From Gloeobacter kilaueensis JS1 (GTDB lineage Bacteria; Cyanobacteriota; Cyanobacteriia; Gloeobacterales; Gloeobacteraceae): 64,000 bases of DNA. The notes below the pieces were generated by a model. It had not been told where the DNA came from. It saw only the letters and a list, made by a program, of their open reading frames with translations, and did not search any database. The translations under genes were made by a program, and so were the position numbers. The stretch is from assembly GCF_000484535.1 (NCBI RefSeq), contig NC_022600.1, forward strand, positions 4,022,234 through 4,086,233, written 5' to 3'. This document shows positions 1 through 64,000 of this stretch, one piece after another. Numbering within the stretch: the first letter of the stretch is position 1; every line of letters begins with the position of its first letter.

Positions 1-198
1 GTTGATCGTGCTGGAGGCGAGCAGCGACAGGCGGCAGCGGTTGAGGGTGATCTCGTAATAAGAAATCAGCCGCGTGTCGCGCACGAAGAACCCCTGGGCC
101 AGATTCTCATCGATCGAGCCGTCGGAGGCGGTGACAAGAAAGGTCGAACCGTCGTTGATCACGACCTGTCCAGGGTTCACCGTCACCTTGACCGGCAT
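1..198 (-). CDS. Glycogen debranching enzyme-like protein, N-terminal part (cut by window edge)
   Basis: Only the first 66 residues are present; the gene continues past the left edge. The reading begins MPVKVTVNPGQVV and contains DGSTFLVTASDGSI followed by GFFVRDTRLIS. This matches the N-terminal domain of the bacterial amylo-alpha-1,6-glucosidase-like (glycogen debranching) family, where a conserved phrase about a displayed 'rejection/response' region ends in FVRDTR. The start ATG at 196-198 has a GAGGGA ribosome-binding site about eight bases upstream. The catalytic part is outside the window, so the enzyme activity is inferred from the N-terminal domain only. Confidence 0.7.
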   Translation of the reverse strand, partial: MPVKVTVNPGQVVINDGSTFLVTASDGSIDENLAQGFFVRDTRLISYYEITLNRCRLSLLASSTIN

Positions 199-272
199 GA
201 TCTTTCCCTCAACGCTTCTTCCAGGCTCGCACCCTGCGCCGTTCCCCGGCCTCGATCCCCGGATAGAGCACT

Positions 273-3200
273 TCAAGAAGCGTCAGCGGCGAGCTTGACC
301 CCCAGCACCTGGGAGTGACCGGCGCGGGCGAGGGTGACGCCGATGGCGCGGTCGGCCCGCTCGATCATCGGTCGCCGGAGCGAGACGACGAGAAACTGGG
401 TCAGATCCGCCTGCTTGCGGACCATCCGGGCCAGGCGCTCGACGTTGGCTCCGTCGAGGAACATGTCCACCTCGTCGAAGGCGTAGAAGGGCGAGGGCCG
501 GTAGCGCTGCAGGGCAAAGATAAAGCTCAACGCCGTCAGCGATTTTTCGCCCCCCGACATCGCCTCCAGCCGCCGCACCTGCTTGCCGCGTGGATGGGCA
601 ACCAGGGTGAGGCCACCGGCAAAGGGGTTGTCGGGATCTTCGAGGGCAAGGTGGCCGTCGCCGTCGGAGAGTTCGGCAAAGAGTGACTGAAAGTGGGCAT
701 TGACGGCATCGAACGCCTGCATAAAGGCGTTGCGCTTGAGGGTGCCGCAGTCCTCGATGCGCAGCAGCAGCTCGCTGCGCTCGCGCTGGAGGGTGCCCAG
801 TTTTTCGCTCAATTCTGCTTCGCGCTCGGCGGTGCGCTCGTACTCTTCGATGGCGAGCATGTTGACCGGTTCGAGCGCTTCGAGGCGGCGCTGCTTGCGC
901 AGGCGCAGGGGCTGCAACTGCTCAAGGGTGAGATCGGCGGGGAGGGGCAGGATATCCTCGCCTTCGAGGGTGCCCAGCTCGGCCCGGCGCTGCTGAGCAG
1001 CACTCAGGCTTTCGTGGCGCTGGGCCTGGTGCAACAGCTCCTGCTCGCGCTCAAGAACCAGCCCTGCTTTTTGTTGCTGCAGCTGGCGGACCTGCTGTTC
1101 GAGGGCGTCGCGCTCGCGCTTGACATCGACGAGGCGGGCCTCGACCACCTCCAACTGGCTGCGCACCTGGGCAGCGATCCGGTCGCTGTCGGCCAGCCGC
1201 TCCTGAAATTCGGCTCGGCGCTGGGCAAATTCGGCTTTTTGATCGTCCCAGTCGAGGCGGCGCGAGAGCAGATTCTGGCGCTTTTCTTGGACCAGTTGCT
1301 CGTCGAGCTGCAATTTTTGGAGGTCCGCTTCGGCGTGGCGCAGCTGCACCTCGGCGCGGCGCACCTCGGTTTCGAGTTCGCGCACCTGCTGCTGGCATTG
1401 CTGCCAGCGGTGGTGGCCGTCGGCTTGCTCAAGGCCCGCCAGTTGTTCGCGAATCGCCGCAATCTGACTGCGCAGGGGCACCAGCTGCGCTTCCAGTTCA
1501 GCCTGCTCCTGGCGCTGGGCCTCCTCGCCCACCCGGCCACTCTCAACAAAGACCCGCAGCTGGGCCATGCGCGATTTTTGAGCAGTGAGTTCGCGATCGA
1601 GTTGTTCGGCGCGATTTTCAAAGACGACCAGGGCGCGCTGAGCAGTGTCAGCGGCGCTCTGCAACTCAAGAAGCCGCCGCTCGCGCCCGTCGATGCGCTC
1701 GCCCAATACCCGCAACAGCTCGTCGAGGTCGGCGAGCCGCTTCTGGATGATCGCGATTTCCGGCGGTTCGCTCAGAGCAAAGCCGCTGCCGCGCCGCCCA
1801 TCGAGGCTGCCGCCGGTCATCGCCCCGGATTTTTCGAGCAGCTCTCCGGCCAGGGTGACGATCCGGTAGCGCCCCAGCGCCCGCCGGGCCTGATCGAGGG
1901 TGCGAAAGACCACCGTATCGCCGAAGACCTGGCTGAAGGCCGCCTCGTAGCGCCGGTCAAATTCGACGAGGTCGATGGCGTAGCCCAGAGCGCCCTCCTC
2001 GCGGGGCGACTCGTAGTAGCGCTGGGCGCGCAGCTTGTTGAGGGGCAAAAACGTCGCCCGCCCGGCGCGCCGCGACTTGAGTAGCTCGATTGCCTGGGCG
2101 GCTGTGGCATCATCGTCCACGACGACGTTGTTGAGGCGATTGCCGGCTGCCACCTCCAGGGCGGTGCGGTACTGCGCCTCCACCCGGCCCAACTGGCTGA
2201 TGAGCCCGTGGACGCCCTTAAGACCGGCCTGGAGCACTTCTTGCGTGGCCCGGCTGCCCTCCGCCTCGCGCCAGACCTGCTGCTGGGTCTCCAGCCGGTC
2301 CAGCTCGCGGGCTTTCTCAGCGCGTTCTTTTTCGAGGCGGCGCTGGGTGGTGCGGTCGGCCAGCTGCTGCTCGCGCTCGCTTTCAAGTTCACAGCGGGTC
2401 GTTTCCAGTGCGCTGCGCGCGCCGGTGAGGCGCGTCTGGGCCGCCTCGCAGTCAGCCGCCAGTTGGGCGTGGTTGGCCTCAAGGGTGGCCAGCTCTTTGC
2501 CCTGGCGCTCGCTCTGGTCTTCTGCCTGCTGCAGGTGATCGCCCAGGCGGTCGAGGCGGCGCTGCAGCGGATCGTGCTCGCGCTGCAGCGCGTCAATCTG
2601 GCGGCGCAACCCGGCCTGCTCCTCCACCCAGCGGGCGGAAGCGGCGCTCAACTGCTCAAATTCGGCGCGGGCCGCTTCGAGCCCCCGCCGGTCCGCTCCC
2701 AGGCGAGCGGTCCACTGCTCGATGAGACTCGCCTGTTCCTGCTGCTTGCGGCCAGTGGCCGTTACTTGCAATGCCAGATCATCGAGGTCTAGCTCCAGCT
2801 GCGCCCGGCGGTTCTGGGCCTGCTGTTGCTGGTGATCGAGGTCGGCGATCGCCGCCTGGATCTGCTCGCGCCCGGCGAGAATACTTGCCAGTTGCGTGCG
2901 CAGGGCCACCTGTTCGTTCTCGCCCATCGCTTTGACGCGGGTGTTGGCGGTGTCGAGGTCGTCTTCTGCCTGCTCGATCGTCTCGCCCATCGCTTCGACT
3001 GCGGCCACCAGCCGCGCAATCGTCGCTTCACCGGCCTGCCACTGCTGGTGCCACTCGGCTATCTGCCGGTCGAGTTCGGCTGCAAGCAGCATCTGCTCCC
3101 AGGCGGCGAGCCGGGTCAGTTCGACGCGCAACTGGCGGTATTCTTCGGCTCTGGCCCGTTCTCTCGCCAGGCGTTCTTTTTGCTCCTGCAGTTCGTGGAC

Positions 3201-3770
3201 GACGACCTGGATGCGGTCGGAACGATTTTCGACCTCGCCCAGTTCGCGCCTGGCTGCCTCGATCTTGCGGTCGAACTCGGCCACCCCGGCCAGTTCATCG
3301 ATGATCTCGCGCCGCTCGCGGGCGGGCATGGTGATGATGCCGGTCACGTCCCCCTGGAGCACGACGTTGTACCCTTCCGGGTAGATGCGGTGGCGGGCCA
3401 GCTCGTCGTGCAGTTCGGCCAGGGTGCAGGAGTTGCCGTTGAGAAAATAGCTGCTGGTGGAACTGGCGCTGCTGACTTTGAGGCGGCGGCAGATGGTGAG
3501 ATCGCCGCCCCCTGCCTCGCTGTCGAGGGCAAAGGTGACCGTGACCGCCAGCTCACCTTTGGCGACACCCTGATGGAGCAGATCGGAAAGTTTTTCGGCG
3601 CGCATTCCCCGACTGGTCGAAAGCCCGAGGGCAAACAACAGCGCGTCGATGATGTTGGATTTGCCCGAGCCGTTGGGTCCGGAGACGACGGTAAACCCTT
3701 CGAGCAATGGGATGCGGGTATAGGGGCCGAAGGACTTGAAGCGTTCGATCTCAAGACACTTCAAATGCAT
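273..3770 (-). CDS. smc: Chromosome segregation protein SMC
   Basis: 1165 residues, full length for bacterial SMC. The protein forms the ATP-driven ring that organises and segregates the chromosome with ScpA/ScpB. The Walker A motif GPNGSGKSN is at residues 31-39. Two long Gln/Glu/Arg/Ala-rich coiled-coil arms follow, separated by a hinge near residues 510-640 (GLKGVHGLISQLG onward). The C-terminal head has the ABC signature MSGGEKS and a Walker B with PFYAFDEVDMFLD. The ATG at 3770 directly precedes the expected MHLKCLEIERFKSFG start. Large antisense open frames across this gene are by-products of its GC-rich coiled-coil codons. Confidence 0.97.
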   Translation of the reverse strand: MHLKCLEIERFKSFGPYTRIPLLEGFTVVSGPNGSGKSNIIDALLFALGLSTSRGMRAEKLSDLLHQGVAKGELAVTVTFALDSEAGGGDLTICRRLKVSSASSTSSYFLNGNSCTLAELHDELARHRIYPEGYNVVLQGDVTGIITMPARERREIIDELAGVAEFDRKIEAARRELGEVENRSDRIQVVVHELQEQKERLARERARAEEYRQLRVELTRLAAWEQMLLAAELDRQIAEWHQQWQAGEATIARLVAAVEAMGETIEQAEDDLDTANTRVKAMGENEQVALRTQLASILAGREQIQAAIADLDHQQQQAQNRRAQLELDLDDLALQVTATGRKQQEQASLIEQWTARLGADRRGLEAARAEFEQLSAASARWVEEQAGLRRQIDALQREHDPLQRRLDRLGDHLQQAEDQSERQGKELATLEANHAQLAADCEAAQTRLTGARSALETTRCELESEREQQLADRTTQRRLEKERAEKARELDRLETQQQVWREAEGSRATQEVLQAGLKGVHGLISQLGRVEAQYRTALEVAAGNRLNNVVVDDDATAAQAIELLKSRRAGRATFLPLNKLRAQRYYESPREEGALGYAIDLVEFDRRYEAAFSQVFGDTVVFRTLDQARRALGRYRIVTLAGELLEKSGAMTGGSLDGRRGSGFALSEPPEIAIIQKRLADLDELLRVLGERIDGRERRLLELQSAADTAQRALVVFENRAEQLDRELTAQKSRMAQLRVFVESGRVGEEAQRQEQAELEAQLVPLRSQIAAIREQLAGLEQADGHHRWQQCQQQVRELETEVRRAEVQLRHAEADLQKLQLDEQLVQEKRQNLLSRRLDWDDQKAEFAQRRAEFQERLADSDRIAAQVRSQLEVVEARLVDVKRERDALEQQVRQLQQQKAGLVLEREQELLHQAQRHESLSAAQQRRAELGTLEGEDILPLPADLTLEQLQPLRLRKQRRLEALEPVNMLAIEEYERTAEREAELSEKLGTLQRERSELLLRIEDCGTLKRNAFMQAFDAVNAHFQSLFAELSDGDGHLALEDPDNPFAGGLTLVAHPRGKQVRRLEAMSGGEKSLTALSFIFALQRYRPSPFYAFDEVDMFLDGANVERLARMVRKQADLTQFLVVSLRRPMIERADRAIGVTLARAGHSQVLGVKLAADAS

Positions 3771-4049
3771 GGGGGACTCGTGGGCAAATGTCCCAGTCTG
3801 GTTTTAGTAATCCTACATTTAGTGTCTCCAAACCGCAAGACCCCCCACAAAATCCACCACGTTTTGAGGAGCCGCCGGAGCCGGAAAAGCAGCTTCGCAG
3901 GGATGGAGCGCATTATTGCTGTTAGCTGCGGCTATAAAATAACAGCCAACAAAACAATGCCGATGGCTGCTCTGGAAGCGAACTGAGGCGCATCCGCAGC
4001 CAGATTGGACTTTGTTGCCCTTCAAGATTAAAAAGGCGGTACGCAGAAG

Positions 4050-5003
4050 ATGGCCACCGATTACATCGTCTTTGTCCACGGAGTGAATACCCGCGAAAAG
4101 CGCGAGCAGCCTGGCTACGCCGATACGTTATTTTCGCGCATCGAAGACAACCTGCCAGAACCCGGACAGATTCAGCTAAAGAAAGTGCCTCTCTATTGGG
4201 GGGATGTCAATATCGAAGAAGAAGACAGGTTGCTGAGCGCCCTGGAGGGGTCCAGTACCTGGAAGCAGCTCTGGTTTCAAGAATTTCGCTCCAAACAGTT
4301 ACTGCAGTTTGCCGGTGACGCTGCCCTTTATATCAGCCGTGCCGTCGGTGCAAAAGTGGTGGACAGGCTCCTGGAGCAGGCAAAAGCGGGTTTGAGTAAC
4401 TTTAAAGAACAGGACCGGCTGCATCTTGTCACCCACAGTTGGGGAACGGTGATTCTTTTCGACGTGCTGTTTGCCGCGCGCTGGGATCCTGAAAATACCC
4501 CCGGCTATAAGAGCGTTCAAGAGATCCGAAAAATTCTGTATGGCCTGGAACCTGATGCCGGTTCGGGGCTGCGCCTCACGAGCATTCACACGATGGGCTC
4601 ACCGATTGCGATTTTCAGTTTGCTCGATATCGATGAGATTACAGAAGTCAAGCCCAGCCACGACATCACCCCCCAATTGCAACAGTTCCTCGAAAACATC
4701 CATCGGGTGCTGGGCAGTGCCCTGCCCTGGAACAACTTCATCCATCCCGGCGATCCGGTCGCTTACCCGCTGGAGGTGCTCCTGCCCCAGCTGGTGGACG
4801 GCGAGAGCAAGTTTCTCGATGTGCAGGACATCGTCACCCACAACGCGAACCTGGGCGACTACATCACCAACGCCTTCAGCCAGTCGATCCTTGCCCTGCT
4901 CCACGGTGGAGACGCCCACAGCAGCTACTGGCAGAGCGAAGAGGTGGCCAAAAAGATCGCCGAGCAGATCGCCAGAGTTGCCAGGAGAAACGGGCAGGGC
5001 TGA
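4050..5003 (+). CDS. Alpha/beta-hydrolase-like protein of unknown substrate
   Basis: 317 residues. The N-terminus DYIVFVHGVNT has the HG turn that follows strand beta-3 in alpha/beta hydrolases. LHLVTHSWGT near residue 130 is a nucleophile-elbow-like G/H-x-S-x-G with Ser in HSWG. A possible catalytic His lies in IVTHNANLGDY near residue 270. There is no signal peptide, so a cytoplasmic esterase or lipase-like role is plausible, but no substrate can be named. It stands alone, 279 bases from the divergent smc start, with a terminator 160 bases downstream. Confidence 0.6.
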   Translation: MATDYIVFVHGVNTREKREQPGYADTLFSRIEDNLPEPGQIQLKKVPLYWGDVNIEEEDRLLSALEGSSTWKQLWFQEFRSKQLLQFAGDAALYISRAVGAKVVDRLLEQAKAGLSNFKEQDRLHLVTHSWGTVILFDVLFAARWDPENTPGYKSVQEIRKILYGLEPDAGSGLRLTSIHTMGSPIAIFSLLDIDEITEVKPSHDITPQLQQFLENIHRVLGSALPWNNFIHPGDPVAYPLEVLLPQLVDGESKFLDVQDIVTHNANLGDYITNAFSQSILALLHGGDAHSSYWQSEEVAKKIAEQIARVARRNGQG

Positions 5004-5164
5004 CAGCCCAGGCTGGCCGGTCTATTGCTGATACAAGTCAACACTTCATTTGATCTTCATGCCGGATCGATCCATAGCAGCATAGTCTGAGATCAGGAGG
5101 GGAATGTGTGACTTGTCGTTTCCCTTAACACATCGCCTCCGGCAAATTCTATATTTGCTTTCCG

Positions 5165-5193
5165 CCCGCCGTTGCCCCCAACGGCGGGTTTTT
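5165..5193 (+). terminator. Rho-independent terminator
   Basis: Perfect 9-bp stem CCCGCCGTT / AACGGCGGG with a six-base loop, followed by TTTTT on the plus strand. It ends transcription from the hydrolase-like gene before the convergent VirB4-type gene. Confidence 0.85.
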
Positions 5194-5200
5194 ATACCTA

Positions 5201-7927
5201 TCAGCCCGGTTCGCTTCTGAGCATCTGCAGGTAGTGCTCGGTAAAGTCGCTGAGCGCGCTCAACCGGTCGGGATAGCGCTTGCCCACACTGGCTAAAAAA
5301 GCTTCGCGGGCGCGCTGTTCGTCGGGGTTGTTGGCCACCACCGCCAGCGAGCGAAAGCCCGGATAGTAGCGCACCGGGATGAGCAGACCGCCGTCGTCGA
5401 TGAGCCAGCGGGAGAAGACTTCGCGGCTGTTGGGAAAAAACTGGGCCGAGGCGTTGCGCGCCAGACTGGAGGCGCTGTAGCCGAACAGGCGCACGAACGA
5501 AGGCAGGGCACTCGGTTCGATGCGTCCAATCAGGCGGGTGCGCAGGTTCTGGAAGATCTTGGAGCTGTTGGGCGCTTTTTCGATCGTGTCCGGGTCCTGG
5601 GCGGAGATGACGACGCGCACCCCGGCTTTGGCCCCGTTGGCGCAGAGCCTGCCCACCAGACTGGCAATTTCGGCGCACTCGAATAAGATCGGCGCTTCAT
5701 CGAGAATAAAGAGCGAAGCGGGGGTAGCGAGGGCGCGGCGCAGGGCGGCGGCGTAGTTGGCGAGGGCCAGGACGGCCATATCTTCGATGTTGCTCACGTT
5801 GCGCAGGGCGAATACCAGTAGGGCGGCGTCGGAGCGGATCGTCGAAGGGGCACTCAACCTCTGGCCGACGCGGGAGTTGAGCCAGTAGGCCAGGCGCAGG
5901 CGGATGTGCTCGAAGGCAGGCCGCAGGCTGCTATCGTCTGAATCGACGCCGAGGCGCTCGGGCAACAAAAACGGCACCAGATCTTTTAGACACGGATACT
6001 CCTGCCAGGCGGTCGTCCCGAAACCGGCGCGGCTCGCCCGCTCGTAGCGCCGCTGAATCGTCGGGTCGCGCCAGAAGGCGACGACGCCCAGTTGCAGGAG
6101 CGAGCGCACCGTCTGGGTGAGCAGCGGATCGACCTGCTCGCGTCCGAGCACCATCACCATCAAGGCGGAGACGAGAAATTCTTGAAATTCTTCGAGGCGT
6201 TCAGCCTGGACCTCAGCGCTCCAGCCGCTCAGATCCGGTAGCTCGAAGAGGTTGAGGGTGTGGCGGCCCACATCGAAGTAACTGCCTCCGACAAAATCCG
6301 TAAAATCTGAAAAAGTCGAGGAGCCGTCGGGCTTGGGAAAGTCCATCGCGACCACCGGAATCTGGCGGACCAGGGCGTGGCGCATCAACACTTCAAGAAG
6401 AACCGATTTTCCAGACCGAGTCGTGCCAAAGAGCGCCAGGTTGCGGTGGCGTCGGTAGAGATCGAGCCAGACAGGACTCTGGCCCTCCTCGCTGATAAAT
6501 TCGATGCCGGTGCGATCGGCGCTCTGGACGCGGACCAGCGGCAAAAAGCCGGGCGCTTCTTCATCGAGCAATTCCAACCGGCGGTCGAAGGGAGCGACGA
6601 GCAGCCCGTCCCAGACGAAGGGCAGGCACTGAAAAAAGAGCTTCCAGGCGTAGGAGACCTCGCGCACCAATCGGGCCGGGCGGTTAAAAAAGTTCGAGAT
6701 AAACCGGCACCCGTCTGCCAATCGCAGCGGCTCGTCGCGCCAGACGAGCACGCAGACGGCGACGTACAGGGGCCGGGCACCCTCGATAAACGACTTTTCC
6801 AGTTCGGCTGCTTCCTCCAGCTTCATCTGCTGGGCGACATCGACAATCTTGCCCTGGCGCTGGCTTAGCTTCAGGCCCGCCGACGCCTGGCGCTGCAGGC
6901 GGACGGCGTTCTCGCGGCTGGTGCGCTCGTTGAGGGTCGAAAGTTCGACGACGATCTCGGTGTCGATCACCTCCTGGCGGGCGATCAGGTTCCACAGATA
7001 GCGCAACTGCTGAACCGGGTCGCTGAAGCCTGCTGGTTTTTCGTCCCAGACCAGTACCGCACAGTGCTTCCAGCGGCCATCGGCCCTGGCGATGCTCACC
7101 CGGTCCGCGCCGAGGCGGGGCGGCGTCTCAAACAGGGCACTGGCAAAGCTCAACTCGCCCTGGGCCGTCTCCTTGAGTTCGTTGCCGGCGAGCTGATAGA
7201 GCCGGGGGGGAGCCGCCGGGGGCGGGCTGGGGTTGACCTGCTTCCAGGCCCAGCCCAGCAACTCCTCGCTGCTTAGAGGCACCACCGGCAGGCGCGCTCC
7301 CAGGTTGAGCAGATGCACCCACTCGCGGCAGTGGGCGTGGGCGGCGCTCACCAGCCGATGCATCTGGGTGTGCAGGTCCGCTTCGCTCTCCCCCAGATAG
7401 CTCAACCACCACTCCTGCGCCCCCAGGGCAACCCGGTCGATCCAGTCGCGGGCGTAGGCTTGGGCGGACCACTCCGCCCAGGAAGGAAACAGCCACAGTT
7501 CGATCTGTTTGCGGCGGCCATCGGCGGCCAGGCGCTGCAGCCGCTCCAGTTCACCGGCCATCAGCCAGTCGAGGGATTCGCCTGGAGACCCGGTGCGCAG
7601 GGTTTCCAGTTCCTCCAGGCGATCGGCGCAGGCGACGAAGCTCGACAGCCGAAGCTGCAGCCGTCCACCGGCAGGTAGGTCGCGGCAGAGGGTCACCAGA
7701 CCCGCACAGGCATCGACGAGCGCCTCCTGCGACTGGCAGGCGTGGATGCCCGGCGTGCGCAGGCCAAACACGCAGCGGTAGGCGTGCTTGCGGCGGAGGA
7801 TATAAAACCCGCAGCTCAACTCCGGATGATTGACCTGGCCGACAGCGACGATATCGACCAGTTGTTCGACCGGCGTGAAGCCCTCCTTCTTGCGCAGCCG
7901 CTCAGAGGATCGCTGGGGCTTTTTCAT
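5201..7927 (-). CDS. VirB4/TraC-type conjugation ATPase
   Basis: 908 residues. The C-terminal half carries Walker A GTTRSGKS near residue 502, followed by VVAMDFPKPDGSS, and Walker B SLFILDEAPILFE near residue 740 with VVISAQDPDTI after it. This is the layout of VirB4/TraC/HerA-clade ATPases that power type IV secretion or conjugative pilus assembly. The N-terminal half is poorly conserved, as usual. It is the last gene of a minus-strand cluster and overlaps the small VirB3-like gene by four bases (ATGA), so the two are translationally coupled. Membrane-associated function is inferred from the family. Confidence 0.85.
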   Translation of the reverse strand: MKKPQRSSERLRKKEGFTPVEQLVDIVAVGQVNHPELSCGFYILRRKHAYRCVFGLRTPGIHACQSQEALVDACAGLVTLCRDLPAGGRLQLRLSSFVACADRLEELETLRTGSPGESLDWLMAGELERLQRLAADGRRKQIELWLFPSWAEWSAQAYARDWIDRVALGAQEWWLSYLGESEADLHTQMHRLVSAAHAHCREWVHLLNLGARLPVVPLSSEELLGWAWKQVNPSPPPAAPPRLYQLAGNELKETAQGELSFASALFETPPRLGADRVSIARADGRWKHCAVLVWDEKPAGFSDPVQQLRYLWNLIARQEVIDTEIVVELSTLNERTSRENAVRLQRQASAGLKLSQRQGKIVDVAQQMKLEEAAELEKSFIEGARPLYVAVCVLVWRDEPLRLADGCRFISNFFNRPARLVREVSYAWKLFFQCLPFVWDGLLVAPFDRRLELLDEEAPGFLPLVRVQSADRTGIEFISEEGQSPVWLDLYRRHRNLALFGTTRSGKSVLLEVLMRHALVRQIPVVAMDFPKPDGSSTFSDFTDFVGGSYFDVGRHTLNLFELPDLSGWSAEVQAERLEEFQEFLVSALMVMVLGREQVDPLLTQTVRSLLQLGVVAFWRDPTIQRRYERASRAGFGTTAWQEYPCLKDLVPFLLPERLGVDSDDSSLRPAFEHIRLRLAYWLNSRVGQRLSAPSTIRSDAALLVFALRNVSNIEDMAVLALANYAAALRRALATPASLFILDEAPILFECAEIASLVGRLCANGAKAGVRVVISAQDPDTIEKAPNSSKIFQNLRTRLIGRIEPSALPSFVRLFGYSASSLARNASAQFFPNSREVFSRWLIDDGGLLIPVRYYPGFRSLAVVANNPDEQRAREAFLASVGKRYPDRLSALSDFTEHYLQMLRSEPG

Positions 7928-8187
7928 TGCCTGAGCCGGGTGCGGGCCAGTTTTGGCGCAGCGATCATCTGGCCAAAAAAGCGGTGCGGGCGCTTACCGG
8001 CCAGAAGCAGCCAGAGCGTGCAGCCCCAGATGATGATCGTGGCGGTCCAGATCCAGTTGAGGCCCAGCACACCGCCCAGCACGAAGTAGCCGCCGATCAC
8101 CGTGAGGAGCCAGGGAAAGACCAGATCGCCGGGGATCAGGTTCAAAAAATCGGCTTTTTGTCCGAGCCTGCGGTTGAGTTTGCGCAT
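7924..8187 (-). CDS. Small two-helix membrane protein, VirB3-like position
   Basis: 87 residues with two adjacent hydrophobic stretches (about residues 22-42 and 44-62: FPWLLTVIGGYFVLGGVLGL and WIWTATIIIWGCTLWLLLA) followed by a basic tail. Size, topology and placement immediately before and overlapping the VirB4-type gene are those of VirB3. Sequence identity to VirB3 cannot be shown by eye, so the call rests on context. Confidence 0.6.
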   Translation of the reverse strand: MRKLNRRLGQKADFLNLIPGDLVFPWLLTVIGGYFVLGGVLGLNWIWTATIIIWGCTLWLLLAGKRPHRFFGQMIAAPKLARTRLRQ

Positions 8188-8197
8188 TGCTGTCCCC

Positions 8198-8593
8198 TCA
8201 ACCGGCAGGAATAATCAGGCTCGTGATCACGTCGCCGACGACGACGCTGATCGTGGCGAGGATCGGCACGCGGGCGGTGGTCTGCCAGTCCTCGTCGTTG
8301 CGCGCTGCCTGCACTGTCCTCACGATACCCAGGGCGATCCAGACGAGGAGCACGGCGCGCAGCACGTTGATCGTCATATCGACGCCAAAGACGGCAGTCG
8401 TGTTGCCGGTGCTTAAAAATAGCGTGTCAAGCCACACACGGGCGTTCTCAAAAAAGACGGCCTGGGCGGCTTTTGGGTGCAGGTAGCTGTCGGCGAGGGG
8501 CAAAAGGGTGGCAAACAACAGCCGCGCTCCACCGCCGGCGTGTCTGGACAGCGCGGCGCGGACGGCAAGAAGTTGAACAGGCCGAAAGGACAT
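8198..8593 (-). CDS. Membrane protein of the T4SS-like cluster
   Basis: 131 residues with three likely membrane segments: around residues 22-36 (ARLLFATLLPLAD), 75-93 (NVLRAVLLVWIALGIVRTV) and 108-128 (VPILATISVVVGDVITSLII). The stop is 10 bases before the next gene in the cluster. It could be a VirB2-like or VirB6-like membrane component, but no diagnostic motif is visible. The function is unknown beyond cluster membership. Confidence 0.6.
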   Translation of the reverse strand: MSFRPVQLLAVRAALSRHAGGGARLLFATLLPLADSYLHPKAAQAVFFENARVWLDTLFLSTGNTTAVFGVDMTINVLRAVLLVWIALGIVRTVQAARNDEDWQTTARVPILATISVVVGDVITSLIIPAG

Positions 8594-8604
8594 GACTTTT
8601 TCTC

Positions 8605-8811
8605 CTAAAGGGTTGGCATGGTAAGGCCGATAGCGCTCTGCAGCAGGTAGAGGCTGACTGGTGTGCCAAATTGCTGGCGCTGGTAGGTGTAGGCGGTCTG
8701 GCGGGCGGCAGCGTATTGCTGGGTGCCCACCAGCGACATCAGCCCAGGCACGAGGGTGCTCAGGTAGGGCTGCAGGGAGAAGAAGCTGGGTGGCGGAAAA
8801 TAAGAAGTCAT
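8605..8811 (-). CDS. Small hypothetical protein in T4SS-like cluster
   Basis: 68 residues, MTSYFPPPSFFSLQPYLST at the N-terminus and a moderately hydrophobic C-terminus (SLYLLQSAIGLTMPTL). It sits 11 bases from its downstream neighbour and 15 from its upstream neighbour, which supports it as a real operon member. No recognised family; a short membrane or pilus-associated peptide is possible. Confidence 0.5.
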   Translation of the reverse strand: MTSYFPPPSFFSLQPYLSTLVPGLMSLVGTQQYAAARQTAYTYQRQQFGTPVSLYLLQSAIGLTMPTL

Positions 8812-8826
8812 CCAGTTACCTCAAAT

Positions 8827-10119
8827 CTAGAGCGCGGGGGCGGCCTGCACTTGCGGTGCCTCCGGCAGTTGGGCCGCCGGAGAAGCTTCTTTGATCGACG
8901 AGCGGTTGCGCGCGTAGGCTCTCTGGCGGGCAAGGGTGAGCGGGTCACCGGCGGCCAGATCGAGCAGGACCGGCAGAGCGCTGAGCGAATCGAGGGAAAG
9001 GCGCTGGTAGAGCTTTGTGTAGCGCAGCAGGTTCTCGGCGTACTCGGGGTTGTAGGTGCGCCAGTTGCCGCCGTTGTGGGCCGCTGCCACCTTTTCGGGG
9101 TCGCCCGAGCGCATCGCAGCAAGCAGCCCCCCGTGCAGGCCCCGCGCGTCCTCGCCGTGGCGGATGAAATCGGCGAGCACCTGCAGCTGCGTTCTGGGGT
9201 CCGGCGACTGGATGGCGGTGAGAAGTTCGCTGCCACTTTTGCCGCTGCGCTGCTGCCAGCGATAATCGAGGGTCTGGTAGCCCGCGATCTGGCCGTAGCC
9301 GTAGGTCGTCGCCAGTTCTCGCAGCTGGCCGGGCGTAAAGTCGGCGAAGCTGCGCATCGCCTGCAATTTTGCTTCTGTGGTTGGACGGGGACCGGTCATA
9401 CTGGCGAGCAGTCCCGGCAGGCTGACCGCCTGGGCGTTTGCCCGTGCAAACAATTCATCGATCGCCTGTTTGTCATTGCCGGGATCGAAGTGTTCCAGTT
9501 GGGGGCGCTGGGCATTGAGCTGACGGTGGACCGCGCCGAGGGATCTAGCAAAGCTCGCCTCCCAGCGCGGCAGGCTGTGCTTGCCGCCGCTACTTTCTTG
9601 TTGCATGAGAGCGTAGAACCAGTCCGCCGGAATGTGCTGCGGGCCATCGCCCCCGGCAACCGCCTCCAGCTGCGCCCGGTAGTCCACCCCCAGGTGCGTA
9701 TGGCGATCGAGCCTGCCGTCTAGAATCGCGAGCTGCTGTTTGAAGCTGCTGGAGCCGAGGTGAGTGGCGCGGGCAGCCACCGCCTCGCCCAGGGCCTGAG
9801 CGGTGGTACCGTCGAAGGAACCCACCGGCAGATGATGCTCCTGCTGAAAGTTCTGAATCGCCCGCTGGGTGCCGGAGCCGAGCAGGCCGTCGATCGTTGC
9901 CGCTGAGGAGGAACCAGCGCCGGCGGTGTAGCCCAAAAAGACCAGTTGCCGCTGTAAACTCTTGACCGCCTCCGGGTCGCGGGCAAAGGCCGCACGGCTG
10001 TCTTCGCCTGTATCGAGGTTCTGCCAGAGGGTCTTTAGCTGATTGGCCCGCTCCCTGGTCCCATTGCCCAGCGCCACAGCGCGCGTTGCCGGATTGCGAA
10101 AAAGGTCCATCGCTCGCAC
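8827..10119 (-). CDS. Peptidoglycan-binding N-acetylmuramidase, VirB1-like role
   Basis: 430 residues. Residues about 50-110 form a peptidoglycan-binding domain (VKSLQRQLVFLGYTAG, IDGLLGSGTQRAIQNFQ). The rest resembles the lysozyme-like N-acetylmuramidase family (DUF3380): ADWFYALMQQESSGGK contains the likely catalytic Glu, and later blocks are TYGYGQIAGYQTLDYR, a helix with LQVLADFIRHG, and a late segment VAAAHNGGNWRTYNPEYAE typical of the family. In conjugation systems such enzymes open the cell wall for the channel. No signal peptide is evident, so export would depend on the machinery. Confidence 0.75.
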   Translation of the reverse strand: MRAMDLFRNPATRAVALGNGTRERANQLKTLWQNLDTGEDSRAAFARDPEAVKSLQRQLVFLGYTAGAGSSSAATIDGLLGSGTQRAIQNFQQEHHLPVGSFDGTTAQALGEAVAARATHLGSSSFKQQLAILDGRLDRHTHLGVDYRAQLEAVAGGDGPQHIPADWFYALMQQESSGGKHSLPRWEASFARSLGAVHRQLNAQRPQLEHFDPGNDKQAIDELFARANAQAVSLPGLLASMTGPRPTTEAKLQAMRSFADFTPGQLRELATTYGYGQIAGYQTLDYRWQQRSGKSGSELLTAIQSPDPRTQLQVLADFIRHGEDARGLHGGLLAAMRSGDPEKVAAAHNGGNWRTYNPEYAENLLRYTKLYQRLSLDSLSALPVLLDLAAGDPLTLARQRAYARNRSSIKEASPAAQLPEAPQVQAAPAL

Positions 10120-10122
10120 TCC

Positions 10123-10503
10123 TTAAAGGCTGTAGTGTCTCTGGGCCAGTTCGTCGCTGAGAGCCTGGTGAATCGCCTGAAAGATCGCCTCGTAACCGCG
10201 CTTGTCGGTCTGCAGCTCCAGATTAAGAAGCGAGCGGGTCACGATCTCGAGGTTGTCGAGGCGGGCCGCCAGGTAGGCTCCCTGGTTGATCTGCTCGGCT
10301 AAAAGCAGATTGCGCGCCTCGATAAGCTTGGCTTCGAGCGATTCTGCATCCGGCTCCGGCTGGTTGCCGAGTGGGTCGAGATTTTGCCTCACACTCCAAT
10401 CGAGGGCCGCGAGGGCGTACTCGATCGGCGTGCATTCGAGCTGTTCGCTCAGCGCCTGCAGCTGGTGGGCCAGCGCCTCTGAAATTTCAAGCGTGATCGC
10501 CAT
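10123..10503 (-). CDS. Hypothetical helical protein of T4SS-like cluster
   Basis: 126 residues, starting MAITLEISEALAHQLQALSEQ. The first 30 residues look like the short antitoxin or ribbon-helix-type N-termini that begin with a beta strand and a helix; the remainder is helical and acidic. It lies three bases downstream of the regulator-like gene and four upstream of the muramidase gene. It may bind DNA or a partner of the cluster, but this is a guess from composition. Confidence 0.5.
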   Translation of the reverse strand: MAITLEISEALAHQLQALSEQLECTPIEYALAALDWSVRQNLDPLGNQPEPDAESLEAKLIEARNLLLAEQINQGAYLAARLDNLEIVTRSLLNLELQTDKRGYEAIFQAIHQALSDELAQRHYSL

Positions 10504-10518
10504 CGTTTGCTCCTTTGC

Positions 10519-11718
10519 TTACGCGACGTTCAATTGCAGCGGCACAACCTGCTCGTGCTCCCGGCCACCTTCTTGCCAACAAAGCCGGATGTGGCGCACA
10601 CCCAGGTAATCAGCGGCGATCTGCCAGAAAAGCCGGGTCGAGCGGTGGCGCAGACAGCCCAGGGCGAAGTCGGCCTGGTAGGCGTCGCTGCAGTGGAGGT
10701 GCCATTCTCCTTGCTGGACGGTGCTTGCCAGTTGCCCGAGAAAGTCCCGGTACGGCTGGGGCGGATTGACTTCGCTAAAAAGACGCCGCCAGAAGGGTCT
10801 GAGCGTCGCCGCTTTGCCCTGCCGCCCGCGCGCCAGTTGCGCACTCAGGTAGCTTTGATCGCTGTTGTAGTGCCAGTCGCGGCCAGTGAGCATCTTCTCC
10901 AGCGCCGTGCAGGCAGAACCCACCTGAGCAAAGCGCTCCCGTCGGGTACTGTCGCGGCGGCACAGATCCAGATAAAAGACGGCGCGCTCCCACGCCTCCA
11001 GCGGCTGGCGCAGGCGCTGCAACATCGCCGTTACCTTCGACGGATCCGCTCCCAATAGCTGCTCGAGCGCCTCGATGTGGGTGGTGAGGGCAACCCACCG
11101 CTGCGGCACGCCCCGGCGGCTATCGGGCCAGAACGCCGGCAGCGTTGTCGGTGAATTCGTCTGGCCAGTGTCGCTTTTTTGCAGCAGACCCTGCAGTCGC
11201 GAGAGATTCTGACCAAATTGTTTTTCAAGAAGCAAATTCAGCACCTGCTCGCGGGCCGGCCCGCTCCAGCGCTCAATGAGTTGCACGGCACTGACGTCCG
11301 ATTCAAAGATATCGATTCCAGCCCGCTGCGCCCCTGTACGGCCCTGCAGGCGCACGACATGCCGTCGCAGGGTCCGCACCGAGACTTTATCGACGCTGCC
11401 CGCCGCGATGCCCTCCTTGAGAATCCGGGTGGCTTCCTCCGGTTCGAGGCGCATCAGTTCGGTGAGCCGTCCAACCCCCAACCCCAGCGCGCCGTGCAGC
11501 TCTGTCCGCTCCGCCAGGCGCATCGCGTGTCGGCTCACAGTATGGCCAAATGGACATCTTTCGGAGTCGAGAAAACTCTCAAAGCGAGCAAAGCCCATCT
11601 GGAGATAGAGCCGCTGCTGCTTGATGGCCAGAAGTGCCCTGCCAAGTTCCAGCCGCTGTCCAGCGTCCGGATCGCCGCTGTGGCGCAATTCATCGAGAAT
11701 CTGTAATTGGGAGATCAT
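10519..11718 (-). CDS. Putative helical DNA-binding protein heading the T4SS-like cluster
   Basis: 399 residues from the ATG at 11718, which has an AGGA ribosome-binding site nine bases before it; an upstream in-frame ATG at 11781 lacks one. The N-terminal region (LELGRALLAIKQQRLYLQMG, then FESFLDSERCPFGHTVSRHAM) resembles the helical modules of phage or plasmid DUF3102/ParB-like proteins that test for a helix-turn-helix. The C-terminus is unlike anything recognised. It is the first gene of the cluster and starts 161 bases from the tRNA-Ser gene, which suggests regulation or plasmid-type function. Confidence 0.5.
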   Translation of the reverse strand: MISQLQILDELRHSGDPDAGQRLELGRALLAIKQQRLYLQMGFARFESFLDSERCPFGHTVSRHAMRLAERTELHGALGLGVGRLTELMRLEPEEATRILKEGIAAGSVDKVSVRTLRRHVVRLQGRTGAQRAGIDIFESDVSAVQLIERWSGPAREQVLNLLLEKQFGQNLSRLQGLLQKSDTGQTNSPTTLPAFWPDSRRGVPQRWVALTTHIEALEQLLGADPSKVTAMLQRLRQPLEAWERAVFYLDLCRRDSTRRERFAQVGSACTALEKMLTGRDWHYNSDQSYLSAQLARGRQGKAATLRPFWRRLFSEVNPPQPYRDFLGQLASTVQQGEWHLHCSDAYQADFALGCLRHRSTRLFWQIAADYLGVRHIRLCWQEGGREHEQVVPLQLNVA

Positions 11719-11879
11719 TGGAGAAATCCTGCAACGTTCTTCGCTTGCAGGCATCATATCTAATCTGATTAATTCCCACAACTGGGATGATAAGAAGAAT
11801 TTTGTGTGGCCGGTGCCGGACAGTGGGGTGATGCCGTCCCCCTACGCCGCCGATGCCTGGTGGTACATTAGGGAGAGAT

Positions 11880-11964
11880 GGAGAGGTGGTAGAGCGGTTG
11901 ATTGCGCCGGTCTTGAAAACCGGAGAAGGGAAACCTTCCGTGGGTTCGAATCCCACCCTCTCCG
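11880..11964 (+). tRNA. tRNA-Ser (anticodon TGA)
   Basis: 85 bases. The acceptor stem GGAGAGG pairs with CCTCTCC; the anticodon arm is CCGGT CTTGAAA ACCGG; the long variable arm has GAAGG/CCTTC; the T arm is GTGGG TTCGAAT CCCAC. The discriminator is G and CCA is not encoded. It is the only complete copy among three related segments and is the integration target of the adjoining islands. Confidence 0.95.
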
Positions 11965-12074
11965 CTTACATTTCAGCCTCAAACCTTTACGGGATGGGAC
12001 TTTTTAGTGTTCGCGCTCTTCCCAGGCGACAGGGACAGACGTGTACAGAGTGGTACAGAGAGCTATAGAATTTA
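11904..12074 (+). repeat. Direct repeat 1: 3' half of tRNA-Ser plus downstream sequence (att-type site)
   Basis: Starts inside the tRNA at the anticodon stem and runs through the terminator-like segment ending TTTTTAGT (to 12008), then GTTCGCGCTCTTCCCAGGCG and following bases. It is repeated at 17070 and, as far as TTTTTAGT, at 18975. Placement at a tRNA 3' end identifies an att site. Confidence 0.9.
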
Positions 12075-12146
12075 GTGACGCTGGTAGTGACGCATCATTT
12101 TGACGCCCAGCCGTCGCTAAATTTCCGCCCCGTGGGGGCGCTCGAC

Positions 12147-12310
12147 ATGCGGCCTGAGACCCTGGAAAGCCTGCTTGATAAAGCGAATGGCCGCCTGAAG
12201 GCCGGTAGGGTCGGCGTCACTATTTTCTGGCGAGCTGGGAGGAACAAGCTGCACCTGCGGGGAATGTTTCCACCCAGACCAGGGAGTGAGCGGACAACCC
12301 CCTATCAGCA
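12147..12310 (+). pseudogene. Tyrosine integrase, N-terminal stump cut by ISAs1 element
   Basis: Reads MRPETLESLLDKANGRLKAG and then VGVTIFWRAGRNKLHLRGMF with PPRPGSERTTPYQ, the N-terminal arm-binding region of cyanobacterial tRNA-targeted tyrosine integrases. The frame is open back to a GTG at 12075. The reading is interrupted at 12311 by the left inverted repeat of an ISAs1-type element. I could not find the catalytic half on the other side of that element, so the rest was deleted. Position right beside the tRNA att site fits an island integrase. Confidence 0.7.
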
Positions 12311-13467
12311 CAGGGGCATTTCATTCTAAAGAGAATTTTGAGGGTTGACAGGCCAAACATACAGCGTCTCTGCGCCTGAGCACGGTTCTCCATCAACAGC
12401 GAACGCTACAGGTTCAACGCAAAGCTTCGCGCCACTGTCCACACTTGCACTAAAGGCAGGGTTCGGATGCGACTACGGTCCTCGCCGAAGGTCACGTCCT
12501 TTGGATAATGAACTTTATTCTCGATTCCCCAATGACCACGTATCCGCTCAGCAAATTCCCTCGCACTCGCTTCGATGCTCGACAGGTACCAGTGCGTCTT
12601 TATCGTTATACTCCCCCGCAACTCTCGATACCGCTCCAGGCAAATTAGCGTTTTTACTCCAAGCCAATCTGCAAAGCACTCTTCCTCTACCTTACAAATA
12701 CTCACCTGCCGTTTTTCTAAACGGTGGTGACCTTGCTCTTCACTCTCCCACTGCTCTTCCACCTCAAAGTTTTTGCGCACTCGCTCCAACAGTTTTGGCT
12801 GGTTGCCTTTGACGATGGCAATGTAGTGGTTTCCGCTTTCTATAATGCTTTGACAGTTTTTTTTGGGTATTTATAGCATCAAAAGTAAACACGACACCTT
12901 TGAGTGCTAACTGCTCGATGAGTGCTGGTAAGGCTTTAATTTCGTTACTTTTTTGAGCGACTTGCTGATGAGCAACAATCCAATCACGTTCGACGAGATA
13001 GGCATGAACGATTTGAATAGCAGGATGGGGTTCGCTGTGGGGGTTATTGTGCTGCACACAGTAAGAACCCTTCAGTACTTTCCCATCGAGGGCAATCGTC
13101 TCCCCAGCCAAAGGTTCAACCTTCAAGAACTGCGCAATGCAGGCGGCGTACTGCTGATAGTCGATTTGTAAGAGGACACGGCGGATTGTACTGTAGGAGG
13201 GCAGGCGTTGCTTTTCAATATCAAACAGTTCGATGAGAGCTTCTGAGTTGGCTTTGATCCAGTCGTCGATAGCGAGGAAGCCCCGATTACCGGCAACAAC
13301 AGCTATGGTAAAAATAGTCAAGCACAAAGACAAAGAGTGTCTGCGTCCTTCCCCTCGGCGTTGGTCCGTCAGATTCTCAAAAGCATGAAGGATGGCGAAG
13401 TCGCGCACTGGAAAACCTGCTACGCCTGTTCTCCAGCTAGTCTAACCTATAGAATGAAACAACCCTG
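12311..13467 (-). mobile_element. ISAs1-family insertion sequence, decayed
   Basis: 1157 bp bounded by imperfect inverted repeats: left CAGGGGCATTTCATTCTAAA and right (reversed) CAGGGTTGTTTCATTCTATA. The encoded transposase is of the ISAs1 family. No matching 8-10 bp target duplication is seen (TATCAGCA on the left, GTATTTGG on the right), which fits a later deletion at one side that also removed the integrase. Confidence 0.8.
12406..13408 (-). pseudogene. ISAs1-family transposase, frameshifted and with a premature stop
   Basis: The first part (MRDFAILHAFENLTDQRRGE to GVVFTFDAINTQKK) and the second (LLERVRKNFEVEEQWESE to HWGIENKVHYPKDVTFGEDR and RTLPLVQVWTVARSFALNL) belong to one transposase. 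They are separated by a one-base shift in a run of eight A (12857-12864); with seven A the frame would read NTQKNCQSIIESGNHYIAIV. A TAG at 12406 stops the protein before the usual tail, and the tail still reads RAQRRCMFGLSTLKILFRMK beyond it. Two lesions make it a pseudogene, although slippage on A8 could rescue the first. Confidence 0.85.
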
Positions 13468-13507
13468 GTATTTGGCAGAGAAAAAAGAGGCGTATCGCCC
13501 TTCAAAG

Positions 13508-13526
13508 GGTGGTCAACTTGACCACC
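13508..13526. promoter_or_regulatory. Perfect palindrome, possible operator
   Basis: GGTGGTCAA-C-TTGACCACC, 9-bp arms around one base, in the 138-base gap between the ISAs1 right end and the next gene. It resembles a dimeric regulator site; no flanking promoter start is evident, so its role is open. Confidence 0.4.
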
Positions 13527-13605
13527 TTACGGAACCACAAAGGACAGCCGAAAAACTCCGTCAGCTTGAGGGAGTTAAAGGAGAAACCGCTGAGCGCCCC
13601 TGCCG

Positions 13606-13950
13606 CTACTGCTGGCCGTTCTGCTCGCCGCGCTGCTGGAGAATGTCGAGTATCCGCCGGTTCTCTGTCTGCAATCCCCGGATGTAACCGGAGTTCTCAT
13701 CGACTCGCACTACTAAGGCATCGAAACGCTCGATAAGGTCGTCGGCCACATCGACCAGGCCAGCAATGGCATTGACTGCCATATTGTTTGCCTCAGCTAC
13801 TTGAACCGTCAGATCCGCAATAGCCCGGCTGTTGGCATCTACCTGCTGCTGCGTGACAGCCTGCTGCCGAATGAGCACTTCGAGGGCGGTCTCGATGCGA
13901 TCAAGACGGCTGCCAGAGCCAGAATCGCGCTGGCCGTTACCAGTGGTCAT
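13606..13950 (-). CDS. Hypothetical coiled-coil protein
   Basis: 114 residues. The centre is a continuous amphipathic helix (LDRIETALEVLIRQQAVTQQ, then VDANSRAIADLTVQVAEA) with heptad-like spacing, the N-terminus is Gly/Ser-rich and the C-terminus Gln-rich. Short coiled-coil proteins of this kind are frequent on cyanobacterial islands. Function unknown. Confidence 0.65.
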   Translation of the reverse strand: MTTGNGQRDSGSGSRLDRIETALEVLIRQQAVTQQQVDANSRAIADLTVQVAEANNMAVNAIAGLVDVADDLIERFDALVVRVDENSGYIRGLQTENRRILDILQQRGEQNGQQ

Positions 13951-14062
13951 CCCTGCTCTCCTTTGCCCTTGTCGTCGGGGACGTACTTCAATAGGTTGCC
14001 AAGCTCACACTCAAAGGTGCGGTGGTGAGTGCGCTGGGGCCGCCTCGCTCCAGCCGATAAGC

Positions 14063-14302
14063 CTATGAACCGGTACTCTTTCCCTCTGCCGGCAATGGCG
14101 GGATCGACATCCAGTAGTCAGGCAGCATGGAAACTTCAACAAATGTATACCCATTGGAATGGTACCAGCGGCCATTTTTGAACTCCACCAACTGGAAGTT
14201 CATCCCGCCAAAGACTGGGTGATTCAAACATGCCAAAACGTGCTCGCCCTCTGGAGGCATCTCGTCATTTGGGGACTTCCAGGACGATTGCTGTTTACTC
14301 AC
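14063..14302 (-). CDS. DUF551-like phage-type protein
   Basis: 79 residues from the GTG at 14302, chosen because AGAGG stands eight bases before it; the ATG at 14359 lacks such a site. The pattern W-K-S-P-N-D-E-M-P-P-E-G near the N-terminus, with Y-W-M-S-I-P-P-L-P at the end, resembles DUF551 proteins of phages and islands, which carry a W...P..G...V..C/Y theme and a final WMP.P. Role unknown. Confidence 0.55.
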   Translation of the reverse strand: MSKQQSSWKSPNDEMPPEGEHVLACLNHPVFGGMNFQLVEFKNGRWYHSNGYTFVEVSMLPDYWMSIPPLPAEGKSTGS

Positions 14303-14399
14303 GAATTTAACCTCTTGCTGTTTGAAGTGTAGCCCGGCAAGGGCCGGGCACTTCCGCAAAGGCTCTGCAATGCGACCGTAGGAGCTTACGATGCTGCCC

Positions 14400-14627
14400 T
14401 TAATTTTCGTCGCCGCCTGGCTTTTCGGGGACGTACTTCAGCACATCGCCGGGCGTGCAAGTCAACGCTGCGCAAATCGCGTCTACGACATGTTTATCGG
14501 GATACACGCTGCCGTCATTGTTGATGCGGTAAAGCGTGTTCGTCGGCACCCCCGTCATTTTTGAGAGCCGGTAGACGGTGATGCCGTGCTGCTTGAGGAG
14601 GTCTTTGAGCCTGTTGGTCACGGTCAC
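14400..14627 (-). CDS. XRE-type helix-turn-helix regulator
   Basis: 75 residues. The Cro/C1-type fold is readable: LKDLLKQHGITVYRLSKMTG then VPTNTLYRINNDG and VVDAICAALTCTPGDVLKY. Small XRE regulators of this size repress island or prophage promoters. It is divergent from the SWIM-like gene at 14791, with an inverted repeat in the shared 163-base gap. The ATG at 14627 fits the start of the domain. Confidence 0.85.
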   Translation of the reverse strand: MTVTNRLKDLLKQHGITVYRLSKMTGVPTNTLYRINNDGSVYPDKHVVDAICAALTCTPGDVLKYVPEKPGGDEN

Positions 14628-14699
14628 AGATTTACTCTACCAGTTCAAAATAACACATACTGCCATAGAACGACGATATTATGGGATGCAGTTGTAATG

Positions 14700-14717
14700 T
14701 TACATGCTACTATGTAA
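14700..14717. promoter_or_regulatory. Inverted repeat, probable operator of the XRE regulator
   Basis: TTACAT-GCTACT-ATGTAA lies in the AT-rich gap between the XRE gene and the divergent SWIM-like gene. It resembles a phage-type operator. Further along (14733-14767) GAGAGCGG and CCGCTCTC could form a leader hairpin ahead of the SWIM-like gene. Confidence 0.5.
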
Positions 14718-14790
14718 TAATTAGAGCATAAAGAGAGCGGTCCCGCCTGGCAGCAAAGTCCGCTCTCCAACCCCGAAAGGAGTCCCCATC

Positions 14791-15204
14791 ATGATTGCAC
14801 AGTCCAACAGTCCTTACACGATCGCCGCTGCCGCCCGCATCCTGGGCGTAGCTGCTACCGCTATCCGCGAGGTGCGCGGTGCTTTCAACTGCCTGCTGGT
14901 GGTCTTTCGTCACGCTCGCGCCCGGTTCGTCTCGGCTGCTGCATTCTAGGAAGACTACGCGGCGCTACCGGCCACGGGCGCTCTTGCCCTTACTGGTGAG
15001 GTCCATCATCAGGGCGGCGGCTGCTACCTCGTCCGGGGAAGCTCGGGCGACCTCCACGCCGTCGATGTGCCCTTCGAGGGTTGCGACTGCCCAGACCACA
15101 AATTCCGGGCTCGGCGGTGCAAACACCTCGTTCTGGCCGCTGCTGCCGAGGCGCTGCGCACTGCCGTAGCCCCGACTCCGCTCACTGCTGCCAACGTCGG
15201 TTAG
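14791..15204 (+). pseudogene. SWIM zinc-finger protein interrupted by an in-frame TAG
   Basis: The ATG at 14791 has AAAGGAG upstream. The first 52 codons read MIAQSNSPYTIAAAARILGV through FRHARARFVSAAAF and end at TAG (14947-14949). The same frame continues from 14950 with EDYAALPATGALAL, then YLVRGSSGDLHAV and CDCPDHKF-x-x-x-x-CKHLVLA, a SWIM-type C-x-C-x(n)-C-x-H metal site. There is no start codon in frame after the TAG, so the zinc-finger half is not translated on its own. Short SWIM proteins on cyanobacterial islands have both halves in one chain. Confidence 0.65.
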
Positions 15205-15219
15205 GGGAGGGACGACATC

Positions 15220-15531
15220 ATGCAGACACCTCAGGGGCGTTGCCCCAACGCCCCCAAGTTCATCAAGCTGGGCGAGCGCATCCTGGGCCTCGCCCACGTC
15301 GTCAGCATCGACTTCTACGTCAGCAAGGCCAACAGCCTGGAGGCCCGCGTCACCCTCACCGGCCAGTTTGACGATGGCAACGGGAGCGAGCCGCGCTCGA
15401 TGACCTTCGGAGGCAAGTGGGCGGAGGCTCTGGCCGACTACTTCAACACCGATGTGGCCCCGCGCAGCTTCCGGCGGTTTATCGCTAATGCCCATCTGTA
15501 TTATTCAAGAAGGAACTCAAATCATGCCTGA
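15220..15531 (+). CDS. Hypothetical island protein
   Basis: 103 residues beginning MQTPQGRCPNAPKFIKLGER, with a GGGGAGGG ribosome-binding site. Internal strands (VVSIDFYVSKANSLEARVTL, SMTFGGKWAEALADYFN) suggest a small beta-rich fold. No family recognised. The end overlaps the next gene by eight bases, which points to coupled expression. Confidence 0.6.
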   Translation: MQTPQGRCPNAPKFIKLGERILGLAHVVSIDFYVSKANSLEARVTLTGQFDDGNGSEPRSMTFGGKWAEALADYFNTDVAPRSFRRFIANAHLYYSRRNSNHA

Positions 15532-15760
15532 ACTTTCACCAACAATGGAACTCCGCTGTCTTGCCCAAACCCTCGCCAATCAGGCCGAACGGGCAATCAA
15601 TTTTTCCTGTGCGCTCCGCATCCTTGCAGAGGGTGCTTCCAGAGCCGATTCAGGCGATTTGCAGCGGGCTCTGCAGTTTATGGGCTCGATTGCAGACAAC
15701 GAATTCTGTGACATCAGCGATAACGCGCTCAAGCTCAAGAGTCTTCTGGGGCTCAACTAA
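15524..15760 (+). CDS. Hypothetical helical island protein
   Basis: 78 residues from the ATG at 15524, supported by AAGGA eleven bases upstream; an earlier in-frame ATG at 15452 would overlap the previous gene deeply. Reads MPELSPTMELRCLAQTLANQ and is mostly helical. Function unknown. Confidence 0.6.
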   Translation: MPELSPTMELRCLAQTLANQAERAINFSCALRILAEGASRADSGDLQRALQFMGSIADNEFCDISDNALKLKSLLGLN

Positions 15761-15845
15761 CAGCCGCCTACCACGAACGCAGCCCTCAGCCTTCTGGGGA
15801 CTTTCTATTGTCCATTCATCCACCCACACTACGCGCACAATCACC

Positions 15846-15974
15846 ATGAACCTCGTACAACCGCTCGCCATCCCTCCCCGCCTGCAGACGCCCAGGATGA
15901 CCGACATCCTCGAACTCGGTCAGATGCTCGGGCCTGCCATCTGGAACCTGCGGCAGTTGCCCTCAGTGGAGTAG
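15846..15974 (+). CDS. Short hypothetical ORF
   Basis: 42 residues starting MNLVQPLAIPPRLQTPRMTD and ending LRQLPSVE. No ribosome-binding site is visible, so coding status is uncertain; it is kept because codon use in the second half is regular. Confidence 0.25.
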   Translation: MNLVQPLAIPPRLQTPRMTDILELGQMLGPAIWNLRQLPSVE

Positions 15975-16155
15975 ACATAGCCTTTCTGCGGCTCTGAGCG
16001 GTGATCATTGCCTCCCGCACCCATCCGGCTCCTCCGGTTCCCCTGGCGATCGAGCGGCCTGCCTTCTGTACAAAGGGGGCAAGACGCGAAAGCGGTAAAC
16101 TTGGGAGCCTGTAGAGGGTTTGCCCGCGAGCTTTCTGTGAGGAGCCTGGCCAGTC

Positions 16156-16504
16156 ATGTTGCTTCCCAACCACGAACGAGCCACGATCGACGTCGAGGGC
16201 AAGCTCAGAGGCTACTGCCTCAATCCCGACCACCCAATAAGGAAAGCACAAGGCCCGCGTGTTCAAAGCTGCTCTCGGTTTTAGCGCCGACGACGCAGAG
16301 GCTCTAGCGGACCTCATTCGCCAAGCCATCGCCATTCACGATGCCATTTTGTTAGGAGACAATGAGGTGGGAACGGGCACCCGCTACCGGGTGGACTTCG
16401 ATGTTCCAGGCCAGGAGCGCATCGTCACCATCCGCACTGGGTGGAACGTAGACCAGGGCAGTGAAACCGTTCGTCTGACCACCTGTTTCGTCCTCGAAGG
16501 GTAA
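16156..16504 (+). pseudogene. DUF6883-type protein with a one-base frameshift
   Basis: From the ATG at 16156 the frame reads MLLPNHERATIDVEGKLRGY and CLNPDHPI, the start of DUF6883 proteins. After about 16234 the family sequence continues only in the next frame: GKHKARVFKAALGFSADDAE, then YRVDFDVPGQERIV and TIRTGWNVDQGSETVRLTTC. The total length of 349 bases is one base too many. The gene has GAGGAG upstream and is followed four bases later by a DUF4926 gene, its normal partner. A sequencing error is the main alternative. Confidence 0.75.
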
Positions 16505-16508
16505 AGCT

Positions 16509-16736
16509 ATGGATACGGATATCAACCTGCATGACGTGGTTGAGTTGCTGGTAGACCTGAATGAGCCGCACCTGCGGCAGGGTAGCACCGGCACCGTCGT
16601 AGACCGGTGGGCGAGCGGCGAGTACGAGGTCGAGTTCAGCGACGAGACGGGCCGGGCTCTGGCGATGGTGGCTCTCACACCCGCTCAGTTCCGGGTGGTC
16701 TGGAAGCTACCCAGCGGTGGGAAGATCCGCACATGA
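16509..16736 (+). CDS. DUF4926 protein
   Basis: 75 residues. The line INLHDVVELLVDLNEPHLRQ followed by GSTGTVVDRW, YEVEFSDETGRALAMVALT is typical of DUF4926, small beta-rich proteins often encoded beside DUF6883 genes and suspected of toxin-antitoxin or immunity roles. It overlaps the next gene by four bases (ATGA). Confidence 0.85.
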   Translation: MDTDINLHDVVELLVDLNEPHLRQGSTGTVVDRWASGEYEVEFSDETGRALAMVALTPAQFRVVWKLPSGGKIRT

Positions 16737-16942
16737 ACCGGCCCGACTTCTCCGCTATGACCCTCGCTGAACTGAAAGCCCACATGCTCGCCCATCGGGA
16801 AGATGCCGAGGCTTTCTACGCTTACATGGACCGTTCCGACGCCGAGCGCCCTGTGCTCGCCATCTTTGAATCGGGTGAACCTCTGACTCAGGGAGCGCTC
16901 GATCGCATCCGTCGGGAGCGGCACAAGCAGAGTAAAAGCTGA
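16733..16942 (+). CDS. DUF6887-type small protein
   Basis: 69 residues from the ATG at 16733, which overlaps the DUF4926 stop. Reads MNRPDFSAMTLAELKAHMLA and HREDAEAFYAYMDRSDAERP, the pattern of short cyanobacterial DUF6887 proteins that are usually found next to small toxin-like partners. Third gene of the DUF6883/DUF4926 operon. Confidence 0.75.
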   Translation: MNRPDFSAMTLAELKAHMLAHREDAEAFYAYMDRSDAERPVLAIFESGEPLTQGALDRIRRERHKQSKS

Positions 16943-16967
16943 GGAGCGTTGGTGCCGTCCAGGCTGC

Positions 16968-16988
16968 GGGCCGTTGTCCCAACGGCCC
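16968..16988 (+). terminator. GC-rich hairpin after the DUF6887 gene
   Basis: GGGCCGTT / AACGGCCC, 8-bp arms and five-base loop, 26 bases after the operon's stop. It lacks a T tract, so termination is likely but not certain. Confidence 0.5.
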
Positions 16989-17069
16989 CGAGGCACGTCC
17001 GGCAACACCCCTGAAAATTAGTGACGCTAGTAGTGACGGATTGCTGGAAATACTGTCCAGAGCTTATCA

Positions 17070-17241
17070 GCGCCGGTCTTAAAAACCGGAGAAGGGAAAC
17101 CTTCCGTGGGTTCGAATCCCACCCTCTCCGCTTACATTTCAGCCCCAAACCCTTTTGGAATGGGGCTTTTTAGTGTTCGCGCTCTTCCCAGGCGACAGGG
17201 ACAGACGTGTACAGAGTGGTATGGAAAGGGATAGAATTTAG
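17070..17241 (+). repeat. Direct repeat 2: tRNA-Ser 3' fragment and flank (att-type site)
   Basis: Carries the anticodon arm to the 3' end of tRNA-Ser (through G17130) with the anticodon loop CTTAAAA instead of CTTGAAA, then the same following sequence as repeat 1 with scattered changes. The tRNA 5' half is missing, so it is not a functional tRNA. It separates two islands. TTAGTGACGCTAGTAGTGACG just before it (from 17018) also occurs just after repeat 1 (from 12071). Confidence 0.9.
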
Positions 17242-17252
17242 CCACGCTCTGA

Positions 17253-18119
17253 GAGCTTGTTTATAAAGTCGCTTCAGATTTTGGTGGGTGCAAGCGCTTG
17301 AGCATCAGTCGGATCATCGACACGTACACCATCGCTTCATGCGTCTCCGGCCATTGCTCATAATCTTTACTCAAACGACGACAGCGACCTAGCCAACCAA
17401 ACGTTCGTTCCACCACCCATCGTTGGCGCTGCACCACAAAACCCTTGCCCTGCTTTTCGACGATTTGTACCTTCCAGCCACAGACCCGCTCGATTGCCTC
17501 ACCTAAAGGTCCCTGATAACCCTGGTCAGCCATCACCGTCAAAAGGCGCGGTTGCTGGTCTTTCATGCCCATCAGCACCCCCACTGCTCCCTGGCTGTCA
17601 TGGATGTTGGCCGCATGCACAAAGACAAACAGGAGCAAGCCAAGGCTGTCTACGGCGATATGGCGCTTGCGGCCCTTGAGCTTTTTGTTGCCGTCGTAGC
17701 CCGTCTCGAAGCCCCTTTTTCTGTGCTCTTGACTGACTGGCTGTCGAGTAAGGCCAAGCTGGGGTCCGCCTCCCGCCCGGCCTGCAGGCGCACCCGCTGC
17801 CTGAGAGTGCGGTTGATCGCCTCCCAGACGCCTTTATTTCTCCAGCGGGCAAAGTAAGCGTAGACCGTCTGCCAGGCCGGGAACTCACTGGGCAACATCC
17901 GCCATTGGCAACCGGTGCGGTTGAGGTAGAAGATGGCGTTGAGCACCTCGCGCAAGTCGGTCGTGCGCGGGTGGCCGCCAAACTTCGCGGCTGGCAACAG
18001 CGGAGCAATGCAGTTCCACTCTTGGTCAGTGAGATCGGTTGGATAGGGCTTGCGAGACATCGGCACAGGGTAATTATCTGCGTAGACTATAGCTCCTTCC
18101 TATCTTTATAAACAAGCTC
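17253..18119 (-). mobile_element. IS5-family (IS427/IS1031-like) insertion sequence
   Basis: 867 bp. Terminal inverted repeats GAGCTTGTTTATAAAG are perfect (left end 17253, right end 18119). The element is flanked by the 3-bp duplication TGA (17250-17252 and 18120-18122), which fits the TNA target preference of this group. It carries a two-frame transposase. The insertion lies in the left part of the second island. Confidence 0.9.
17261..18066 (-). CDS. IS5-family transposase in two overlapping frames (OrfA/OrfB)
   Basis: OrfA (18066 to 17650) reads MPMSRKPYPTDLTDQEWNCI, CQWRMLPSEFPAWQTVYAYF and SLALLDSQSVKSTEKG. OrfB, one base back, takes over at GAAAAAGGGGCTTCG (about 17711-17721) with FETGYDGNKKLKGRKRHIAV and continues to HAANIHDSQGA, ADQGYQGPLGEA, and QRRWVVERTFGWLGRCRRLS near the end at 17261. 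Two frames joined by -1 frameshifting on an A-rich site are normal for this IS group, so the enzyme may be functional. The DDE residues lie in SLALLDSQ, MADQGY and VVERTFGW. Confidence 0.85.
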
Positions 18120-18225
18120 TGATTGGTCATCTCCACCAGCATCCCCAGGTTCTGAAGTTCGCTGGTAGTGTTCACAGTTAGCCCGCTATGAGTAACCATA
18201 GAGGGGTAAGCAGGGCTCACCGGGT

Positions 18226-18558
18226 ATGAAGTATACGGACTATCTGGAGTTTTTGAGTCCCGAAGAGATCCGCATTCGGGGACGACGCATCGGCCTGGAG
18301 AACATCCTGTGGCGGTATCTGGCCCTTAAGCAGACGCCGGAGCAGATAGCGGCAGAGTACCTGGACCTGGCCATAGAGGCGGTAGAGGCCGCCATCGCCT
18401 ACTACCGCGACCATCAAATAGAGATGAACGCCTACCTGGATGCCTGGCTTGCGCAGTCCAATCAATTGATAGAAGCTCAGGAACGCAACCCCTCGCCGGG
18501 AATAGCGCGGCTCACAGCCTTCAAAGCTGATGGGCGGGCGCGGCAGAAGACCGTGTGA
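18226..18558 (+). CDS. DUF433 antitoxin-like protein
   Basis: 110 residues. LSPEEIRIRGRRIGLENILW, then LKQTPEQIAAEYLDLAIEAV and AIAYYRDHQIEMNAYL follow the DUF433 pattern of a winged-helix domain with the phrase 'G.ri.g.riyvilwr..eG.spEeiae.yp.l....v.aAiaYY'. These proteins neutralise PIN-like DUF5615 toxins. Overlaps the toxin start by four bases (GTGA). Confidence 0.85.
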   Translation: MKYTDYLEFLSPEEIRIRGRRIGLENILWRYLALKQTPEQIAAEYLDLAIEAVEAAIAYYRDHQIEMNAYLDAWLAQSNQLIEAQERNPSPGIARLTAFKADGRARQKTV

Positions 18559-18914
18559 GCCTGCAGTTCCTCATCGACGAAAACCTGTCAAATCAGTACT
18601 GCATACAACTGTTGCGCCGCTCTCCGCAGCTGGTAGTTCATGCAATTGGGCAGGAGGGAGTGCCAGGGTATGGTGCTCCGGATCCTGAAATCTTGCGGTG
18701 GTGCGAGGACAACGATTTTGTACTGGTGACGGAAGATCGCCGCTCAATGCCTGGCCATCTCGAAGCCCACCTGGCGGCAGGGGGGCACGTTCCTGGTATC
18801 TTGACCCTCAGACCCTGGGCAAGCATGGGAGAGGTGATCGAGGAACTCCTGCTGCTGGCGGATGTAGCCGTTCCCGACGACCTGCGCGATCAGCTCGTCT
18901 TCATCCCTGTCTGA
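18555..18914 (+). CDS. DUF5615 PIN-like toxin
   Basis: 119 residues, GTG start. LQFLIDENLSNQYCIQLLRR opens with the DEN acid, followed by DPEILRWCEDNDFVLVTEDR with the second acidic patch (VTEDRR). This is the Mut7-C/PIN-like RNase fold of DUF5615. Toxin-antitoxin partner of the DUF433 gene. Placement between two att repeats fits an island stabilised by this pair. Confidence 0.85.
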   Translation: MSLQFLIDENLSNQYCIQLLRRSPQLVVHAIGQEGVPGYGAPDPEILRWCEDNDFVLVTEDRRSMPGHLEAHLAAGGHVPGILTLRPWASMGEVIEELLLLADVAVPDDLRDQLVFIPV

Positions 18915-18974
18915 TGAAAATTAACCACTCTCGTAACGACAAATTTCTGTAAATTCCTCCAGTTGTGCATCAGA

Positions 18975-19077
18975 GCCGGTCTTGCAAACCGGAGAAGGGA
19001 AACTTTCCGTGGGTTCGAATCCCACCCTCTCCGCTTACATTTCAGCCTCAAACCTTTACGGGATGGGACTTTTTAGT
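18975..19077 (+). repeat. Direct repeat 3: tRNA-Ser 3' fragment and flank (att-type site)
   Basis: Repeats 11906-12008 almost exactly, including the flank CCTCAAACCTTTACGGGATG, which differs in repeat 2. The anticodon loop is CTTGCAA and the variable arm has one change. No tRNA 5' half precedes it. It probably preserves the original chromosomal 3' flank of the tRNA gene and marks the outer edge of the tandem islands. Confidence 0.9.
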
Positions 19078-19121
19078 CATTTCCCTTCTGTCAGTTTATG
19101 CAGAATCTGGCCGGGCAGGCA

Positions 19122-19583
19122 CTAGCTCAGATTCGAGCGCTCCGGCGCGTGACCGTCGCGCTCCAGCTCGGCGAGGGCCGCCCGACCAGCGGCGGTGAGC
19201 CGCACATTATCGACATCGACCGCCCCGACGATCGGCACGTTGTCGCGCGGATCGGGGGCCGCCTCGACGCGGGGCCGCTCCCGCTCGGGGATCGGCGCGG
19301 GGGGCAGTTTGTCAGGCTCCTCTGCTTCTCCTACCTGCTTTGCCTCGTTATAGCCGCCCCTTTCGAGCCTGCGGTCGCCGTAGGAGCCGGGCTCGAAATC
19401 TCCCACGAGCATTCCTTTTTGATAGATGTAATCGATGTGGCCGATAATCTCAGCGGGAGTGGCATCGAGGTGGGTAAAGTCCCGCTCGGATAGAGCAGGT
19501 ACCGGCTGCACCTCCTCCTCTTCGAGCGCCTGTACGTGGGACAAAATAGCGTACAGCAAATCCCGACGAATCTTGACTGGCAT
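19122..19583 (-). CDS. Hypothetical protein
   Basis: 153 residues from the ATG at 19583, preceded by AGGAG; the longer start at 19625 has none. MPVKIRRDLLYAILSHVQAL followed by IIGHIDYIYQKGMLVGDFEP and VRLTAAGRAALAELERDG resembles DUF2513-type proteins, which place a winged-helix-like domain around a 'L..i...e' start and an 'I.gHl..L.e.Gll' core. Function unknown. It is the first chromosomal gene after the islands. Confidence 0.6.
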   Translation of the reverse strand: MPVKIRRDLLYAILSHVQALEEEEVQPVPALSERDFTHLDATPAEIIGHIDYIYQKGMLVGDFEPGSYGDRRLERGGYNEAKQVGEAEEPDKLPPAPIPERERPRVEAAPDPRDNVPIVGAVDVDNVRLTAAGRAALAELERDGHAPERSNLS

Positions 19584-19787
19584 GGCATTCTCCTGACTGT
19601 GTCTTGAGTGTACCAGTACAGACATTCGCGGTTGATCAGCCCTGCGATAGAGCCTGTGGGGCTCCGCTGCCCTTCTGTCTTTGCTGACAATGGCTGCGCA
19701 GTATATCTATCTTTAGAGGTATGATGGCGGTGGTCCACTTGTTCAACTCCCGCTTCCTCCGGCGGGCGGCCTCCAGGAAAAACGCTC

Positions 19788-20021
19788 GTGCCAGTTGCAA
19801 AACTTTTTTGTACAGCCTTCGGAACGGTCCTCTTTCTTTATCAGGGTGAACGTTCTTTCAATCAAACGCCCTGCCACTGCTGGCAGGTAGCCGTCCAGCC
19901 TTCGAGCCGTACTCTATTTATCTCCCAGCAGGCCATCCCCTGCGAAGCGGAGCGCGAGCCGGGGCTTGAGGATGCCGAGGCGATTGCGATGATGCTCGCC
20001 CGCCGGGCCGGTTACCGCTAA
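19788..20021 (+). CDS. Small hypothetical protein
   Basis: 77 residues from a GTG with AGGA nine bases upstream. The C-terminal half (CEAEREPGLEDAEAIAMMLA) has strong high-GC coding bias. It ends seven bases before the convergent gene. No family recognised and the start is uncertain. Confidence 0.4.
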   Translation: MPVAKLFCTAFGTVLFLYQGERSFNQTPCHCWQVAVQPSSRTLFISQQAIPCEAEREPGLEDAEAIAMMLARRAGYR

Positions 20022-20028
20022 GCTCCGC

Positions 20029-20745
20029 TCACCCACCTGGCGTCGAACTGGTAGAAGGGACCGGCGGCGGGGCTGGGGGCGTGAGTTGGGAGCGCACGTC
20101 GTTGAGGGCCTGCTCGACGGCAACGGCATCGAGATAATGGGCCTTTACTTCGCCATTGGTATCGAGTAAAAAGACGTGCAGGTGGTTGTCGAGGCTCTCG
20201 CGCTCCTTCTGCTCCGGGCTTTTATAGCGGCTGGTGGTGCGCCGGGGGGGTTCTTTAAACAGGGCGTATTCGGGGCGGGGACTGGCAGCGAGTAGGGCCT
20301 GGCGCAGCCGGCCTTCCCAATCGAGGACGAAGAAGGTGTCCGCCACCGGTGGCTGGTAGGTTCTGCCTGCCGCTGTATATTCAGCCTTGATCCGGTCCAT
20401 CTCGGCTGCGTCGCGCTCTTTGATCGTGTCGATCACGATATCTTCGGCGAAGCTGGGCACACCGACCAGGTTGACGACCCGGATGAGCTGGAAGCGGGGG
20501 TTGTCGCCAAAGGCGGATAGCAGAGCCTGATCGACCACTGCCCCGACATCTTTGGTGTCGTTGCTGCTTGCAATCACGACCGTCACCCTGTCCTTGAGCC
20601 GATCGAGGCTTATGGGTTTGCCCTGCCAATCGACGCCCGGTCCCTGGGTGAGGGGCGAGGCAGCGAGGAGCGGCGAGGCCCAGGCCATCCCCAGCGCCAG
20701 GGTGAGGGCGACGATCGCGATCTTGCACGGCTGCGGCACCGACAT
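20029..20745 (-). CDS. Secreted or periplasmic protein of unknown function
   Basis: 238 residues with a clear signal peptide (KIAIVALTLALGMAWASPLL, then AASP cut site) and GGAGG before the ATG. The mature part has VDWQGKPISLDRLKDRVTVV, VVIASSNDTKDV and later FFVLDWEGRLRQAL and FLLDTNGEVKAHY, which recalls thioredoxin-fold proteins such as YtfJ, but no CxxC is present. The C-terminus is Pro/Ser-rich. Possible envelope role. Confidence 0.65.
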   Translation of the reverse strand: MSVPQPCKIAIVALTLALGMAWASPLLAASPLTQGPGVDWQGKPISLDRLKDRVTVVIASSNDTKDVGAVVDQALLSAFGDNPRFQLIRVVNLVGVPSFAEDIVIDTIKERDAAEMDRIKAEYTAAGRTYQPPVADTFFVLDWEGRLRQALLAASPRPEYALFKEPPRRTTSRYKSPEQKERESLDNHLHVFLLDTNGEVKAHYLDAVAVEQALNDVRSQLTPPAPPPVPSTSSTPGG

Positions 20746-20758
20746 TCCTCCAGAGATG

Positions 20759-20787
20759 GCCCGTCCGCACCATCATGGCGGACGGGC
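20759..20787. terminator. Hairpin between terC and the downstream gene
   Basis: Perfect 10-bp arms GCCCGTCCGC / GCGGACGGGC with a nine-base loop. On the minus strand it follows the TerC stop by 31 bases and precedes the next gene's ribosome-binding site; no T tract follows on that strand. Confidence 0.5.
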
Positions 20788-20817
20788 TGTGCCTTTATTT
20801 TCTGCCCCCAGGTAGAC

Positions 20818-21762
20818 TCAACGCTCAAGCAGCACTTCTTTGTCTGGGGCAGCCTGTCTGCGCGCCCGCCAGAGCGAGGCGACGACCGCAACGGCGAGGA
20901 TAAGTGCGATCACCCCCAGCGACAGGGCGATCGGGATCTTGTAGATATCCACCAGCAGCATCTTGGCACCGACGAAGGTGAGGACTGCCGCGAGCCCCTG
21001 CTTGAGGTAGTAGAACTTGTCGATCACCCCGGCGAGCACAAAGTAGAGCGAGCGCAACCCGAGGATGGCAAAGACGTTCGAGGTGTAGACGATGAACGGG
21101 TCGGTGGTGACCGCAAAGATCGCCGGGATCGAATCGACGGCGAAGATCAAGTCGGTCGTCTCGACCAAGAGCAGCACCAGAAACAAGGGCGTCACCACCC
21201 ACTGCCCGGCCCGCTTCAGCAAAAAGCGATCTTCGACAAAATCGTCGGTGACCGGCAGCAACCGGCGGGCAAGCTTGAGGACCGGGTTGTCGGTGATGTC
21301 CTTTTCTTTTTTGGCGGGCAGGGCCATCTTGATGCCAGTGAAAATCAAGAAGGCACCGAATAGATAAATGATCCAGTGAAAGTGCTCCAGCAGGGCCGCC
21401 CCGGCAATAATCAATATCGCCCGCATGACTAGCGCCCCGAGTACTCCCCAGAACAGGACGCGGTGCTGGTAGATGGCCGGGACGCTGAAGGCCGAAAAGA
21501 TGAGCACAAAGACAAAGATGTTATCGACGCTCAGCGATTTTTCGATGAGATAACCGGTCAAAAACTGCAGCGCCGGTTCCGGTCCCATCCAAAAGTACAG
21601 CCCGGCGTTGAAGGCGAGCGCCAGTCCAATCCAGACGCCACTCCAGCCCAGTGCCTCCTTGAAGGAGACGGCGTGCGCCTTGCGATGAAATACCCCCAGA
21701 TCGAGGGCGAGCATCGCCAGTACGAAGAGGTTAAAGCCTACCCAAATCCAGATCGAATCCAC
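20818..21762 (-). CDS. TerC/Alx-family membrane transporter (manganese-linked)
   Basis: 314 residues from the GTG at 21762, which has GGAGG six bases upstream; an ATG at 21858 would reach into the riboswitch. About seven to nine membrane helices. EKSLSVDNIFVFVLIFSAFS has the acidic DN of the TerC family and TTDLIFAVDSIPAIFAVTTD has the second one (residues near 190). Homologues export Mn2+ or load metal onto secreted proteins. A yybP-ykoY-type leader lies upstream, so manganese control is expected. Confidence 0.9.
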   Translation of the reverse strand: MDSIWIWVGFNLFVLAMLALDLGVFHRKAHAVSFKEALGWSGVWIGLALAFNAGLYFWMGPEPALQFLTGYLIEKSLSVDNIFVFVLIFSAFSVPAIYQHRVLFWGVLGALVMRAILIIAGAALLEHFHWIIYLFGAFLIFTGIKMALPAKKEKDITDNPVLKLARRLLPVTDDFVEDRFLLKRAGQWVVTPLFLVLLLVETTDLIFAVDSIPAIFAVTTDPFIVYTSNVFAILGLRSLYFVLAGVIDKFYYLKQGLAAVLTFVGAKMLLVDIYKIPIALSLGVIALILAVAVVASLWRARRQAAPDKEVLLER

Positions 21763-21810
21763 AGTTGACCTCCAGCAGGAGCCGCAGGAACGGTGCTTCG
21801 CAGCAAAACC

Positions 21811-21935
21811 CCACGGCAAGTTCTTGTCGTGGTGGTCTCGCCAGTCGTGCCTGGGCACTTGCTACCGACCGGAGGTAAACAACCCCGGGCTGACGGCCGG
21901 TCGCCCTGCAGATGCAGGTGGCTACTCCCCATCCA
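21811..21935 (-). ncRNA. yybP-ykoY (Mn2+) riboswitch upstream of terC
   Basis: Read on the minus strand: GATGGGGAGTAGCCACC at the 5' end (GGGGAGTAGC at 21930-21921), then CGTCAGCCCGG, and GGCGAGACCACC (GCGAGACC at 21841-21834). These are the conserved GGGGAGUAG, G(U)CA and GCGAGACC blocks of the family. The 3' part is followed by a hairpin CCACGACAAG/CTTGCCGTGG with one mismatch and GGTTTT, a plausible expression platform. Position directly before a TerC gene is the classic one. Confidence 0.85.
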
Positions 21936-22005
21936 TCTTCAAAGTAACAGATGAATGTACAGTCGAGTCGATTTTCAGACACTAATTTTTGGAACCGCCG
22001 GCAAT

Positions 22006-22368
22006 TCAGGGTATGGTCTGCCAGGGCGGCGGCAGGGGCGTCCAATCGGGGAACTGCCGCTTCGGGTGTTTGTGGCGGTAGAGCATGTCCGCCACCGGCC
22101 TGCCCGCGACAAGGTGTTCTCTGACCAGTTGGGGCACCTCCTCCGGTCGCACCCGGTCGTACCAGACTTCCTGGTGGGTGGCAGGCTGAACGACGATGAG
22201 CATCGGGCCGTTGCCGCACTGGCCGAGGCAGCCGGTCTGCTCGATCTGGACGCGTTCGGCGAGCCCCTGGTGGATAATCTCCGCTTCGAGGGCAGCGAGT
22301 ACCCGGTCGCCACCGTCGCGGCGGCAGGTGCGGTTCTGACAGGCAAAAATCTGGATTGGCAGGGACAC
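22006..22368 (-). CDS. Thioredoxin-like [2Fe-2S] ferredoxin
   Basis: 120 residues. Cysteines are in FACQNRTCRRDG and TGCLGQCGNGP, the spacing of thioredoxin-like 2Fe-2S proteins (NuoE/HoxE and free-standing relatives), with the glycine-rich loop after the last Cys. The rest has VWYDRVRPEEVPQLVREHL, common in cyanobacterial members. Redox carrier, partner unknown. It is 244 bases from terC and on the same strand. Confidence 0.85.
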   Translation of the reverse strand: MSLPIQIFACQNRTCRRDGGDRVLAALEAEIIHQGLAERVQIEQTGCLGQCGNGPMLIVVQPATHQEVWYDRVRPEEVPQLVREHLVAGRPVADMLYRHKHPKRQFPDWTPLPPPWQTIP

Positions 22369-22434
22369 GACAGAGTCGGCAGTGATCGCCTGCCCAGTCT
22401 AGCGCTGCCGAATACCAGTCGGCTTTTTATCCGC

Positions 22435-22614
22435 TCAAGTCTCTGGCCGTTCGCGAAACAAAATGGCCAGCAGGCCGTCCCGGCTCGTCATCACCGAGAG
22501 GGTAAGCCGGTGTTCATCGATCGACACATTCTGAATCGCTACAGGATCGTGGCTGGACAGCCGCTCGATGACTTCCATAGCCGCTACAAGCTTCTCGATA
22601 TCAGCAGTATCCAT
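22435..22614 (-). CDS. Small hypothetical protein
   Basis: 59 residues from the ATG at 22614 (MDTADIEKLVAAMEVIERLS), acidic, ending LLAILFRERPET. No clear ribosome-binding site at this ATG; an earlier ATG at 22674 would add a cysteine-rich stretch unlike coding sequence. It may be linked to the ferredoxin gene 66 bases downstream. Family unknown. Confidence 0.45.
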   Translation of the reverse strand: MDTADIEKLVAAMEVIERLSSHDPVAIQNVSIDEHRLTLSVMTSRDGLLAILFRERPET

Positions 22615-22744
22615 CGTCGGCTGTTGGTAAACAGAAAGCAGGACAATCGTCGGACAAAATGAACAACAGGTCAATACATAAGTGTGATGGTTCCTTGACG
22701 TGGATCTGTATTCCTACAAGATCTGCCCTGGACACCCAGCCGTC

Positions 22745-23245
22745 CTAGCTGCTGCCAGGAAGCTTTTGTTGCAACTGCTGGAGAGTTTGCTGGGCCTTGG
22801 CGTTGTCCGGGTTGAGTTCGACGGCCAGCTTGAGGGCGTCGAGGGCTTCTTCGTTGCGGCTGAGGGCGAGGTACGAAAAACCGATGAGGGAGGCGGCGAA
22901 GGATTTGTCTGTTGAATCTTCGGTCAATCGAAAAGCCTGCTGGGCCTCCTGGATCGCTCCGTCGTACCAGTTGTCGCCGTAGTAAGCCTGAGCGAGGCTC
23001 AGGTGCGCCCGTGCCCAGTGGGGCTGCAACTGGGCGGCCTGGCGCAGGGCTTTTTGACCGGCGGGTGTTTGAGAAGCGGCTTCTCCGTTCATCAGGTAAT
23101 ATTCGGCGAGCATCTGGGTGCTGAAGCGGCCAAAGGCGGCAAAGCCCCCCAGGAAGGTGAAGATCGCTCCCAGCACCAGCAATTTGATGATCTGCCACTG
23201 CCGGTAGGAAGCATTGGCCAGCCAGAAGAGCACCCCTTTAGCCAT
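22745..23245 (-). CDS. Membrane-anchored TPR protein
   Basis: 166 residues from the ATG at 23245, which overlaps the preceding protease gene by eight bases. One membrane segment (residues about 20-40: LLVLGAIFTFLGGFAAFG) is followed by two or three TPR units (ARAHLSLAQAYYGDNWYDGA, ALSRNEEALDALKLAVELNP). Overlap with the FtsH-type gene suggests the two act together at the membrane, for instance as an adaptor. Confidence 0.75.
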   Translation of the reverse strand: MAKGVLFWLANASYRQWQIIKLLVLGAIFTFLGGFAAFGRFSTQMLAEYYLMNGEAASQTPAGQKALRQAAQLQPHWARAHLSLAQAYYGDNWYDGAIQEAQQAFRLTEDSTDKSFAASLIGFSYLALSRNEEALDALKLAVELNPDNAKAQQTLQQLQQKLPGSS

Positions 23246-25580
23246 CGCCCTTGTCCTGGAAGGCGCTGCGCTCCGCTGCTTCGAGAGCCTCACCGCGCAG
23301 GACGCGCAGGATGTCGTCGCCGTAGAGTGATTCGCGCTCCAGCAGGGCCGCTGTCAGCCGGGCGTGCTCCTCGCTGTGCTCTTGCAAGATTGAGCGGGTT
23401 TGTTCTTTTGCCTCGCGCAGCAGCGCTTCGACCGCCCGATCGAGCCGTTGTTTGGTCTGCTCGGAGATCATCCGGCCACTGGCCGCCTCCAGGGCAACCT
23501 GGTCGTAATCCGCCAGAAAATCGTCGCTCATCCCCAACTGCCAGACGTAGCGGTGGGCGAGGCTGGCGGCGCGCTGCAGGTCCGCCCCGGCTCCGGTGGT
23601 GATCGTGCCGTAAAACAGTTCTTCGGCGACCCGCCCACCAAAGAGCACCTGCAATTCGGCGCGGATGCTCTCGCGGGTCTCAAAAGAAAGCTGCTCCTCG
23701 TCGCTCACCGACCAGCTATAACCGGCGGTCCCTTCGAGGTTGGGGATGATCGTGAGCTTGTGCAGGATGCGCAAGGGCCGGGCGTGGTGCTCGACGACGG
23801 CATGGCCCGCCTCGTGGATCGCCACCAGGCGGCGATCTTCGGCGTTTACCTTGCGCCGCGAGTTCATGCCGAAGGCGACCCGCTCGATGCCCTGGTTGAG
23901 GTCGAACTGGGTAATCTGCTCGTGGCCGTCGCGCAGGGCGATAAAGCTCGCCTCGTTGACGCTGGCGGCGATCTCAGCTCCTGAAAGATTCCACGAGGCG
24001 CGGGCAAGCTGGCGGCACTGGATGCCGGGGGCCGCCTGGACGTTGCGCAGGTAGTAGGCAAAAAGCTGCTCGCGCGCGTCGAGGTCAGGCAGAGGAACGG
24101 TCACGGTGCGGTCGAGCCGTCCGGGTCTCAGCACTGCCGGATCGAGGCTGTCGAGGCGGTTGGTCGCTCCGATCGTGAGCACGTTGGAGCGGCCAAAGCC
24201 GTCGAGTTCGACCAGAAACTGGTTGAGGGTGCGGTCGGCTTCGCCGCTCATGTCGAGGCCGCGCCGGGCAGCGAGGGCGTCGATTTCATCGATGAACACG
24301 ATCGCCGCCTTGTGCTTGCGTGCCTGGCGGTAGACCTGGCGGACGCGGGCGGCCCCGAGCCCCACCCAGACTTCGGTAAAATCGGCTCCCGAGAGCGAGT
24401 AGAAGGGCACGCCCGCCTCGTTGGCGATCGCCTTGGCAAGCAGGGTCTTGCCGGTACCCGGCGGCCCGACGAACAAAAAACCGCGCGGCACCTTGGCACC
24501 GATGCGGCGGTAGCGATCCGGCGAGCGCAGAAAGTCGATGTATTCTTGCACCTCGCCCTTCGCTTCGTCACAGCCGATCACATCGCCCATGCGCACGCTC
24601 AGATCGCCGGAGCGGCTCATGACGAAAGTGCCGGAGCGCCGCTCAAGGGTAGCGGACACTTTGTCGATGGCAGCGGCCAGATCGGCGTTGTCGAGCTGTG
24701 CATGGCCGGCCCTCACCGCCAGCAAAGCAGCCTCGTTGACCGCCCGGCGGATCTCGGCGGGGGTAAAATTTACCGCCAGCTTCGCCGCAGCGAGCGGGTC
24801 GGCGCTGCTCTGGGTGAGCGCGAGGTAAGTGCGAAAGAGCTTTTCGCGGTCCGCCTCGGCGGGCGGGCCGATATAAATTTGCCAGTCGAGGCGACCGGGG
24901 CGCATCACCGCTGCGTCCACCTGATCTTCGAGGTTGGTGGCCCCGATCGTGATCACGGAGCTATTGACCTCGAAGCCGTCCAGTTCGTTCAAAAAAGCGT
25001 TGAGGGTATTGCTGTCGCCCTCGAAGGTGCCGAGATTGGTGCCCCGCGCTTTTGCAAGAACTTCTATCTCGTCGATGAAGACGATCGCCCGTGGATGGCG
25101 GCGGGCCTTGCGGTAGATCTGGCGGATGCGCTGGGAGCCTACTCCCAGAAACATGTTGGCAAAATCCGCCGCTGCCAGACTAAAAAACGGCACCCCGGCC
25201 TCGTTGGCGATGGCGCGGGCAATCATCGTCTTACCGGTGCCCGGCGGCCCGACTAGCAGCACGCCCCGAGGCGTCTCCGCACCGATGGCGCGGTAGGGGG
25301 CGGGGCGCTTGAGAATATCGACCAGTTGTTCGAGTTCGAGCTTGGCTTCTTCGAGGCCGATGATGTCAGCAAAGCGCACCTCGCGCTCGCGCTCGCGCTC
25401 TCGGAACCTGGCCAGCAACCAGCTACCGCGCTTACGGCGGGCGCTTGCATTCTTGCCCAGGCCCGTGCCGCCCACAAAGATGAGCAGGTAGGCGAAGGCA
25501 AAGACCATCCCCTGGATGAGGACGAACAGCAGCGTGCCCAGGAGGCCGATGATACCCTGCAGGATCTCGAAGGCGAGCAT
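23238..25580 (-). CDS. FtsH-type membrane protease with two AAA+ modules
   Basis: 780 residues; ordinary FtsH is about 600-650. Two N-terminal membrane segments (residues 8-38) are followed by AAA domain 1 with GPPGTGKT at 111-118, FIDEIEVLAKARG and TIGATNLEDQVD, and AAA domain 2 with GPPGTGKT near 372, FIDEIDALAARRG and TIGATNRLDSLDPAVLRPGR. The M41 zinc protease domain has HEAGH near 590 and TTGAGADLQRAASL with the third ligand. Both Walker motifs and SRH arginines look intact. Membrane quality control is the likely role. Confidence 0.9.
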   Translation of the reverse strand: MLAFEILQGIIGLLGTLLFVLIQGMVFAFAYLLIFVGGTGLGKNASARRKRGSWLLARFREREREREVRFADIIGLEEAKLELEQLVDILKRPAPYRAIGAETPRGVLLVGPPGTGKTMIARAIANEAGVPFFSLAAADFANMFLGVGSQRIRQIYRKARRHPRAIVFIDEIEVLAKARGTNLGTFEGDSNTLNAFLNELDGFEVNSSVITIGATNLEDQVDAAVMRPGRLDWQIYIGPPAEADREKLFRTYLALTQSSADPLAAAKLAVNFTPAEIRRAVNEAALLAVRAGHAQLDNADLAAAIDKVSATLERRSGTFVMSRSGDLSVRMGDVIGCDEAKGEVQEYIDFLRSPDRYRRIGAKVPRGFLFVGPPGTGKTLLAKAIANEAGVPFYSLSGADFTEVWVGLGAARVRQVYRQARKHKAAIVFIDEIDALAARRGLDMSGEADRTLNQFLVELDGFGRSNVLTIGATNRLDSLDPAVLRPGRLDRTVTVPLPDLDAREQLFAYYLRNVQAAPGIQCRQLARASWNLSGAEIAASVNEASFIALRDGHEQITQFDLNQGIERVAFGMNSRRKVNAEDRRLVAIHEAGHAVVEHHARPLRILHKLTIIPNLEGTAGYSWSVSDEEQLSFETRESIRAELQVLFGGRVAEELFYGTITTGAGADLQRAASLAHRYVWQLGMSDDFLADYDQVALEAASGRMISEQTKQRLDRAVEALLREAKEQTRSILQEHSEEHARLTAALLERESLYGDDILRVLRGEALEAAERSAFQDKGDG

Positions 25581-25631
25581 AGGGACAGCCCGGAAGTTCT
25601 TCTTATCTTAGACTTCGCCCCGGCTGCCTGC

Positions 25632-25991
25632 CTAAGAACGGCCATTCAATACGGTGAGGCGGTCTGCTGGCCCGATCGCCCTGCAGGAGAACACTCGAAG
25701 AACAGTCGCTTTGATTTCAATCACTCCCGTGTCGCCAAAAACTTCTACAAGACAGCCGGACAGGGTAAACGCGGCGTAGTAGACACCGCGTTCAGGATCA
25801 TTGTTCTTTTTTCTGCTGTTACCGGCTCGATGATGATCGAACCTTGCTATCGACCCGAAATATCTGAATGTGAGAGCCTGAGTGTTGTGCCGTGTCGGGT
25901 CGTAGATACGCTGTAATCTCTGTCCTTCGGGCAATTCCACATATATCGGATTGGGGGTCTGAGCAGGTGGGGGCGGATTAATTTTGACCAT
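25632..25991 (-). CDS. RES-domain toxin, apparently short
   Basis: 119 residues. RIYDPTRHNTQALTFRYFG, RFDHHRAG, GVYYAAFTLSGCLVEVFGDT match the N-terminal two thirds of RES domains (NAD-degrading toxins; conserved Arg and Glu visible). The usual C-terminal third is missing: the chain ends SCRAIGPADRLTVLNGRS. This may be a natural short form or a truncation. The start overlaps the antitoxin-like gene by 14 bases. Confidence 0.75.
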   Translation of the reverse strand: MVKINPPPPAQTPNPIYVELPEGQRLQRIYDPTRHNTQALTFRYFGSIARFDHHRAGNSRKKNNDPERGVYYAAFTLSGCLVEVFGDTGVIEIKATVLRVFSCRAIGPADRLTVLNGRS

Positions 25992-26544
25992 ACCCTGCCG
26001 CTTCAGCCTCTTGAAGGACAGCTTCGTAATCTCCTTGCTTCAATGCCTCTTTTGGAGTGCGTCCATCAAGAAACGGGTTGGGACGCACAAACCAACTCAG
26101 CTTTGCAAAATCCGAAAACTGCAGAGCTTTTAGAACGGCTGGAAAGCCCCGAAGCACTCCGTCGGGGCCTTCTGGATCGAACTGCCAGAGAGGAAAGCGC
26201 AAGGCTCCGTTGTCCTGAACAGCCAGAAGTGTCTGAGCCTTGACCCGGTCGTGGGGCGTCTGACGAGAAGTACCCAATATCTCAGCCACGCGGGAAGCCG
26301 TAATGGTGTCGCTCAAGAGCCTGCGACGATACTCAAATGCCTGCGCCAGCGTTTCAAACTCCAGTTCCAAGCGCTCTTTCGGACTGAAGCTGCGCTCAAG
26401 CAGCCGGTCTGCCCGCTCATCCATTTTTTGATCCTGTAAGCCGGAATATTTAGTAAGTATGTCCATAAGCTTCTGTTGCTCTTCTTCGTCAAGTGACTTG
26501 AGAAGACGGAGCTTTTCTTCGTCTTGCACAGTAAAGCGGGCCAT
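25978..26544 (-). CDS. MbcA/ParS/Xre-type antitoxin
   Basis: 188 residues. The middle carries a helix-turn-helix region (TITASRVAEILGTSRQTPHD) and the C-terminus reads FPAVLKAL, LSWFVRPNPFLDGRTPKEAL, which is the DUF2384-like toxin-binding domain with the diagnostic W...pn..L.g.tP.e.l. RES toxins are paired with such antitoxins. Placed first in the operon, with the toxin overlapping its end. Confidence 0.85.
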   Translation of the reverse strand: MARFTVQDEEKLRLLKSLDEEEQQKLMDILTKYSGLQDQKMDERADRLLERSFSPKERLELEFETLAQAFEYRRRLLSDTITASRVAEILGTSRQTPHDRVKAQTLLAVQDNGALRFPLWQFDPEGPDGVLRGFPAVLKALQFSDFAKLSWFVRPNPFLDGRTPKEALKQGDYEAVLQEAEAAGYGQN

Positions 26545-26623
26545 TGCTGATGAGCCTCCTGCGGCTTTAGGCTATAGGCCAAGCTTGACATTCATGTAAG
26601 AGATGTCAAGTTGGCTCAGAGAG

Positions 26624-26696
26624 CTGCGTCGTCTTGCCGGTGCCAAACGGGCCAACCAGCAACACCCCCGAGGCATCTCTGCAGAGACAAAGGCTT
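26624..26696 (-). pseudogene. Relic of an FtsH/AAA Walker A region
   Basis: On the minus strand the sequence reads AFVSAEMPRG and, after a one-base shift, VLLVGPFGTGKTTQ. Compare AETPRGVLLVGPPGTGKT in the neighbouring protease. Upstream of it nothing more of the ATPase is recognisable. It is a small decayed fragment between the antitoxin-like gene and RNase III. Confidence 0.5.
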
Positions 26697-26781
26697 GAAT
26701 CGCCGCTGCTGGGGCCGGAACAATTTTCTGAAATTCTCACCACAGCGACAATCGGGGGATTCAGGAGGATTTAAGAAGGCG

Positions 26782-27507
26782 CTACTGCAGTGCCGGTGGG
26801 AAGGTGGAGCTGAGCGCTTCGTAGGCCAGGCGGGCTGCCGCCTGCTGGGCAAGTTTTTTGGAAGCACCCTCGCCGCTGCCCCAGCACTGGCCCAGTGCCC
26901 AGACTTCGTAGCGGAAGGGAGGAGGTGTGCCCACCGGACGGTACTCCGGCAGCTCGCCGTTTGCCAGTCTCTGGGTCAGCTCCTGCAGGGCCGATTTGTG
27001 GTTGCCGCGCACCGGATCGGCGAGCACATCCCTGCTCAGGCGCTCAAGGTGCGGCAGCAGCCAGGGTCGCACCAGGCTTAGATCGCTCGTGCTCAGATAC
27101 AGCGCCCCGATCACCGCCTCGAAGCTGTCGGCCAGCCGGGTCGTCTGGCCCCGCTCGTCTCCGTCCGCTGAACGACCGACGAGCAGGTAGGCACCGAGGC
27201 CGTAGTGTTCGGCGAGGCGGGCCAGTTCGCTGTCGCTCACCAGCACCGAGCGCACCGCCGACAGCTCGCCCACCGCCAGATTGGGGTAGGTGCGGTAGAG
27301 AAAATCCGACGCAAACCAGCGCAGAACCTCGTCGCCCAAAAATTCGAGCCGGTCGTTGTCTGGACCCCCCTCCTGATCCGCCCAACTCGGGTGGATAAGA
27401 GCGAGCTGCAAAAGCTGCCAGTTCACCCGCTCCAGTTCCAGACCAGAAAAACCGGCTGCAAACTGCCGCAGTTGCAGGAGCCGCTCGTCCCCTAGATTGC
27501 TAGACAT
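26782..27507 (-). CDS. rnc: Ribonuclease III
   Basis: 241 residues from the ATG at 27507, which overlaps the preceding gene's stop by eight bases; the longer in-frame extension is Pro/Thr/Ala noise. LALIHPSWADQ and NDRLEFLGDEVL carry the catalytic signature, and TRLADSFEAVIGALYLS carries the second pair of acidic residues. Residues about 155-240 form a double-stranded RNA-binding domain (NHKSALQELTQRL, GEGASKKLAQQAAARLAYEA). Cleaves double-stranded RNA in rRNA and mRNA maturation. Confidence 0.93.
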   Translation of the reverse strand: MSSNLGDERLLQLRQFAAGFSGLELERVNWQLLQLALIHPSWADQEGGPDNDRLEFLGDEVLRWFASDFLYRTYPNLAVGELSAVRSVLVSDSELARLAEHYGLGAYLLVGRSADGDERGQTTRLADSFEAVIGALYLSTSDLSLVRPWLLPHLERLSRDVLADPVRGNHKSALQELTQRLANGELPEYRPVGTPPPFRYEVWALGQCWGSGEGASKKLAQQAAARLAYEALSSTFPPALQ

Positions 27508-28492
27508 TGCTATCCAGGTAAAAGACGTACTCGTAGCGGTTGTCGCCGCTGGGGCCGGTGCGCTCAAAGCCCAGGTGTTCGTAAAAGCGGATGGCGACAG
27601 TGTTGGTGTTGAGCACCGTGAGCGTGCAGCGCTGCACACCCTGGGCCTCCAGTTCTCCCCGTACCAGTTGCCAGAGGGCTGTGCCGAGCCCGAGCCCCTG
27701 GCACTCGGGAGCGACGTACAGCCGCGACAGGTGCGCCCTGTCCGCCGCGATCACCGCCTGGGTAAAGCCAATCAAGCCCCCAGCAGGATCTTCTGCCACC
27801 CAGAAGCGACCGTCCGCCCGCTCAGCGGCGTAGGCGATGGTTTCAAGATTGTAGGTGTAGCGAATAAATGACTCGATCGCCTCGTCGCTCAACAGACCCC
27901 GATAGGTTTGCCACCAGCAACGGGTAGCGAGCGCCTGCAGCGCATCGAAGTCTTCCCGCACCAGGGGGCGCAGATCGACTGGACCAAGGGGGCACAGAAC
28001 GAGCGCCCGGCGGGTGTAGCGCCCGACGCCCTGCTCGTCGCAGTTGCGCCGCAACTGCACGAGCCGCTTGAGCGTGAGTGGATGCTGCCAGTCCGGTGCC
28101 ACCTCCGCCAGCGGCACCAGCACGAAGGCCCGCTCCTCCAGGCGCGGATGGGGCAACGTCAGCTCCGGGCTCGCCAGCACGCAGTCGTCGTACCAGAGCA
28201 GATCGAGATCGAGGGTACGCGCTCCCCAATGCACCGTCCGTACCCGGCCCGCCTCTACTTCGCGCTGCTGCAGTTCAGCCAGCAATCGCAGCGGCGAGAG
28301 GCTGGTCTCGAGCACCAGGCAGCCGTTGATGTAGAGCGGCTGCGGTGGACCGACAGGTTCGGTCTCATACCAGCTTGAAATCGCCTTCACCTCCAGGCCG
28401 ATCGCTGGTCGGTGCAGCGATCGCACAGCTCTGGTGAGCACGGCAAAGCGCTCCCCCAGATTGGCCCCCAGTGCGATTGCCGCTCTTGCCAC
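27500..28492 (-). CDS. folK: folK fused to a GNAT acetyltransferase
   Basis: 330 residues, about twice the normal FolK. Residues 1-160 are 6-hydroxymethyl-7,8-dihydropterin pyrophosphokinase: IALGANLGERFAVL, SSWYETEPVGPP, GARTLDLDLLWYDD and LPHPRLEERAFVLVPLAEVA. Residues 165-330 are a GNAT domain: VDLRPLVREDFDALQALATR, the acetyl-CoA loop YVAPECQGLGLGTALW and NTVAIRFYEHLGF. No stop or frame change separates them. The gene overlaps rnc by eight bases. FolK makes folate; the acetyltransferase substrate is unknown. Confidence 0.9.
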   Translation of the reverse strand: MARAAIALGANLGERFAVLTRAVRSLHRPAIGLEVKAISSWYETEPVGPPQPLYINGCLVLETSLSPLRLLAELQQREVEAGRVRTVHWGARTLDLDLLWYDDCVLASPELTLPHPRLEERAFVLVPLAEVAPDWQHPLTLKRLVQLRRNCDEQGVGRYTRRALVLCPLGPVDLRPLVREDFDALQALATRCWWQTYRGLLSDEAIESFIRYTYNLETIAYAAERADGRFWVAEDPAGGLIGFTQAVIAADRAHLSRLYVAPECQGLGLGTALWQLVRGELEAQGVQRCTLTVLNTNTVAIRFYEHLGFERTGPSGDNRYEYVFYLDSNV

Positions 28493-28570
28493 GGCGGTTG
28501 CCCTCTCTTTTCCCCCAGGATATATTTCGAGAGGGTCTTTCTTCAGCGGTGCTGAAGGTTCAACAAGCGT

Positions 28571-29434
28571 GTGTCTCTCCTACTAGAGCTGTTTTCTACA
28601 CCAAAACCGATCGTCGGTGTCGTTCACCTGCTGCCACTGCCGACCTCGCCGCGCTGGTCGGGTTCCCTCGACGCTGTGATTGCCCGCGCCGAGCAGGAGG
28701 CGACGGCCCTCGCCACCGGCGGCGTCGATGGGCTCATTGTTGAAAATTATTACGATGCGCCGTTCGTACCGGGCCGCGTCGATCCGGCGGTGGTGGCGGC
28801 GATGAGCCTGATCGTCAAGCGCATTTTGCACCTGGTATCGGTGCCGGTGGGTATAAACGTCCTGCGCAACGACGCCCACGCAGCCCTCGCTATCAGTGCC
28901 TGCACCGGTGCCCAGTTCATTCGCGTCAACGTCCTGGTGGGCACGATGGCCACCGACCAGGGTCTGATTCAAGGAGAAGCCCACTCGGTCCTGCGCTACC
29001 GCCGCGAGCTTGGCACCCGGACGCGCATCTTTGCCGATGTGCTGGTCAAACACGCTTCGCCTCTAGGAAGTACCGATCTCTTTCAGGTGGCCCGCGACAC
29101 CGTGGAGCGCGGCCTGGCCGACGGCATCATCGTCTCCGGCACCGCCACCGGCAGGCCACCCGACCTTGCCGACCTCGAAACCGCCCGCGCCGCCGTGCCG
29201 GAGGTACCGATCTTGATCGGTTCCGGCGCGACGCCCGACAACATTGCCCAACTGCTCGATCTGGCCGACGGTGCAATCGTCGCGAGTGCCCTCAAGCGCT
29301 TCGGCAAGCCGGACCAGCCCATCGATCCGCACCGCACCCGCCAGTTCGTCGATGCCAGTCACTATCCCACCAACGGCACGGGCATCAATCCGGGCCTGGT
29401 GGCTGACCTCGAAGAAGTCGAGAGCCTGTTTTGA
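28571..29434 (+). CDS. btpA: Photosystem I biogenesis protein BtpA
   Basis: 287 residues from a GTG. KPIVGVVHLLPLPTSPRW, GGVDGLIVENYYDAPF, VGINVLRNDAHAALAIS, FIRVNVLVGTMATDQG and ADGIIVSGTATGRPPD are hallmark BtpA blocks of a TIM-barrel fold. BtpA is a thylakoid-associated factor needed for stable PSI reaction-centre proteins. Gloeobacter has no thylakoids, so here it would act at the cytoplasmic membrane. Transcribed away from the folK fusion. Confidence 0.93.
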   Translation: MSLLLELFSTPKPIVGVVHLLPLPTSPRWSGSLDAVIARAEQEATALATGGVDGLIVENYYDAPFVPGRVDPAVVAAMSLIVKRILHLVSVPVGINVLRNDAHAALAISACTGAQFIRVNVLVGTMATDQGLIQGEAHSVLRYRRELGTRTRIFADVLVKHASPLGSTDLFQVARDTVERGLADGIIVSGTATGRPPDLADLETARAAVPEVPILIGSGATPDNIAQLLDLADGAIVASALKRFGKPDQPIDPHRTRQFVDASHYPTNGTGINPGLVADLEEVESLF

Positions 29435-29473
29435 GGCAGGGCAGCTACGAATGACTCAGCTTATACAGTTTTC

Positions 29474-30868
29474 ATGAATCGTCCCTTCGATTTTTCTGCC
29501 CAGGCCCGCGAAGAGCGCGCCACCGATCCGGCTTTGCTCGCCTCGGCTCTGGCCCTGATGTACGACCGGGCGATACGCACCGGCTGGGAGCTGGACATGC
29601 CCTGCCGGCAGGAGCACGGCGGGGCGTTTCTAGCACGCATTGCAGAGCTGCTGCAGGCCCTCAAGCAACAACCCACCCCAGAAGAAATCTCTAGCTGGGA
29701 GCAGTCCCTCACGACTTACCTGGCCGAAGGAGCGCAGCGCGATCCTGCCCCTCGCCTGGCTGTCGCCCTGGAGCTGGCCGACGAGATGTCGGGTCTGGCG
29801 GGCGGATTCGTGCTCCAGTTCTCGTTTATCCCCGAAGAAAATCCTGCTGCCCTCCTGGACAGTGGGGCAGCGCCCGACCAACTGCTGCAGGTGCGGGGGG
29901 TATTGCGCCTGCCCTGTCTGCCGTCGTTTCTGGGCGAGCAGGTCCGGCTTTTGGGGAACATCCTGCGCGCTCTGGGCCAGCGCCACCTGGGCGCAGAGGA
30001 TCTGGAGGGCTGGCGCGCCAGCTTTGCACCCCTGCTGCCGGAATGGTTTGCCCAGAGCGCGAATGCCTGTCTGCAGGTCCAGTTTGCTTCCCTCGATCCG
30101 GCAATCGGACTTGCGGGCGGCATCGACCTCGAGGTGAGCCGCATCTTTGCATCGATCGAGAGCCACTACCAGCGCTGGAGCCGGACGCGGGAGGGTCCGC
30201 TCTTCGGCGAGCATCCAGACGCGATGGCGCTGAACGTGGCCGCTTGCCTGGGCGAAGCTGCCGCTGCCCCTGTGCTCGACGTTGGAGCCGGTACAGGCCG
30301 CAACAGCCTCGCTCTTGCCCGCCTGGGCCATCCGGTCGATGCGCTGGAGCTGACGGTCGTGCTCACCGAACAGCTAGACGCCGCAGTAGAAGCCGAAGGA
30401 CTGCCGGTGCGCGTCCTGCAGGGGGACATCTTCGACGCTGAACTGGCTTTGCCCCCTTCCAGCTACCGGCTCGTGCTGCTCTCGGAGGTGATTGCCTCGC
30501 ACTTCCGCTCGGTAGACGAGCTGCGGCGGCTACTCATCCGCGCCTGCGAACTGCTCGCACCGGGCGGCATGCTGCTGTTCGACGTTTTTCTGGCCGATCC
30601 GGACTTTGAACCTTCTGCTGCGGCCCGCGAGATGTCGCAGCTGTACTGGTGCTGGCTGCTCACCCCCACAGAACTGCAACAAGCACTGGCGGGCCTCCCC
30701 CTGGTCCTGGTGGCGGACGAAGCGGTACTCGACTACGAGCGCACCCACCTGCCCCCCGAACTCTGGCCACCGACGCGCTGGTACGTGCAGTGGACGAGCG
30801 GGCGCAACCTCTTTCCGGTAGTCGGCAGACCGCCCGTGGAGCGCCACTGGCTGCTCTGCCGCAGGTAG
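29474..30868 (+). CDS. SAM-dependent methyltransferase
   Basis: 464 residues. The N-terminal half (residues 1-250) is Leu/Ala-rich and unassigned. The C-terminal part is a class I methyltransferase: VLDVGAGTGRNSLALARLGH (motif I), VLQGDIFDAEL (acidic motif II region), LVLLSEVIASHF and LLAPGGMLLFDVF. The substrate is unknown. It follows btpA by 39 bases on the same strand, so co-expression is possible. Confidence 0.8.
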   Translation: MNRPFDFSAQAREERATDPALLASALALMYDRAIRTGWELDMPCRQEHGGAFLARIAELLQALKQQPTPEEISSWEQSLTTYLAEGAQRDPAPRLAVALELADEMSGLAGGFVLQFSFIPEENPAALLDSGAAPDQLLQVRGVLRLPCLPSFLGEQVRLLGNILRALGQRHLGAEDLEGWRASFAPLLPEWFAQSANACLQVQFASLDPAIGLAGGIDLEVSRIFASIESHYQRWSRTREGPLFGEHPDAMALNVAACLGEAAAAPVLDVGAGTGRNSLALARLGHPVDALELTVVLTEQLDAAVEAEGLPVRVLQGDIFDAELALPPSSYRLVLLSEVIASHFRSVDELRRLLIRACELLAPGGMLLFDVFLADPDFEPSAAAREMSQLYWCWLLTPTELQQALAGLPLVLVADEAVLDYERTHLPPELWPPTRWYVQWTSGRNLFPVVGRPPVERHWLLCRR

Positions 30869-30939
30869 GCGGGGGCAGGATACCCGTTCCAGCTCGATAG
30901 CCAGACAACCTCGGTTTCTCAGCCGAAAGCCGCCGGGCT

Positions 30940-30978
30940 GGTGTCACAATTGGCGATAGAGCCTGAAACTGTGACACC
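30940..30978. promoter_or_regulatory. Inverted repeat upstream of the fic gene
   Basis: GGTGTCACA (30940-30948) and TGTGACACC (30970-30978) are exact inverses 21 bases apart, just before the Fic start. TGTGACA recurs inside the first codons (about 31028). A candidate autoregulatory site; no promoter boxes were assigned. Confidence 0.4.
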
Positions 30979-31004
30979 GACAAAATGCCTGCCAGCAAAA
31001 GGTT

Positions 31005-31967
31005 ATGAGCGATTCACGTCAAATAAACTGTGACAGTGTTGTGCTCAGGAGCGAGCTTCTGAAAGAACTCGGGGGCTTGCCTGAAATTTCCGTTTCCAAT
31101 CAAGAATGGATGTACATGCTCGAAGAGGAAACGCGCAATTCCCTGTCCATCGAGGGAATCTTCACCAGCGAGCAGAACCTGCAGGCGGTACTCAGTGGGC
31201 GCAAGAGCGCTCCCGAAGTTCTCAACTACTACCGCACCGCCGAATCCGTGTACGATCAGGCGCTGCAGTACTACCGCGAAGAGGATTTCCGGCTGGATAC
31301 GGCTCTGGTACGGCACATCCATAGCAGCCTGTTCAAGGAAGTAACCGATCGGCGCGGTGAATTTCGGCACGGTGCGATCCGCATCCAGGGAGCCCAGGTG
31401 CAGCCTCCTGACCGAGACATCGACCAGTACGTGCGCGTCTATCTTGAATTGTGCCGGTCATCTCTTAAAAAGCAGCCGCTTCTTGCTGCCCTTGCCCGCT
31501 CGCACATCCTGTTCGAGAGCATTCACCCGTTCGACGACGGCAACGGGCGGGTGGGACGCATTCTGCTCAACTATCTGGCCATCTCTGGGGGCTGTCCACC
31601 CATTGTGATCAAGGGCATCACCGCCGAAGAGCGCACCAGCTACTACAGAGCCCTCGAAGCGGCGGACACAGGCTTCCATAGCGGATTTCCAGCGCCTGAA
31701 GTTGCAGAACTTGAGATGCGCCTGGAGCAGGGAAACTTCGGGCCAATCGAAGCCTTGCTGTGCAGCGGCTTGCTTCCAAGGTTGGACAGGCTGATCGCCA
31801 TTGCCTTCGAGCGGCAGTCAGCACTTCAACCGCTGCGGGAAGTTGCAGAGCACTTTGCTGTCAAAGAAGCGACGCTCAGAAAATGGATCGAGCGCGGCAA
31901 GCTGATCGCCCTCAAGCGCGACAACAAGCTTCTCAGCCATCCCAGGTTGTACCTGAGCGACGATTGA
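31005..31967 (+). CDS. Fic-family AMP-transferase
   Basis: 320 residues. The active-site loop HPFDDGNGRVGRIL near residue 180 is an intact HxFx(D/E)GNGRxxR. An inhibitory helix motif S-L-S-I-E-G near residue 47 matches the (S/T)xxxE(G/N) pattern of class II Fic proteins, so the enzyme should be self-inhibited. The C-terminal AEHFAVKEATLRKWIERGK is a helix-turn-helix-like tail, so it may also bind DNA. Fic proteins usually transfer AMP to target proteins. The ATG at 31005 follows a weak AAAGG-like site. Confidence 0.9.
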   Translation: MSDSRQINCDSVVLRSELLKELGGLPEISVSNQEWMYMLEEETRNSLSIEGIFTSEQNLQAVLSGRKSAPEVLNYYRTAESVYDQALQYYREEDFRLDTALVRHIHSSLFKEVTDRRGEFRHGAIRIQGAQVQPPDRDIDQYVRVYLELCRSSLKKQPLLAALARSHILFESIHPFDDGNGRVGRILLNYLAISGGCPPIVIKGITAEERTSYYRALEAADTGFHSGFPAPEVAELEMRLEQGNFGPIEALLCSGLLPRLDRLIAIAFERQSALQPLREVAEHFAVKEATLRKWIERGKLIALKRDNKLLSHPRLYLSDD

Positions 31968-31987
31968 CTGCGGGGATCGAGGGGCTT

Positions 31988-32554
31988 TCACTCAGGATTG
32001 AGAATACGTTCAGTGCTGAGGTGCAGGTCCGGAAAAGTCGGTGAGACAATCTCCTGCCCAGCTTGAAAAATCGCCTCCTCGTAGAATCCTTCTTCCCAGA
32101 CGAGCACACTCACCTTCTGCTCGATCGGATCGACAATCCAGTACTCCGGCACGCCAAATCCCGCGTATTCAGAACGTTTGAAGCGGTAGTCGCGCTTTAC
32201 CGATTCAGGGCTGACCACTTCGATCACCAAAGGCGGCGGTGTCTGGAGCACAGCAGCAGTATTTTCGATGTCGTCCACCTGCTGTGCAGTCAGGATGCAC
32301 AGATCGGGAATCCGTACCCGCCGCAGCGCAGTCTGGACTCCCGTCTCGCTCTGCCGTACCTGCCAGTTTCTTGCCAGACGATCGACTTCTTCCTGCAGAC
32401 AAAACAGAAGAAACCGCACAATCCGGCCATGCTTGCCGGTGGCCGGGGTCATCCGCTCCAGAACTCCATCGACCAGTTCGTGGCGGTAATCGGTACCATC
32501 GTCGTAGTGCAGGTACTCTTCGTAGGTGAGCAGACGACCAGCGGGAGCTTCCAT
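31988..32554 (-). CDS. Uma2-family endonuclease (DUF820)
   Basis: 188 residues from the ATG at 32554, matching the usual family size; the start at 32671 adds a tail that does not resemble the family. LTYEEYLHYDDGTDYRHELV, VRIPDLCILTAQQ, PLVIEVVSPESVKRDYRFKR and YAGFGVPEYWIVDPIEQKV are Uma2 landmarks, with the PD-(D/E)xK-like acidic residues. Cyanobacterial genomes carry many copies. No DNA target is known. Confidence 0.9.
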   Translation of the reverse strand: MEAPAGRLLTYEEYLHYDDGTDYRHELVDGVLERMTPATGKHGRIVRFLLFCLQEEVDRLARNWQVRQSETGVQTALRRVRIPDLCILTAQQVDDIENTAAVLQTPPPLVIEVVSPESVKRDYRFKRSEYAGFGVPEYWIVDPIEQKVSVLVWEEGFYEEAIFQAGQEIVSPTFPDLHLSTERILNPE

Positions 32555-32730
32555 CAAAGACTGCCGAGGACAGGTTGCCACCAGGATAGCTTCGTAAATC
32601 AGTATCTGATGGACGAAGTGTACCTGGGCAACGGTTGAACGTACATGGCTAAGGAGACGAAGGTCATTCAACGTTAGACCAAAGCAGCCCTACGTCCCTT
32701 GTGGCAGATGAAAAACGAGACGAGCCTGCA

Positions 32731-32854
32731 ACTGACTTCACCCATCCCGCCTGCAGCCCAGTTACAGTGAACCCCCCCTCTTCTTCCCTGCCCGGCGGGG
32801 GCAGGGGAGGAGAGCGGGGGGCAGGGGGGGGTGTGGAGGGGTGGGGGACGGTTT
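32731..32854 (+). repeat. Dispersed G-rich repeat, copy R1 (intact)
   Basis: Begins ACTTCACCCATCCCGCCTGC, passes GTTACAGTGAACCCCCCC then CTCTTCTTCCC, and ends with runs of G separated by one or two bases. An inverted, diverged copy is at 51413-51533, and a copy split by an IS110 element is at 54443 and 55771. The G-rich half could form a quadruplex. It holds an unoccupied exact match to the IS110 guide (CCCCCCCT at 32772-32779 followed by CTTC). Confidence 0.85.
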
Positions 32855-32954
32855 TAGAAATGCTCAAAACTCCAGCCCAAAACCTGCTGCTTATTTAGCT
32901 TCGTCTACTTAAGTACGGTTTCAATTCCCAGGGCTGCAGAGCCAGGAGTAAAAG

Positions 32955-33227
32955 ATAGAGCAGGTTGTCGTCGATGCTGAGGGTCGCATTTTGCTGCCTG
33001 CCAACCTGCGACAGCAGATGGGGCTGCATTCAGAGTCCGTTTTGACTGTGCGTCTGGAAGGCGATCAATTGATCTTACAAAGAGCGGACATATTGTCTCC
33101 AGACAAAGAACCGGCTGTGGAAGAGATTGGGGGCTTCCTGATGGTGGACGCCGAGATTTCAGGAGACCCACGCACTGTGGTCGAGCGAATGCGCCAGGAA
33201 CGCCCCGATCGTCTAGCCAACTTGTAA
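32955..33227 (+). CDS. AbrB/MazE-like antitoxin with a non-standard start
   Basis: About 90 residues if it begins at ATA 32955. The frame reads QVVVDAEGRILLPANLRQQM and continues GLHSESVLTVRLEGDQLILQ, the swapped-hairpin SpoVT-AbrB pattern (VDAeGRI.lPa.lR). The frame opens right after a TAA at 32949. The only strong ribosome-binding site, AGGAG (32944-32948), is six bases from ATA; the first accepted start is a TTG at 32991, which would cut the fold in half. So either ATA is used, or the ATG mutated. No toxin gene is adjacent. Confidence 0.6.
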   Translation: MEQVVVDAEGRILLPANLRQQMGLHSESVLTVRLEGDQLILQRADILSPDKEPAVEEIGGFLMVDAEISGDPRTVVERMRQERPDRLANL

Positions 33228-33279
33228 TACATTCCGCTGCCTAAGGTCAGTGTCTTTAGTCTGAACTATCAGGTTTGAA

Positions 33280-33609
33280 TTAAATAGCAGCAGCACCGAC
33301 CTGGCCGGTGCGGATGCGCAGGGCTTCTTCGACGGCAAGGACGAAGATTTTGCCGTCGCCGGACTGGCCAGTGTGGGCGAGGCGCTGGATGGTGCTCACG
33401 ATCGTTTCGACGGCAGTTTCTTCGACGACGATCTCAATGCGCACTTTGTGGGAAAGGTAATCGGCGGCGTCCTGGACGAAGTGGGCCTGGGTCGCTTCGA
33501 TGCCGAAGCCGCGCACATCCCAGCAGGTAAGACCGTGGACTTTGCCCCGCAGGCCGCGCAGCACCCGATCGAGCATAAAAGGCTGGATGATGGCCACGAT
33601 CATCTTCAT
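33280..33609 (-). CDS. PII-like regulator, metal-efflux type
   Basis: 109 residues. MKMIVAIIQPFMLDRVLRGL, IEIVVEETAVETIVSTIQRL and GDGKIFVLAVEEALRIRTGQ follow the PII fold. The T-loop lacks the uridylylatable YRGSEY segment and instead reads GIEATQAHFVQDAADYLSH. PII-like proteins with this difference (the PII-NG group) are known next to heavy-metal RND pumps. Overlaps the CusB-type gene by four bases, so it belongs to the pump operon and probably senses a small ligand for it. Confidence 0.85.
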   Translation of the reverse strand: MKMIVAIIQPFMLDRVLRGLRGKVHGLTCWDVRGFGIEATQAHFVQDAADYLSHKVRIEIVVEETAVETIVSTIQRLAHTGQSGDGKIFVLAVEEALRIRTGQVGAAAI

Positions 33610-34838
33610 TGGATCCCTCCGGCGGCTTTCAGGGCTTCGCCCTGTAGGGCCAGAGTACCGCCTGTCACCACCGGCTCACCCGCTTTGAGACCACTTTTAA
33701 TCTGGACGTAGGTGCCGTCGTCGAGGCCGGTCTCGACCCGGCGCTCCTGGTAGCGGTGGTTGCCCAGGGGCACGTAGGCAAAGCTGTAGTCGCCGGAGCG
33801 CTGCAGGGCGTTTTTGGGCACCGAGAGCGTGTGGGCGTCGCCTACCTGGACTTCGATGCGGGCGAACATCTCGGGCTTGAGGGTGAGGGTCGGATTGGGC
33901 ACATCGACGTAGATGGGCAGGGTGCGCGTCTGGGGATCGAGGGCGTTCGCGACGTAGCGGATGCGGCCAGGGAAGGAGAGCCCGAGGCTGTCGAGGGTGA
34001 GCTTGACCGGCTGACCCAGGTGAATTTTGGGGATGTCCTTTTCGTAGATGTCGGCGACGAGCTTGACGCGGCTGAGGTCGGCGACGGTAAAGAGTTCTTT
34101 GCTCGGATCGGCCAGTTCACCGATGTTGATGCTGCGGGTGAGAAGAATGCCCGCACGCGGCGAGATGATGTCGATGAACGGATCGATGCGCCGGTTGCGC
34201 ACGACCTGGGCGGCGGCACCGGACTCGACGCCGTAGAGCGACAGCCGCTCCTGGACGGTGGCAATCGATGCTTCGCGCTTGGTAAGCAGCGCCTCGTAGG
34301 TCGTCTGGTCCTTTTCGTACTGGGTGCGGGCGGCCTCCAGGTCCGCCTGGGCAGAGATGCGGTCGTTGAAGAGCTTTTGCTCGCGCTGGAAGGCGGCCTT
34401 TGAGAAGGCGAGCTGCACCTTCGCCTGGCGGATATCGGCGTCGGACTGGAGAATCGTCTGCAACAAATCCGCCTCGATCTGGCCCACATCGTCGGATTTG
34501 AGGGTGGCGAGCACCTGGCCGGGAGAGACGCGCTGGCCCAGTTTGACGCTCACAGTCACGATCCGGCCTGTGACCGGAGTGGAGATGTGGGCGATGTGGT
34601 CGGCGGCGGGTTTGACCTGGCCGGTGGACTGCACCGTTACCGGGAAGGGCCGGACGGTAGCAATGTCGGTGCGCAGGCCAATCTGCTGCTCCTGGGCGGG
34701 GGTGAGCGTCAGGTCGCTCGGGCCTTTGGGGGCGATGGCGGCCTCAGCGGGCACTTCCGGGATCTTGACCTCGCTGGAACAGGAGGCGAGGGTCAGGCTA
34801 AAGGCAGCGAGGGCAAAAGGAAGAATGTAGCGCTTCAT
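33606..34838 (-). CDS. RND periplasmic adaptor, CusB/CzcB type
   Basis: 410 residues from the ATG at 34838; residues 1-20 form a lipoprotein signal (FALAAFSLTLASC, Cys about 20). PFPVTVQSTGQVKPAADHIA and VTGRIVTVSVKLGQRVSPGQ form the lipoyl/barrel-sandwich half, then a helical hairpin, then VKLTLDSLGLSFPGRIRYVA and VDVPNPTLTLKPEMFARIEV. Connects the inner membrane pump to the outer membrane channel. Confidence 0.9.
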   Translation of the reverse strand: MKRYILPFALAAFSLTLASCSSEVKIPEVPAEAAIAPKGPSDLTLTPAQEQQIGLRTDIATVRPFPVTVQSTGQVKPAADHIAHISTPVTGRIVTVSVKLGQRVSPGQVLATLKSDDVGQIEADLLQTILQSDADIRQAKVQLAFSKAAFQREQKLFNDRISAQADLEAARTQYEKDQTTYEALLTKREASIATVQERLSLYGVESGAAAQVVRNRRIDPFIDIISPRAGILLTRSINIGELADPSKELFTVADLSRVKLVADIYEKDIPKIHLGQPVKLTLDSLGLSFPGRIRYVANALDPQTRTLPIYVDVPNPTLTLKPEMFARIEVQVGDAHTLSVPKNALQRSGDYSFAYVPLGNHRYQERRVETGLDDGTYVQIKSGLKAGEPVVTGGTLALQGEALKAAGGIQ

Positions 34839-34860
34839 CGGTAGAGCTTCCACTGAGTGT

Positions 34861-37800
34861 TTACAGTTCGGCGTTGAGCAATTTTTTGTCTTCGAGCAAG
34901 CCGTAGAGTACCGGCACGACGAAGACCGTGAGCAAGGTGGCGGTGAGCAGTCCGCCAATAATCACGATCGCAAAAGGTTTCTGGCTCTGGGAGCCGATGC
35001 CGTTGGAGAGGGCCGCCGGAATCAAGCCGAGAATGGCGACGGTACCCGCCATCAAGACGGGCCGCAGGCGGGTCTGCGCCCCTTCAAAGACCGCCTTCAT
35101 CGTTGGGAAGCCTTCCTGGCGCAGTTGCCGGATATAGGTGAGGATAATCACGCTGTTTTGAACCGACACACCGGCGGCGGCGATAAAGCCCACACCGGCG
35201 GAGACCGAGAAGTAGGTGTGGGTGAGCCAGAGGCCGCTGACACCGCCGATGGCGGCGAGCGGAATGGCGGTCATGGCGATGAGGGCGTCGCGGACCGTGC
35301 CGAAGGAACTGTAGAGGATCAAGAAGATCACCCCGAGCGTGATCGGGATGGCGATCGACAGCCGGGCGTTGGCCCGCTGCTGGTTCTCGAACTGGCCGCC
35401 CCAGACGAGGTGATAGCCCTCGGGCAACTTGACCTGGGCGTTCACTTTTTGCTGGGCCTCAGCCACCGCTCCCCCCAGGTCGCGGTTGCGCACGTTCGCC
35501 TTGACCAGAATCAAGCGCGAGTTTTCGGAGCGACCGATCATCGTCGCCCCGACCGTGGTCTCGACTTTTGCCACCGCCGCCAGCGGCACCGTCCGGCCAT
35601 TGGGGGCGGTGATCAAGATGTTGGCGAGGGCGTCGGGGCTGGAGCGGAAGGGCCGATCGAAGCGCACCAGCACGTTGAACTTGCGCTCGCCCTCGACCAG
35701 TTGGGTAGCGACGGTGCCGCCTACCGCCGTCTCGATTACCTGTTCGATATCTTCGACGTTGACGCCGTAGCGATCCGCTGAGCGGCGGTCCACCTGGATC
35801 TGGTACTGGGGCTGGCCGAGCATCTTGTCGTCGGCGACATCGACCATGCCCGGAATTTTGGTCATGATCGCTGCTATCTGATCGCCGTATTTTTGCAGGA
35901 CGCTCAGATCCGGCCCGTAGAGCTTGACGGCCACTTCGCCTTTGGCTCCGGCAATCGCCTCATCGACGTTGTCTTGGATGTACTGGCTGAAGGTGGTGAG
36001 GATGCCGGGGACGTTCTGGAGGTTCCTGTCCATCGCCTCGACCAGCTCTTCTTTGTTCTGGTGCCACTTTGGATTCCACTGCTCGGCGGGCTTGAGATCG
36101 ACCAAAAATTCGATGTTGCTCGGGTTGTTGGCGTCGGTGCCGTCGTCGGGGGAGCCGACCTGGGAGACGACGTTTTTGACCTCGCCGAAGCGGATGAGCC
36201 TGAGGCGAATCGCCTGCGCCACCTTCACCGACTGCTCCAGCGAGACGCTGGTGGGTAGGACCGTTACCCGAAGCCAGATGTTGCCCTCGTCGAGGTTGGG
36301 CAAAAATTCGGAGCCGACGCTGCCAAAAAGAAGCACCGCTGCGCCAAAGGCCGCCGCACAACCGCCCAACAGCGCCCAGGGCGCACGCACGGCGGCGGTG
36401 AGCAGGGGCCGGTAGATTTTTTCTGCCAGATAAAGAATCGGGCTCTCGCGCTCGATAAGGGGCTTGCGGGTGAGGACGAACGAGCAGAGCACCGGGATCA
36501 CCGTGAGCGAGACGAGCACCGCCCCGAGCAGGGCAAAGTTCATCGTAAAGGCGAGGGGCCGGAAGAGCTTGCCTGCCACCCCGTCGAAGGCAAAGATCGG
36601 CAAAAAGGCGGTGACGATGATCGTCGTCGCAAAGAGGATGGGCTTGCCGACATCTTTGGCCGCCTCCAGCGTCAACTGCACCCGGTCGATGGGCTGCAGG
36701 TCGTGGCCCTCGTGGGCGAGGCGGCGGTAGATGTTCTCGACCATCACCACCGTGCCGTCCACGATGATCCCAAAATCGACCGCCCCGAGGGAGAGCAAGT
36801 TGGCCGGGATCCGAAAGACGTTGAGGAGCACGAAGGCAAAGAGCAGCGCAAGCGGGATCACCGTGGCGGCGATGAGGGCCGATCGCACCTCAAAAAGAAA
36901 CAACAACAGCACCACCACCACCAGCACGATCCCCTCGGCGACGTTGTGGCCGATCGTATCGAGGGTGCGGCGGATCAGTTCGGTGCGGTCGTAGAGCGGC
37001 ACCAGCTTGATGCCGTGGGGGAGGGCTGCCTGGATGTCGGGAAATTTTTCGTAGAGCCTTTCGATGACCGCCGAGGGATCCTCGCCCCGGCGCATGAGCA
37101 CGATGCCCTGGACCACGTCGTCGTCGCGGTTTTTGCCCACCTGGCCGAGGCGCACGCCGGGACCGACGTCGATGTGGGAAACGTCGCGCACGCGGATCGG
37201 TGTGCCGTCGTCGGCGGCACTCACCACCACATCCCCCAGGTCGTCGGCATTTTTGAGCAGCCCCAGTCCCCGGACGATGTACGCCTGGCCGTTGTTTTCG
37301 ATGTAGTTGCCGCCGGTAGTGGCGTTGGAGCGCGAGATCGCCTCGTAGACCTGGGTGACGCTCAGGTTGTACGCCTTGAGGCGGCCTGGATCGACGTTGA
37401 CTCTGTAGGTCTTGGTCGGCCCGCCGAAGCTCGTCACGTCGATCACACCGGGGATCTGGCGAAAGAGTTTTTCGAGTTGCCAGTCCTGGGTAGCCTTGAG
37501 GGTGAGCGGATCGTAGTAGTCCGACTCAAGGGTGTAGCGGTAAATTTCGCCGATCGCCGAAGCGTCCGGGTCGAGTTCGGGTTTGGCAGAATCGGGCAGA
37601 TCCGCCTGGGCAACCCGCTCCAGCACCTGCTGGCGGGCGAGCTGGCTCGGGGTGCCGTCGGCGAAGGTGATGATCACCACCGAAAGACCAAAGATCGACT
37701 GCGAGCGCAGGTTCGTCTCACCGGGGATGCCGTTGAGTTCTTTTTCGAGGGGAATCGTCACCAACCGCTCGACTTCTTCGGCCCCTTTGCCCGGCAGGAG

Positions 37801-37965
37801 GGTGATTACCCGCACCCGTGGATCGGTAAAGTCAGGGTACGCCTCAAGGGAAAGGGTCTTGAAGGCGACAAAACCACCGGCGAGCAATAGCAGAGCAAGG
37901 GCCACCACGATGTAGCGCCGCTTCAGTGCCAGGGTGATCAGCCGGTCGATCGAAAAATTCATCAC
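34861..37965 (-). CDS. Heavy-metal RND pump, CusA/CzcA type
   Basis: 1034 residues. YIVVALALLLLAGGFVAFKT is the first helix; PDFTDPRVRVITLLPGKGAE and IPLEKELNGIPGETNLRSQS are typical of the HME class. NIEFLVDLKPAEQWNPKW and a second half VRFDRPFRSSPDALANILIT follow, then GVIFLILYSSFGTVRDALIA and ISGLWL. The proton-relay region with paired acidic residues is in VDFGIIVDGTVVMVENIYRR. Exact metal not readable. Operon with the adaptor and PII-like gene; a TolC-type gene lies 98 bases upstream on the same strand. Confidence 0.93.
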   Translation of the reverse strand: MMNFSIDRLITLALKRRYIVVALALLLLAGGFVAFKTLSLEAYPDFTDPRVRVITLLPGKGAEEVERLVTIPLEKELNGIPGETNLRSQSIFGLSVVIITFADGTPSQLARQQVLERVAQADLPDSAKPELDPDASAIGEIYRYTLESDYYDPLTLKATQDWQLEKLFRQIPGVIDVTSFGGPTKTYRVNVDPGRLKAYNLSVTQVYEAISRSNATTGGNYIENNGQAYIVRGLGLLKNADDLGDVVVSAADDGTPIRVRDVSHIDVGPGVRLGQVGKNRDDDVVQGIVLMRRGEDPSAVIERLYEKFPDIQAALPHGIKLVPLYDRTELIRRTLDTIGHNVAEGIVLVVVVLLLFLFEVRSALIAATVIPLALLFAFVLLNVFRIPANLLSLGAVDFGIIVDGTVVMVENIYRRLAHEGHDLQPIDRVQLTLEAAKDVGKPILFATTIIVTAFLPIFAFDGVAGKLFRPLAFTMNFALLGAVLVSLTVIPVLCSFVLTRKPLIERESPILYLAEKIYRPLLTAAVRAPWALLGGCAAAFGAAVLLFGSVGSEFLPNLDEGNIWLRVTVLPTSVSLEQSVKVAQAIRLRLIRFGEVKNVVSQVGSPDDGTDANNPSNIEFLVDLKPAEQWNPKWHQNKEELVEAMDRNLQNVPGILTTFSQYIQDNVDEAIAGAKGEVAVKLYGPDLSVLQKYGDQIAAIMTKIPGMVDVADDKMLGQPQYQIQVDRRSADRYGVNVEDIEQVIETAVGGTVATQLVEGERKFNVLVRFDRPFRSSPDALANILITAPNGRTVPLAAVAKVETTVGATMIGRSENSRLILVKANVRNRDLGGAVAEAQQKVNAQVKLPEGYHLVWGGQFENQQRANARLSIAIPITLGVIFLILYSSFGTVRDALIAMTAIPLAAIGGVSGLWLTHTYFSVSAGVGFIAAAGVSVQNSVIILTYIRQLRQEGFPTMKAVFEGAQTRLRPVLMAGTVAILGLIPAALSNGIGSQSQKPFAIVIIGGLLTATLLTVFVVPVLYGLLEDKKLLNAEL

Positions 37966-38062
37966 ACCTCACTGTCGGGTCAGGCCATCCAGCCTGAGCC
38001 TAGTACGGTCGTGTGACGGCAGGCTGGAGTTGCTGTGGATTTACGTAACATTGCGCACCGAA

Positions 38063-39466
38063 TCACAGCGACAGGGGCGATCCGACCGCTGTCTCCAGAT
38101 CGGCCCAGGCGCTCTGGTAAGCCACGACCGCATCGAGATAGCCGCTGCGGATCTGCTGGTTGGCCTGCTGGGCAAAGATGGCACTGGTGAGGCCCGTCTT
38201 GCCCACCTGGTAGCTCTCCTGGGCGAGCTGCAGCACGTTCTGGGAAGCCGGCAAAAGCTGCTCCTGATATTTGCGGATGTTCTCGCGCGAAATACTCAGA
38301 GCCTGGTAGGCGCTGCGCACCTCGGCGGCGATCTGGGCGCGCAGGGCCGCCTGCTGCAGCCCAGATTGCTCGATCGTCACCTGGGCTCTTGCCACCTCGC
38401 CCTGCTGGTTGTAGAAGATGGGCACGGTGACACCCGCTCCTAAAAAGACACCGTTGGCCTGGGGCTGACCGTTGGCGAGGCTGGTAAACAGATACCCGGC
38501 ACTCAGCTGCAGATCTGGGACGCGCTGGGACTGGGCGAGGCCCAGTTGGGAGCGGGCCACCTGGGACTGCTGCTGGACAGCGAGCAGGTCGAGCCGCTGG
38601 GTGTAGGCGCGCCCCAAAAGCGTCTCCACCTGCGGCAGCTCGCTGTTGGGTACAGGAGCCAGTTCAGAGCGCTGCACCGAGAGTTTGAACAGACCCGTAT
38701 CGCTGATCGACACGTCCTGCTTGGGATCGGCTTCGCCCAGCAGGCTCGCCAGGGCGATGCGCGCCTGGCGCAGGCGGCCCTCCGCCAGAGTGCGCTGGGT
38801 GTCGATCTGCGAGCGGGACAATTGCGCCTGCAACAATTCTGCCTCCGGAGCCGCACCGGCCTCGAAGCGCTTGGCGGCGATATCGACCAGCCGCTGGACC
38901 AGGGCGGTCTGGGCTTCGACCGAGGCAGCGTTCGCAGCGGCGGCGGCCAGCTCGGCGTAAGCTTTGCGCACCTGGGAGCGGATCTGCCAGCGCTGGGCAT
39001 CCAGCTGGAGCTGGGAGAGCCGGTAGTTGGCGTCGGCCACCGCCAGTCGGGCGGAGCGCTTGCCCCCCAGTTCAACCGTCTGGCTCACCCCCACCTGCTG
39101 GGGGTTGGCCTGGTCGGTGTAGACGCTGCCAAAGCCGTACTGGGCTGCGATCTGCGGATTGGGAACCGCCCCTGCGATCGTGATGTCGGCCTGGGCGAGG
39201 TTGAGGTTGCGACGGGAGACGACCAGTTGCGGATTAAAGCGGTCAGCCCGCTCGAACGCTTCGCTCAGACTCAGATCGAACTGGCTGGGAGGCTGGGTGA
39301 GCGGGGCGCTATTTTGGAGAGCAGGCGGCGGGGCGGAGGGTAGAGCCGGGGGGGCAGGCGGGGGTGCCGCCGGTACAGCGAGGGGACCGACGGGCGGGGG
39401 AGCGGCGAGTGCCGCGCCAGCGACAAAAAAACACGTGAGAATAGCGAGTGGAATCGAATAGCGCAT
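38063..39466 (-). CDS. TolC-family outer membrane channel, CusC/CzcC type
   Basis: 467 residues from the ATG at 39466, with a signal peptide (SIPLAILTCFFVAGAALAAP). Two repeated helical halves are visible, with LSLSEAFERADRFNPQLVVS, FGSVYTDQANPQQVGVSQTV and later RAQVTIEQSGLQQAALRAQI and VVAYQSAWADLETAVGSPLS. Outer membrane exit duct for the adjacent pump. It heads the minus-strand metal operon. Confidence 0.9.
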   Translation of the reverse strand: MRYSIPLAILTCFFVAGAALAAPPPVGPLAVPAAPPPAPPALPSAPPPALQNSAPLTQPPSQFDLSLSEAFERADRFNPQLVVSRRNLNLAQADITIAGAVPNPQIAAQYGFGSVYTDQANPQQVGVSQTVELGGKRSARLAVADANYRLSQLQLDAQRWQIRSQVRKAYAELAAAAANAASVEAQTALVQRLVDIAAKRFEAGAAPEAELLQAQLSRSQIDTQRTLAEGRLRQARIALASLLGEADPKQDVSISDTGLFKLSVQRSELAPVPNSELPQVETLLGRAYTQRLDLLAVQQQSQVARSQLGLAQSQRVPDLQLSAGYLFTSLANGQPQANGVFLGAGVTVPIFYNQQGEVARAQVTIEQSGLQQAALRAQIAAEVRSAYQALSISRENIRKYQEQLLPASQNVLQLAQESYQVGKTGLTSAIFAQQANQQIRSGYLDAVVAYQSAWADLETAVGSPLSL

Positions 39467-39547
39467 GGTAGGTCGCAACAATCAGCAATCTTTACTTTGC
39501 CGGAAGACAGGCGATCTGGCCAGGAGTTCCCGACGCCGGCCCGGCAT

Positions 39548-39573
39548 AAAAAACCCCGGCGGGGAGGCCGGGG
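39548..39573 (-). terminator. Rho-independent terminator in the leader of the metal-efflux operon
   Basis: On the minus strand CCCCGG-N8-CCGGGG is followed by TTTTTT. It lies between the TolC-type start (39466) and the divergent response regulator (39720), so it either stops antisense transcription or attenuates the efflux operon from an upstream promoter. Confidence 0.65.
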
Positions 39574-39719
39574 CCGAACACTCAGTGTGGTGTGAGTTAG
39601 TCACCTTGACACTTGCAGAATGCCCCACCGATGTGGCGGCGGTGCTGAGCTGTTATGGCTTCGCTGTGACAGCGCACACTAAGATGCTGGTATTCGCGCA
39701 CGAGAAAGGTGAGCCTGCG

Positions 39720-40424
39720 ATGGGAACTCGCGTACTGGTTGTCGAGGACGACGACGAGATTGCCCAACTCATCGAGCTGTACTGCCGACAAGAAGGTTTT
39801 GAACCGCGCCGGGTCAACAATGGCCTTGCTGCCCTGCGCATCGTCGAGAGCGACTGCCCGGAGGTGATTATTCTCGATTGGATGCTGCCGGGGCTCGATG
39901 GCCTGGAAGTCTGCCAGCGCATCCGGGCCTTACCGGCGGGCAAAGACCCCTATATCCTGATGCTCACCGCCAGGGGTGAAGAGATCGACCGGATCGTCGG
40001 GCTTTCGACCGGGGCCGACGATTACGTCGTCAAGCCTTTTAGCCCGATGGAGTTGATGGCCCGCATCCGGGCGCTGTTGCGCCGCTCCCAGCGCCAGAAC
40101 AGTGGCGAGGTGTCCACCAGCAAGCTGCAGTCGCCGCACTTTTTGCTCGACTGCGACCGGCGCATCGCCAGCCGCGAAGACCAGCCCCTTGAACTGACGA
40201 CCCTCGAATTCGATCTGCTCGTCGCTCTTATTGCCCAGCCGGGCCGGGTCTGGACGCGCAACCAGCTTATCAGCCGCCTGTGGGGAGATGATTTTTTTGG
40301 CGACGAGCGGGTGGTCGATACCCACATCGCCCGGCTGCGCAAAAAGATCGAACCCGATCCGGCCCGGCCCCAGCACCTCAAGACGGTGATCGGCGTCGGT
40401 TACAAGTTTGAGGACCATGAATAG
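39720..40424 (+). CDS. OmpR-family response regulator
   Basis: 234 residues from the ATG at 39720, preceded by AAAGGTGAG. The receiver domain has EDDDE (residues 9-13), phospho-acceptor Asp in VIILDWMLPGLDGLEVCQR (about 53), Thr/Ser in LTARGEE and Lys in DDYVVKPFSP. A winged-helix effector follows (EFDLLVALIAQPGRVWTRNQ, VVDTHIARLRKKIEPDP). Likely controls the divergent metal-efflux operon. Confidence 0.92.
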   Translation: MGTRVLVVEDDDEIAQLIELYCRQEGFEPRRVNNGLAALRIVESDCPEVIILDWMLPGLDGLEVCQRIRALPAGKDPYILMLTARGEEIDRIVGLSTGADDYVVKPFSPMELMARIRALLRRSQRQNSGEVSTSKLQSPHFLLDCDRRIASREDQPLELTTLEFDLLVALIAQPGRVWTRNQLISRLWGDDFFGDERVVDTHIARLRKKIEPDPARPQHLKTVIGVGYKFEDHE

Positions 40425-41565
40425 CCGACGGCGGCCTTTGAACCTGCAAAGACGGCTTTTGCTCGCCTTTCTCATCGTTCTGGCGGCCTGTCTGCTGGTG
40501 TTGTTTATCGTCGGTTGGGTGGCCGCTCCCCAGTTTTTTAATGCCCACCTCGACAGACTGGCGCGCACGGGAGCGGATCTGAGCGTGCTGCGCGACGATC
40601 TGGAGGCGGGCTTCGAGTTTGCCTGGGTGATGGGTACGATCTGCGCCCTTCTGGTCGGTTGCCTGGTGGCGGCCACCCTCAGCCTCTACGTCAGCCGCCG
40701 CGTCTTTCAGCCCCTCGCTGAACTGAGCAGCGTCGCCGAGCGCTTTGGCCGGGGCCAGTGGCACGAGCGGGCTCCCTGCGTGGGCGTCACCGAGATCGAC
40801 CGGCTCGCCAACAGCTTCAACGTCATGGCCGGGCGTCTTGAGAGTATCGAGCGCCGCCGGCTGGATCTGATCGCCGATCTGACCCACGAGCTGCGCACGC
40901 CGCTCACGATCGTGGGTGGCTACCTTGAGGGGTTGACCGATGGTTCGGTCGAGGCCGATCCGGAGCTGTTTGCTCGCCTCAGCCGCGAGACCCACCGCGT
41001 CCGGCGGCTGGTGAACGACCTGCAGGAATTGTCGCGGGTCGAAGCGGGCAACGTGCCGATGCACCGCCAACCGGTAGCGATGCACCGGCTGGTCGAAGAA
41101 GTCTTTGCCAAATTTCGCTACCAGCTGCCCGAAGAAGGACCGGCTCTGCTCAACGATGTGCCGCTCTACCTGCCAACCGTCTGGGCCGATCCGGATCGCA
41201 TCGAGCAGGTTCTGATCAATCTGGTGGGCAACGCTATCCGCTACACTCCTCCGGAGGGCAAAATTACCGTGAGCGCGACGGCAGGCGCGGCGGCGGTGCG
41301 CTTTGAAGTGCGCGATACCGGCATCGGCATCGCCCCCGAAGATCTGCCCCACGTCTTTGAGCGCTTCTGGCGGGCAGACCGCTCCCGCTCGCGCCTCTCC
41401 GGCGGCAGCGGCATCGGCCTGACGATCGTCAAGCGCCTCGTCGAACTGCACAGCGGCAGTGTCGCGGTGACGAGCAGTCCCGGTCAGGGCAGCTGCTTCA
41501 GCTTTACGCTGCCAATGTTTGCGAACCACACTTTTTCTTCTAAGAGTGACATCTCAACTTCATAG
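40417..41565 (+). CDS. Sensor histidine kinase
   Basis: 382 residues from the ATG at 40417, overlapping the regulator stop by eight bases. A first membrane helix (LLLAFLIVLAACLLVLFIVG) and second (WVMGTICALLVGCLVAATLS) enclose a short periplasmic segment; then HAMP (REVTEIDRLANSFN region), HisKA DLTHELRTPLTIVGGYLEGL with the phospho-His, and HATPase NLVGNAIRYTPPEGK, DTGIGIAPEDLPHVFERFWR and GSGIGLTIVKRLV. Partner of the regulator; ligand is unknown but metal is plausible. Confidence 0.92.
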   Translation: MNSRRRPLNLQRRLLLAFLIVLAACLLVLFIVGWVAAPQFFNAHLDRLARTGADLSVLRDDLEAGFEFAWVMGTICALLVGCLVAATLSLYVSRRVFQPLAELSSVAERFGRGQWHERAPCVGVTEIDRLANSFNVMAGRLESIERRRLDLIADLTHELRTPLTIVGGYLEGLTDGSVEADPELFARLSRETHRVRRLVNDLQELSRVEAGNVPMHRQPVAMHRLVEEVFAKFRYQLPEEGPALLNDVPLYLPTVWADPDRIEQVLINLVGNAIRYTPPEGKITVSATAGAAAVRFEVRDTGIGIAPEDLPHVFERFWRADRSRSRLSGGSGIGLTIVKRLVELHSGSVAVTSSPGQGSCFSFTLPMFANHTFSSKSDISTS

Positions 41566-41612
41566 CTTTGTCGTCTTCCTTACGTATGCTGGCAGAACAC
41601 TGAGATGTTCTC

Positions 41613-41783
41613 ATGGATCCGTTCAGTTGGTTCTGGCTTGCTGTCGCAGTTTTGTCGGCCACCGGCATTGCTCTGGTGGCGCTCAATTTGCTGTTGCCCG
41701 CTCGGGGCAGCGATTTTCCTGACAAGTCGCTCGCCGAACCACCCAGCGCGTCCGATAGCGCCGATCGCTCCCGGCTGCTCTAA
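41613..41783 (+). CDS. Small single-pass membrane protein
   Basis: 56 residues, MDPFSWFWLAVAVLSATGIA then LVALNLLLPARGSDFPDKSL and a polar tail. One membrane helix. No ribosome-binding site is strong, and the end overlaps the convergent gene by four bases. Shape resembles small photosystem-associated or stress peptides of cyanobacteria; unknown function. Confidence 0.5.
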   Translation: MDPFSWFWLAVAVLSATGIALVALNLLLPARGSDFPDKSLAEPPSASDSADRSRLL

Positions 41784-42040
41784 AAGTAGGGCCGCAACTG
41801 ATTGTCCAGATCGGCCCGGCTCCCCCCAGCTTCCGACCAGTACAGACAGGGCTGCTCCAGGGCAGGCAGATCAGGATACGGCAGGCAGACCACGATCAAA
41901 TCGGGGGCAAACGGTTCGACAGCCGCCGCCGTGAGCGGGCCATACATCGGTAGAACGTCGGCGCTCCAGGCCAGGCAAAAGCGGCTCACCTTCTGTACCG
42001 TTGCGACCTCATTGCCAATTACCAGAATGCGTGGTGCCAT
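41780..42040 (-). CDS. Small receiver-like protein of unknown function
   Basis: 86 residues from the ATG at 42040, which has AAAGG four bases upstream. MAPRILVIGNEVATVQKVSR and FAPDLIVVCLPYPDLPALEQ recall a response-regulator beta-alpha start and the region around the phospho-acceptor, but the phosphorylated Asp is not clearly present. Unknown role. Confidence 0.5.
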   Translation of the reverse strand: MAPRILVIGNEVATVQKVSRFCLAWSADVLPMYGPLTAAAVEPFAPDLIVVCLPYPDLPALEQPCLYWSEAGGSRADLDNQLRPYF

Positions 42041-42155
42041 ATGCCTTTCCTGCTTGCTCCAAGAGCATAATCGGGCCGCCGGCCACCGCTGCACCACGCT
42101 CAGGCGGTTAATCATCCGGCCAGATTGGCGACCGATGCCACCCTGCAAATGCGGA

Positions 42156-42191
42156 CAGGCCCGTGACACTACTTTCAGTGTCACGGGCCTG
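42156..42191. terminator. Perfect 15-bp hairpin behind the psaF operon
   Basis: CAGGCCCGTGACACT-ACTTTC-AGTGTCACGGGCCTG, in the 178-base gap after the small PSI gene on the minus strand. No T tract follows. The very strong stem fits a terminator or an mRNA 3'-end stabiliser. Confidence 0.7.
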
Positions 42192-42218
42192 CGATGCACC
42201 GAATGGTGAGTCCGGCGG

Positions 42219-42329
42219 CTAGCTCAGTGGGAAGAACAGCGGATAGTGGGCCAGTTGATTGGCAAAGATCAAGACGACCAGGCTACCGACGATAAAGAGC
42301 AGACCGGCGATCGGGGACCAGAGTTTCAT
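42219..42329 (-). CDS. Small single-helix PSI-associated protein (PsaZ candidate)
   Basis: 36 residues MKLWSPIAGLLFIVGSLVVL then IFANQLAHYPLFFPLS, with AAGGAG eight bases before the ATG that overlaps the region after the PsaF stop. It lies 12 bases behind psaF, where psaJ sits in other cyanobacteria. Gloeobacter PSI is reported to lack PsaJ and to contain PsaZ, a small subunit. Assignment to PsaZ is inferred from position and size. Confidence 0.6.
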   Translation of the reverse strand: MKLWSPIAGLLFIVGSLVVLIFANQLAHYPLFFPLS

Positions 42330-42341
42330 GGTGTCAGCTCC

Positions 42342-42887
42342 TTAGCGCGGGGAGATGGTGACGCGTTCTTCGGGCAGGCGGATCTTGCCGCTAATGAGTT
42401 CCGGAATCGCCTGGACGGGCCAGATAAGCCCAAGGAGCAGGCACTGGACCGCCTTGGGCAGGTCGATGATGATCTCATCTTCTGGACCTTTGGACCTGGC
42501 AAGGTAGAGGCGGCCAGCCCAGCCCAGGGCACCGGCGAGCCAGAGAAACAACAGACTCGGAATCAAAAAGTCTCCGGCGCGGTCGAGCCGCCCATCGACG
42601 AGCAGATGCGGATGGCCGTCATCGCTGCACTGGGCGGTGTCGTAGCGGCCAAACTTGTTGTCGAGGGCTGCCTTGTCAAAGGTGAGCTGCACGTTGGCTG
42701 CCGCCGCTTTTTCGGCTGCATCGTAACGGGCTTTCTTTAACTCCTGGTAGGCCGGAACATCCTTGCACGGCTTGAGCGGATTTTTGACCTGCGTCTGGGC
42801 GAAGGCACCGGTCTGAACGAACAGCACCAGTGCGAGGATACCCAGCAAGGCAACCGCAAAAGGGATTCGTGAATGCTTACGCGACAT
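42342..42887 (-). CDS. psaF: Photosystem I subunit III (PsaF)
   Basis: 181 residues from the ATG at 42887, with AAGGA nine bases upstream. A signal peptide ([20 protein letters not shown], then AQ) targets the lumenal side, here the periplasm. [40 protein letters not shown] and [20 protein letters not shown] followed by AGRLYL are PsaF landmarks, including the paired cysteines. Docks electron donors and supports antenna. Confidence 0.95.
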
Positions 42888-42990
42888 GGCGCAATTCCTT
42901 GCTATAAGCAGATAGGACATGATTGCTGGCCACATTTTAGCGGTGAACTTTCACACCTAAGTTTAAACATTTGTTGCTAAAGTCACCGGC

Positions 42991-43719
42991 CTAGAGCTGA
43001 AATTCGTCGCCCAGGTAGTACTGGCGCACGAGCGGATCGCCGGCAAGTTCATCGGGAGTCCCGGAGGCAAAGACTTTGCCCTGGTTCATGATGTAGGCGC
43101 GGTCGGTGGTAGTGAGCGTGGCGCGCACGTTGTGGTCGGTAATCAAGATGCCGATGCCCCGGTCGCGCAGGCGGGTAATCATCCGCTGGATGTCAGAGAC
43201 GGCGATCGGGTCGATACCGGCAAACGGTTCGTCGAGCAACAAAAATTGCGGCCCTTCGAGGCCGACGGCGAGAGCGCGGGCGATCTCGACCCGGCGCGAC
43301 TCGCCGCCGGAAACCTGAATGCCTTTGCTCCTGCGAATCGTGGCAATTCCGAATTCTTCGAGCAACTCTTCGAGTTTTTTGCGCCAGTATCGGCGGGGCA
43401 CGCCTGTCTGCTCAAGCACCAGCAAAATATTTTGCTCGACACTCAGATGACGAAAGATGCTCTGCTGCTGGGGCAGATAGCCGATGCCCATGCGGGCGCG
43501 CAGGTGCATCGGCGTCGTCGTAATATCGCGCCGGTCGAGGCAGATGCGGCCACTGTCGGGCTTTTCGAGGCCCGTGATCATATAAAAAGTCGTCGTCTTA
43601 CCGGCACCGTTGGGACCCAGTAGACCGACCACCTCCCCCTGTTCGAGACCAAGGCTGACCGTATCGACGACGGCCCGCTTGCTGTACTGTTTGGAGATGC
43701 GATCGAGGGTGATCTTCAC
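42991..43719 (-). CDS. lptB: LPS export ABC transporter ATP-binding protein LptB
   Basis: 242 residues. Walker [15 protein letters not shown] at 36-49, signature [16 protein letters not shown], Walker [13 protein letters not shown] and switch His [20 protein letters not shown], all typical of LptB. Powers lipopolysaccharide transport with LptFG. Overlaps lptA by four bases. Confidence 0.93.
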
Positions 43720-44147
43720 TTTTGCTTCTGGGTCGGCGTAGCGTCGGAGGTCTGTTGCTCGTCAGGGGGAACGGTGTAGATGGAGCGCACTTGCTTGCCT
43801 TTTTCTTTAGGCTCGGCCTTGAAGACGCCTTCTTTGATCAAGTACGTGACGATCTCAGCATCGATCCGGTTGTCTCCCTGAACGGCGCGCACGTTGCCCT
43901 GGAGAATAATTTTCTTCTCCTTGGTCAGGTACGTCGCCTGCTCGGCGTCGGCAATCACCTTGCGCGCCGGATACTCGATGTGAACGTTGCCCCTGGCAAT
44001 AATTTCACCCGTCTTCGTGTTGGCTTCTTGAGTGTCGGAATTGATGCTCAACTGCCCACCGTCGCGGCCAGGAGTCTGGGCGGCGGCCTGGGCCAGTATA
44101 CTCACTGCTGCCAGCCCACAGATAGCCCACGGTGCTGTTCGATTCAT
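43716..44147 (-). CDS. lptA: LPS export protein LptA-like
   Basis: 143 residues with a signal peptide ([16 protein letters not shown]). [40 protein letters not shown] and [20 protein letters not shown] are OstA/LptA beta-jellyroll repeats. The C-terminus is Gln/Thr/Lys-rich. Bridges the periplasm for LPS, in operon with lptB. Confidence 0.88.
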
Positions 44148-44232
44148 CCGACCGCCCTCACTTTTTCCTATGATGCCATGCTGCTTTGCCGTACCCGGTA
44201 CTATAACTTTGGGATTTTCAGGGCCACCGCCG

Positions 44233-44784
44233 ATGTCGATCGAACGCCTCGAGCGCCAGCTTGTGCATACTGGAAGCCGCCTGCAGCTGTTTCAAGACCG
44301 CGTGCGCCTCGAAAATGGCCTGGAGCGCCGCTGGGAGGTGCTCGAGCAGCCGGAGGTGGTCGTGGTCTTGCCCTTTGAAGTGACGGCAGAGGGGATGCGG
44401 CTGTTGCTGGTGCGGCAGTACCGCTACGCCATTGGCCAGGATCTGCTCGAATTTCCGGCGGGCACCGTCGAGGCGGGCGAGGCACCGGAGGCGACCGCCC
44501 GGCGGGAGCTGGCCGAGGAGACGGGCTACGCGGCGAGCCGGTGGATCGCTCTGCCGCCGGTCTTCCGGATGCCTGGCACCAGCAACGAGCGCACATATTT
44601 TTTTGTTGCGACGCAACTGACAGCCGCCAGTGGCTACAGCGCCGACCCGGAGGAAGCGATTGCCCTGGTGTGGCTCGCTGCCGCTGAATTTGAAGAGCGG
44701 ATCCGCTCCGGAGCGATCGAAGACGGCAAAAGCTTGATCCTCTGGCTGTTGGCCCAGCCCCACCTGCCCCTGATTCCCAGATAG
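44233..44784 (+). CDS. NUDIX hydrolase, ADP-ribose pyrophosphatase type
   Basis: 183 residues from the ATG at 44233. The NUDIX box reads GTVEAGEAPEATARRELAEE then TGY, matching GX5EX7REUXEEXGU. QYRYAIGQDLLEFPAG and PGTSNERTYFFVATQL are typical of ADP-ribose-type members. Hydrolyses nucleoside diphosphate-linked metabolites; exact substrate not set. Divergent from lptA. Confidence 0.88.
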   Translation: MSIERLERQLVHTGSRLQLFQDRVRLENGLERRWEVLEQPEVVVVLPFEVTAEGMRLLLVRQYRYAIGQDLLEFPAGTVEAGEAPEATARRELAEETGYAASRWIALPPVFRMPGTSNERTYFFVATQLTAASGYSADPEEAIALVWLAAAEFEERIRSGAIEDGKSLILWLLAQPHLPLIPR

Positions 44785-44842
44785 AAAAACTCGCCACGCA
44801 AGGCCGATTTTTCACCGCTTACTGGGCGATGGCCTAGCTTGA

Positions 44843-46465
44843 ATGAGCAGCGTCAAAGATAAACTCCCCTTGGCAGCGATTGCGCCCCTGCCCGAGGCTA
44901 CCGTGCGTCTTCTGGCCGCCGGTGAGGTGATCGACTCACCGGCGGCGGTGGTGCGCGAACTGGTCGAAAACAGCCTCGACGCCGGGGCGGACCGCATCCG
45001 CGTGGGCTTATGGCCCGAGCTGTGGCGGGTGCAAATCCAGGACAACGGCTTTGGCATCGAGGCGAGCGAGCTGGCGATGGCCGCCCACGCCCACGCCACC
45101 AGCAAGCTGCGCACCCTCAGCGACCTCTGGCAGTTGCGCACCCTGGGCTTTCGAGGCGAGGGCCTGCACAGTATCGCCGTCGTAGCCCAACTGGAGATCG
45201 TGAGTGCGACCGGGGCGAGTCCAACCGCCCTCCGCGCCCGCTACGACCACACAGGCGCTCTGCAGTCGCTCGAAGCTGTGGCCGGTGCGCCGGGGACGGT
45301 GGTGACGGCCAGCGAGCTATTTGACGAGCAACCGGTGCGCCGCCGCTTCCTTGCGGACCATAAAGCCCAGGCGCGGCTTGTGGCCCAACTGTTGCAGCGC
45401 TACGCCCTGGCCCATCCTGGTCATCTGTTTGAGCTTGCCCACGATGGCCGGAAGGTTCTGCAATTGCCGCCTGCTGCCAATCTCAAACAGCGGATACTCC
45501 AGATCCTCACCCAGTACGACGAGCACGACCTGCGCGAAGTAACGCTCGCCCATCAAAGCCGGAGCGTGCGGCTGGTGATGGGCCTGCCGGATCGCTGCTC
45601 GCGCGCCAGGGCCGACTGGTTGCAGATTTACGTCAATCGCCGCTTTGTCCGCCACAGCGAACTGGAGCAGGCCGTGCGCACCGGTTTTGAGCGCACGCTG
45701 CGCCGGGGCCGCCATCCGCTCTGCATCGTTCAGCTGGAATTGCCCGCTGAGGAAGTGGACTGGAACCGCCATCCGGCCAAGCTCGAAGTGCAGCTGGCGG
45801 CCACGCCTCAGGTAGCGGCGCTGGTGATTGCCGCAATCGCCGAGGGGCTGCGCCACTTTGCCCCAAAGCCCAGCGAGGGACTGTTGAGCGCTGCGGAGGA
45901 CTGGCTGCCTTACCGCACGGGTGATCAAGAAAGCGGCCTGCTGCTGCGCGCCCTGATCCAGATGCAGCGGACCTACATCGTCGCCGAGTATCCGGGCGGC
46001 ATTTGCCTGGTCGAGCAGCATGTCGCCCACGAGCGGGTGCTCTTTGAGCAACTGGAGACAAGCTGGGAACTGGTAGCCGTCGATCCGCCGATTGCAATCG
46101 ATTTGAGCGAAAGGCAGGCTGCCAACCTGCGCGAGCAGGGCCTCGCGATCGAACCGTTCGGAGCCCGCAACTGGCTGGTGCGCTCGATTCCAGCCGCCCT
46201 CGTCGAGCGCTCCGATTGTCTTGAGGCTCTGGTGGAACTGTCCCGGCAGGAGGATAGCCACGAGATGCGCGCCGCTCTCTCCTGCCGCACGGCGATCCGC
46301 AACGGTACCGTTCTCACCCCCGCCCAGATGCAGGAATTGCTCGAGCGCTGGCAGCGGACCAAAAATCCCCACACCTGCCCCCACGGTCGGCCCATCTACA
46401 TGCCCCTTACCGACGGCGAACTGGCGCGCTTTTTTCGCCGCCGCTGGCACATCTGTGGTTCGTAG
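44843..46465 (+). CDS. mutL: DNA mismatch repair protein MutL
   Basis: 540 residues. GHKL ATPase: VVRELVENSLDAGADRIRVG, DNGFGIEASELAMAAHAHAT, SKLRTLSDLWQLRTLGFRGE. The C-terminal dimer domain is present; the metal-dependent nicking motif is seen as VEQHVAHERVLFEQL, with Glu in place of the first Asp and Val for Ala of the DQHA(X)2E(X)4E pattern, plus a late CPHGRPI. Nicks DNA with MutS in mismatch repair. Confidence 0.93.
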   Translation: MSSVKDKLPLAAIAPLPEATVRLLAAGEVIDSPAAVVRELVENSLDAGADRIRVGLWPELWRVQIQDNGFGIEASELAMAAHAHATSKLRTLSDLWQLRTLGFRGEGLHSIAVVAQLEIVSATGASPTALRARYDHTGALQSLEAVAGAPGTVVTASELFDEQPVRRRFLADHKAQARLVAQLLQRYALAHPGHLFELAHDGRKVLQLPPAANLKQRILQILTQYDEHDLREVTLAHQSRSVRLVMGLPDRCSRARADWLQIYVNRRFVRHSELEQAVRTGFERTLRRGRHPLCIVQLELPAEEVDWNRHPAKLEVQLAATPQVAALVIAAIAEGLRHFAPKPSEGLLSAAEDWLPYRTGDQESGLLLRALIQMQRTYIVAEYPGGICLVEQHVAHERVLFEQLETSWELVAVDPPIAIDLSERQAANLREQGLAIEPFGARNWLVRSIPAALVERSDCLEALVELSRQEDSHEMRAALSCRTAIRNGTVLTPAQMQELLERWQRTKNPHTCPHGRPIYMPLTDGELARFFRRRWHICGS

Positions 46466-46477
46466 CGAGGTTGGGTT

Positions 46478-47077
46478 TCACAGAAGATTTTGCCGCTGCG
46501 CTTCCTGCCAGACGAAGGGAGAATGTTTTTGCAGCCATTTCACTGAAATCTCGTCATTTATGTACGCATTGAAGTAGCGCGTCCGCAGTTCGCGGCAATC
46601 GGGATCGTCGAGTTTAAGCCTGAGGATTGTAGCTTGAGCTGCTTGCACATCTGCCGAAGAGAGCGAACGAGATGGATAGATTCGGCCCGAAAAAAGCTCA
46701 AGTTCAAAAGTATTGGAACCAAGGCTAAAAGGATCGAGCACGTCGTCGTATTTGTTTTTCCTTGCATTCATCCTCTGGCAGGCAAGCCGATAGTTACTCC
46801 ATTCGTAAGCCTTGTTCAAATCACCAGATTTTGGAACAAAGTGATCGGCAGAAGGAGTGCCTGTGACCCGCTCGATATAAACACAGACATAGGCGCAAAT
46901 TCCGTCGTAGGCACTGTGAAGTTCTTCAAGACAATCTTGCCAGAATGGTTCGAGTGTGACACCCTGCGGTTTTGGCTTGCTCAGATCCAGTCCCTGCTCG
47001 TTCATCCATTGCAGGCCCGGTTGCCTCACCCTGATGTCGAAATTGGACGGTTCCGGCTGAGGAGTAACTGGGATCAC
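46478..47077 (-). CDS. HNH nuclease of a Septu-like defence pair (PtuB-like)
   Basis: 199 residues. CAYVCVYIERVTGTPSADHF and VPKSGDLNKAYEWSNYRLAC, then QRMNARK follow the PtuB-type HNH theme of a first CxxC, then veHf.PKs...W.Nl.laC..mN..K. The second CxxC is missing, but the His/Asn residues are in place. It overlaps the ATPase gene by four bases (ATGA). Septu systems pair such a nuclease with an ATPase. Confidence 0.82.
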   Translation of the reverse strand: MIPVTPQPEPSNFDIRVRQPGLQWMNEQGLDLSKPKPQGVTLEPFWQDCLEELHSAYDGICAYVCVYIERVTGTPSADHFVPKSGDLNKAYEWSNYRLACQRMNARKNKYDDVLDPFSLGSNTFELELFSGRIYPSRSLSSADVQAAQATILRLKLDDPDCRELRTRYFNAYINDEISVKWLQKHSPFVWQEAQRQNLL

Positions 47078-48396
47078 CTGAGCAGGCCACGCTTATCAGT
47101 GATGTACCGCCAGCGAATCCAGAAAGGGTCTGTATCGCTAAGATAGTTTCTCAGCTCTGAATCGATAGTCAGAAACTGCTCCCTGGTTGTTTGCTCACTT
47201 TGAAGGGCAGCAGATGCTCGATCCACAACTTGCTCGATCTCTTTTGCTCGCGGCAACTTCAGGTCAAAGGCTTCGCTCGTTAGCCAACTGGAGATATCCC
47301 CCCGCCGTCTCCAGGCTATCTGCTCAAGTTGAGCATGAGAACCGCGATCATTTGATTGCAGGTTAATGTCAAACCAGGTATCAAAAGCTGGATCAAACAG
47401 CGGTTCCAAAGATGCAAGAATCAGTGGAGAGTGAGTCGCAGCAATGATTTGAACACCTGCTTTGTCGTCACTGGCGAATTGTTTGACTGTCCTGAGTAAA
47501 GCCCCCATAATTGTCCGCTGCCATCGCGGATGCAGGTGAGACTCTATTTCGTCGATAAGTAAAATAATTTGATTTGTTTTTTGTTGTTTCAGAAGTTTGC
47601 TTGCCTGAATATGTTCCTGCCAGGCCCAGACAAGTAAGTAGGCTAATGCGAGTATACGTCGGATCCCAGCAGACGCAAAAAGTACAGGTACATCCTGCTG
47701 GTATGGCATCCGAATTGTTGGAATATCGCGGACATCGTCCAGGCTGATTCTTGTTAGCTCTCCTGGTCGTATTTCCTCATCAGAATCAGGAGATAATGTA
47801 AGTAAGGCGGTCTTTAACAGTTCAAATGCTTCGCCTTTTTCCTTTTGCCATAATGCCCAATCGAGCAGCAAACCATTGCATAGTACGTTCGAGTCATCTT
47901 CCAGGCCATTCCAGACTTCTTGAGCAGTAAAGACATAGGCTGGCTGTCTCTCCTGGATGTCGATGTTTCCTCTCTTTCGCCAGTAGTTGCGGGCAGGATC
48001 CCAAAGGGAATAGCTGCCGTCAACTTGCGCATAGATAACAAGGCCAGGATTCGATGGTCGGCCTGATTTACCTGTCCAACTTTGCTCAAGCGGCTCGAAT
48101 GTGCTCGTGTAACTTTCTTCTTTGCTTTTTCCAGTAAATGCAAAGGAAATGGTCGATTTTGTTGAAGGAGTGCCTGAACCTTCGCTCTCGATGGAAGCGG
48201 GCCGTGCCATGTACCCGGACGTTAACTGCGGATTGACCTCGGCAGGCCACTTCCGCGTCAGGCACCACCAGGCGATATCGAGCAGAAAACTCTTTCCCAG
48301 GCCATTATCGCCGGTCACGATATTGAGCCGGGGAGCAAACTCAATATCGAGTGCTGAAAATGGTCCGATGCCCTTTGTCTTTAAGGATTTGAGCAT
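47074..48396 (-). CDS. AAA ATPase of a Septu-like defence pair (PtuA-like)
   Basis: 440 residues. FAPRLNIVTGDNGLGKSFLL has Walker A (GDNGLGKS about 29-36). LLIDEIESHLHPRWQRTIMG carries Walker B and the D-loop and QIIAATHSPLILASL the switch His of SMC/OLD-like ATPases. This is the sensor half of Septu or retron-Ec78-like pairs; the partner nuclease follows. Start ATG has CGGAG upstream. The codon use is lower in GC than its neighbours, which suggests transfer. Confidence 0.85.
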   Translation of the reverse strand: MLKSLKTKGIGPFSALDIEFAPRLNIVTGDNGLGKSFLLDIAWWCLTRKWPAEVNPQLTSGYMARPASIESEGSGTPSTKSTISFAFTGKSKEESYTSTFEPLEQSWTGKSGRPSNPGLVIYAQVDGSYSLWDPARNYWRKRGNIDIQERQPAYVFTAQEVWNGLEDDSNVLCNGLLLDWALWQKEKGEAFELLKTALLTLSPDSDEEIRPGELTRISLDDVRDIPTIRMPYQQDVPVLFASAGIRRILALAYLLVWAWQEHIQASKLLKQQKTNQIILLIDEIESHLHPRWQRTIMGALLRTVKQFASDDKAGVQIIAATHSPLILASLEPLFDPAFDTWFDINLQSNDRGSHAQLEQIAWRRRGDISSWLTSEAFDLKLPRAKEIEQVVDRASAALQSEQTTREQFLTIDSELRNYLSDTDPFWIRWRYITDKRGLLR

Positions 48397-48419
48397 GGCT
48401 CGCTCCGGTGAAGATAGTC

Positions 48420-48437
48420 AAAAAATAGCCTCCGGCT
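48420..48437 (-). terminator. Weak terminator between the ABC gene and the defence pair
   Basis: On the minus strand AGCC-GGA-GGCT is followed by A and a run of T. The stem is only four base pairs, so termination is plausible rather than certain. Confidence 0.4.
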
Positions 48438-48474
48438 TGACAGCTTGGATACTGATGGAGGAGATGCTTAGACT

Positions 48475-49377
48475 TTACAACCTGTCGCCGGTGAGCCGCA
48501 AAAAGACATCTTCGAGGTTGGCCCGGCGGCGGGTGAGCCGGGTGGGAGCAAGATCGACGATCGCCTGCCAGAGGGTGTCCCCATCGCTCGGGAGCACGAC
48601 GAGGGTGCCGCCACCAAAAGGGCGCGTCCAGCTTCCCGCCTGGTTAGCGAGATGAACGAGCTGTGCTGGATCGATCCCTTCGACCTCGGCCACCTCCCGG
48701 CCCACCTCGCGGGCGATCACCGCCTCCGGTTCACCCTCGCCCACAACCTCGCCATTTTTCATCAACAGCAACCGGTCGCACAGGCGCTCGGCCTCGTCCA
48801 TGTAGTGGGTGGTGAGCACCACGCCCCGCCCGGCGGCGCGCAGTTCTGCCACCAGCCGCCAGAAGTCCTGGCGGGCATCCGGGTCGAGGCCGGTGGTGGG
48901 CTCGTCGAGAAAGACGACGCTCGGATCGCTAATCAAAGCCCGCGCCAGCACCAATCGCCGCTTCATTCCCCCTGAAAGCGCCTCGGTCGAATCTTTTGAG
49001 CGCTCTAAAAGCCCCACCTGGGCGAGAAGCTTCTCGGCGCGCAACCGGGCTTCGTGCCCTTCCAGCCGGTAGTAGCGGGCAAAGGTGAGCAGGTTGCCCA
49101 GCACGTTAAAGTCAGGATCGAGGTTATTCTCCTGGGAGACCACGCCCATGTGCTGGCGGGCCTCCCGGCCCTGGGAGCGCACGTCGTAGGGGCCGAGGCG
49201 GACGGTGCCCGCCGTCGGGATCACCAGGCCATAGAGCATTCCGACCGTGGTGCTCTTGCCCGCACCGTTGGGACCGAGCAGGCCGACAATTTCGCCCGGA
49301 TGCAGGGTGAAACTCACGCCGCGCACCACTTCGCGCTCGCTGTAGCGCTTTTCTAGTTGCTGAGCGACCAGATCCAC
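48475..49377 (-). CDS. ABC transporter ATP-binding protein, export type
   Basis: 300 residues from the GTG at 49377; longer starts run into the divergent gene. Walker A GPNGAGKSTTVGMLY, signature LSGGMKRRLVLARALISDPS, Walker B VVFLDEPTTGLDPDARQDFW and switch His TTHYMDEAERL. The C-terminal extension (ANLEDVFLRLTGDR) is typical of DrrA/NodI-type exporters. No permease gene is adjacent. Confidence 0.85.
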   Translation of the reverse strand: MDLVAQQLEKRYSEREVVRGVSFTLHPGEIVGLLGPNGAGKSTTVGMLYGLVIPTAGTVRLGPYDVRSQGREARQHMGVVSQENNLDPDFNVLGNLLTFARYYRLEGHEARLRAEKLLAQVGLLERSKDSTEALSGGMKRRLVLARALISDPSVVFLDEPTTGLDPDARQDFWRLVAELRAAGRGVVLTTHYMDEAERLCDRLLLMKNGEVVGEGEPEAVIAREVGREVAEVEGIDPAQLVHLANQAGSWTRPFGGGTLVVLPSDGDTLWQAIVDLAPTRLTRRRANLEDVFLRLTGDRL

Positions 49378-49480
49378 TGCCGGAGCCAAATGCGGTCCGT
49401 CCAGACTAACACCGCTGAGGTTCTGTCCGGGGAAAGATTTGTGCTTTGCTGTCTCCCAGTAGGGTAGAGGAGGAATTGTT

Positions 49481-49837
49481 ATGGGACTTGTAAGGATGGA
49501 ACACGCCGAACCGCCCAAGCCGGAGCAGAAGGAAGTCACCGGCGCTTACGAAGAATTCCAGTCAAAGGGCGAAGACTTTGGCTATGGATTGACGCCGCCT
49601 GCCCTCGACACCGAACCGACACCCACCGACCTGCTGCAGGCATCGGCGGCCTACGCCCTCGCCGCCCTTGGTTCTGGTACAGAGGTGCAAAATTTCCGCA
49701 AAGTTTCTGACGAACCGGAAACCTGGCAAGCGCGGGTCGTCAACGGGGATCAGTCGGGTATTCTGACAGCCAGGCGCGTCCCCGGCGGCTACGACCTGAA
49801 GGTCAAAAGCAACACCGTACAGGGTATCTACGATTAA
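49481..49837 (+). CDS. Hypothetical acidic protein
   Basis: 118 residues, MGLVRMEHAEPPKPEQKEVT, with GAGGAGGAATTGTT before the ATG. The C-terminal half (WQARVVNGDQSGILTARRVP) may form a small beta fold. No family recognised. Followed by a strong hairpin. Confidence 0.55.
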   Translation: MGLVRMEHAEPPKPEQKEVTGAYEEFQSKGEDFGYGLTPPALDTEPTPTDLLQASAAYALAALGSGTEVQNFRKVSDEPETWQARVVNGDQSGILTARRVPGGYDLKVKSNTVQGIYD

Positions 49838-49854
49838 AAATCGTTCACGCCTGC

Positions 49855-49887
49855 AGCAGAAAGCCTGACGCGGGCAGGCTTTCTGCT
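49855..49887. terminator. Bidirectional hairpin terminator
   Basis: AGCAGAAAGCCTG (49855-49867) and CAGGCTTTCTGCT (49875-49887), perfect 13-bp arms with a seven-base loop, between two convergent genes. Serves both ends. Confidence 0.75.
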
Positions 49888-49897
49888 CCTGGTGGCA

Positions 49898-50074
49898 TCA
49901 CTTGAGCGGGCAGGTAATCCGGCAGGCGGGCCGCTGCGGCCAGTCGGTGGTGGCATCGGGTAGATCGGCGCTGAAAGCCTCGAAGCCGTATCTGGGAAAT
50001 TCGTCGCGCAGCGGATTGAAGACCTGGCCAATTGCTTCAAAAACATACTGAGCAACCTGCACGATCCAGCGCAT
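49898..50074 (-). CDS. Small cyanobacterial protein of unknown function
   Basis: 58 residues from the ATG at 50074, with AAGGAGG just upstream. MRWIVQVAQYVFEAIGQVFN and PRYGFEAFSADLPDATTDW recall short cyanobacterial proteins with VEA..rif.P.dd.yP..GvqpF.Gd. No activity known. Confidence 0.7.
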   Translation of the reverse strand: MRWIVQVAQYVFEAIGQVFNPLRDEFPRYGFEAFSADLPDATTDWPQRPACRITCPLK

Positions 50075-50180
50075 AATTTCCCTCCTTGCCACGTAAGCGG
50101 GCGCGAGACTTATTAATTAGCATCGCCTCTAGAATTTGCCGCAGATCCGCGACTAAAATACACATTGTTTCGTTCGCGAC

Positions 50181-50804
50181 ATGTTTATCAGCTTCGAGGG
50201 CGGCGAAGGCTGCGGCAAGACGACCCAGATTGCCCTGTTGCACGACTGGCTGACGTCGCTTGGCCACCCGGTTATCCAGACGCGGGAGCCGGGGGGCACC
50301 GCCCTGGGTCAGGCGCTGCGCACCCTGCTGCTCGATCCGCGCTCGGAGCTGGGTTCGACCAGCGAGCTGTTGCTGTACGCCGCTGATCGCGCCGAGCACG
50401 TCGAGCGGGTCGTCCGGCCTGCCCTCACCGCTGGGCGGATCGTGCTTTGCGATCGCTTTAGCGATTCGACGGTCGCCTACCAGGGTTACGGTCGCCGCCT
50501 CGATCTGGCCCTCATCGAACGGCTCAATCGCATCGCCACCGGTGGCCTGACGCCGGACCTCACCTTCTGGCTCAAGCTCGATGCCCGGACCGGGCTGGAG
50601 CGCCGCCGCGACCCCGACCGCTTCGAAGCAGAAAGCCTCGCCTTTCACAGACGCATCGAAGCAGGCTTTGCTGAACTGGCCCTGCGCCATCCTGAACGCA
50701 TCCGGCTGATCGACGCCAGCTTGAGTGTCGAGCAGACCGCCCGGCAGATCCGTGATATCGTAGATAAATTCCTGAATAAGAATCAGTCTAAACTGAGAGA
50801 GTAA
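50181..50804 (+). CDS. tmk: Thymidylate kinase
   Basis: 207 residues. P-loop FEGGEGCGKTTQ at 5-16, TREPGGT at 35-41, substrate-binding DRFSDSTVAYQGYGR near 93-107, and the lid DRFEAESLAFHRRI. Makes dTDP from dTMP. The ATG follows a weak site. Confidence 0.95.
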   Translation: MFISFEGGEGCGKTTQIALLHDWLTSLGHPVIQTREPGGTALGQALRTLLLDPRSELGSTSELLLYAADRAEHVERVVRPALTAGRIVLCDRFSDSTVAYQGYGRRLDLALIERLNRIATGGLTPDLTFWLKLDARTGLERRRDPDRFEAESLAFHRRIEAGFAELALRHPERIRLIDASLSVEQTARQIRDIVDKFLNKNQSKLRE

Positions 50805-50828
50805 GAGAGTCAGAGAGTCAGAGAGTAA
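50797..50828 (+). repeat. Four 8-bp tandem repeats at the tmk 3' end
   Basis: GAGAGTAA, GAGAGTCA, GAGAGTCA, GAGAGTAA, directly joined; the first contains the tmk stop codon. Such a run can vary by slippage and could shift the tmk C-terminus if extended upstream. Confidence 0.7.
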
Positions 50829-50850
50829 CGGAGGGGCAAGGGGCGAAGCG

Positions 50851-51396
50851 ATGGTCAAAATTATCGGCTTATGTGGAAGTCTACGGGCCAGTTCTTATTC
50901 TGAAAAGGCGCTGTTGTTGGCTCTGGCTGCTGCTGAGCGCGCTGGGGCCGAGGTCGAATATCTCGACTTTAAGAAGATGGACCTGCCTTTTTGTGACGGG
51001 GGCGACAGCTACCCGGACCATCCGGACGTGCAGGTGCTCAAAAGCAAGGTCAAGGCGGCGGCGGGCCTTATCATCTCGACGCCGGAGTACCACGGCAGCT
51101 TCAGCGGCGTGATCAAAAACGCCCTCGATCTGATGAGCTTTGAAGAGTTCACCGACAAAGTCTGGGGGGTAATCAGCGTTTTAGGCGGCGGTCAGAACTC
51201 CAACGCCCTCAACGACCTGCGCACCGTCGCCCGCTGGGTGCATTCGTGGGTGGTGCGCGAGCAGGTGGCGATCGGTCAAGCCTGGAAGCAGTTCGATACG
51301 GAGGGCAAGCTCGTCGATCCAAAGTTGCAGGAGCGGCTCGACAAGCTCGCCCAGGAGGTGGTGCGCTCAGCGAGGCTGTTTCGGGTTGCCGACTGA
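50851..51396 (+). CDS. NADPH-dependent FMN reductase
   Basis: 181 residues. GLCGSLRASSYSEKALLLAL has the FMN phosphate-binding GSLR.xS. STPEYHGSFSGVIKNALDLM is the second hallmark, and SVLGGGQNSNALNDLRTVAR follows. Reduces FMN, quinones or metals in the ChrR/SsuE group. Start ATG is preceded by GGAGGGGCAAGGGG. Confidence 0.88.
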   Translation: MVKIIGLCGSLRASSYSEKALLLALAAAERAGAEVEYLDFKKMDLPFCDGGDSYPDHPDVQVLKSKVKAAAGLIISTPEYHGSFSGVIKNALDLMSFEEFTDKVWGVISVLGGGQNSNALNDLRTVARWVHSWVVREQVAIGQAWKQFDTEGKLVDPKLQERLDKLAQEVVRSARLFRVAD

Positions 51397-51412
51397 CTGA
51401 GGAGGTGAAGCT

Positions 51413-51533
51413 AAAACCGTCCCCCACCTCCCCATACCCCCCTGCCCCCCTCTCCCCTCCTTCCCCCGCCGGGGAAGGAGAGAAGAAGGGGGTTCACTGT
51501 AACTGGGCTGCAGAGGGGACTGGTGAAGTCGGT
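51413..51533 (-). repeat. Dispersed G-rich repeat, copy R2 (inverted, diverged)
   Basis: Reverse complement of R1, with five instead of seven Cs at the core (reversed it reads GTGAACCCCCTTCTTCTC), and a gap of a few bases. It does not match the IS110 guide exactly. It fills the space between the FMN reductase and the gamma-glutamyltransferase gene. Confidence 0.8.
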
Positions 51534-51572
51534 TTCAGATTTGTCATCCTCCCCTTGTGGGAGAGGGGCTAT

Positions 51573-53261
51573 TTAATAGCCGCAGACCTGCCCGTCCTTG
51601 CGCATCTCCGAAGCGCCGCGAAAGACGCGATTCAGCCTGTCCCACTGGATGGCCTGGTAGCCGCCGTACAGGCCGGGGGCCGCCATCTGGACCCGGTGGC
51701 CGCGCCGGGCCAGTTCTGCTCTTACCGGTGGCGCGATGCCCCCTTCGAGGTTGAGCCTGCCCCCGTCCACCATCGTCGTCCCGTCTGGATCGTTGTCGTT
51801 CGTGTGGTAGTAACGGGCCGCGTCGCCCGCCTGCTGGACGTCCATGCCAAAGTCGATGAGATTGCAGAGAATCTGAACGTGGCCCTGGGGCTGCATGTCG
51901 CCGCCCATCACCCCAAAGCTTAAGAAGGGTTCCCCCTCCTTGAGCACGAAGGCCGGGATGATCGTGTGGAAGGGCCGCTTGCCAGGAGCGTAGACGTTGG
52001 CTGCGTCGGGTCTGAGGCTGAACTGTGCGCCGCGATCCTGGAGCATGAAGCCCAGCCCATCCGGCACCAGGCCGCTGCCCATGCCGACGTAGTTGCTCTG
52101 GATGAGCGAGACGATGAGCCCGTCGCGGTCGGCGGTGGTCAGATAAACGGTGTCAGCGGCGGAAGGATAGCCGGCGGCGAGGCGATCTTGGGCCCGTTCG
52201 GGGTCGATGTGTTTTCGGCGAGTAGCGGCGTAGGCTTTGTCGAGCAGGCCGGTCACGGGTGTTGTAACCTTCGGATCCGCGATGTAACGGGCGCGATCGG
52301 CGTAGGCGAGTTTTTTGGCCTCCACCTGCAGGTGCAGATAATCGGCGCTGTTGTGTCCGAGGTTTGGGAGATCGAAGCCTTCAAGGAGGTTGAGCATGAT
52401 CAGTGCCGCGATCCCCTGGGTGTTGGGCGGCAACTCGTAGACGGCGTAGCCCCGGTAGGTGGTGCCGATGGGTTCCACCCAGAGGCCGGTGTGGCGCTCA
52501 AGGTCCGCCAGGCGCAGGAAACCGCCGATGCGCCCCATGTAGGCGTCGATGCGGCGGGCGATTTCACCTGTATAAAACACCGCCCGACCACCGGTTGCGA
52601 CCTGTTCGAGCGTATCCGCCAGATCCGGGTTGGAGAAGACCATCCCTTCGGTCGGGGGCTTTGCTGCGATCAAGTACGTGCGCCGAAAATTGTCCAACTC
52701 GGCAATCTGGGGCGCTGCCGCCTCAAAGCGCTGGGCGTTGGCGCTCCAGGCGGTGGCAATCACCTGGGGCAGGGGCACCCCGGCGCGGGCGTAGCGGATG
52801 GCAGGGGCGAGCACTTCGCCCATGGGCAAGCGGCCAAAGCGCTCGTGGAGCATATACCAGCCGTCCACCGCCCCCGGCACGGTGACAGGCAGCGCGCCGC
52901 AGAGGGGGATCTGTCTATCCTCCCCTACCAGGGTGCGCAGGTGGTCGTAGCTCAGAGCCAATGGGGCGGCCCCGCTGGCGTTCAAGCCGACCAGTCTGCG
53001 GGTGCGCGGATCCCAGACGAGGGCGAACAGGTCGCCGCCGATGCCGCTGCCGGTGGGCTCCATCAGACCGAGGGCGGCGTTGGCGGCAATTGCTGCATCG
53101 ACCGCACTGCCACCGGCTTTGAGCACATCGAGCGCAATCTGGCTTGCGAGGGGGTGGCTGGTGGCTGCCATGCCGTTGCAGGCAAGGACCGGGCTGCGGC
53201 TGGAGAAGAACGCGCCCTCGCGCTCGCCCCCCTGGCGAATAAACGTGGTGGTGTCGGACAT
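51573..53261 (-). CDS. Gamma-glutamyltransferase, cytosolic-type
   Basis: 562 residues from the ATG at 53261. ACNGMAATSHPLASQIALDV and VDAAIAANAALGLMEPTGSG (with IGGDLFAL), then Thr nucleophile region DTVYLTTADRDGLIVSLIQS, and late GVMGGDMQPQGHVQILCNLI. No signal peptide is present. Transfers or hydrolyses gamma-glutamyl groups of glutathione-type substrates. Divergent from the catalase-fold gene. Confidence 0.88.
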   Translation of the reverse strand: MSDTTTFIRQGGEREGAFFSSRSPVLACNGMAATSHPLASQIALDVLKAGGSAVDAAIAANAALGLMEPTGSGIGGDLFALVWDPRTRRLVGLNASGAAPLALSYDHLRTLVGEDRQIPLCGALPVTVPGAVDGWYMLHERFGRLPMGEVLAPAIRYARAGVPLPQVIATAWSANAQRFEAAAPQIAELDNFRRTYLIAAKPPTEGMVFSNPDLADTLEQVATGGRAVFYTGEIARRIDAYMGRIGGFLRLADLERHTGLWVEPIGTTYRGYAVYELPPNTQGIAALIMLNLLEGFDLPNLGHNSADYLHLQVEAKKLAYADRARYIADPKVTTPVTGLLDKAYAATRRKHIDPERAQDRLAAGYPSAADTVYLTTADRDGLIVSLIQSNYVGMGSGLVPDGLGFMLQDRGAQFSLRPDAANVYAPGKRPFHTIIPAFVLKEGEPFLSFGVMGGDMQPQGHVQILCNLIDFGMDVQQAGDAARYYHTNDNDPDGTTMVDGGRLNLEGGIAPPVRAELARRGHRVQMAAPGLYGGYQAIQWDRLNRVFRGASEMRKDGQVCGY

Positions 53262-53389
53262 CGCTGAATCTGGGTAGGTGTAAAGTAAAGTTTTGTCCGG
53301 GCTGGTTTTGCTGTTATCTCCTTTACTCAACAGCCGATGCTCCTGGCGGTAGGCTGAGGAGTGGAAACACGGCCTCTTGGGAGAATTTT

Positions 53390-54409
53390 ATGAGTGAGAC
53401 GAGTTTCTCGAAGGCAACGGCAGAGGTGGCGACCGACGCCATCCTCACCAGCACCCTCAAAGAACAAGCCGAAAAAGGACCGGATCTGCGCCACGACCAC
53501 AGCAAAAGCCACGGTCTGGTCTGGGGGGAACTCACCGTCGCACCGGATATTCCCGAGGCGCTCAGGGCAGGCATCTTCGCTGTGGCCCGTACCTATCCGG
53601 TCTGGTTGCGCTTCTCCAACGGTTCCGGTGTGCCCAAGCGCGGGCACCTCACCCCGGACACCCAGCCGGACCTGCGGGGCCTGGCGCTCAAAGTGCTCGA
53701 TGTGCCGGGCGAGAAGTTGCAGCCGGACGAGCAATCGACCCAGGACTTTATTCTGCTCAACCACCCCGTGTTCATCGTCCACAACGTCCAGGGCTTTGCC
53801 AACCTGGGCATCCTGGGCAGCGGCCAGGCGGGACCGGAGCTGCTGCAGGAGATGGCCCCGACCCTCGCCGTGCTCAAGGAAGCGACGAGCAAGACAGTCT
53901 ATAACCCGATTCTCGTTCAGTACTGGAGCACGACGCCCTACAAACTTGGCTCCCAGGCGATCAAGTTCTCCCTCAAGCCGCAGCAGGCGGACACAGCCCC
54001 TACTACCCCGCCCACTTCCGAAAATTATCTGCGCGAGGCGCTCGTGCGCTACCTCACCGACGAAGGCAAGGAGGCCGTCTTTGACTTTCTGGTGCAGGTG
54101 TTCGTGAGCGAAGAAAAAACGCCGATCGAAGATCCGATGCAGGAATGGAAGGCCGAGGACGCCCCCTTTATCAAGGTGGCCACCGTCCGCGTTCCGCCCC
54201 AAAAGTTCGACTTTGACGAGCGCAAGCGCCTGGACGAAGGGCTGTCTTTTGCTCCCTGGCACAGCCTGCCCGCCCACGAGCCACTGGGCGGCATCAACCT
54301 GGCGCGCAAGAAAATCTATCCGGAGACCGTCCGTTCGCGGCACGATTACACCCTCGAGCGCCTCAAAGAACCCCTCTCCCACACCCAGAGAACCGACGAT
54401 CCGGCCTGA
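53390..54409 (+). CDS. Catalase-fold heme protein
   Basis: 339 residues, shorter than true catalases (about 480). RHDHSKSHGLVWGELTV contains a distal His-like KSHG, ARTYPVWLRFSNGSG and DLRGLALKVL are catalase-family blocks, and QDFILLNHPVF follows. PILVQYWSTTPYKLGSQAIK is a family landmark. The proximal Tyr signature could not be fixed by eye. Peroxide or lipid-peroxide metabolism is plausible. Confidence 0.8.
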   Translation: MSETSFSKATAEVATDAILTSTLKEQAEKGPDLRHDHSKSHGLVWGELTVAPDIPEALRAGIFAVARTYPVWLRFSNGSGVPKRGHLTPDTQPDLRGLALKVLDVPGEKLQPDEQSTQDFILLNHPVFIVHNVQGFANLGILGSGQAGPELLQEMAPTLAVLKEATSKTVYNPILVQYWSTTPYKLGSQAIKFSLKPQQADTAPTTPPTSENYLREALVRYLTDEGKEAVFDFLVQVFVSEEKTPIEDPMQEWKAEDAPFIKVATVRVPPQKFDFDERKRLDEGLSFAPWHSLPAHEPLGGINLARKKIYPETVRSRHDYTLERLKEPLSHTQRTDDPA

Positions 54410-54442
54410 TACCAACGCGCATCAATATCACAACTTGGTGGG

Positions 54443-54488
54443 ACCTCACCCATCCCGCCTGCAGCCCAGTTACAGTGAACCCCCCCTC
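54443..54488 (+). repeat. Dispersed G-rich repeat, copy R3, left part
   Basis: ACCTCACCCATCCCGCCTGC through GTTACAGTGAACCCCCCCTC. It matches the first part of R1 and stops where the IS110 element begins. Confidence 0.85.
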
Positions 54489-54509
54489 GTATATTGCTAT
54501 TGGTTCCAA

Positions 54510-54643
54510 GGTAGCGGTGAGGACTGTGCCCCCCCTTGCGGCTTTGACCGCGTGGAAGAGATTGTCCCCCGCTATCAAGGACCGGCAAAGCTGAACCGTA
54601 TCGAGTGGCACTGACCACGTATCACGAGGCTAGACTTTTGCCG
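54510..54643 (+). ncRNA. Candidate IS110 bridge RNA
   Basis: Two internal-loop units can be drawn. Unit 1: stem GGTAGCG (54510-54516) with CGCTATC (54570-54576) and GGAC (54521-54524) with GTCC (54564-54567); loop CCCCCCCT (54529-54536), hairpin GCGG-CTTTGA-CCGC (54538-54551) and GAAGAG (54555-54560). Unit 2: stem CGGCAAAG (54583-54590) with CTTTTGCCG (54635-54643); loop ACCGTATC (54595-54602), hairpin GTGG-CACTGA-CCAC (54605-54618) and ACGAG (54624-54628). CCCCCCCT equals the left target; GAAGAG complements the right target CTCTTC; ACCGTATC equals the right end of the element running into the core; ACGAG complements the left end CTCGT. Confidence 0.85.
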
Positions 54644-54691
54644 TCCTGCGGAACTTGCCTACCTCCTCTGAAGCTTCAACTGGAGACACTC

Positions 54692-55720
54692 ATGCAGCGA
54701 GACGGTTCACAAAACGACTATCAGCTATTTGTCGGTATTGATGTGGCGGCACTCACTGTCACTGCCGCCTGGCTGCTCACCCACGCAAAGCCTACCGCTG
54801 CCATCACACTGCCCCAAACCCCCGAAGGACACTGCCAATTGGCCGAACGCTTACTCGCCGTCTGTCCCACCGCCGCTGAGGTGTTAGTGGTCATCGAAGC
54901 CACAGGCTCCTACTGGATGCGACTGGCCACATTTCTGGCGCTCAAAGGTTTTGCCGTCAGTGTGGTCAACCCCGCTCAGTCTCATTACTTTGCCAGGGCA
55001 CTGCTCAAGCGTTCCAAAAGCGATGCGCTTGATGCCCAGACGCTTGCCCAACTCGCTGCCGCCCTGCAACCTGGTCTTTGGCAGCCGCCGCCTGAGATTT
55101 ATTACCAACTCCAACAGCGCCTGCAGCATCGCGATGCCTTGCTGCAGCAACGCCAACAACTGCACAACCAGTTGCACGCTCTGCGGCAATTTCCGTTGGT
55201 GGTGGCGGCGGTACAAGCGAGTCTGGAGCAGTTGAGCCACACCTTCGATGAGCAGATTGCGCAGATGGAAGCTCAGCTAGAAGCGCTGCTCGCCCAAGAC
55301 TCGCTTTGGCATCAAGCTGCAACCAAGCTGCGCACTATCAAAGGCATTGGGTCTGTCACCGCTGGGTGGGTGTTGGTGAGTACCCTCAACTTCGGCTGCT
55401 GTGCAACGGTGGAAGCGGCGGTGGCCTACGCGGGTCTCGCTCCCCGCTCCCACCGTAGCGGCACCAGCCTTCATAGACCAGAGCGCATCGGCCATGCAGG
55501 CAATGCCCGCTTACGCACGGCGCTGTATATGGCGAGCTTGAGTGCGATCCGCTGCAATCAGCAGATTAAAAGCTTTTACCAGCGGCTACGAGCAGCCGGT
55601 AAACCGGCAAAGGTAGCGCTTTGCGCTGCGGCTCGCAAACTCTTACACATTGCCTGGGCGGTTGTGAAAACAGACACGCCTTTCGATGCAGAGCACGGCA
55701 GGTTGGTTTGCTTGCAGTAG
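54692..55720 (+). CDS. IS110-family transposase (recombinase)
   Basis: 342 residues from the ATG at 54692, with GGAG six bases upstream. The RuvC-like DEDD domain has FVGIDVAALTV, VVIEATGSYWM and KSDALDAQTLAQLA. The C-terminal Tnp_20-type domain has IKGIGSVTAGWVLV, VAYAGLAPRSHRSGTS and GHAGNARLRTALYMASLSAI with the conserved Ser. Length and order are normal for the family and no lesion is seen, so it may be active. Confidence 0.93.
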   Translation: MQRDGSQNDYQLFVGIDVAALTVTAAWLLTHAKPTAAITLPQTPEGHCQLAERLLAVCPTAAEVLVVIEATGSYWMRLATFLALKGFAVSVVNPAQSHYFARALLKRSKSDALDAQTLAQLAAALQPGLWQPPPEIYYQLQQRLQHRDALLQQRQQLHNQLHALRQFPLVVAAVQASLEQLSHTFDEQIAQMEAQLEALLAQDSLWHQAATKLRTIKGIGSVTAGWVLVSTLNFGCCATVEAAVAYAGLAPRSHRSGTSLHRPERIGHAGNARLRTALYMASLSAIRCNQQIKSFYQRLRAAGKPAKVALCAAARKLLHIAWAVVKTDTPFDAEHGRLVCLQ

Positions 55721-55770
55721 GGCGGAGGAAGAGAAGAAAGGAGGAGGCTGCTTGACTCTCAATACCGTAT

Positions 55771-55840
55771 CTCTTCTCCTCTGCCCGGCGGGGCAGGGGA
55801 GGAGAGGGGGGGCAGGGGGGGTGTGGAGGGGTGGGGGAAA
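55771..55840 (+). repeat. Dispersed G-rich repeat, copy R3, right part
   Basis: Continues R3 beyond the IS110 element: CTCTTCTCCTCTGCCCGGCG followed by G runs ending GTGGGGG. Together with the left part it rebuilds one R1-like unit. Confidence 0.85.
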
Positions 55841-55923
55841 AGCTCACCTGACCCTCCCAGCAATTTACCGATCAACTTCGCACTCAAAACTGCGCAAGTA
55901 TTGAGTGCATGGGTATGAGAGAG

Positions 55924-58900
55924 TCAGCTCACTTTCTGCCGTTCTAACTGCCGGGCCAGGCGAGCCGGGCGCTTGCAGACCAGCGGGTAGAGCGTCGGCA
56001 GGACCAGGAGCGTGAGCACAGTCGAAGTGATGAGGCCGCCAATCACGACCGTAGCGAGGGGCCGCTGGACTTCGGCACCGACGGAGGTGGCAAGCGCCAT
56101 CGGTACAAAGCCGAGCGAGGCGACCAGGGCCGTCATCAGCACTGGTCGCAATCGCTGGCGGGCTCCTTCTGCCGCCGCCGCCGCCGGGGAGAGGCAATCG
56201 ACCTGCTCCAGGCGGCGAATCGTGGAGACGAGCACGACGCCGTTGAGGACCGCCACCCCAAAAAGGGCGATAAAACCGACCCCGGCGGTGACCGAGAGCG
56301 GCATCCCGCGCAGGGCAAGGGCGAACAGCCCGCCGGAGAGGGCCAGAGGAATGTTCAGAAAAATCAGCGCGCCGGGCCGGAAGCTGCCAAAGGAGGTGTA
56401 CAGCAGCAAAAAGATGAGCGCCAGCGCCACCGGCACCAGCACCGTAAGCCGGGCCTGGGCCTGCTGGAGGTTCTCGAACTGGCCGCCCCACTCCAGGCGG
56501 TAGCCGGTGGGCAATACCACCTGGGTGTTCACAGCCTCCTGGGCGGCAGCGACAAAGCTGCCCAGGTCGCGGCCATGGACGTTGAGCTGTACCGTCAGGT
56601 TGCGGTCGCCTTCGAGGTGAGAAATCTGAGCGGCTCCCTCGTAACGGCGCACCGTCGCCAGTTGCGCGAGGGGCACCAGTTCACCCGTCAGGCTGCCCAC
56701 CGGCAGCGAGGCGAGGCTCTCGGGCCGCCCGAGGCTGTCGGGGGCGAAGCGCACCACCAGATCGTAGCGGGGCTTGCCCTGGAAGATCGTGCCCACCGTC
56801 TTGCCATCGACGGCGGCGAGCACGGTGTCCATCGCCTCGTCGGCGTCCACGCCGTAGGCGAGCATCGCTCTGCGGTTGAGCCGGGCGCTCACCACCGGCA
56901 GTCCTCCGACCTGCTGCACCTTGATATCGCTTGCCCCAGGCACCTTTGCGACGACCGCCGCCACCCGATTACCGAGTTTTGCCAGTTGGGTCAGATCCGG
57001 TCCAAAGATGCGAATGCCGACATCGCCCTTGACACCCGCCACCAGTTCGTTCATCCGCTGCTCGATCGGCTGCGAAAAGGCGATCGTCGCGCCGGGAACC
57101 GCCTGGGCAAGTCTGGCGGCGATCGCATCTTCCAGCTCCGCCTGGGTGTGAAATCTCTTCCACGTGTCCTGGGGGTGGTAGACGATAAACACGTCCGTCT
57201 CGTCCGGACCCATCGGATCGAACGCCTGCTCGGAATGTCCCGTGCGCGAGACGACGGTCCTCACTTCGGCAAAGGAGCGCACCACCTGCTCGATGAGCGT
57301 CGTCTGGCGGGCCGCCTCCGGCAGCGAGGCGGAGATTGCCCGGTTGACCGTGAGGACGGTGGAACCTTCTTTGAGAGTGGGAATGAATTCTGAACCTAAA
57401 AAAGGCAGGCACAGCAGGCTCGCCCCAAAAAGGGCGAAGGCGGCAGAACCGACAGTCCTGGGCCGGGCCGTACACCAGCTGAGCAAGACGTTGTACAGGC
57501 GGCGCAGGGCGGCCATGGGCCGGGTTTCTTTTTCTTCGGGAATCTTAGTGATGAGAAAGTAAGCGGTCGCCGGGGTGATGAATAAAGCGATAAATAGAGC
57601 CGTGAGCAGTCCGAAGACGACGGTGAGGGCCATCGGCTGGAAGGTCTTGCCCGCCACGCCGGTGAGCAGGAGGATGGGCAGATAGACGACAGTAATAATC
57701 AAGACGGCAAACAGCACCGGCCTCGCCACCTCGACGCTGGCGGCGGCGACCACCTTGAGGCGCTGAGCGGGTTTGGGCTTTTCTTCGCCCAGGCGGCGCA
57801 GGATGTTCTCGACCATCACCACCGAGCCATCGATGAGGATGCCAAAGTCGAGCGCCCCCAGGCTGAGCAGGTTGCCGGAGGTGTTGGTCCAGCTTAAAAA
57901 AGTCACCGCGCCCAACAGCGAAAGCGGAATTGCCAGCGCAGCGATGGCACCGCCGCGCCAGTTACCGAGCAGCACGAAGAGCACCACCAGCACCAGCACT
58001 GCTCCTTCTGCCAGGTTGTGCCAGACCGTGTCGATCGTCCGCTCGATGAGGACGGAGCGGTCGTAGAAGGCGATCACCTCGATATTTGGCGGCAGGGAAG
58101 GCTTGAGCGCCTCAAGTCGGCGTTTGACGCGCTCGACCACCTGGGCGGAGTTCTCGCCCTTGCGCATGACGACGATACCGATCACCGTCTCACCCTGGCC
58201 GTTTTGGGTGACGATGCTCTGGGCGAGCTTCTTGCCGATCACCACAGTACCCAGATCCTGCACGCGCACAGACCCCTTCGCAGTGCGGCGGACGATCACG
58301 TTGCCGATGTCTGTGGGTGAGCGCAATAGCCCTTCGGCCCGCAGCAGAATCTGGTTGCCGTTTTCGATCGCGTAGCCGCCCCCGGCGTTGGCGTTGTTTC
58401 GTTCGAGAGCCGCCATTACGGCGCTGGGAGAGAGGTTGTAGCCGTGCAGCTTCTCCGCTTCGAGCCAGACTTGATACTCCCTGGCATCGCCGCCCATCGA
58501 CTGCACCGCATCGACGCCCGGAACGCTCCTGAGAGCCGGGATGATCTGCCAGTCGAGGATGTCGCGCAGTTGCATCGGGCTGTAGCCGGACCCGCGCAGC
58601 TCGAACTGATAGATTTCCCCGAGACCGGTGGCGATTGGGCCGAGTTCGACTTTGATCTCCCCTTTGGGCATCTGGTCTTGGGCACCTTTGAGGCGTTCGG
58701 AGACCTGTTGTCTGGCCCAGTAGATGTCGGTGCCGTCCTCGAAGACGGCGGTCACCTGCGAAAGGGCGTACTTGGAGATCGATCGCAGTTGGGTGAGCCG
58801 GGGCATCCCCTGCAGCGACAGCTCGACGGGATAGGTGACGTACTGCTCGACTTCTTGGGGAGCGAGGCCATAGGCGTTGGTGCTCACCGTCACCTGAATG

Positions 58901-59094
58901 TTGGAGATGTCAGGAACCGCATCGACCCGCAGGTTGAGGAACGAATAGAGGCCCACCAGACAGGCCAGAGCCGCCCCAGCCAGAACCACGATCCGGGCGT
59001 TGAGTGCCCCGCGTACCGCCTTTTCTAACCACCCTTCCCGCTGGGCCGAAGCGGCACCCTCTCGATCGTCGTCATCCTGCCAGTCCGTTGCCAT
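55924..59094 (-). CDS. RND pump, CzcA/heavy-metal type
   Basis: 1056 residues. RIVVLAGAALACLVGLYSFL is the first helix; DAVPDISNIQVTVSTNAYGL and EVEQYVTYPVELSLQGMPRL are HME-type landmarks. Later VLVVLFVLLGNWRGGAIAAL, DFGILIDGSVVMVENILRRL and the second half ALALIFLLLYTSFGSFRPGA and LPTLYPLV. No adaptor or outer membrane gene is adjacent, so it must share partners, possibly those at 33-39 kb. Confidence 0.92.
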   Translation of the reverse strand: MATDWQDDDDREGAASAQREGWLEKAVRGALNARIVVLAGAALACLVGLYSFLNLRVDAVPDISNIQVTVSTNAYGLAPQEVEQYVTYPVELSLQGMPRLTQLRSISKYALSQVTAVFEDGTDIYWARQQVSERLKGAQDQMPKGEIKVELGPIATGLGEIYQFELRGSGYSPMQLRDILDWQIIPALRSVPGVDAVQSMGGDAREYQVWLEAEKLHGYNLSPSAVMAALERNNANAGGGYAIENGNQILLRAEGLLRSPTDIGNVIVRRTAKGSVRVQDLGTVVIGKKLAQSIVTQNGQGETVIGIVVMRKGENSAQVVERVKRRLEALKPSLPPNIEVIAFYDRSVLIERTIDTVWHNLAEGAVLVLVVLFVLLGNWRGGAIAALAIPLSLLGAVTFLSWTNTSGNLLSLGALDFGILIDGSVVMVENILRRLGEEKPKPAQRLKVVAAASVEVARPVLFAVLIITVVYLPILLLTGVAGKTFQPMALTVVFGLLTALFIALFITPATAYFLITKIPEEKETRPMAALRRLYNVLLSWCTARPRTVGSAAFALFGASLLCLPFLGSEFIPTLKEGSTVLTVNRAISASLPEAARQTTLIEQVVRSFAEVRTVVSRTGHSEQAFDPMGPDETDVFIVYHPQDTWKRFHTQAELEDAIAARLAQAVPGATIAFSQPIEQRMNELVAGVKGDVGIRIFGPDLTQLAKLGNRVAAVVAKVPGASDIKVQQVGGLPVVSARLNRRAMLAYGVDADEAMDTVLAAVDGKTVGTIFQGKPRYDLVVRFAPDSLGRPESLASLPVGSLTGELVPLAQLATVRRYEGAAQISHLEGDRNLTVQLNVHGRDLGSFVAAAQEAVNTQVVLPTGYRLEWGGQFENLQQAQARLTVLVPVALALIFLLLYTSFGSFRPGALIFLNIPLALSGGLFALALRGMPLSVTAGVGFIALFGVAVLNGVVLVSTIRRLEQVDCLSPAAAAAEGARQRLRPVLMTALVASLGFVPMALATSVGAEVQRPLATVVIGGLITSTVLTLLVLPTLYPLVCKRPARLARQLERQKVS

Positions 59095-59604
59095 TTCCTG
59101 CTAACCACTTCTCAAATCAACTCGATCATAGCTAGCGATTGTGAAACAAATGAGAAATCGAGTTTGTCAAAAAGGGGAATCTAGAAAAATCTAGAAAAGA
59201 GAAGCACGCTACCGCTAGAAGGAGCAATTATGAAAAGAATACGAAATAGTCGAAGCCATATCATGAAAATCTTGTGATTATGAAAAGATGCTGAAAACGA
59301 AGCCTGAAAGTAATCCTGTCCTTGTGTATAGAAATATTATTCAGATCGAATAGGACCGATCTGATCGAAGCCCATGGGTGAGCGATCTGTGTGGAGAACA
59401 TGAGAAACCGATAAGTTTCTGTTGCTTCGATCTTTCAAAGTACAGGAACGCGAAATATTTCAGGCTCTAGATGATGCGTCTTTGATCGCGCAGCAAAAGT
59501 TGCTTTTAAGGGCACCTTTAAGACTGACTCTCCCCAGCCGGTAGATAGCCCAGGTGCCATGATTTCCCTCGATGCACAAAACTCACAGGTCTTTTGCACT
59601 GCGC
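59095..59604. other. AT-rich intergenic segment
   Basis: 510 bases between two minus-strand genes, much lower in GC than the rest. It contains repeated CTAGAAAA motifs, a short ORF at 59230, and another unsupported frame at about 59288 (MLKTKPESNPVLVYRNIIQI, no ribosome-binding site). No RNA family or complete gene is recognised. Confidence 0.7.
59230..59277 (+). CDS. Very short ORF with a strong ribosome-binding site
   Basis: 15 residues, MKRIRNSRSHIMKIL, basic; AAGGAG lies five bases before the ATG. It could be a leader peptide or a chance frame. Nothing recognisable follows on this strand. Confidence 0.25.
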   Translation: MKRIRNSRSHIMKIL

Positions 59605-60162
59605 CTACCCAGGGCGGCGCGCCATCAGCGGCAGCAGATCGAATTCCCGGCGGATCTCGACGAGCGATCGATCCAGAAGCGGCTCGAAGGCAAGAAACGG
59701 CACGAAGCGCCCGCGCCCCCGATTGCGCCACCAGAGTCGTATCAACTCCGGCACCAACTTCGGCAGGACGAGCAGCATCGAGCTGTAGAGCCAGAGACTG
59801 CCGTGCTCTTTGATCAGATCGTCGTACATGATCTTTACGGCAGGACCGATGGCCGGATCGCGCAGTGTGCGCAGGTGATCGCTGAAGTGATAGTCGCTCG
59901 TCCACCAGGTCAGCGGTAGCAGCTTCAGCTCGTCGTACATGCCGGTATCGCAGCCGTAGATGACGTGGGAGGCATCGTGGGCGAGGATGATCCGGGCAAA
60001 GGCGGCGTCGAGCTGCCGGGGATCGGTGAGATTTGGGTGGGCTGCGTAGTACTCCTCCAGACCTTCGCGCAGGGTCTGGGAGCTGTCGCTTTTTAGATAA
60101 TCCAACCGGATCCGCCTGGGCACGGCACCCCCGCTCTGGTCAATAAAGATACGAAACAGCAT
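59605..60162 (-). CDS. Coq4-family protein
   Basis: 185 residues from the ATG at 60162. AHDASHVIYGCDTGMYDELK carries the HDxxH metal-ligand motif of Coq4, and SLWLYSSMLLVLPKLV follows. Coq4 acts in ubiquinone-type quinone synthesis in other organisms; in cyanobacteria the role is uncertain. No ribosome-binding site is clear, so the start may differ. Divergent from the TetR gene. Confidence 0.8.
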   Translation of the reverse strand: MLFRIFIDQSGGAVPRRIRLDYLKSDSSQTLREGLEEYYAAHPNLTDPRQLDAAFARIILAHDASHVIYGCDTGMYDELKLLPLTWWTSDYHFSDHLRTLRDPAIGPAVKIMYDDLIKEHGSLWLYSSMLLVLPKLVPELIRLWWRNRGRGRFVPFLAFEPLLDRSLVEIRREFDLLPLMARRPG

Positions 60163-60209
60163 CGTAACTAAAATTGAGCGAGTCAAGTTTTCGCGGGCGT
60201 CCGGGGGCT

Positions 60210-60827
60210 ATGCTTTTTGAAGTGAAGGGCGAGAAGGAACCGACGAAGAACCTGCCGGGGCGTCCCCGCAGTTCCCGAGCCAACCGGGCAATCTTGCAGG
60301 CGGCGGTCGAACTTCTGGCGGCGGTGGGCTATCAGGCGATGAGCATCGAGGCGGTGGCGCTGCGGGCGGGGGTGAGCAAGCCGACGATCTACCGCCGCTA
60401 CGCCTCGAAGGAAGAACTGGTGGCCGATGCGATTGAAACTTTGCGCCAGGAGGTGCCGATTCCAGATACCGGTAGCCTGGCGGCGGACATCGACGCGCTC
60501 CTGCACGACGCGAGTGCGATGGTGCAGACGCCGCTGGCCCGCCAGACGATGGCGATGATCATCACTTCAGCGACGAGCAGCCCCCAGTTTGCAGCGATCT
60601 ACGGCTCCAGGTACCTGATGCCCCGGCGCGAAGCGTTTGGCCTGGTGCTGGAGCGCGCCCGCACCCGAGGCGAGATCCGCGAAGGCATCGACAGCGGCCT
60701 GATTTTTGATCTGGTGAGCGGCCTGATGTTTCACGCGCTGCTGTTCGAGCCGGAAGGGGAATCCTACGAAGCTTACATCCGGCGGGGAGTACGGTTGCTG
60801 TTGGACGGCCTTGCCTCAGGCTCGTAA
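60210..60827 (+). CDS. TetR-family regulator
   Basis: 205 residues from the ATG at 60210. RANRAILQAAVELLAAVGYQ, AVALRAGVSKPTIYRRYASK is the helix-turn-helix. The C-terminal ligand domain has TPLARQTMAMIITSATSSPQ and a TetR_C-type helix bundle. Probably controls the divergent Coq4-like gene. Confidence 0.88.
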   Translation: MLFEVKGEKEPTKNLPGRPRSSRANRAILQAAVELLAAVGYQAMSIEAVALRAGVSKPTIYRRYASKEELVADAIETLRQEVPIPDTGSLAADIDALLHDASAMVQTPLARQTMAMIITSATSSPQFAAIYGSRYLMPRREAFGLVLERARTRGEIREGIDSGLIFDLVSGLMFHALLFEPEGESYEAYIRRGVRLLLDGLASGS

Positions 60828-61280
60828 TTGCCGCAGCGCCTCGTAGAGGACGACGGCGACAGCGTTGGATAGATTCAAGCTGCGCACCGCCGGTTGGGCA
60901 ATCGGGATCGTCACCGTCGGTCGATCGCTCTGAGAGAGGAGCCAGTCCGGCAGCCCCCGGCTCTCGGAGCCAAACACCAGCCAGTCGCCCGCGAAAAATT
61001 CAAAATCCCAGAGGCAAATGCCCCGGCGGGCGCTGGTGAGGACGAATCGCTCGTTGCTGTGGGCAGCGAGCAGTTCTTTTAGATCGGGATGGTAGTGCAG
61101 CTGGACGTGCTCCCAGTAGTCGAGTCCGGCGCGCTTGAGGTACCTGTCTGTCAGTTGAAAACCGAGGGTACCGACTAAGTGCAGTTCGATGCTGGTCGCC
61201 CCACAGGTGCGGGCGATGTTGCCAGTGTTGGGCGGAATCTCAGGATCGACCAGGACGACGCGGGGCCGCTTATGGCTCAT
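60816..61280 (-). CDS. trmL: tRNA (cytidine(34)-2'-O)-methyltransferase TrmL
   Basis: 154 residues from the ATG at 61280. [36 protein letters not shown] and [20 protein letters not shown] are the SPOUT motifs 1-3 of TrmL with the knot. Methylates the wobble ribose of tRNA-Leu. Overlaps the glycosyltransferase stop by 11 bases and converges on the TetR gene. Confidence 0.92.
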
Positions 61281-62250
61281 GTTCAGCAAGGGGCGGGCGG
61301 GGGCGGGCAGCAGCGGTGCGCTCGAAGCCGCGCACTTCTTTGAGGATGTACAGGGGCCGGTTTTTGATTTCCTCGTAGATCCGGCCCACGTACTCGCCCA
61401 AAATGCCCACCGTCACCAGTTGCACCGCTCCGATAAAAAAGACCGCCGCCGCCAGTGCCCCGAAGCCATTCAGCGGTGAGCGGGTAAAAAAGCGCCAGTA
61501 GATGACCAGCCCGACCATGACAAAAGCCAGAAGCCCGGTAAAAAAGCCCATCCAGGTAGCAAGGCGCAGGGGCAGGCGGGAGAAGGAAACCAGTCCATCG
61601 AGGGCAAGGGCGAAGGATTTGGCAAAGTTGTACTTTGCCACCCCCGCCAGCCGGGGTGGCCGCTCGAAGGGCACCTCCGTCTGGGCAAAGCCCACCCAGG
61701 AGCGCAGGCCCCGCAGATAGCGGTTGCGCTCGGGCATCGTATTGAGCAGGTCAACCACCTGGCGGTCCATCAGACAAAAGTCCCCCGTATCGACGGGGAT
61801 CTGCACTTCGGCCAGCCGCTGCAATACGCGGTAGTAGACGAAGGCAAAGAGCTGCTTAGAAAGACTCTCTCGGGTGCGGGAGACGCGCCGGGCGTAGACG
61901 ACCTGGTAGCCCTCGCGCCACTTTTCCAATAGCTGCGGCAACAGTTCCGGCGGATCTTGCAGGTCGCCGTCCATCACCACCGCCACCGTACCGCTCGCAA
62001 AGTTGAGGCCGGCGGTGACGGCCACCTGATGGCCAAAGTTGCGCGAAAAGCTCAAAAGCTTTATCCGCGCATCCTTTGAGGCCAGTTCGCGGACGATGGC
62101 AGGGGTGCGGTCGCGGCTGGCATCATCGACAAAAATCAGTTCCGCCGGGCAACCCAGCGCGTCGAGCACAGCGGCCAGACGGCGGTACAGCTCCGGCAGG
62201 TTGTCCTGCTCGTTAAAAAGAGGTACCACGACTGAAAGCAGCTCGGTCAT
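61270..62250 (-). CDS. Membrane-bound family 2 glycosyltransferase
   Basis: 326 residues. [56 protein letters not shown] and [20 protein letters not shown] form the catalytic GT-A domain of DPM1/GtrB-type enzymes. Two C-terminal membrane helices follow ([20 protein letters not shown] and [20 protein letters not shown]). Transfers a sugar to a lipid carrier; sugar unknown. Confidence 0.9.
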
Positions 62251-62300
62251 GATTTTGAGCGTCTGCTGTCCGTAAAAAGCTCCTCTAAGCTTACCCCGAT

Positions 62301-63536
62301 TCAGCCCGTCTCAAGGCGGGTAGCACCGCCGCGAGCGATCGCATAGCGCAACAGTGGTGGAGCGAGGAAGGTGGTGACGATGACGACGATCACGATGGCC
62401 GTGAGCAGGGCCGGATTGAGCCCCGGTACCCCGACTCCCTGGCCCACGAAGATGAGGCCCACTTCCCCGCGCGGGATCATGCCAAAACCGATGGCCATGC
62501 GGTTGACGGGCTTCGCCGGTCGTAGGACGTAGCCGCTCGCCACCTTGCCCACGATCGCCGCTACCAGCAAAAACAGGGTGATGGGCAACCCCTGCTGGGT
62601 CTGGGGATTGAAGGGATTGAGCACACTTAGATCAGTGGTCGCTCCGACGTTGACAAAGAAGACCGGCACAAAGACATCGGCCACGGGCTTGAGCCGCCGC
62701 TCAAGATCGTCGCGCTTTTCGGTCTCCGCCAGCACCAGCCCGGCGGCAAAAGAACCCAAGATCGCCTCGGAGCCCAGCGCCTGGGCCAGGTAGGCGAGGG
62801 TGAAGGCAAACACCAGGGCGCTCACGATCAGATCGCCCCGGGTGCGCAGGCGGTTGACGACTTTGACGAAGAAGGGGGCAAAAAGCCGCCCCAAAAAGAT
62901 CGCTGCCACCAGAAAGCCGGTGGCGACGAAGGTGGTGTAGGCCAGCCCCAGGGGACTTACCGCCCCGTCGCGGGTCACCCCCAGCACTACCGCCAGGATG
63001 ATGATCCCCAGGATGTCGTCGAGGATGGCCGCCCCGATAATCACCTGGCCTTCGGTGGTGTTCACCTTGCCCAGATCCCCCAGGATGCGGGCGGTGATGC
63101 CGATGCTGGTGGCGGTGAGGGCGGCCCCGGCAAAGACCGCCGGTAGAACGGGAACTCCGAAAAGCCAGATCAGACCAGCGGTGCCCAGCAAAAAAGGCAT
63201 GGCCACCCCGACGGTGGCCACCAGCGAAGCGAGGGGTCCCACCCGGAGCAGTTCTTTAAGATCGGATTCCAGTCCGATTTCAAACAGCAACAAGATCACC
63301 CCCAGCTCAGCCAGAACCGAGATCACCTCGTTGCCGCTGCCCAGAAGCCGCAGCCCCGAGACACCGACGAGCACACCAAAGATCAGCTCCCCCAGCACCG
63401 CCGGTAGTTGCAGGCGAACCGCCAGCTCTCCCCCCAGTTTGCTCGCCAGATAGACGACCACCAGGGCAACAAGCGTCGTGAGCAGAGGACTGGCGGTGGG
63501 GGAAGTCGCTGCCAGCAGCGGAAAAAATAGACTCAC
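62301..63536 (-). CDS. Cation:proton antiporter, CPA2 family
   Basis: 411 residues from the GTG at 63536; longer frames run past the divergent wecB start. About twelve helices: [80 protein letters not shown] with the paired DD typical of ion-binding. The C-terminal KefB-like tail is missing or short. Likely Na+/H+ or K+/H+ exchange. Confidence 0.9.
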
Positions 63537-63630
63537 AGCGTCAGCTCGGTTACTTTTGATTGGATTCCAGGAAGACAACCCCCCGGATCCAACGAAGAAT
63601 AGACTGATCTGGCCACAGTAAACTGTCCAA

Positions 63631-64000
63631 ATGAGCAAAGTTGCAATTGTCCTGGGTACCCGCCCGGAGGCGGTCAAACTGGCACCGGTGATCTTGCGCT
63701 TTCGGGCCTGCCCGCGCATCGAGACGCGGGTGATCCTCACCGGACAGCACCGGGAGATGCTGCACCAGACGCTGGCCTGGTTCGACATCGAGGCGGACAG
63801 TGATCTGCAGATTATGACGCCCCGCCAGAGCCTTGCCCAGATCACCTGCCGGGCGCTCACGGGGCTGGAAGACGTTTTTCAACAGGAGCGGCCCGAACTG
63901 GTGATCGTGCAGGGCGACACGACCACCACCTTCGCCGCTGCCTTAGCGGCCTTCTATCAAAAAATTCCCCTGGGCCACGTCGAGGCGGGCCTGCGCACCG
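63631..64000 (+). CDS. wecB: UDP-N-acetylglucosamine 2-epimerase, N-terminal part (cut by window edge)
   Basis: The first 123 residues are present and the gene runs off the right edge. MSKVAIVLGTRPEAVKLAPV, TGQHREMLHQTLAWFDI, VIVQGDTTTTFAAALAAFYQ and LGHVEAGLRT are WecB landmarks. Makes UDP-ManNAc for surface polysaccharides, consistent with the nearby glycosyltransferase. Confidence 0.92.
   Translation, partial: MSKVAIVLGTRPEAVKLAPVILRFRACPRIETRVILTGQHREMLHQTLAWFDIEADSDLQIMTPRQSLAQITCRALTGLEDVFQQERPELVIVQGDTTTTFAAALAAFYQKIPLGHVEAGLRT

Follow-up and report, generated by a model that had tools for sequence, protein, structure and literature searches.

A probable protein-exporting type IV secretion system divided among three loci of the Gloeobacter chromosome

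What is a VirB4-type ATPase gene doing at the end of a seven-gene cluster that holds only some of the parts of a type IV secretion system (T4SS)? The cluster lies in the window analysed here, a stretch of 64,000 nucleotides from the chromosome of Gloeobacter kilaueensis JS1 (contig NC_022600.1); Gloeobacter is the early-branching, thylakoid-less sister of other cyanobacteria. The original prediction saw in it a minimal secretion-like cluster, either a reduced device or the leftover of a conjugative element. We deduce instead that it is probably one module (module I) of a domesticated, split and co-regulated chromosomal T4SS of class MPF_C that exports protein.

Seven open reading frames, all on the reverse strand and with short or overlapping junctions, occupy the predicted positions 5201-11718 with the VirB4 gene last, and the window contains module I alone: VirB2-VirB3-VirB4 together with a muramidase, a pair of small proteins and a lineage-specific head protein of 399 amino acids. 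The predicted VirB4-type ATPase (5201-7927, reverse strand, 908 amino acids) is borne out by a Walker A motif at residue 501 and by matches to the profiles NCBIfam TraC-F (E = 1.3e-8) and VirB4_CagE (E = 3.6e-7), both well below the curated cut-offs. Its relatives (E ≤ 0.001) occur in 36 of 145 genomes, in 114 of 72,556 plasmid records and in none of the viral contigs searched, and identity outside the family reaches 44% across nearly the full length. These matches leave no doubt about the homology. The start of this gene is overlapped by four bases by the gene of a VirB3-like protein (7924-8187, reverse strand, 87 amino acids), whose two transmembrane-like stretches agree with the predicted helix pair and which immediately precedes VirB4, as the VirB3-type gene does in plasmids. 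Three small membrane or helical proteins had also been proposed: the 131-residue protein (8198-8593, reverse strand) has two hydrophobic helices, and no transmembrane-like stretch is seen in the 68-residue protein (8605-8811, reverse strand), restricted to the genus Gloeobacter, or in the 126-residue g126 (10123-10503, reverse strand). By its position and features, the 131-residue protein is more than a small membrane protein, namely the VirB2-position gene: an alignment of 18 loci has an AxA cleavage-like motif (residues 43-45) followed by the two helices, and the predicted model is a helix hairpin (pLDDT 80.5), for which the fold search of the PDB gave no match. Moreover, the VirB2-VirB3-VirB4 order and sequences match complete conjugation clusters, in support of a type IV secretion or conjugation module. 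The muramidase-like protein (8827-10119, reverse strand, 430 amino acids) remains a candidate for the VirB1 role suggested for it, with a PG_binding_1 domain (E = 2e-10), a QES.GG motif kept in 5/5 and a PF11860 match (E = 8e-4, 20.2 bits) under the cut-off of 22.3.

Gene profiles specific for the class place VirB8-VirB10-VirB9-X-VirD4 (module II) at 1.036-1.041 Mb and VirB5-VirB6 (module III) at 2.718 Mb of the same 4.72-Mb chromosome. The absence of a relaxase, VirD4, VirB8, VirB9 and VirB10 noted earlier is therefore true of the cluster but not of the chromosome, which encodes them all, a relaxase included. With VirB5, VirB6, VirB8, VirB9, VirB10 and VirD4 at two other loci the system is not minimal, and a reduced machine was dropped as an explanation once these profiles had located the remaining parts. 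VirB6, VirB8, VirB10 and VirD4 are present in the chromosomes of four Gloeobacter genomes (G000-G003, G000 being that of the window) and of the sister genus (G004), all with E ≤ 3e-32, and VirB9 in the four Gloeobacter genomes (E = 4e-16 to 6e-11) with no match in G004. VirD4 is matched by TrwB_AAD_bind (2.6e-28) and TraG-D_C (6.5e-27), and VirB10 by TrbI (1.3e-6) with 28.8 bits, under the cut-off of 35, while X matches no family and the profiles of VirB2, VirB8, VirB9 and VirB10 match no T4SS structure in the PDB. The names VirB2, VirB5, VirB8 and VirB9 are putative, assigned by gene order, protein length and topology as known for the cyanobacterial class. The assignment to MPF_C is supported by the occurrence of VirB2, VirB3, VirB5, VirB6, VirB8, VirB10 and VirD4, and in G000-G003 a gene at the VirB9 position, in the same cell as a VirB4 of the cyanobacterial clade (in a tree restricted to cyanobacterial VirB4 sequences).

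The same cluster in relatives, which the original prediction had proposed to look for, was found in 4/4 Gloeobacter genomes and in G004, there without three module I genes, and the three-way split is shared by all five. It is partly decayed in a third genus (G005), where VirB2 is truncated and followed by unrelated sequence, and VirB4 and VirB6 were not found; the losses in G004 and G005 indicate that the machine can be lost. In the trees of VirB4, VirB6, VirB8, VirB10 and VirD4 the split set lies on one side of a branch (100% SH-aLRT in 5/5), with the plasmid copy of G003 outside this clade. Across the four genus pairs computed, dN/dS is at most 0.36 for 13 of 14 genes (VirB4 0.07-0.19; VirD4 0.10-0.18), the exception being the weakly constrained g126 (about 0.5 in close pairs, up to 0.58). 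At the sequence level, the three modules coexist in one chromosome, are found again in relatives, descend as a single lineage and show purifying selection. A tRNA-Ser(UGA) gene (11880-11965, forward strand) does adjoin module I as predicted, but its role as an integration hot spot is not supported: the module lies on the 5' side of this divergently transcribed tRNA in 4/4 Gloeobacter genomes and in another genus. Module II likewise adjoins a tRNA-Asn, and tRNA-site integration was rejected on the criterion of position, as the tRNA always has its 5' side towards the cluster.

Modules I and II also share an operator-like palindrome (TCCCAyTTGTGGGAAT; 11770-11787 in the window, reverse strand) upstream of them. 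Six exact matches exist in seven genomes and 6/6 precede module I or II, while 20 matches with at most one mismatch compare with 9 for the reversed control pattern; there is none before module II of G004. An operator common to all three modules was considered and rejected, as module III lacks the palindrome, with a top score of 8.7 and no more than 3.8 in the other four. Further matches are seen before a YdjM-family gene in 4/4 Gloeobacter genomes and before an ABC gene in G000 only, and the ones within alaS (three genomes) or within other frames seem fortuitous. The candidate regulator of both modules is the head protein g399 (10519-11718, reverse strand), present in 6 of 145 genomes, every one Gloeobacteraceae; neither it nor the muramidase has a match among the 72,556 plasmid records. 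It had been called DNA-binding-like, but only a low-confidence model (mean pLDDT 60.5) suggests a DNA-binding start, no family profile matches it, and none of its best fold matches is significant; among them, E is about 0.5 for the C-terminal domain of the DNA polymerase III tau subunit and 1.3 for DnaA domain I.

In the mechanism that we propose, g399 would bind the palindrome and switch modules I and II together, and the muramidase may open the peptidoglycan. VirB4 would drive assembly of a VirB2 pilus or channel through an envelope complex of VirB6, VirB8, VirB9 and VirB10, and VirD4 would feed in the substrates. Protein cargo would then probably be delivered to neighbouring cells or released; no translocated effector or immunity gene was identified.

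Plasmids of class MPF_C (pCC7120alpha type; Trichormus variabilis plasmid A) share the VirB2-VirB3-VirB4 order and recognisable VirB5, VirB6, VirB8, VirB9, VirB10, X and VirD4, in a sequence comparison that covers relatives of pCC7120alpha rather than this plasmid itself. Gloeobacter differs from them in its three chromosomal loci, separate clade and absence of a conserved relaxase, and has g399, the muramidase and the shared palindrome in addition. The nearest parallel is the vir-type T4SS of Rickettsia, described as an "archipelago of five islets", which is likewise chromosomal, vertically kept, scattered and equipped with VirD4 (PMC2653234). However, it belongs to another T4SS class (with VirB11), an obligate intracellular host and another phylum, and the scattering seems to have arisen independently. 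Guglielmini et al. 2011 (PMC3158045) report MOBless T4SS, likewise without a relaxase nearby, with cyanobacteria among the environmental cases; that paper handles single clusters, treats scattered ones as relatively rare outside Rickettsiales and gives cyanobacterial ICEs for Cyanothece only. Among the open-licence PubMed Central papers listed by the searches, neither the title nor the opening of the abstract of any gives a description of this system. We tentatively suggest that the machine may have been domesticated before Gloeobacteraceae diversified, in three modules of which two came under a palindrome read by g399, for dedicated protein delivery, probably from bacterium to bacterium, in an independent parallel to Rickettsia. 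The machine offers a free-living, non-pathogenic case in which a conjugation apparatus has become bound to the chromosome and its loss of mobility can be traced gene by gene. Such systems are likely to be overlooked or misclassified by cluster-based T4SS detectors. Whether Gloeobacter and its neighbours exchange protein or DNA thereby becomes a testable question.

The usual cargo is probably protein rather than the element's own DNA, because VirD4 is strongly conserved and no intact relaxase is. The main rival, that the scattered machine still moves DNA, either chromosomal or as relaxase-bearing plasmids in trans, by relaxases encoded elsewhere in the cell, seems rather unlikely to us. It would account for the one MobA/MobL gene of G000 (PF03389, E = 3.3e-52; the sole PF03389 gene above cut-off). 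The first start codon of this gene is preceded, at a distance of about 10 bases, by a near-copy of the palindrome (score 19.5, against 14.2 for the next best in 362 kb), which speaks for past or present DNA transfer. Relaxases are also found in G003 (contigs C2 and C3 and the chromosome, with a short relaxase ORF some 4.6 kb away from module III, seen in this genome only) and on one G002 contig, and in close kin members of the VirD4 family function in conjugation. However, the HxH motif of the G000 protein reads FAQ where 3/3 homologues have HAH; Tyr26 and His126 are kept, and neither of the HxH histidines is. PF03432, PF01076 and PF08751 relaxases are absent from G000, G001 and G004, PF03389 gives none above cut-off in G001 and G004, the other relaxase loci retrieved have no palindrome, and splitting over megabases would prevent self-transfer of a conjugation system. 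By these four Pfam families, no relaxase appears to be conserved alongside the machine. Nor does it resemble an ICE, with T4SS, integrase and intact cognate relaxase in one cluster: G000 has three loci and no relaxase at any of them. If the machine exports protein, the probably dead relaxase was perhaps kept or captured in one species' regulon as a cargo carrier.

That the genes are the decaying remnant of an old conjugative element would explain the losses in G004 and G005, yet this is improbable in view of the open frames in four Gloeobacter genomes, the low dN/dS, the joint retention of three unlinked modules in genus and sister genus, and the conserved palindrome. A machine for DNA release or uptake, like the gonococcal genetic island or ComB systems, would fit a chromosomal T4SS with a muramidase and without a conserved relaxase; it is very improbable, since ComB-type uptake systems are not known to have VirD4, here among the most conserved parts, and the gonococcal system retains its own relaxase. 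A HerA/NurA-type DNA-processing ATPase unrelated to secretion, named at the outset as what would overturn the prediction, is hardly credible, as the HerA-domain matches are weak (DUF87 E = 0.077; PADLOC HerA E = 0.0043), none of the seven proteins matches a NurA family, and VirB2-VirB3-VirB4 is collinear with complete conjugation clusters. The PADLOC mad8 model also matches VirB4 (E = 3e-13), in a region confined to the ATPase domain.

The cluster in the window (5201-11718, - strand) represents, with little doubt as far as sequence comparison can tell, one part of a split, chromosomal and class-specific VirB/VirD4 system. Its seven genes (module I) run from 11718 to 5201 in the order g399, g126, muramidase, g68, VirB2-like, VirB3-like and VirB4, where g399, g126 and g68 are named by their length in amino acids. 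The VirB4-type ATPase of the original prediction is a member of the cyanobacterial conjugation class, with relatives matching in 36 of the 145 genomes searched and in 114 of the 72,556 plasmid records. The predicted VirB3-like helix pair is likewise upheld: this 87-aa gene lies between the VirB2-like gene and VirB4, and the 131-aa gene, the 87-aa gene and VirB4 have the same order as genes 1-3 of full clusters among the loci fetched, for instance on Trichormus variabilis plasmid A, which continues to VirD4 and a relaxase-domain gene. On that plasmid the VirB2-like gene is in two pieces flanking a group II intron reverse-transcriptase gene (L033:10229-13394). A DDHD-domain protein (4050-5003, E 8.3e-7) sits between SMC and virB4 in the window, and its gene is absent near the cluster in the other species compared.

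The remaining components are found elsewhere on the same chromosome (4,724,791 bases; the window is G000:C1:4022234-4086233). Class-specific profiles (4 to 15 class members each), searched against nine genomes, matched VirD4 (1036208-1037791, E 8.1e-181), VirB9 (1038948-1039379, E 3.9e-16), VirB10 (1039409-1040686, E 1.1e-59), VirB8 (1040725-1041414, E 1.5e-54) and VirB6 (2718792-2719775, E 2.4e-36). ORF maps resolve these into VirB8-VirB10-VirB9-X-VirD4 (module II; X is a protein without family) and VirB5-VirB6 (module III), and the three modules are therefore separated by more than one megabase. The names VirB5, VirB8 and VirB9 come from gene order and similarity to plasmid genes, and PDB gave no match for VirB8 or VirB9. 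Hence the statement that VirD4, VirB8, VirB9 and VirB10 are not visible holds for the window cluster but not for the chromosome (1.036-1.041 Mb). Scattered T4SS are described as relatively rare (Guglielmini et al., PMC3158045), and a Rickettsia T4SS archipelago was described by Gillespie et al. (PMC2653234).

The search for the same cluster in relatives recovered all seven module I genes, together with modules II and III, in the three other genomes of the genus (G001-G003). The sister genus (G004) possesses g399-VirB2-VirB3-VirB4 and modules II and III, with no profile match for VirB9 in module II. In a third genus (G005; 530 contigs, 93% complete), the genes lie on three contigs: one has tRNA-Ser, g399, g126, the muramidase and a truncated VirB2, another VirB8-VirB10-VirB9-X, and the last VirD4; searches of this assembly gave no VirB4 or VirB6. 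Among further members of the order, G006 and G008 gave no VirB4, VirB6, VirB8, VirB9 or VirB10 match, and G007 has its own cluster in a single chromosomal region. The predicted abutment on tRNA-Ser (11880-11965, + strand) is a shared feature, as tRNA-Ser(UGA) adjoins module I in G000-G003 and G005, while the flank away from it varies among species; tRNA-Asn(GUU) adjoins module II in G000-G004 and is ~1.5 kb away in G005. A transposase fragment (12764-13408; DDE_Tnp_1_assoc, E 8.4e-20) lies 3' of tRNA-Ser.

Quick ML trees were drawn for VirB4, VirB10, VirB8, VirB6 and VirD4 (23, 24, 23, 21 and 12 rows; simple model, some long branches). In all five, a branch with 100% SH-aLRT support separates the split Gloeobacteraceae copies from the rest, and the plasmid-borne G003 copy falls outside. 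This sister-species plasmid (G003:C2, L049) carries a VirB2-to-VirD4 cluster with relaxase, a lineage separate from the chromosomal split system, and its VirD4 match contains one internal TGA. NG86 dN/dS over four genus pairs (G000-G001, G001-G002, G001-G003 and G002-G003) was 0.07-0.19 for VirB4, 0.10-0.18 for VirD4, 0.07-0.25 for VirB6, 0.11-0.29 for VirB8, 0.21-0.36 for VirB10, 0.08-0.19 for g399 and 0.13-0.28 for the muramidase; g126 gave 0.47-0.58 in close pairs and 0.23 in the wide pair. Pairs involving G004 are at or close to saturation.

Modules I and II also share an upstream palindrome, TCCCAyTTGTGGGAAT (11770-11787, - strand, before module I). A weight matrix built on eight G000-G003 sites was scanned over 461,413 bases of loci picked non-randomly for T4SS genes or relaxases (L073 duplicates L038), and scored 20.5 and 19.4 for module I of G004 and G005, 12.5 for G005 module II and, unexpectedly, 19.5 for a G000 MobA/MobL gene; the next best score was 15.0. 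Across seven genomes, YCCCANTTKTGGGAAW with at most one mismatch gave 20 matches versus 9 with the reversed pattern. Each of the six exact matches precedes module I (G000-G003) or module II (G000, G001). The 14 inexact ones comprise the G000 relaxase site, four before a YdjM-family gene, three inside alaS, one before an ABC gene, and others in other frames plus two in G007. All four genus genomes (L161, L162, L171, L172) have a related palindrome, TCCCACTTTGGGGAAT or a sequence very near it, before the YdjM-family membrane protein gene, the family being assigned from L172 alone. The natural candidate regulator for the palindrome is g399, which occurs in six of 145 genomes, all Gloeobacteraceae and each with module I at least partly.

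The relaxase families PF03432, PF01076 and PF08751 had no match in G000, G001 and G004; PF03432 has four matches in G003, on plasmids and chromosome, a small G002 contig carries a Mob_Pre gene, and G007 has TrwC. The original prediction of no visible relaxase holds for the window cluster but not for the chromosome, where the MobA/MobL gene at 1.418 Mb (L152:9340-10218, - strand), next to a transposase-like ORF named by eye, is the one PF03389 gene above cut-off, with the palindrome directly upstream; G001 has a PF03389 fragment below threshold. An alignment with three plasmid MobQ relaxases shows tyrosine 26 and histidine 126 conserved in it, but FAQ in place of HAH. These residues form the active site, so the sole relaxase in the palindrome regulon probably has no nickase activity. 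Chiefly because VirD4 is retained and the four Pfam relaxase families searched revealed no intact conserved relaxase, we lean towards a protein exporter. Relaxase-free T4SS are argued often to be such exporters (Guglielmini et al., PMC3158045). A 2021 survey, which queried plasmids with pCC7120alpha VirB4, VirD4 and relaxase, reports no mobile plasmids for Gloeobacterales (PMC8600333).

The muramidase might alternatively be an exported lytic effector. The X protein of a relative (L053) bears a peptidoglycan hydrolase domain (Peptidase_M23, E 1.3e-35), while in Gloeobacter X is short and a distinct gene of module I encodes the hydrolase; this supports the VirB1-like role foreseen for the muramidase.

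A second cluster type (L074-L151), collinear VirB2-B3-B4-B5-B6-B8-B8b-B10-B9 with ~42% VirB4 identity, is widespread in Nostocales and other genomes. VirD4, X or a relaxase occurred within ~9 kb in none of 80 loci, many of them on contigs that end early; the VirB2-to-B9 set is full in 58 of the 80, and few flanking genes are in common, none of them in more than 15 of the 59 long loci.

Follow-up and report, generated by a model that had tools for sequence, protein, structure and literature searches.

An empty copy of a REP-like repeat as the probable bridge-RNA-guided insertion site of a resident IS110 element in Gloeobacter kilaueensis JS1

The window, as the whole stretch of DNA analyzed here is called, spans 64,000 nt (bases 4022234-4086233) of the 4,724,791-bp Gloeobacter kilaueensis JS1 genome. 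It contains three copies of a common intergenic repeat, termed R1, R2, and R3, the last of which is interrupted at position 54487 by an IS110 element. The 12 bases on which this report centers, CCCCCCCTCTTC, lie within R1 at 32772-32783 on the plus strand and are the sole exact match in the window. A Uma2-family putative endonuclease gene (31988-32671, minus strand) adjoins R1, and a short frame to its right (32960-33229, plus strand) resembles, by eye, an AbrB/VapB-type antitoxin. The window also holds a second direct-repeat family with units of ~180 nt and 69-92% identity (11904-12082, 17070-17248, and 18973-19151). The repeat copies and the element are:

32740..32849, plus strand: repeat R1, an empty copy of a ~110-bp intergenic repeat family (DNA search, copies tabulated)
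32772..32783, plus strand: open guide-matched target CCCCCCCTCTTC, with left half 32772-32777, core CT 32778-32779, and right half 32780-32783
32778..32814, plus strand: imperfect palindrome of R1, with arms 32778-32793 and 32799-32814, starting at the core CT
51421..51530, minus strand: repeat R2, empty and without a guide-matched target (sequence comparison)
54442..54487, plus strand: left part of R3, through the core CT (54486-54487)
54488..55772, plus strand: IS110 element, 1285 bp with one core CT (55771-55772) included; the genome has 17 near-identical copies of it
54692..55720, plus strand: IS110 transposase, 342 aa, with DEDD_Tnp_IS110 and Transposase_20 domains
55773..55840, plus strand: right part of R3, beginning CTTCTCC

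The R1 palindrome, folded as DNA, forms a strong hairpin (-23 kcal/mol, z = -2.5) that begins at the core. A first-pass annotation of this sequence had described R1 as holding the complete guide-matched target that is split in R3. The sequence agrees on both counts: CCCCCCCTCTTC, the part of the target that could pair with the left and right target guides of a putative bridge RNA, is intact in R1, and in R3 CCCCCCCT (54480-54487) and CTTC (55773-55776) stand on either side of the element. R2 reads CAGTGAACCCCCTTCTTCTCTCC, matching its earlier description as having five Cs and a downstream half unlike that of R1.

The transposase matches both PF01548 (DEDD RuvC-like, E = 5e-28) and PF02371 (Transposase_20, E = 2e-19), and scores 210 bits against NCBIfam NF033542, for which the cut-off is 140. 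The protein is present in 17 genome copies at 100% identity, and the 1284-bp element stretch shows only one substitution across all 17 copies combined. All copies lie in the R1-type repeat, share a single insertion base and orientation, and are flanked by CCCAGTTACAGTGAACCCCCCCTC and CTTCTCCTCT. When these flanks are rejoined at the CT core, the empty repeat CCCCCC-CT-CTTC is restored, with no target duplication beyond the core itself. The earlier suggestion that the element has adopted a genomic repeat as its home is borne out by all 17 copies, which are found exclusively in the R1-type repeat.

This repeat is intergenic, palindromic, present in many copies, and REP-like. Genome-wide, CCCCCCCTCTTC has 18 matches, as compared to 1 (0 + 1) for a reversed-pattern control. 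Seventeen of the 18 fall inside R1-type repeats, and the remaining match, at 3461594, lies in an apparently coding stretch. This count, which the first-pass annotation had named as a check, indicates that R1 is a member of a family rather than a chance 12-mer. A search with the left part of the repeat identified 51 copies in the genome, of which 34 are guide-matched when counted after rejoining the filled sites. Half of these (17) are filled and half (17) are open, and none of the 17 unmatched copies is filled (Fisher p = 2.8e-4). R1 had been described as the only open target, which is correct within the window but not genome-wide, where it is one of the 17 open guide-matched repeats. The repeats diverge among themselves far more than the element copies do, from which we infer that the element's burst was recent relative to the repeats. 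Two Y1_Tnp genes are present in the genome, one of them (4139076) near a repeat. This gene (L024 539-844, genome 4139076-4139381) lies ~650 bp away from the repeat copy that diverges most, and its IS200/IS605-type Y1 transposase frame is followed by one with a TnpB-like zinc ribbon. As a RAYT that might move the repeat it was rejected, since it appears to belong to an IS200/IS605-type element.

A bridge RNA would most likely be produced from the left non-coding end of the element, where the following features are found, all on the plus strand:

54510..54640, plus strand: putative bridge RNA region with target- and donor-binding internal loops (folds, and a comparative fold with both-sided changes)
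54529..54536, plus strand: left target guide (LTG), CCCCCCCT
54553..54560, plus strand: right target guide (RTG), TGGAAGAG, in which GAAGAG (54555-54560) pairs with CTCTTC; the homologous position covaries in relatives
54595..54602, plus strand: left donor guide (LDG), ACCGTATC, with its match in ACCGTATCT at the right end of the element
54620..54628, plus strand: right donor guide (RDG), TATCACGAG, conserved in relatives; its pairing with the left end CTCGTATA leaves one base bulged

The guides occur in the order LTG, RTG, LDG, RDG, which is the order described for IS621. The LTG is a low-complexity run of Cs, and the LDG lacks the last base of the core. When the left end was dinucleotide-shuffled 100,000 times, the matches of the two target guides were reproduced 22 times and those of the two donor guides 5 times, with no shuffle yielding all four; these figures are indicative, since the guide patterns were defined after the sequence was seen. 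The bridge-RNA region alone folds little better than shuffled sequences (z = -0.73), and a longer stretch gives z = -2.1. An Rfam scan of the region matched no model, returning only sub-threshold microRNA models.

The closest proteins found are from Ktedonobacter and other Chloroflexota (48-58% identity). Among 386 cyanobacterial genomes, a match at E <= 1e-60 was obtained in G. kilaueensis JS1 only. In three other Gloeobacter genomes, neither the element nor the repeat was found at the search thresholds used, and the IS110 relatives present there were all distant (at most 40-45% identity). The left ends of the Ktedonobacter elements have donor guides in common with the G. kilaueensis element, but not target guides. 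The Ktedonobacter RTG, AACGTAAG, predicts the right flank CTTACGT, which is seen at five of six insertions, the sixth reading CTTACAT. The K. robiniae copies have a left flank, GGTGACAGCT, that agrees with the corresponding LTG, GGTGACAGC; mismatches occur in L108. In the Ktedonobacter racemifer copies L109 and L110, the RTG matches while the LTG, GGTACGAGC, is a poor match to the left flank GGTGACAGCT; the guide in these two copies may have changed after insertion. A third relative, L106, shows a seven-base fit between its RTG, TTAAAAAG, and the right flank CTTTTTAT. An RTG predicted from the right flank of the Oscillochloris relative L113 (GAGCGAG) was searched for and not found. Comparative folding revealed changes on both sides of the target-loop stem that preserve its pairing. 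A pattern search for the Ktedonobacter target as a repeat gave few near matches, little above control.

Taken together, R1 is very probably an unoccupied copy of the REP-like repeat, found throughout the genome, into which the resident IS110 element inserts under the guidance of a bridge RNA. The target loop (LTG CCCCCCCT, RTG TGGAAGAG) would pair with CCCCCC-CT-CTTC of the repeat, and the donor loop (LDG ACCGTATC, RDG TATCACGAG) with ACCGTAT-CT-CGTATA, the joined ends of a presumed excised circle. The transposase would then exchange strands at the CT core, which would fix both the base and the orientation of insertion. Expression of the RNA and the circular intermediate are, like the strand exchange, predicted from sequence features.

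A different reading is that the transposase or a host factor recognizes the hairpin or GC-rich structure of the repeat, with the guide match being coincidental or secondary. That a strong imperfect palindrome has the target at its foot fits such recognition, as does a difference among the matched repeats that lies two bases beyond the 12-mer and suggests that something outside it may matter. R1 carries CTCTTCTT where every filled site carries CTCTTCTC, and none of the 7 repeats of the CTCTTCTT sub-type is filled, while the CTCTTCTC sub-type is filled at 17 of its 27 sites (uncorrected p = 0.007). This effect was the best of 388 alignment-column states and is lost upon multiple-test correction (p = 0.14), so it may be due to chance. 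Extended RTG pairing was rejected as its source, as RTG base 8, compared by hand, mismatches both sub-types. We regard it as unlikely that target choice depends on sequence or structure just outside the 12 guide-paired bases and that R1-like CTCTTCTT repeats are protected despite their perfect match. The guide match of R1 is indeed perfect, as the first-pass annotation had stated in calling it a perfect target; with none of the seven sites of its sub-type filled, the usability of R1 itself is presumed rather than observed. Structure recognition also sits poorly with repeats that have similar palindromes and a single mismatch in the 12-mer, which are filled at 0 of 5 sites (p = 0.056), and with guides that match in canonical order and RTGs that covary with the targets in relatives. 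It is very improbable as the main explanation.

Least probable of all, and barely credible on this evidence, is that repeat and element were copied jointly, by duplication or through mobility of the repeat itself, rather than through 17 separate targeted insertions. The near-identity of the elements, with one SNP in 17 copies, would be expected from such copying. However, a single repeat variant would then be expected to travel along, and joint copying is disfavored because both the flanking DNA and the repeat variants differ between filled sites, with the same variants also found empty. Bridge-RNA-guided insertion into the guide-matched repeats is the preferred reading.

This genome offers a natural test of RNA-guided target choice, in that half of the matched repeats and none of the unmatched ones are filled. 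It would also extend the bridge-RNA mechanism to a cyanobacterium of an early-branching lineage. The new guide and target pair, with its extended right-target pairing, could be taken into laboratory assays. A literature search on Gloeobacter IS110 found no relevant paper, and the words "transposase" and "insertion sequence" are absent from the G. kilaueensis genome paper (PMC3806779).

In IS621, the core belongs to each guide pairing and the RDG pairs discontiguously (PMC11208160). The G. kilaueensis element resembles IS621 and other bridge-RNA IS110 elements in its transposase domains and in a putative RNA at its left end that bears a target loop and a donor loop, as well as in having a CT core within the guides, discontiguous RDG pairing, and REP-type insertion sites (PMC11208160). 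It differs from IS621 in its guide and target, with 6 matched RTG bases and a possible wobble as compared to 4 in IS621, in its early-branching cyanobacterial host, and in a repeat that is longer than a classical REP (PMC11208160). REP-targeting insertion sequences such as ISPpu9, ISPpu10, and ISPa11 likewise insert specifically into a palindromic repeat that is intergenic and present in many copies (PMC1525189); unlike for those elements, filled and empty as well as matched and unmatched repeats can be counted here in one genome. In IS1111/IS110 seekRNA elements, a non-coding RNA beside the transposase gene is reported to set target choice (PMC11187229), as the putative RNA would in this element. 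The assignment of the element, as a new member, to the already-known type of bridge-RNA IS110 elements with REP-like repeats as their home (PMC1525189, PMC11208160) is well supported.
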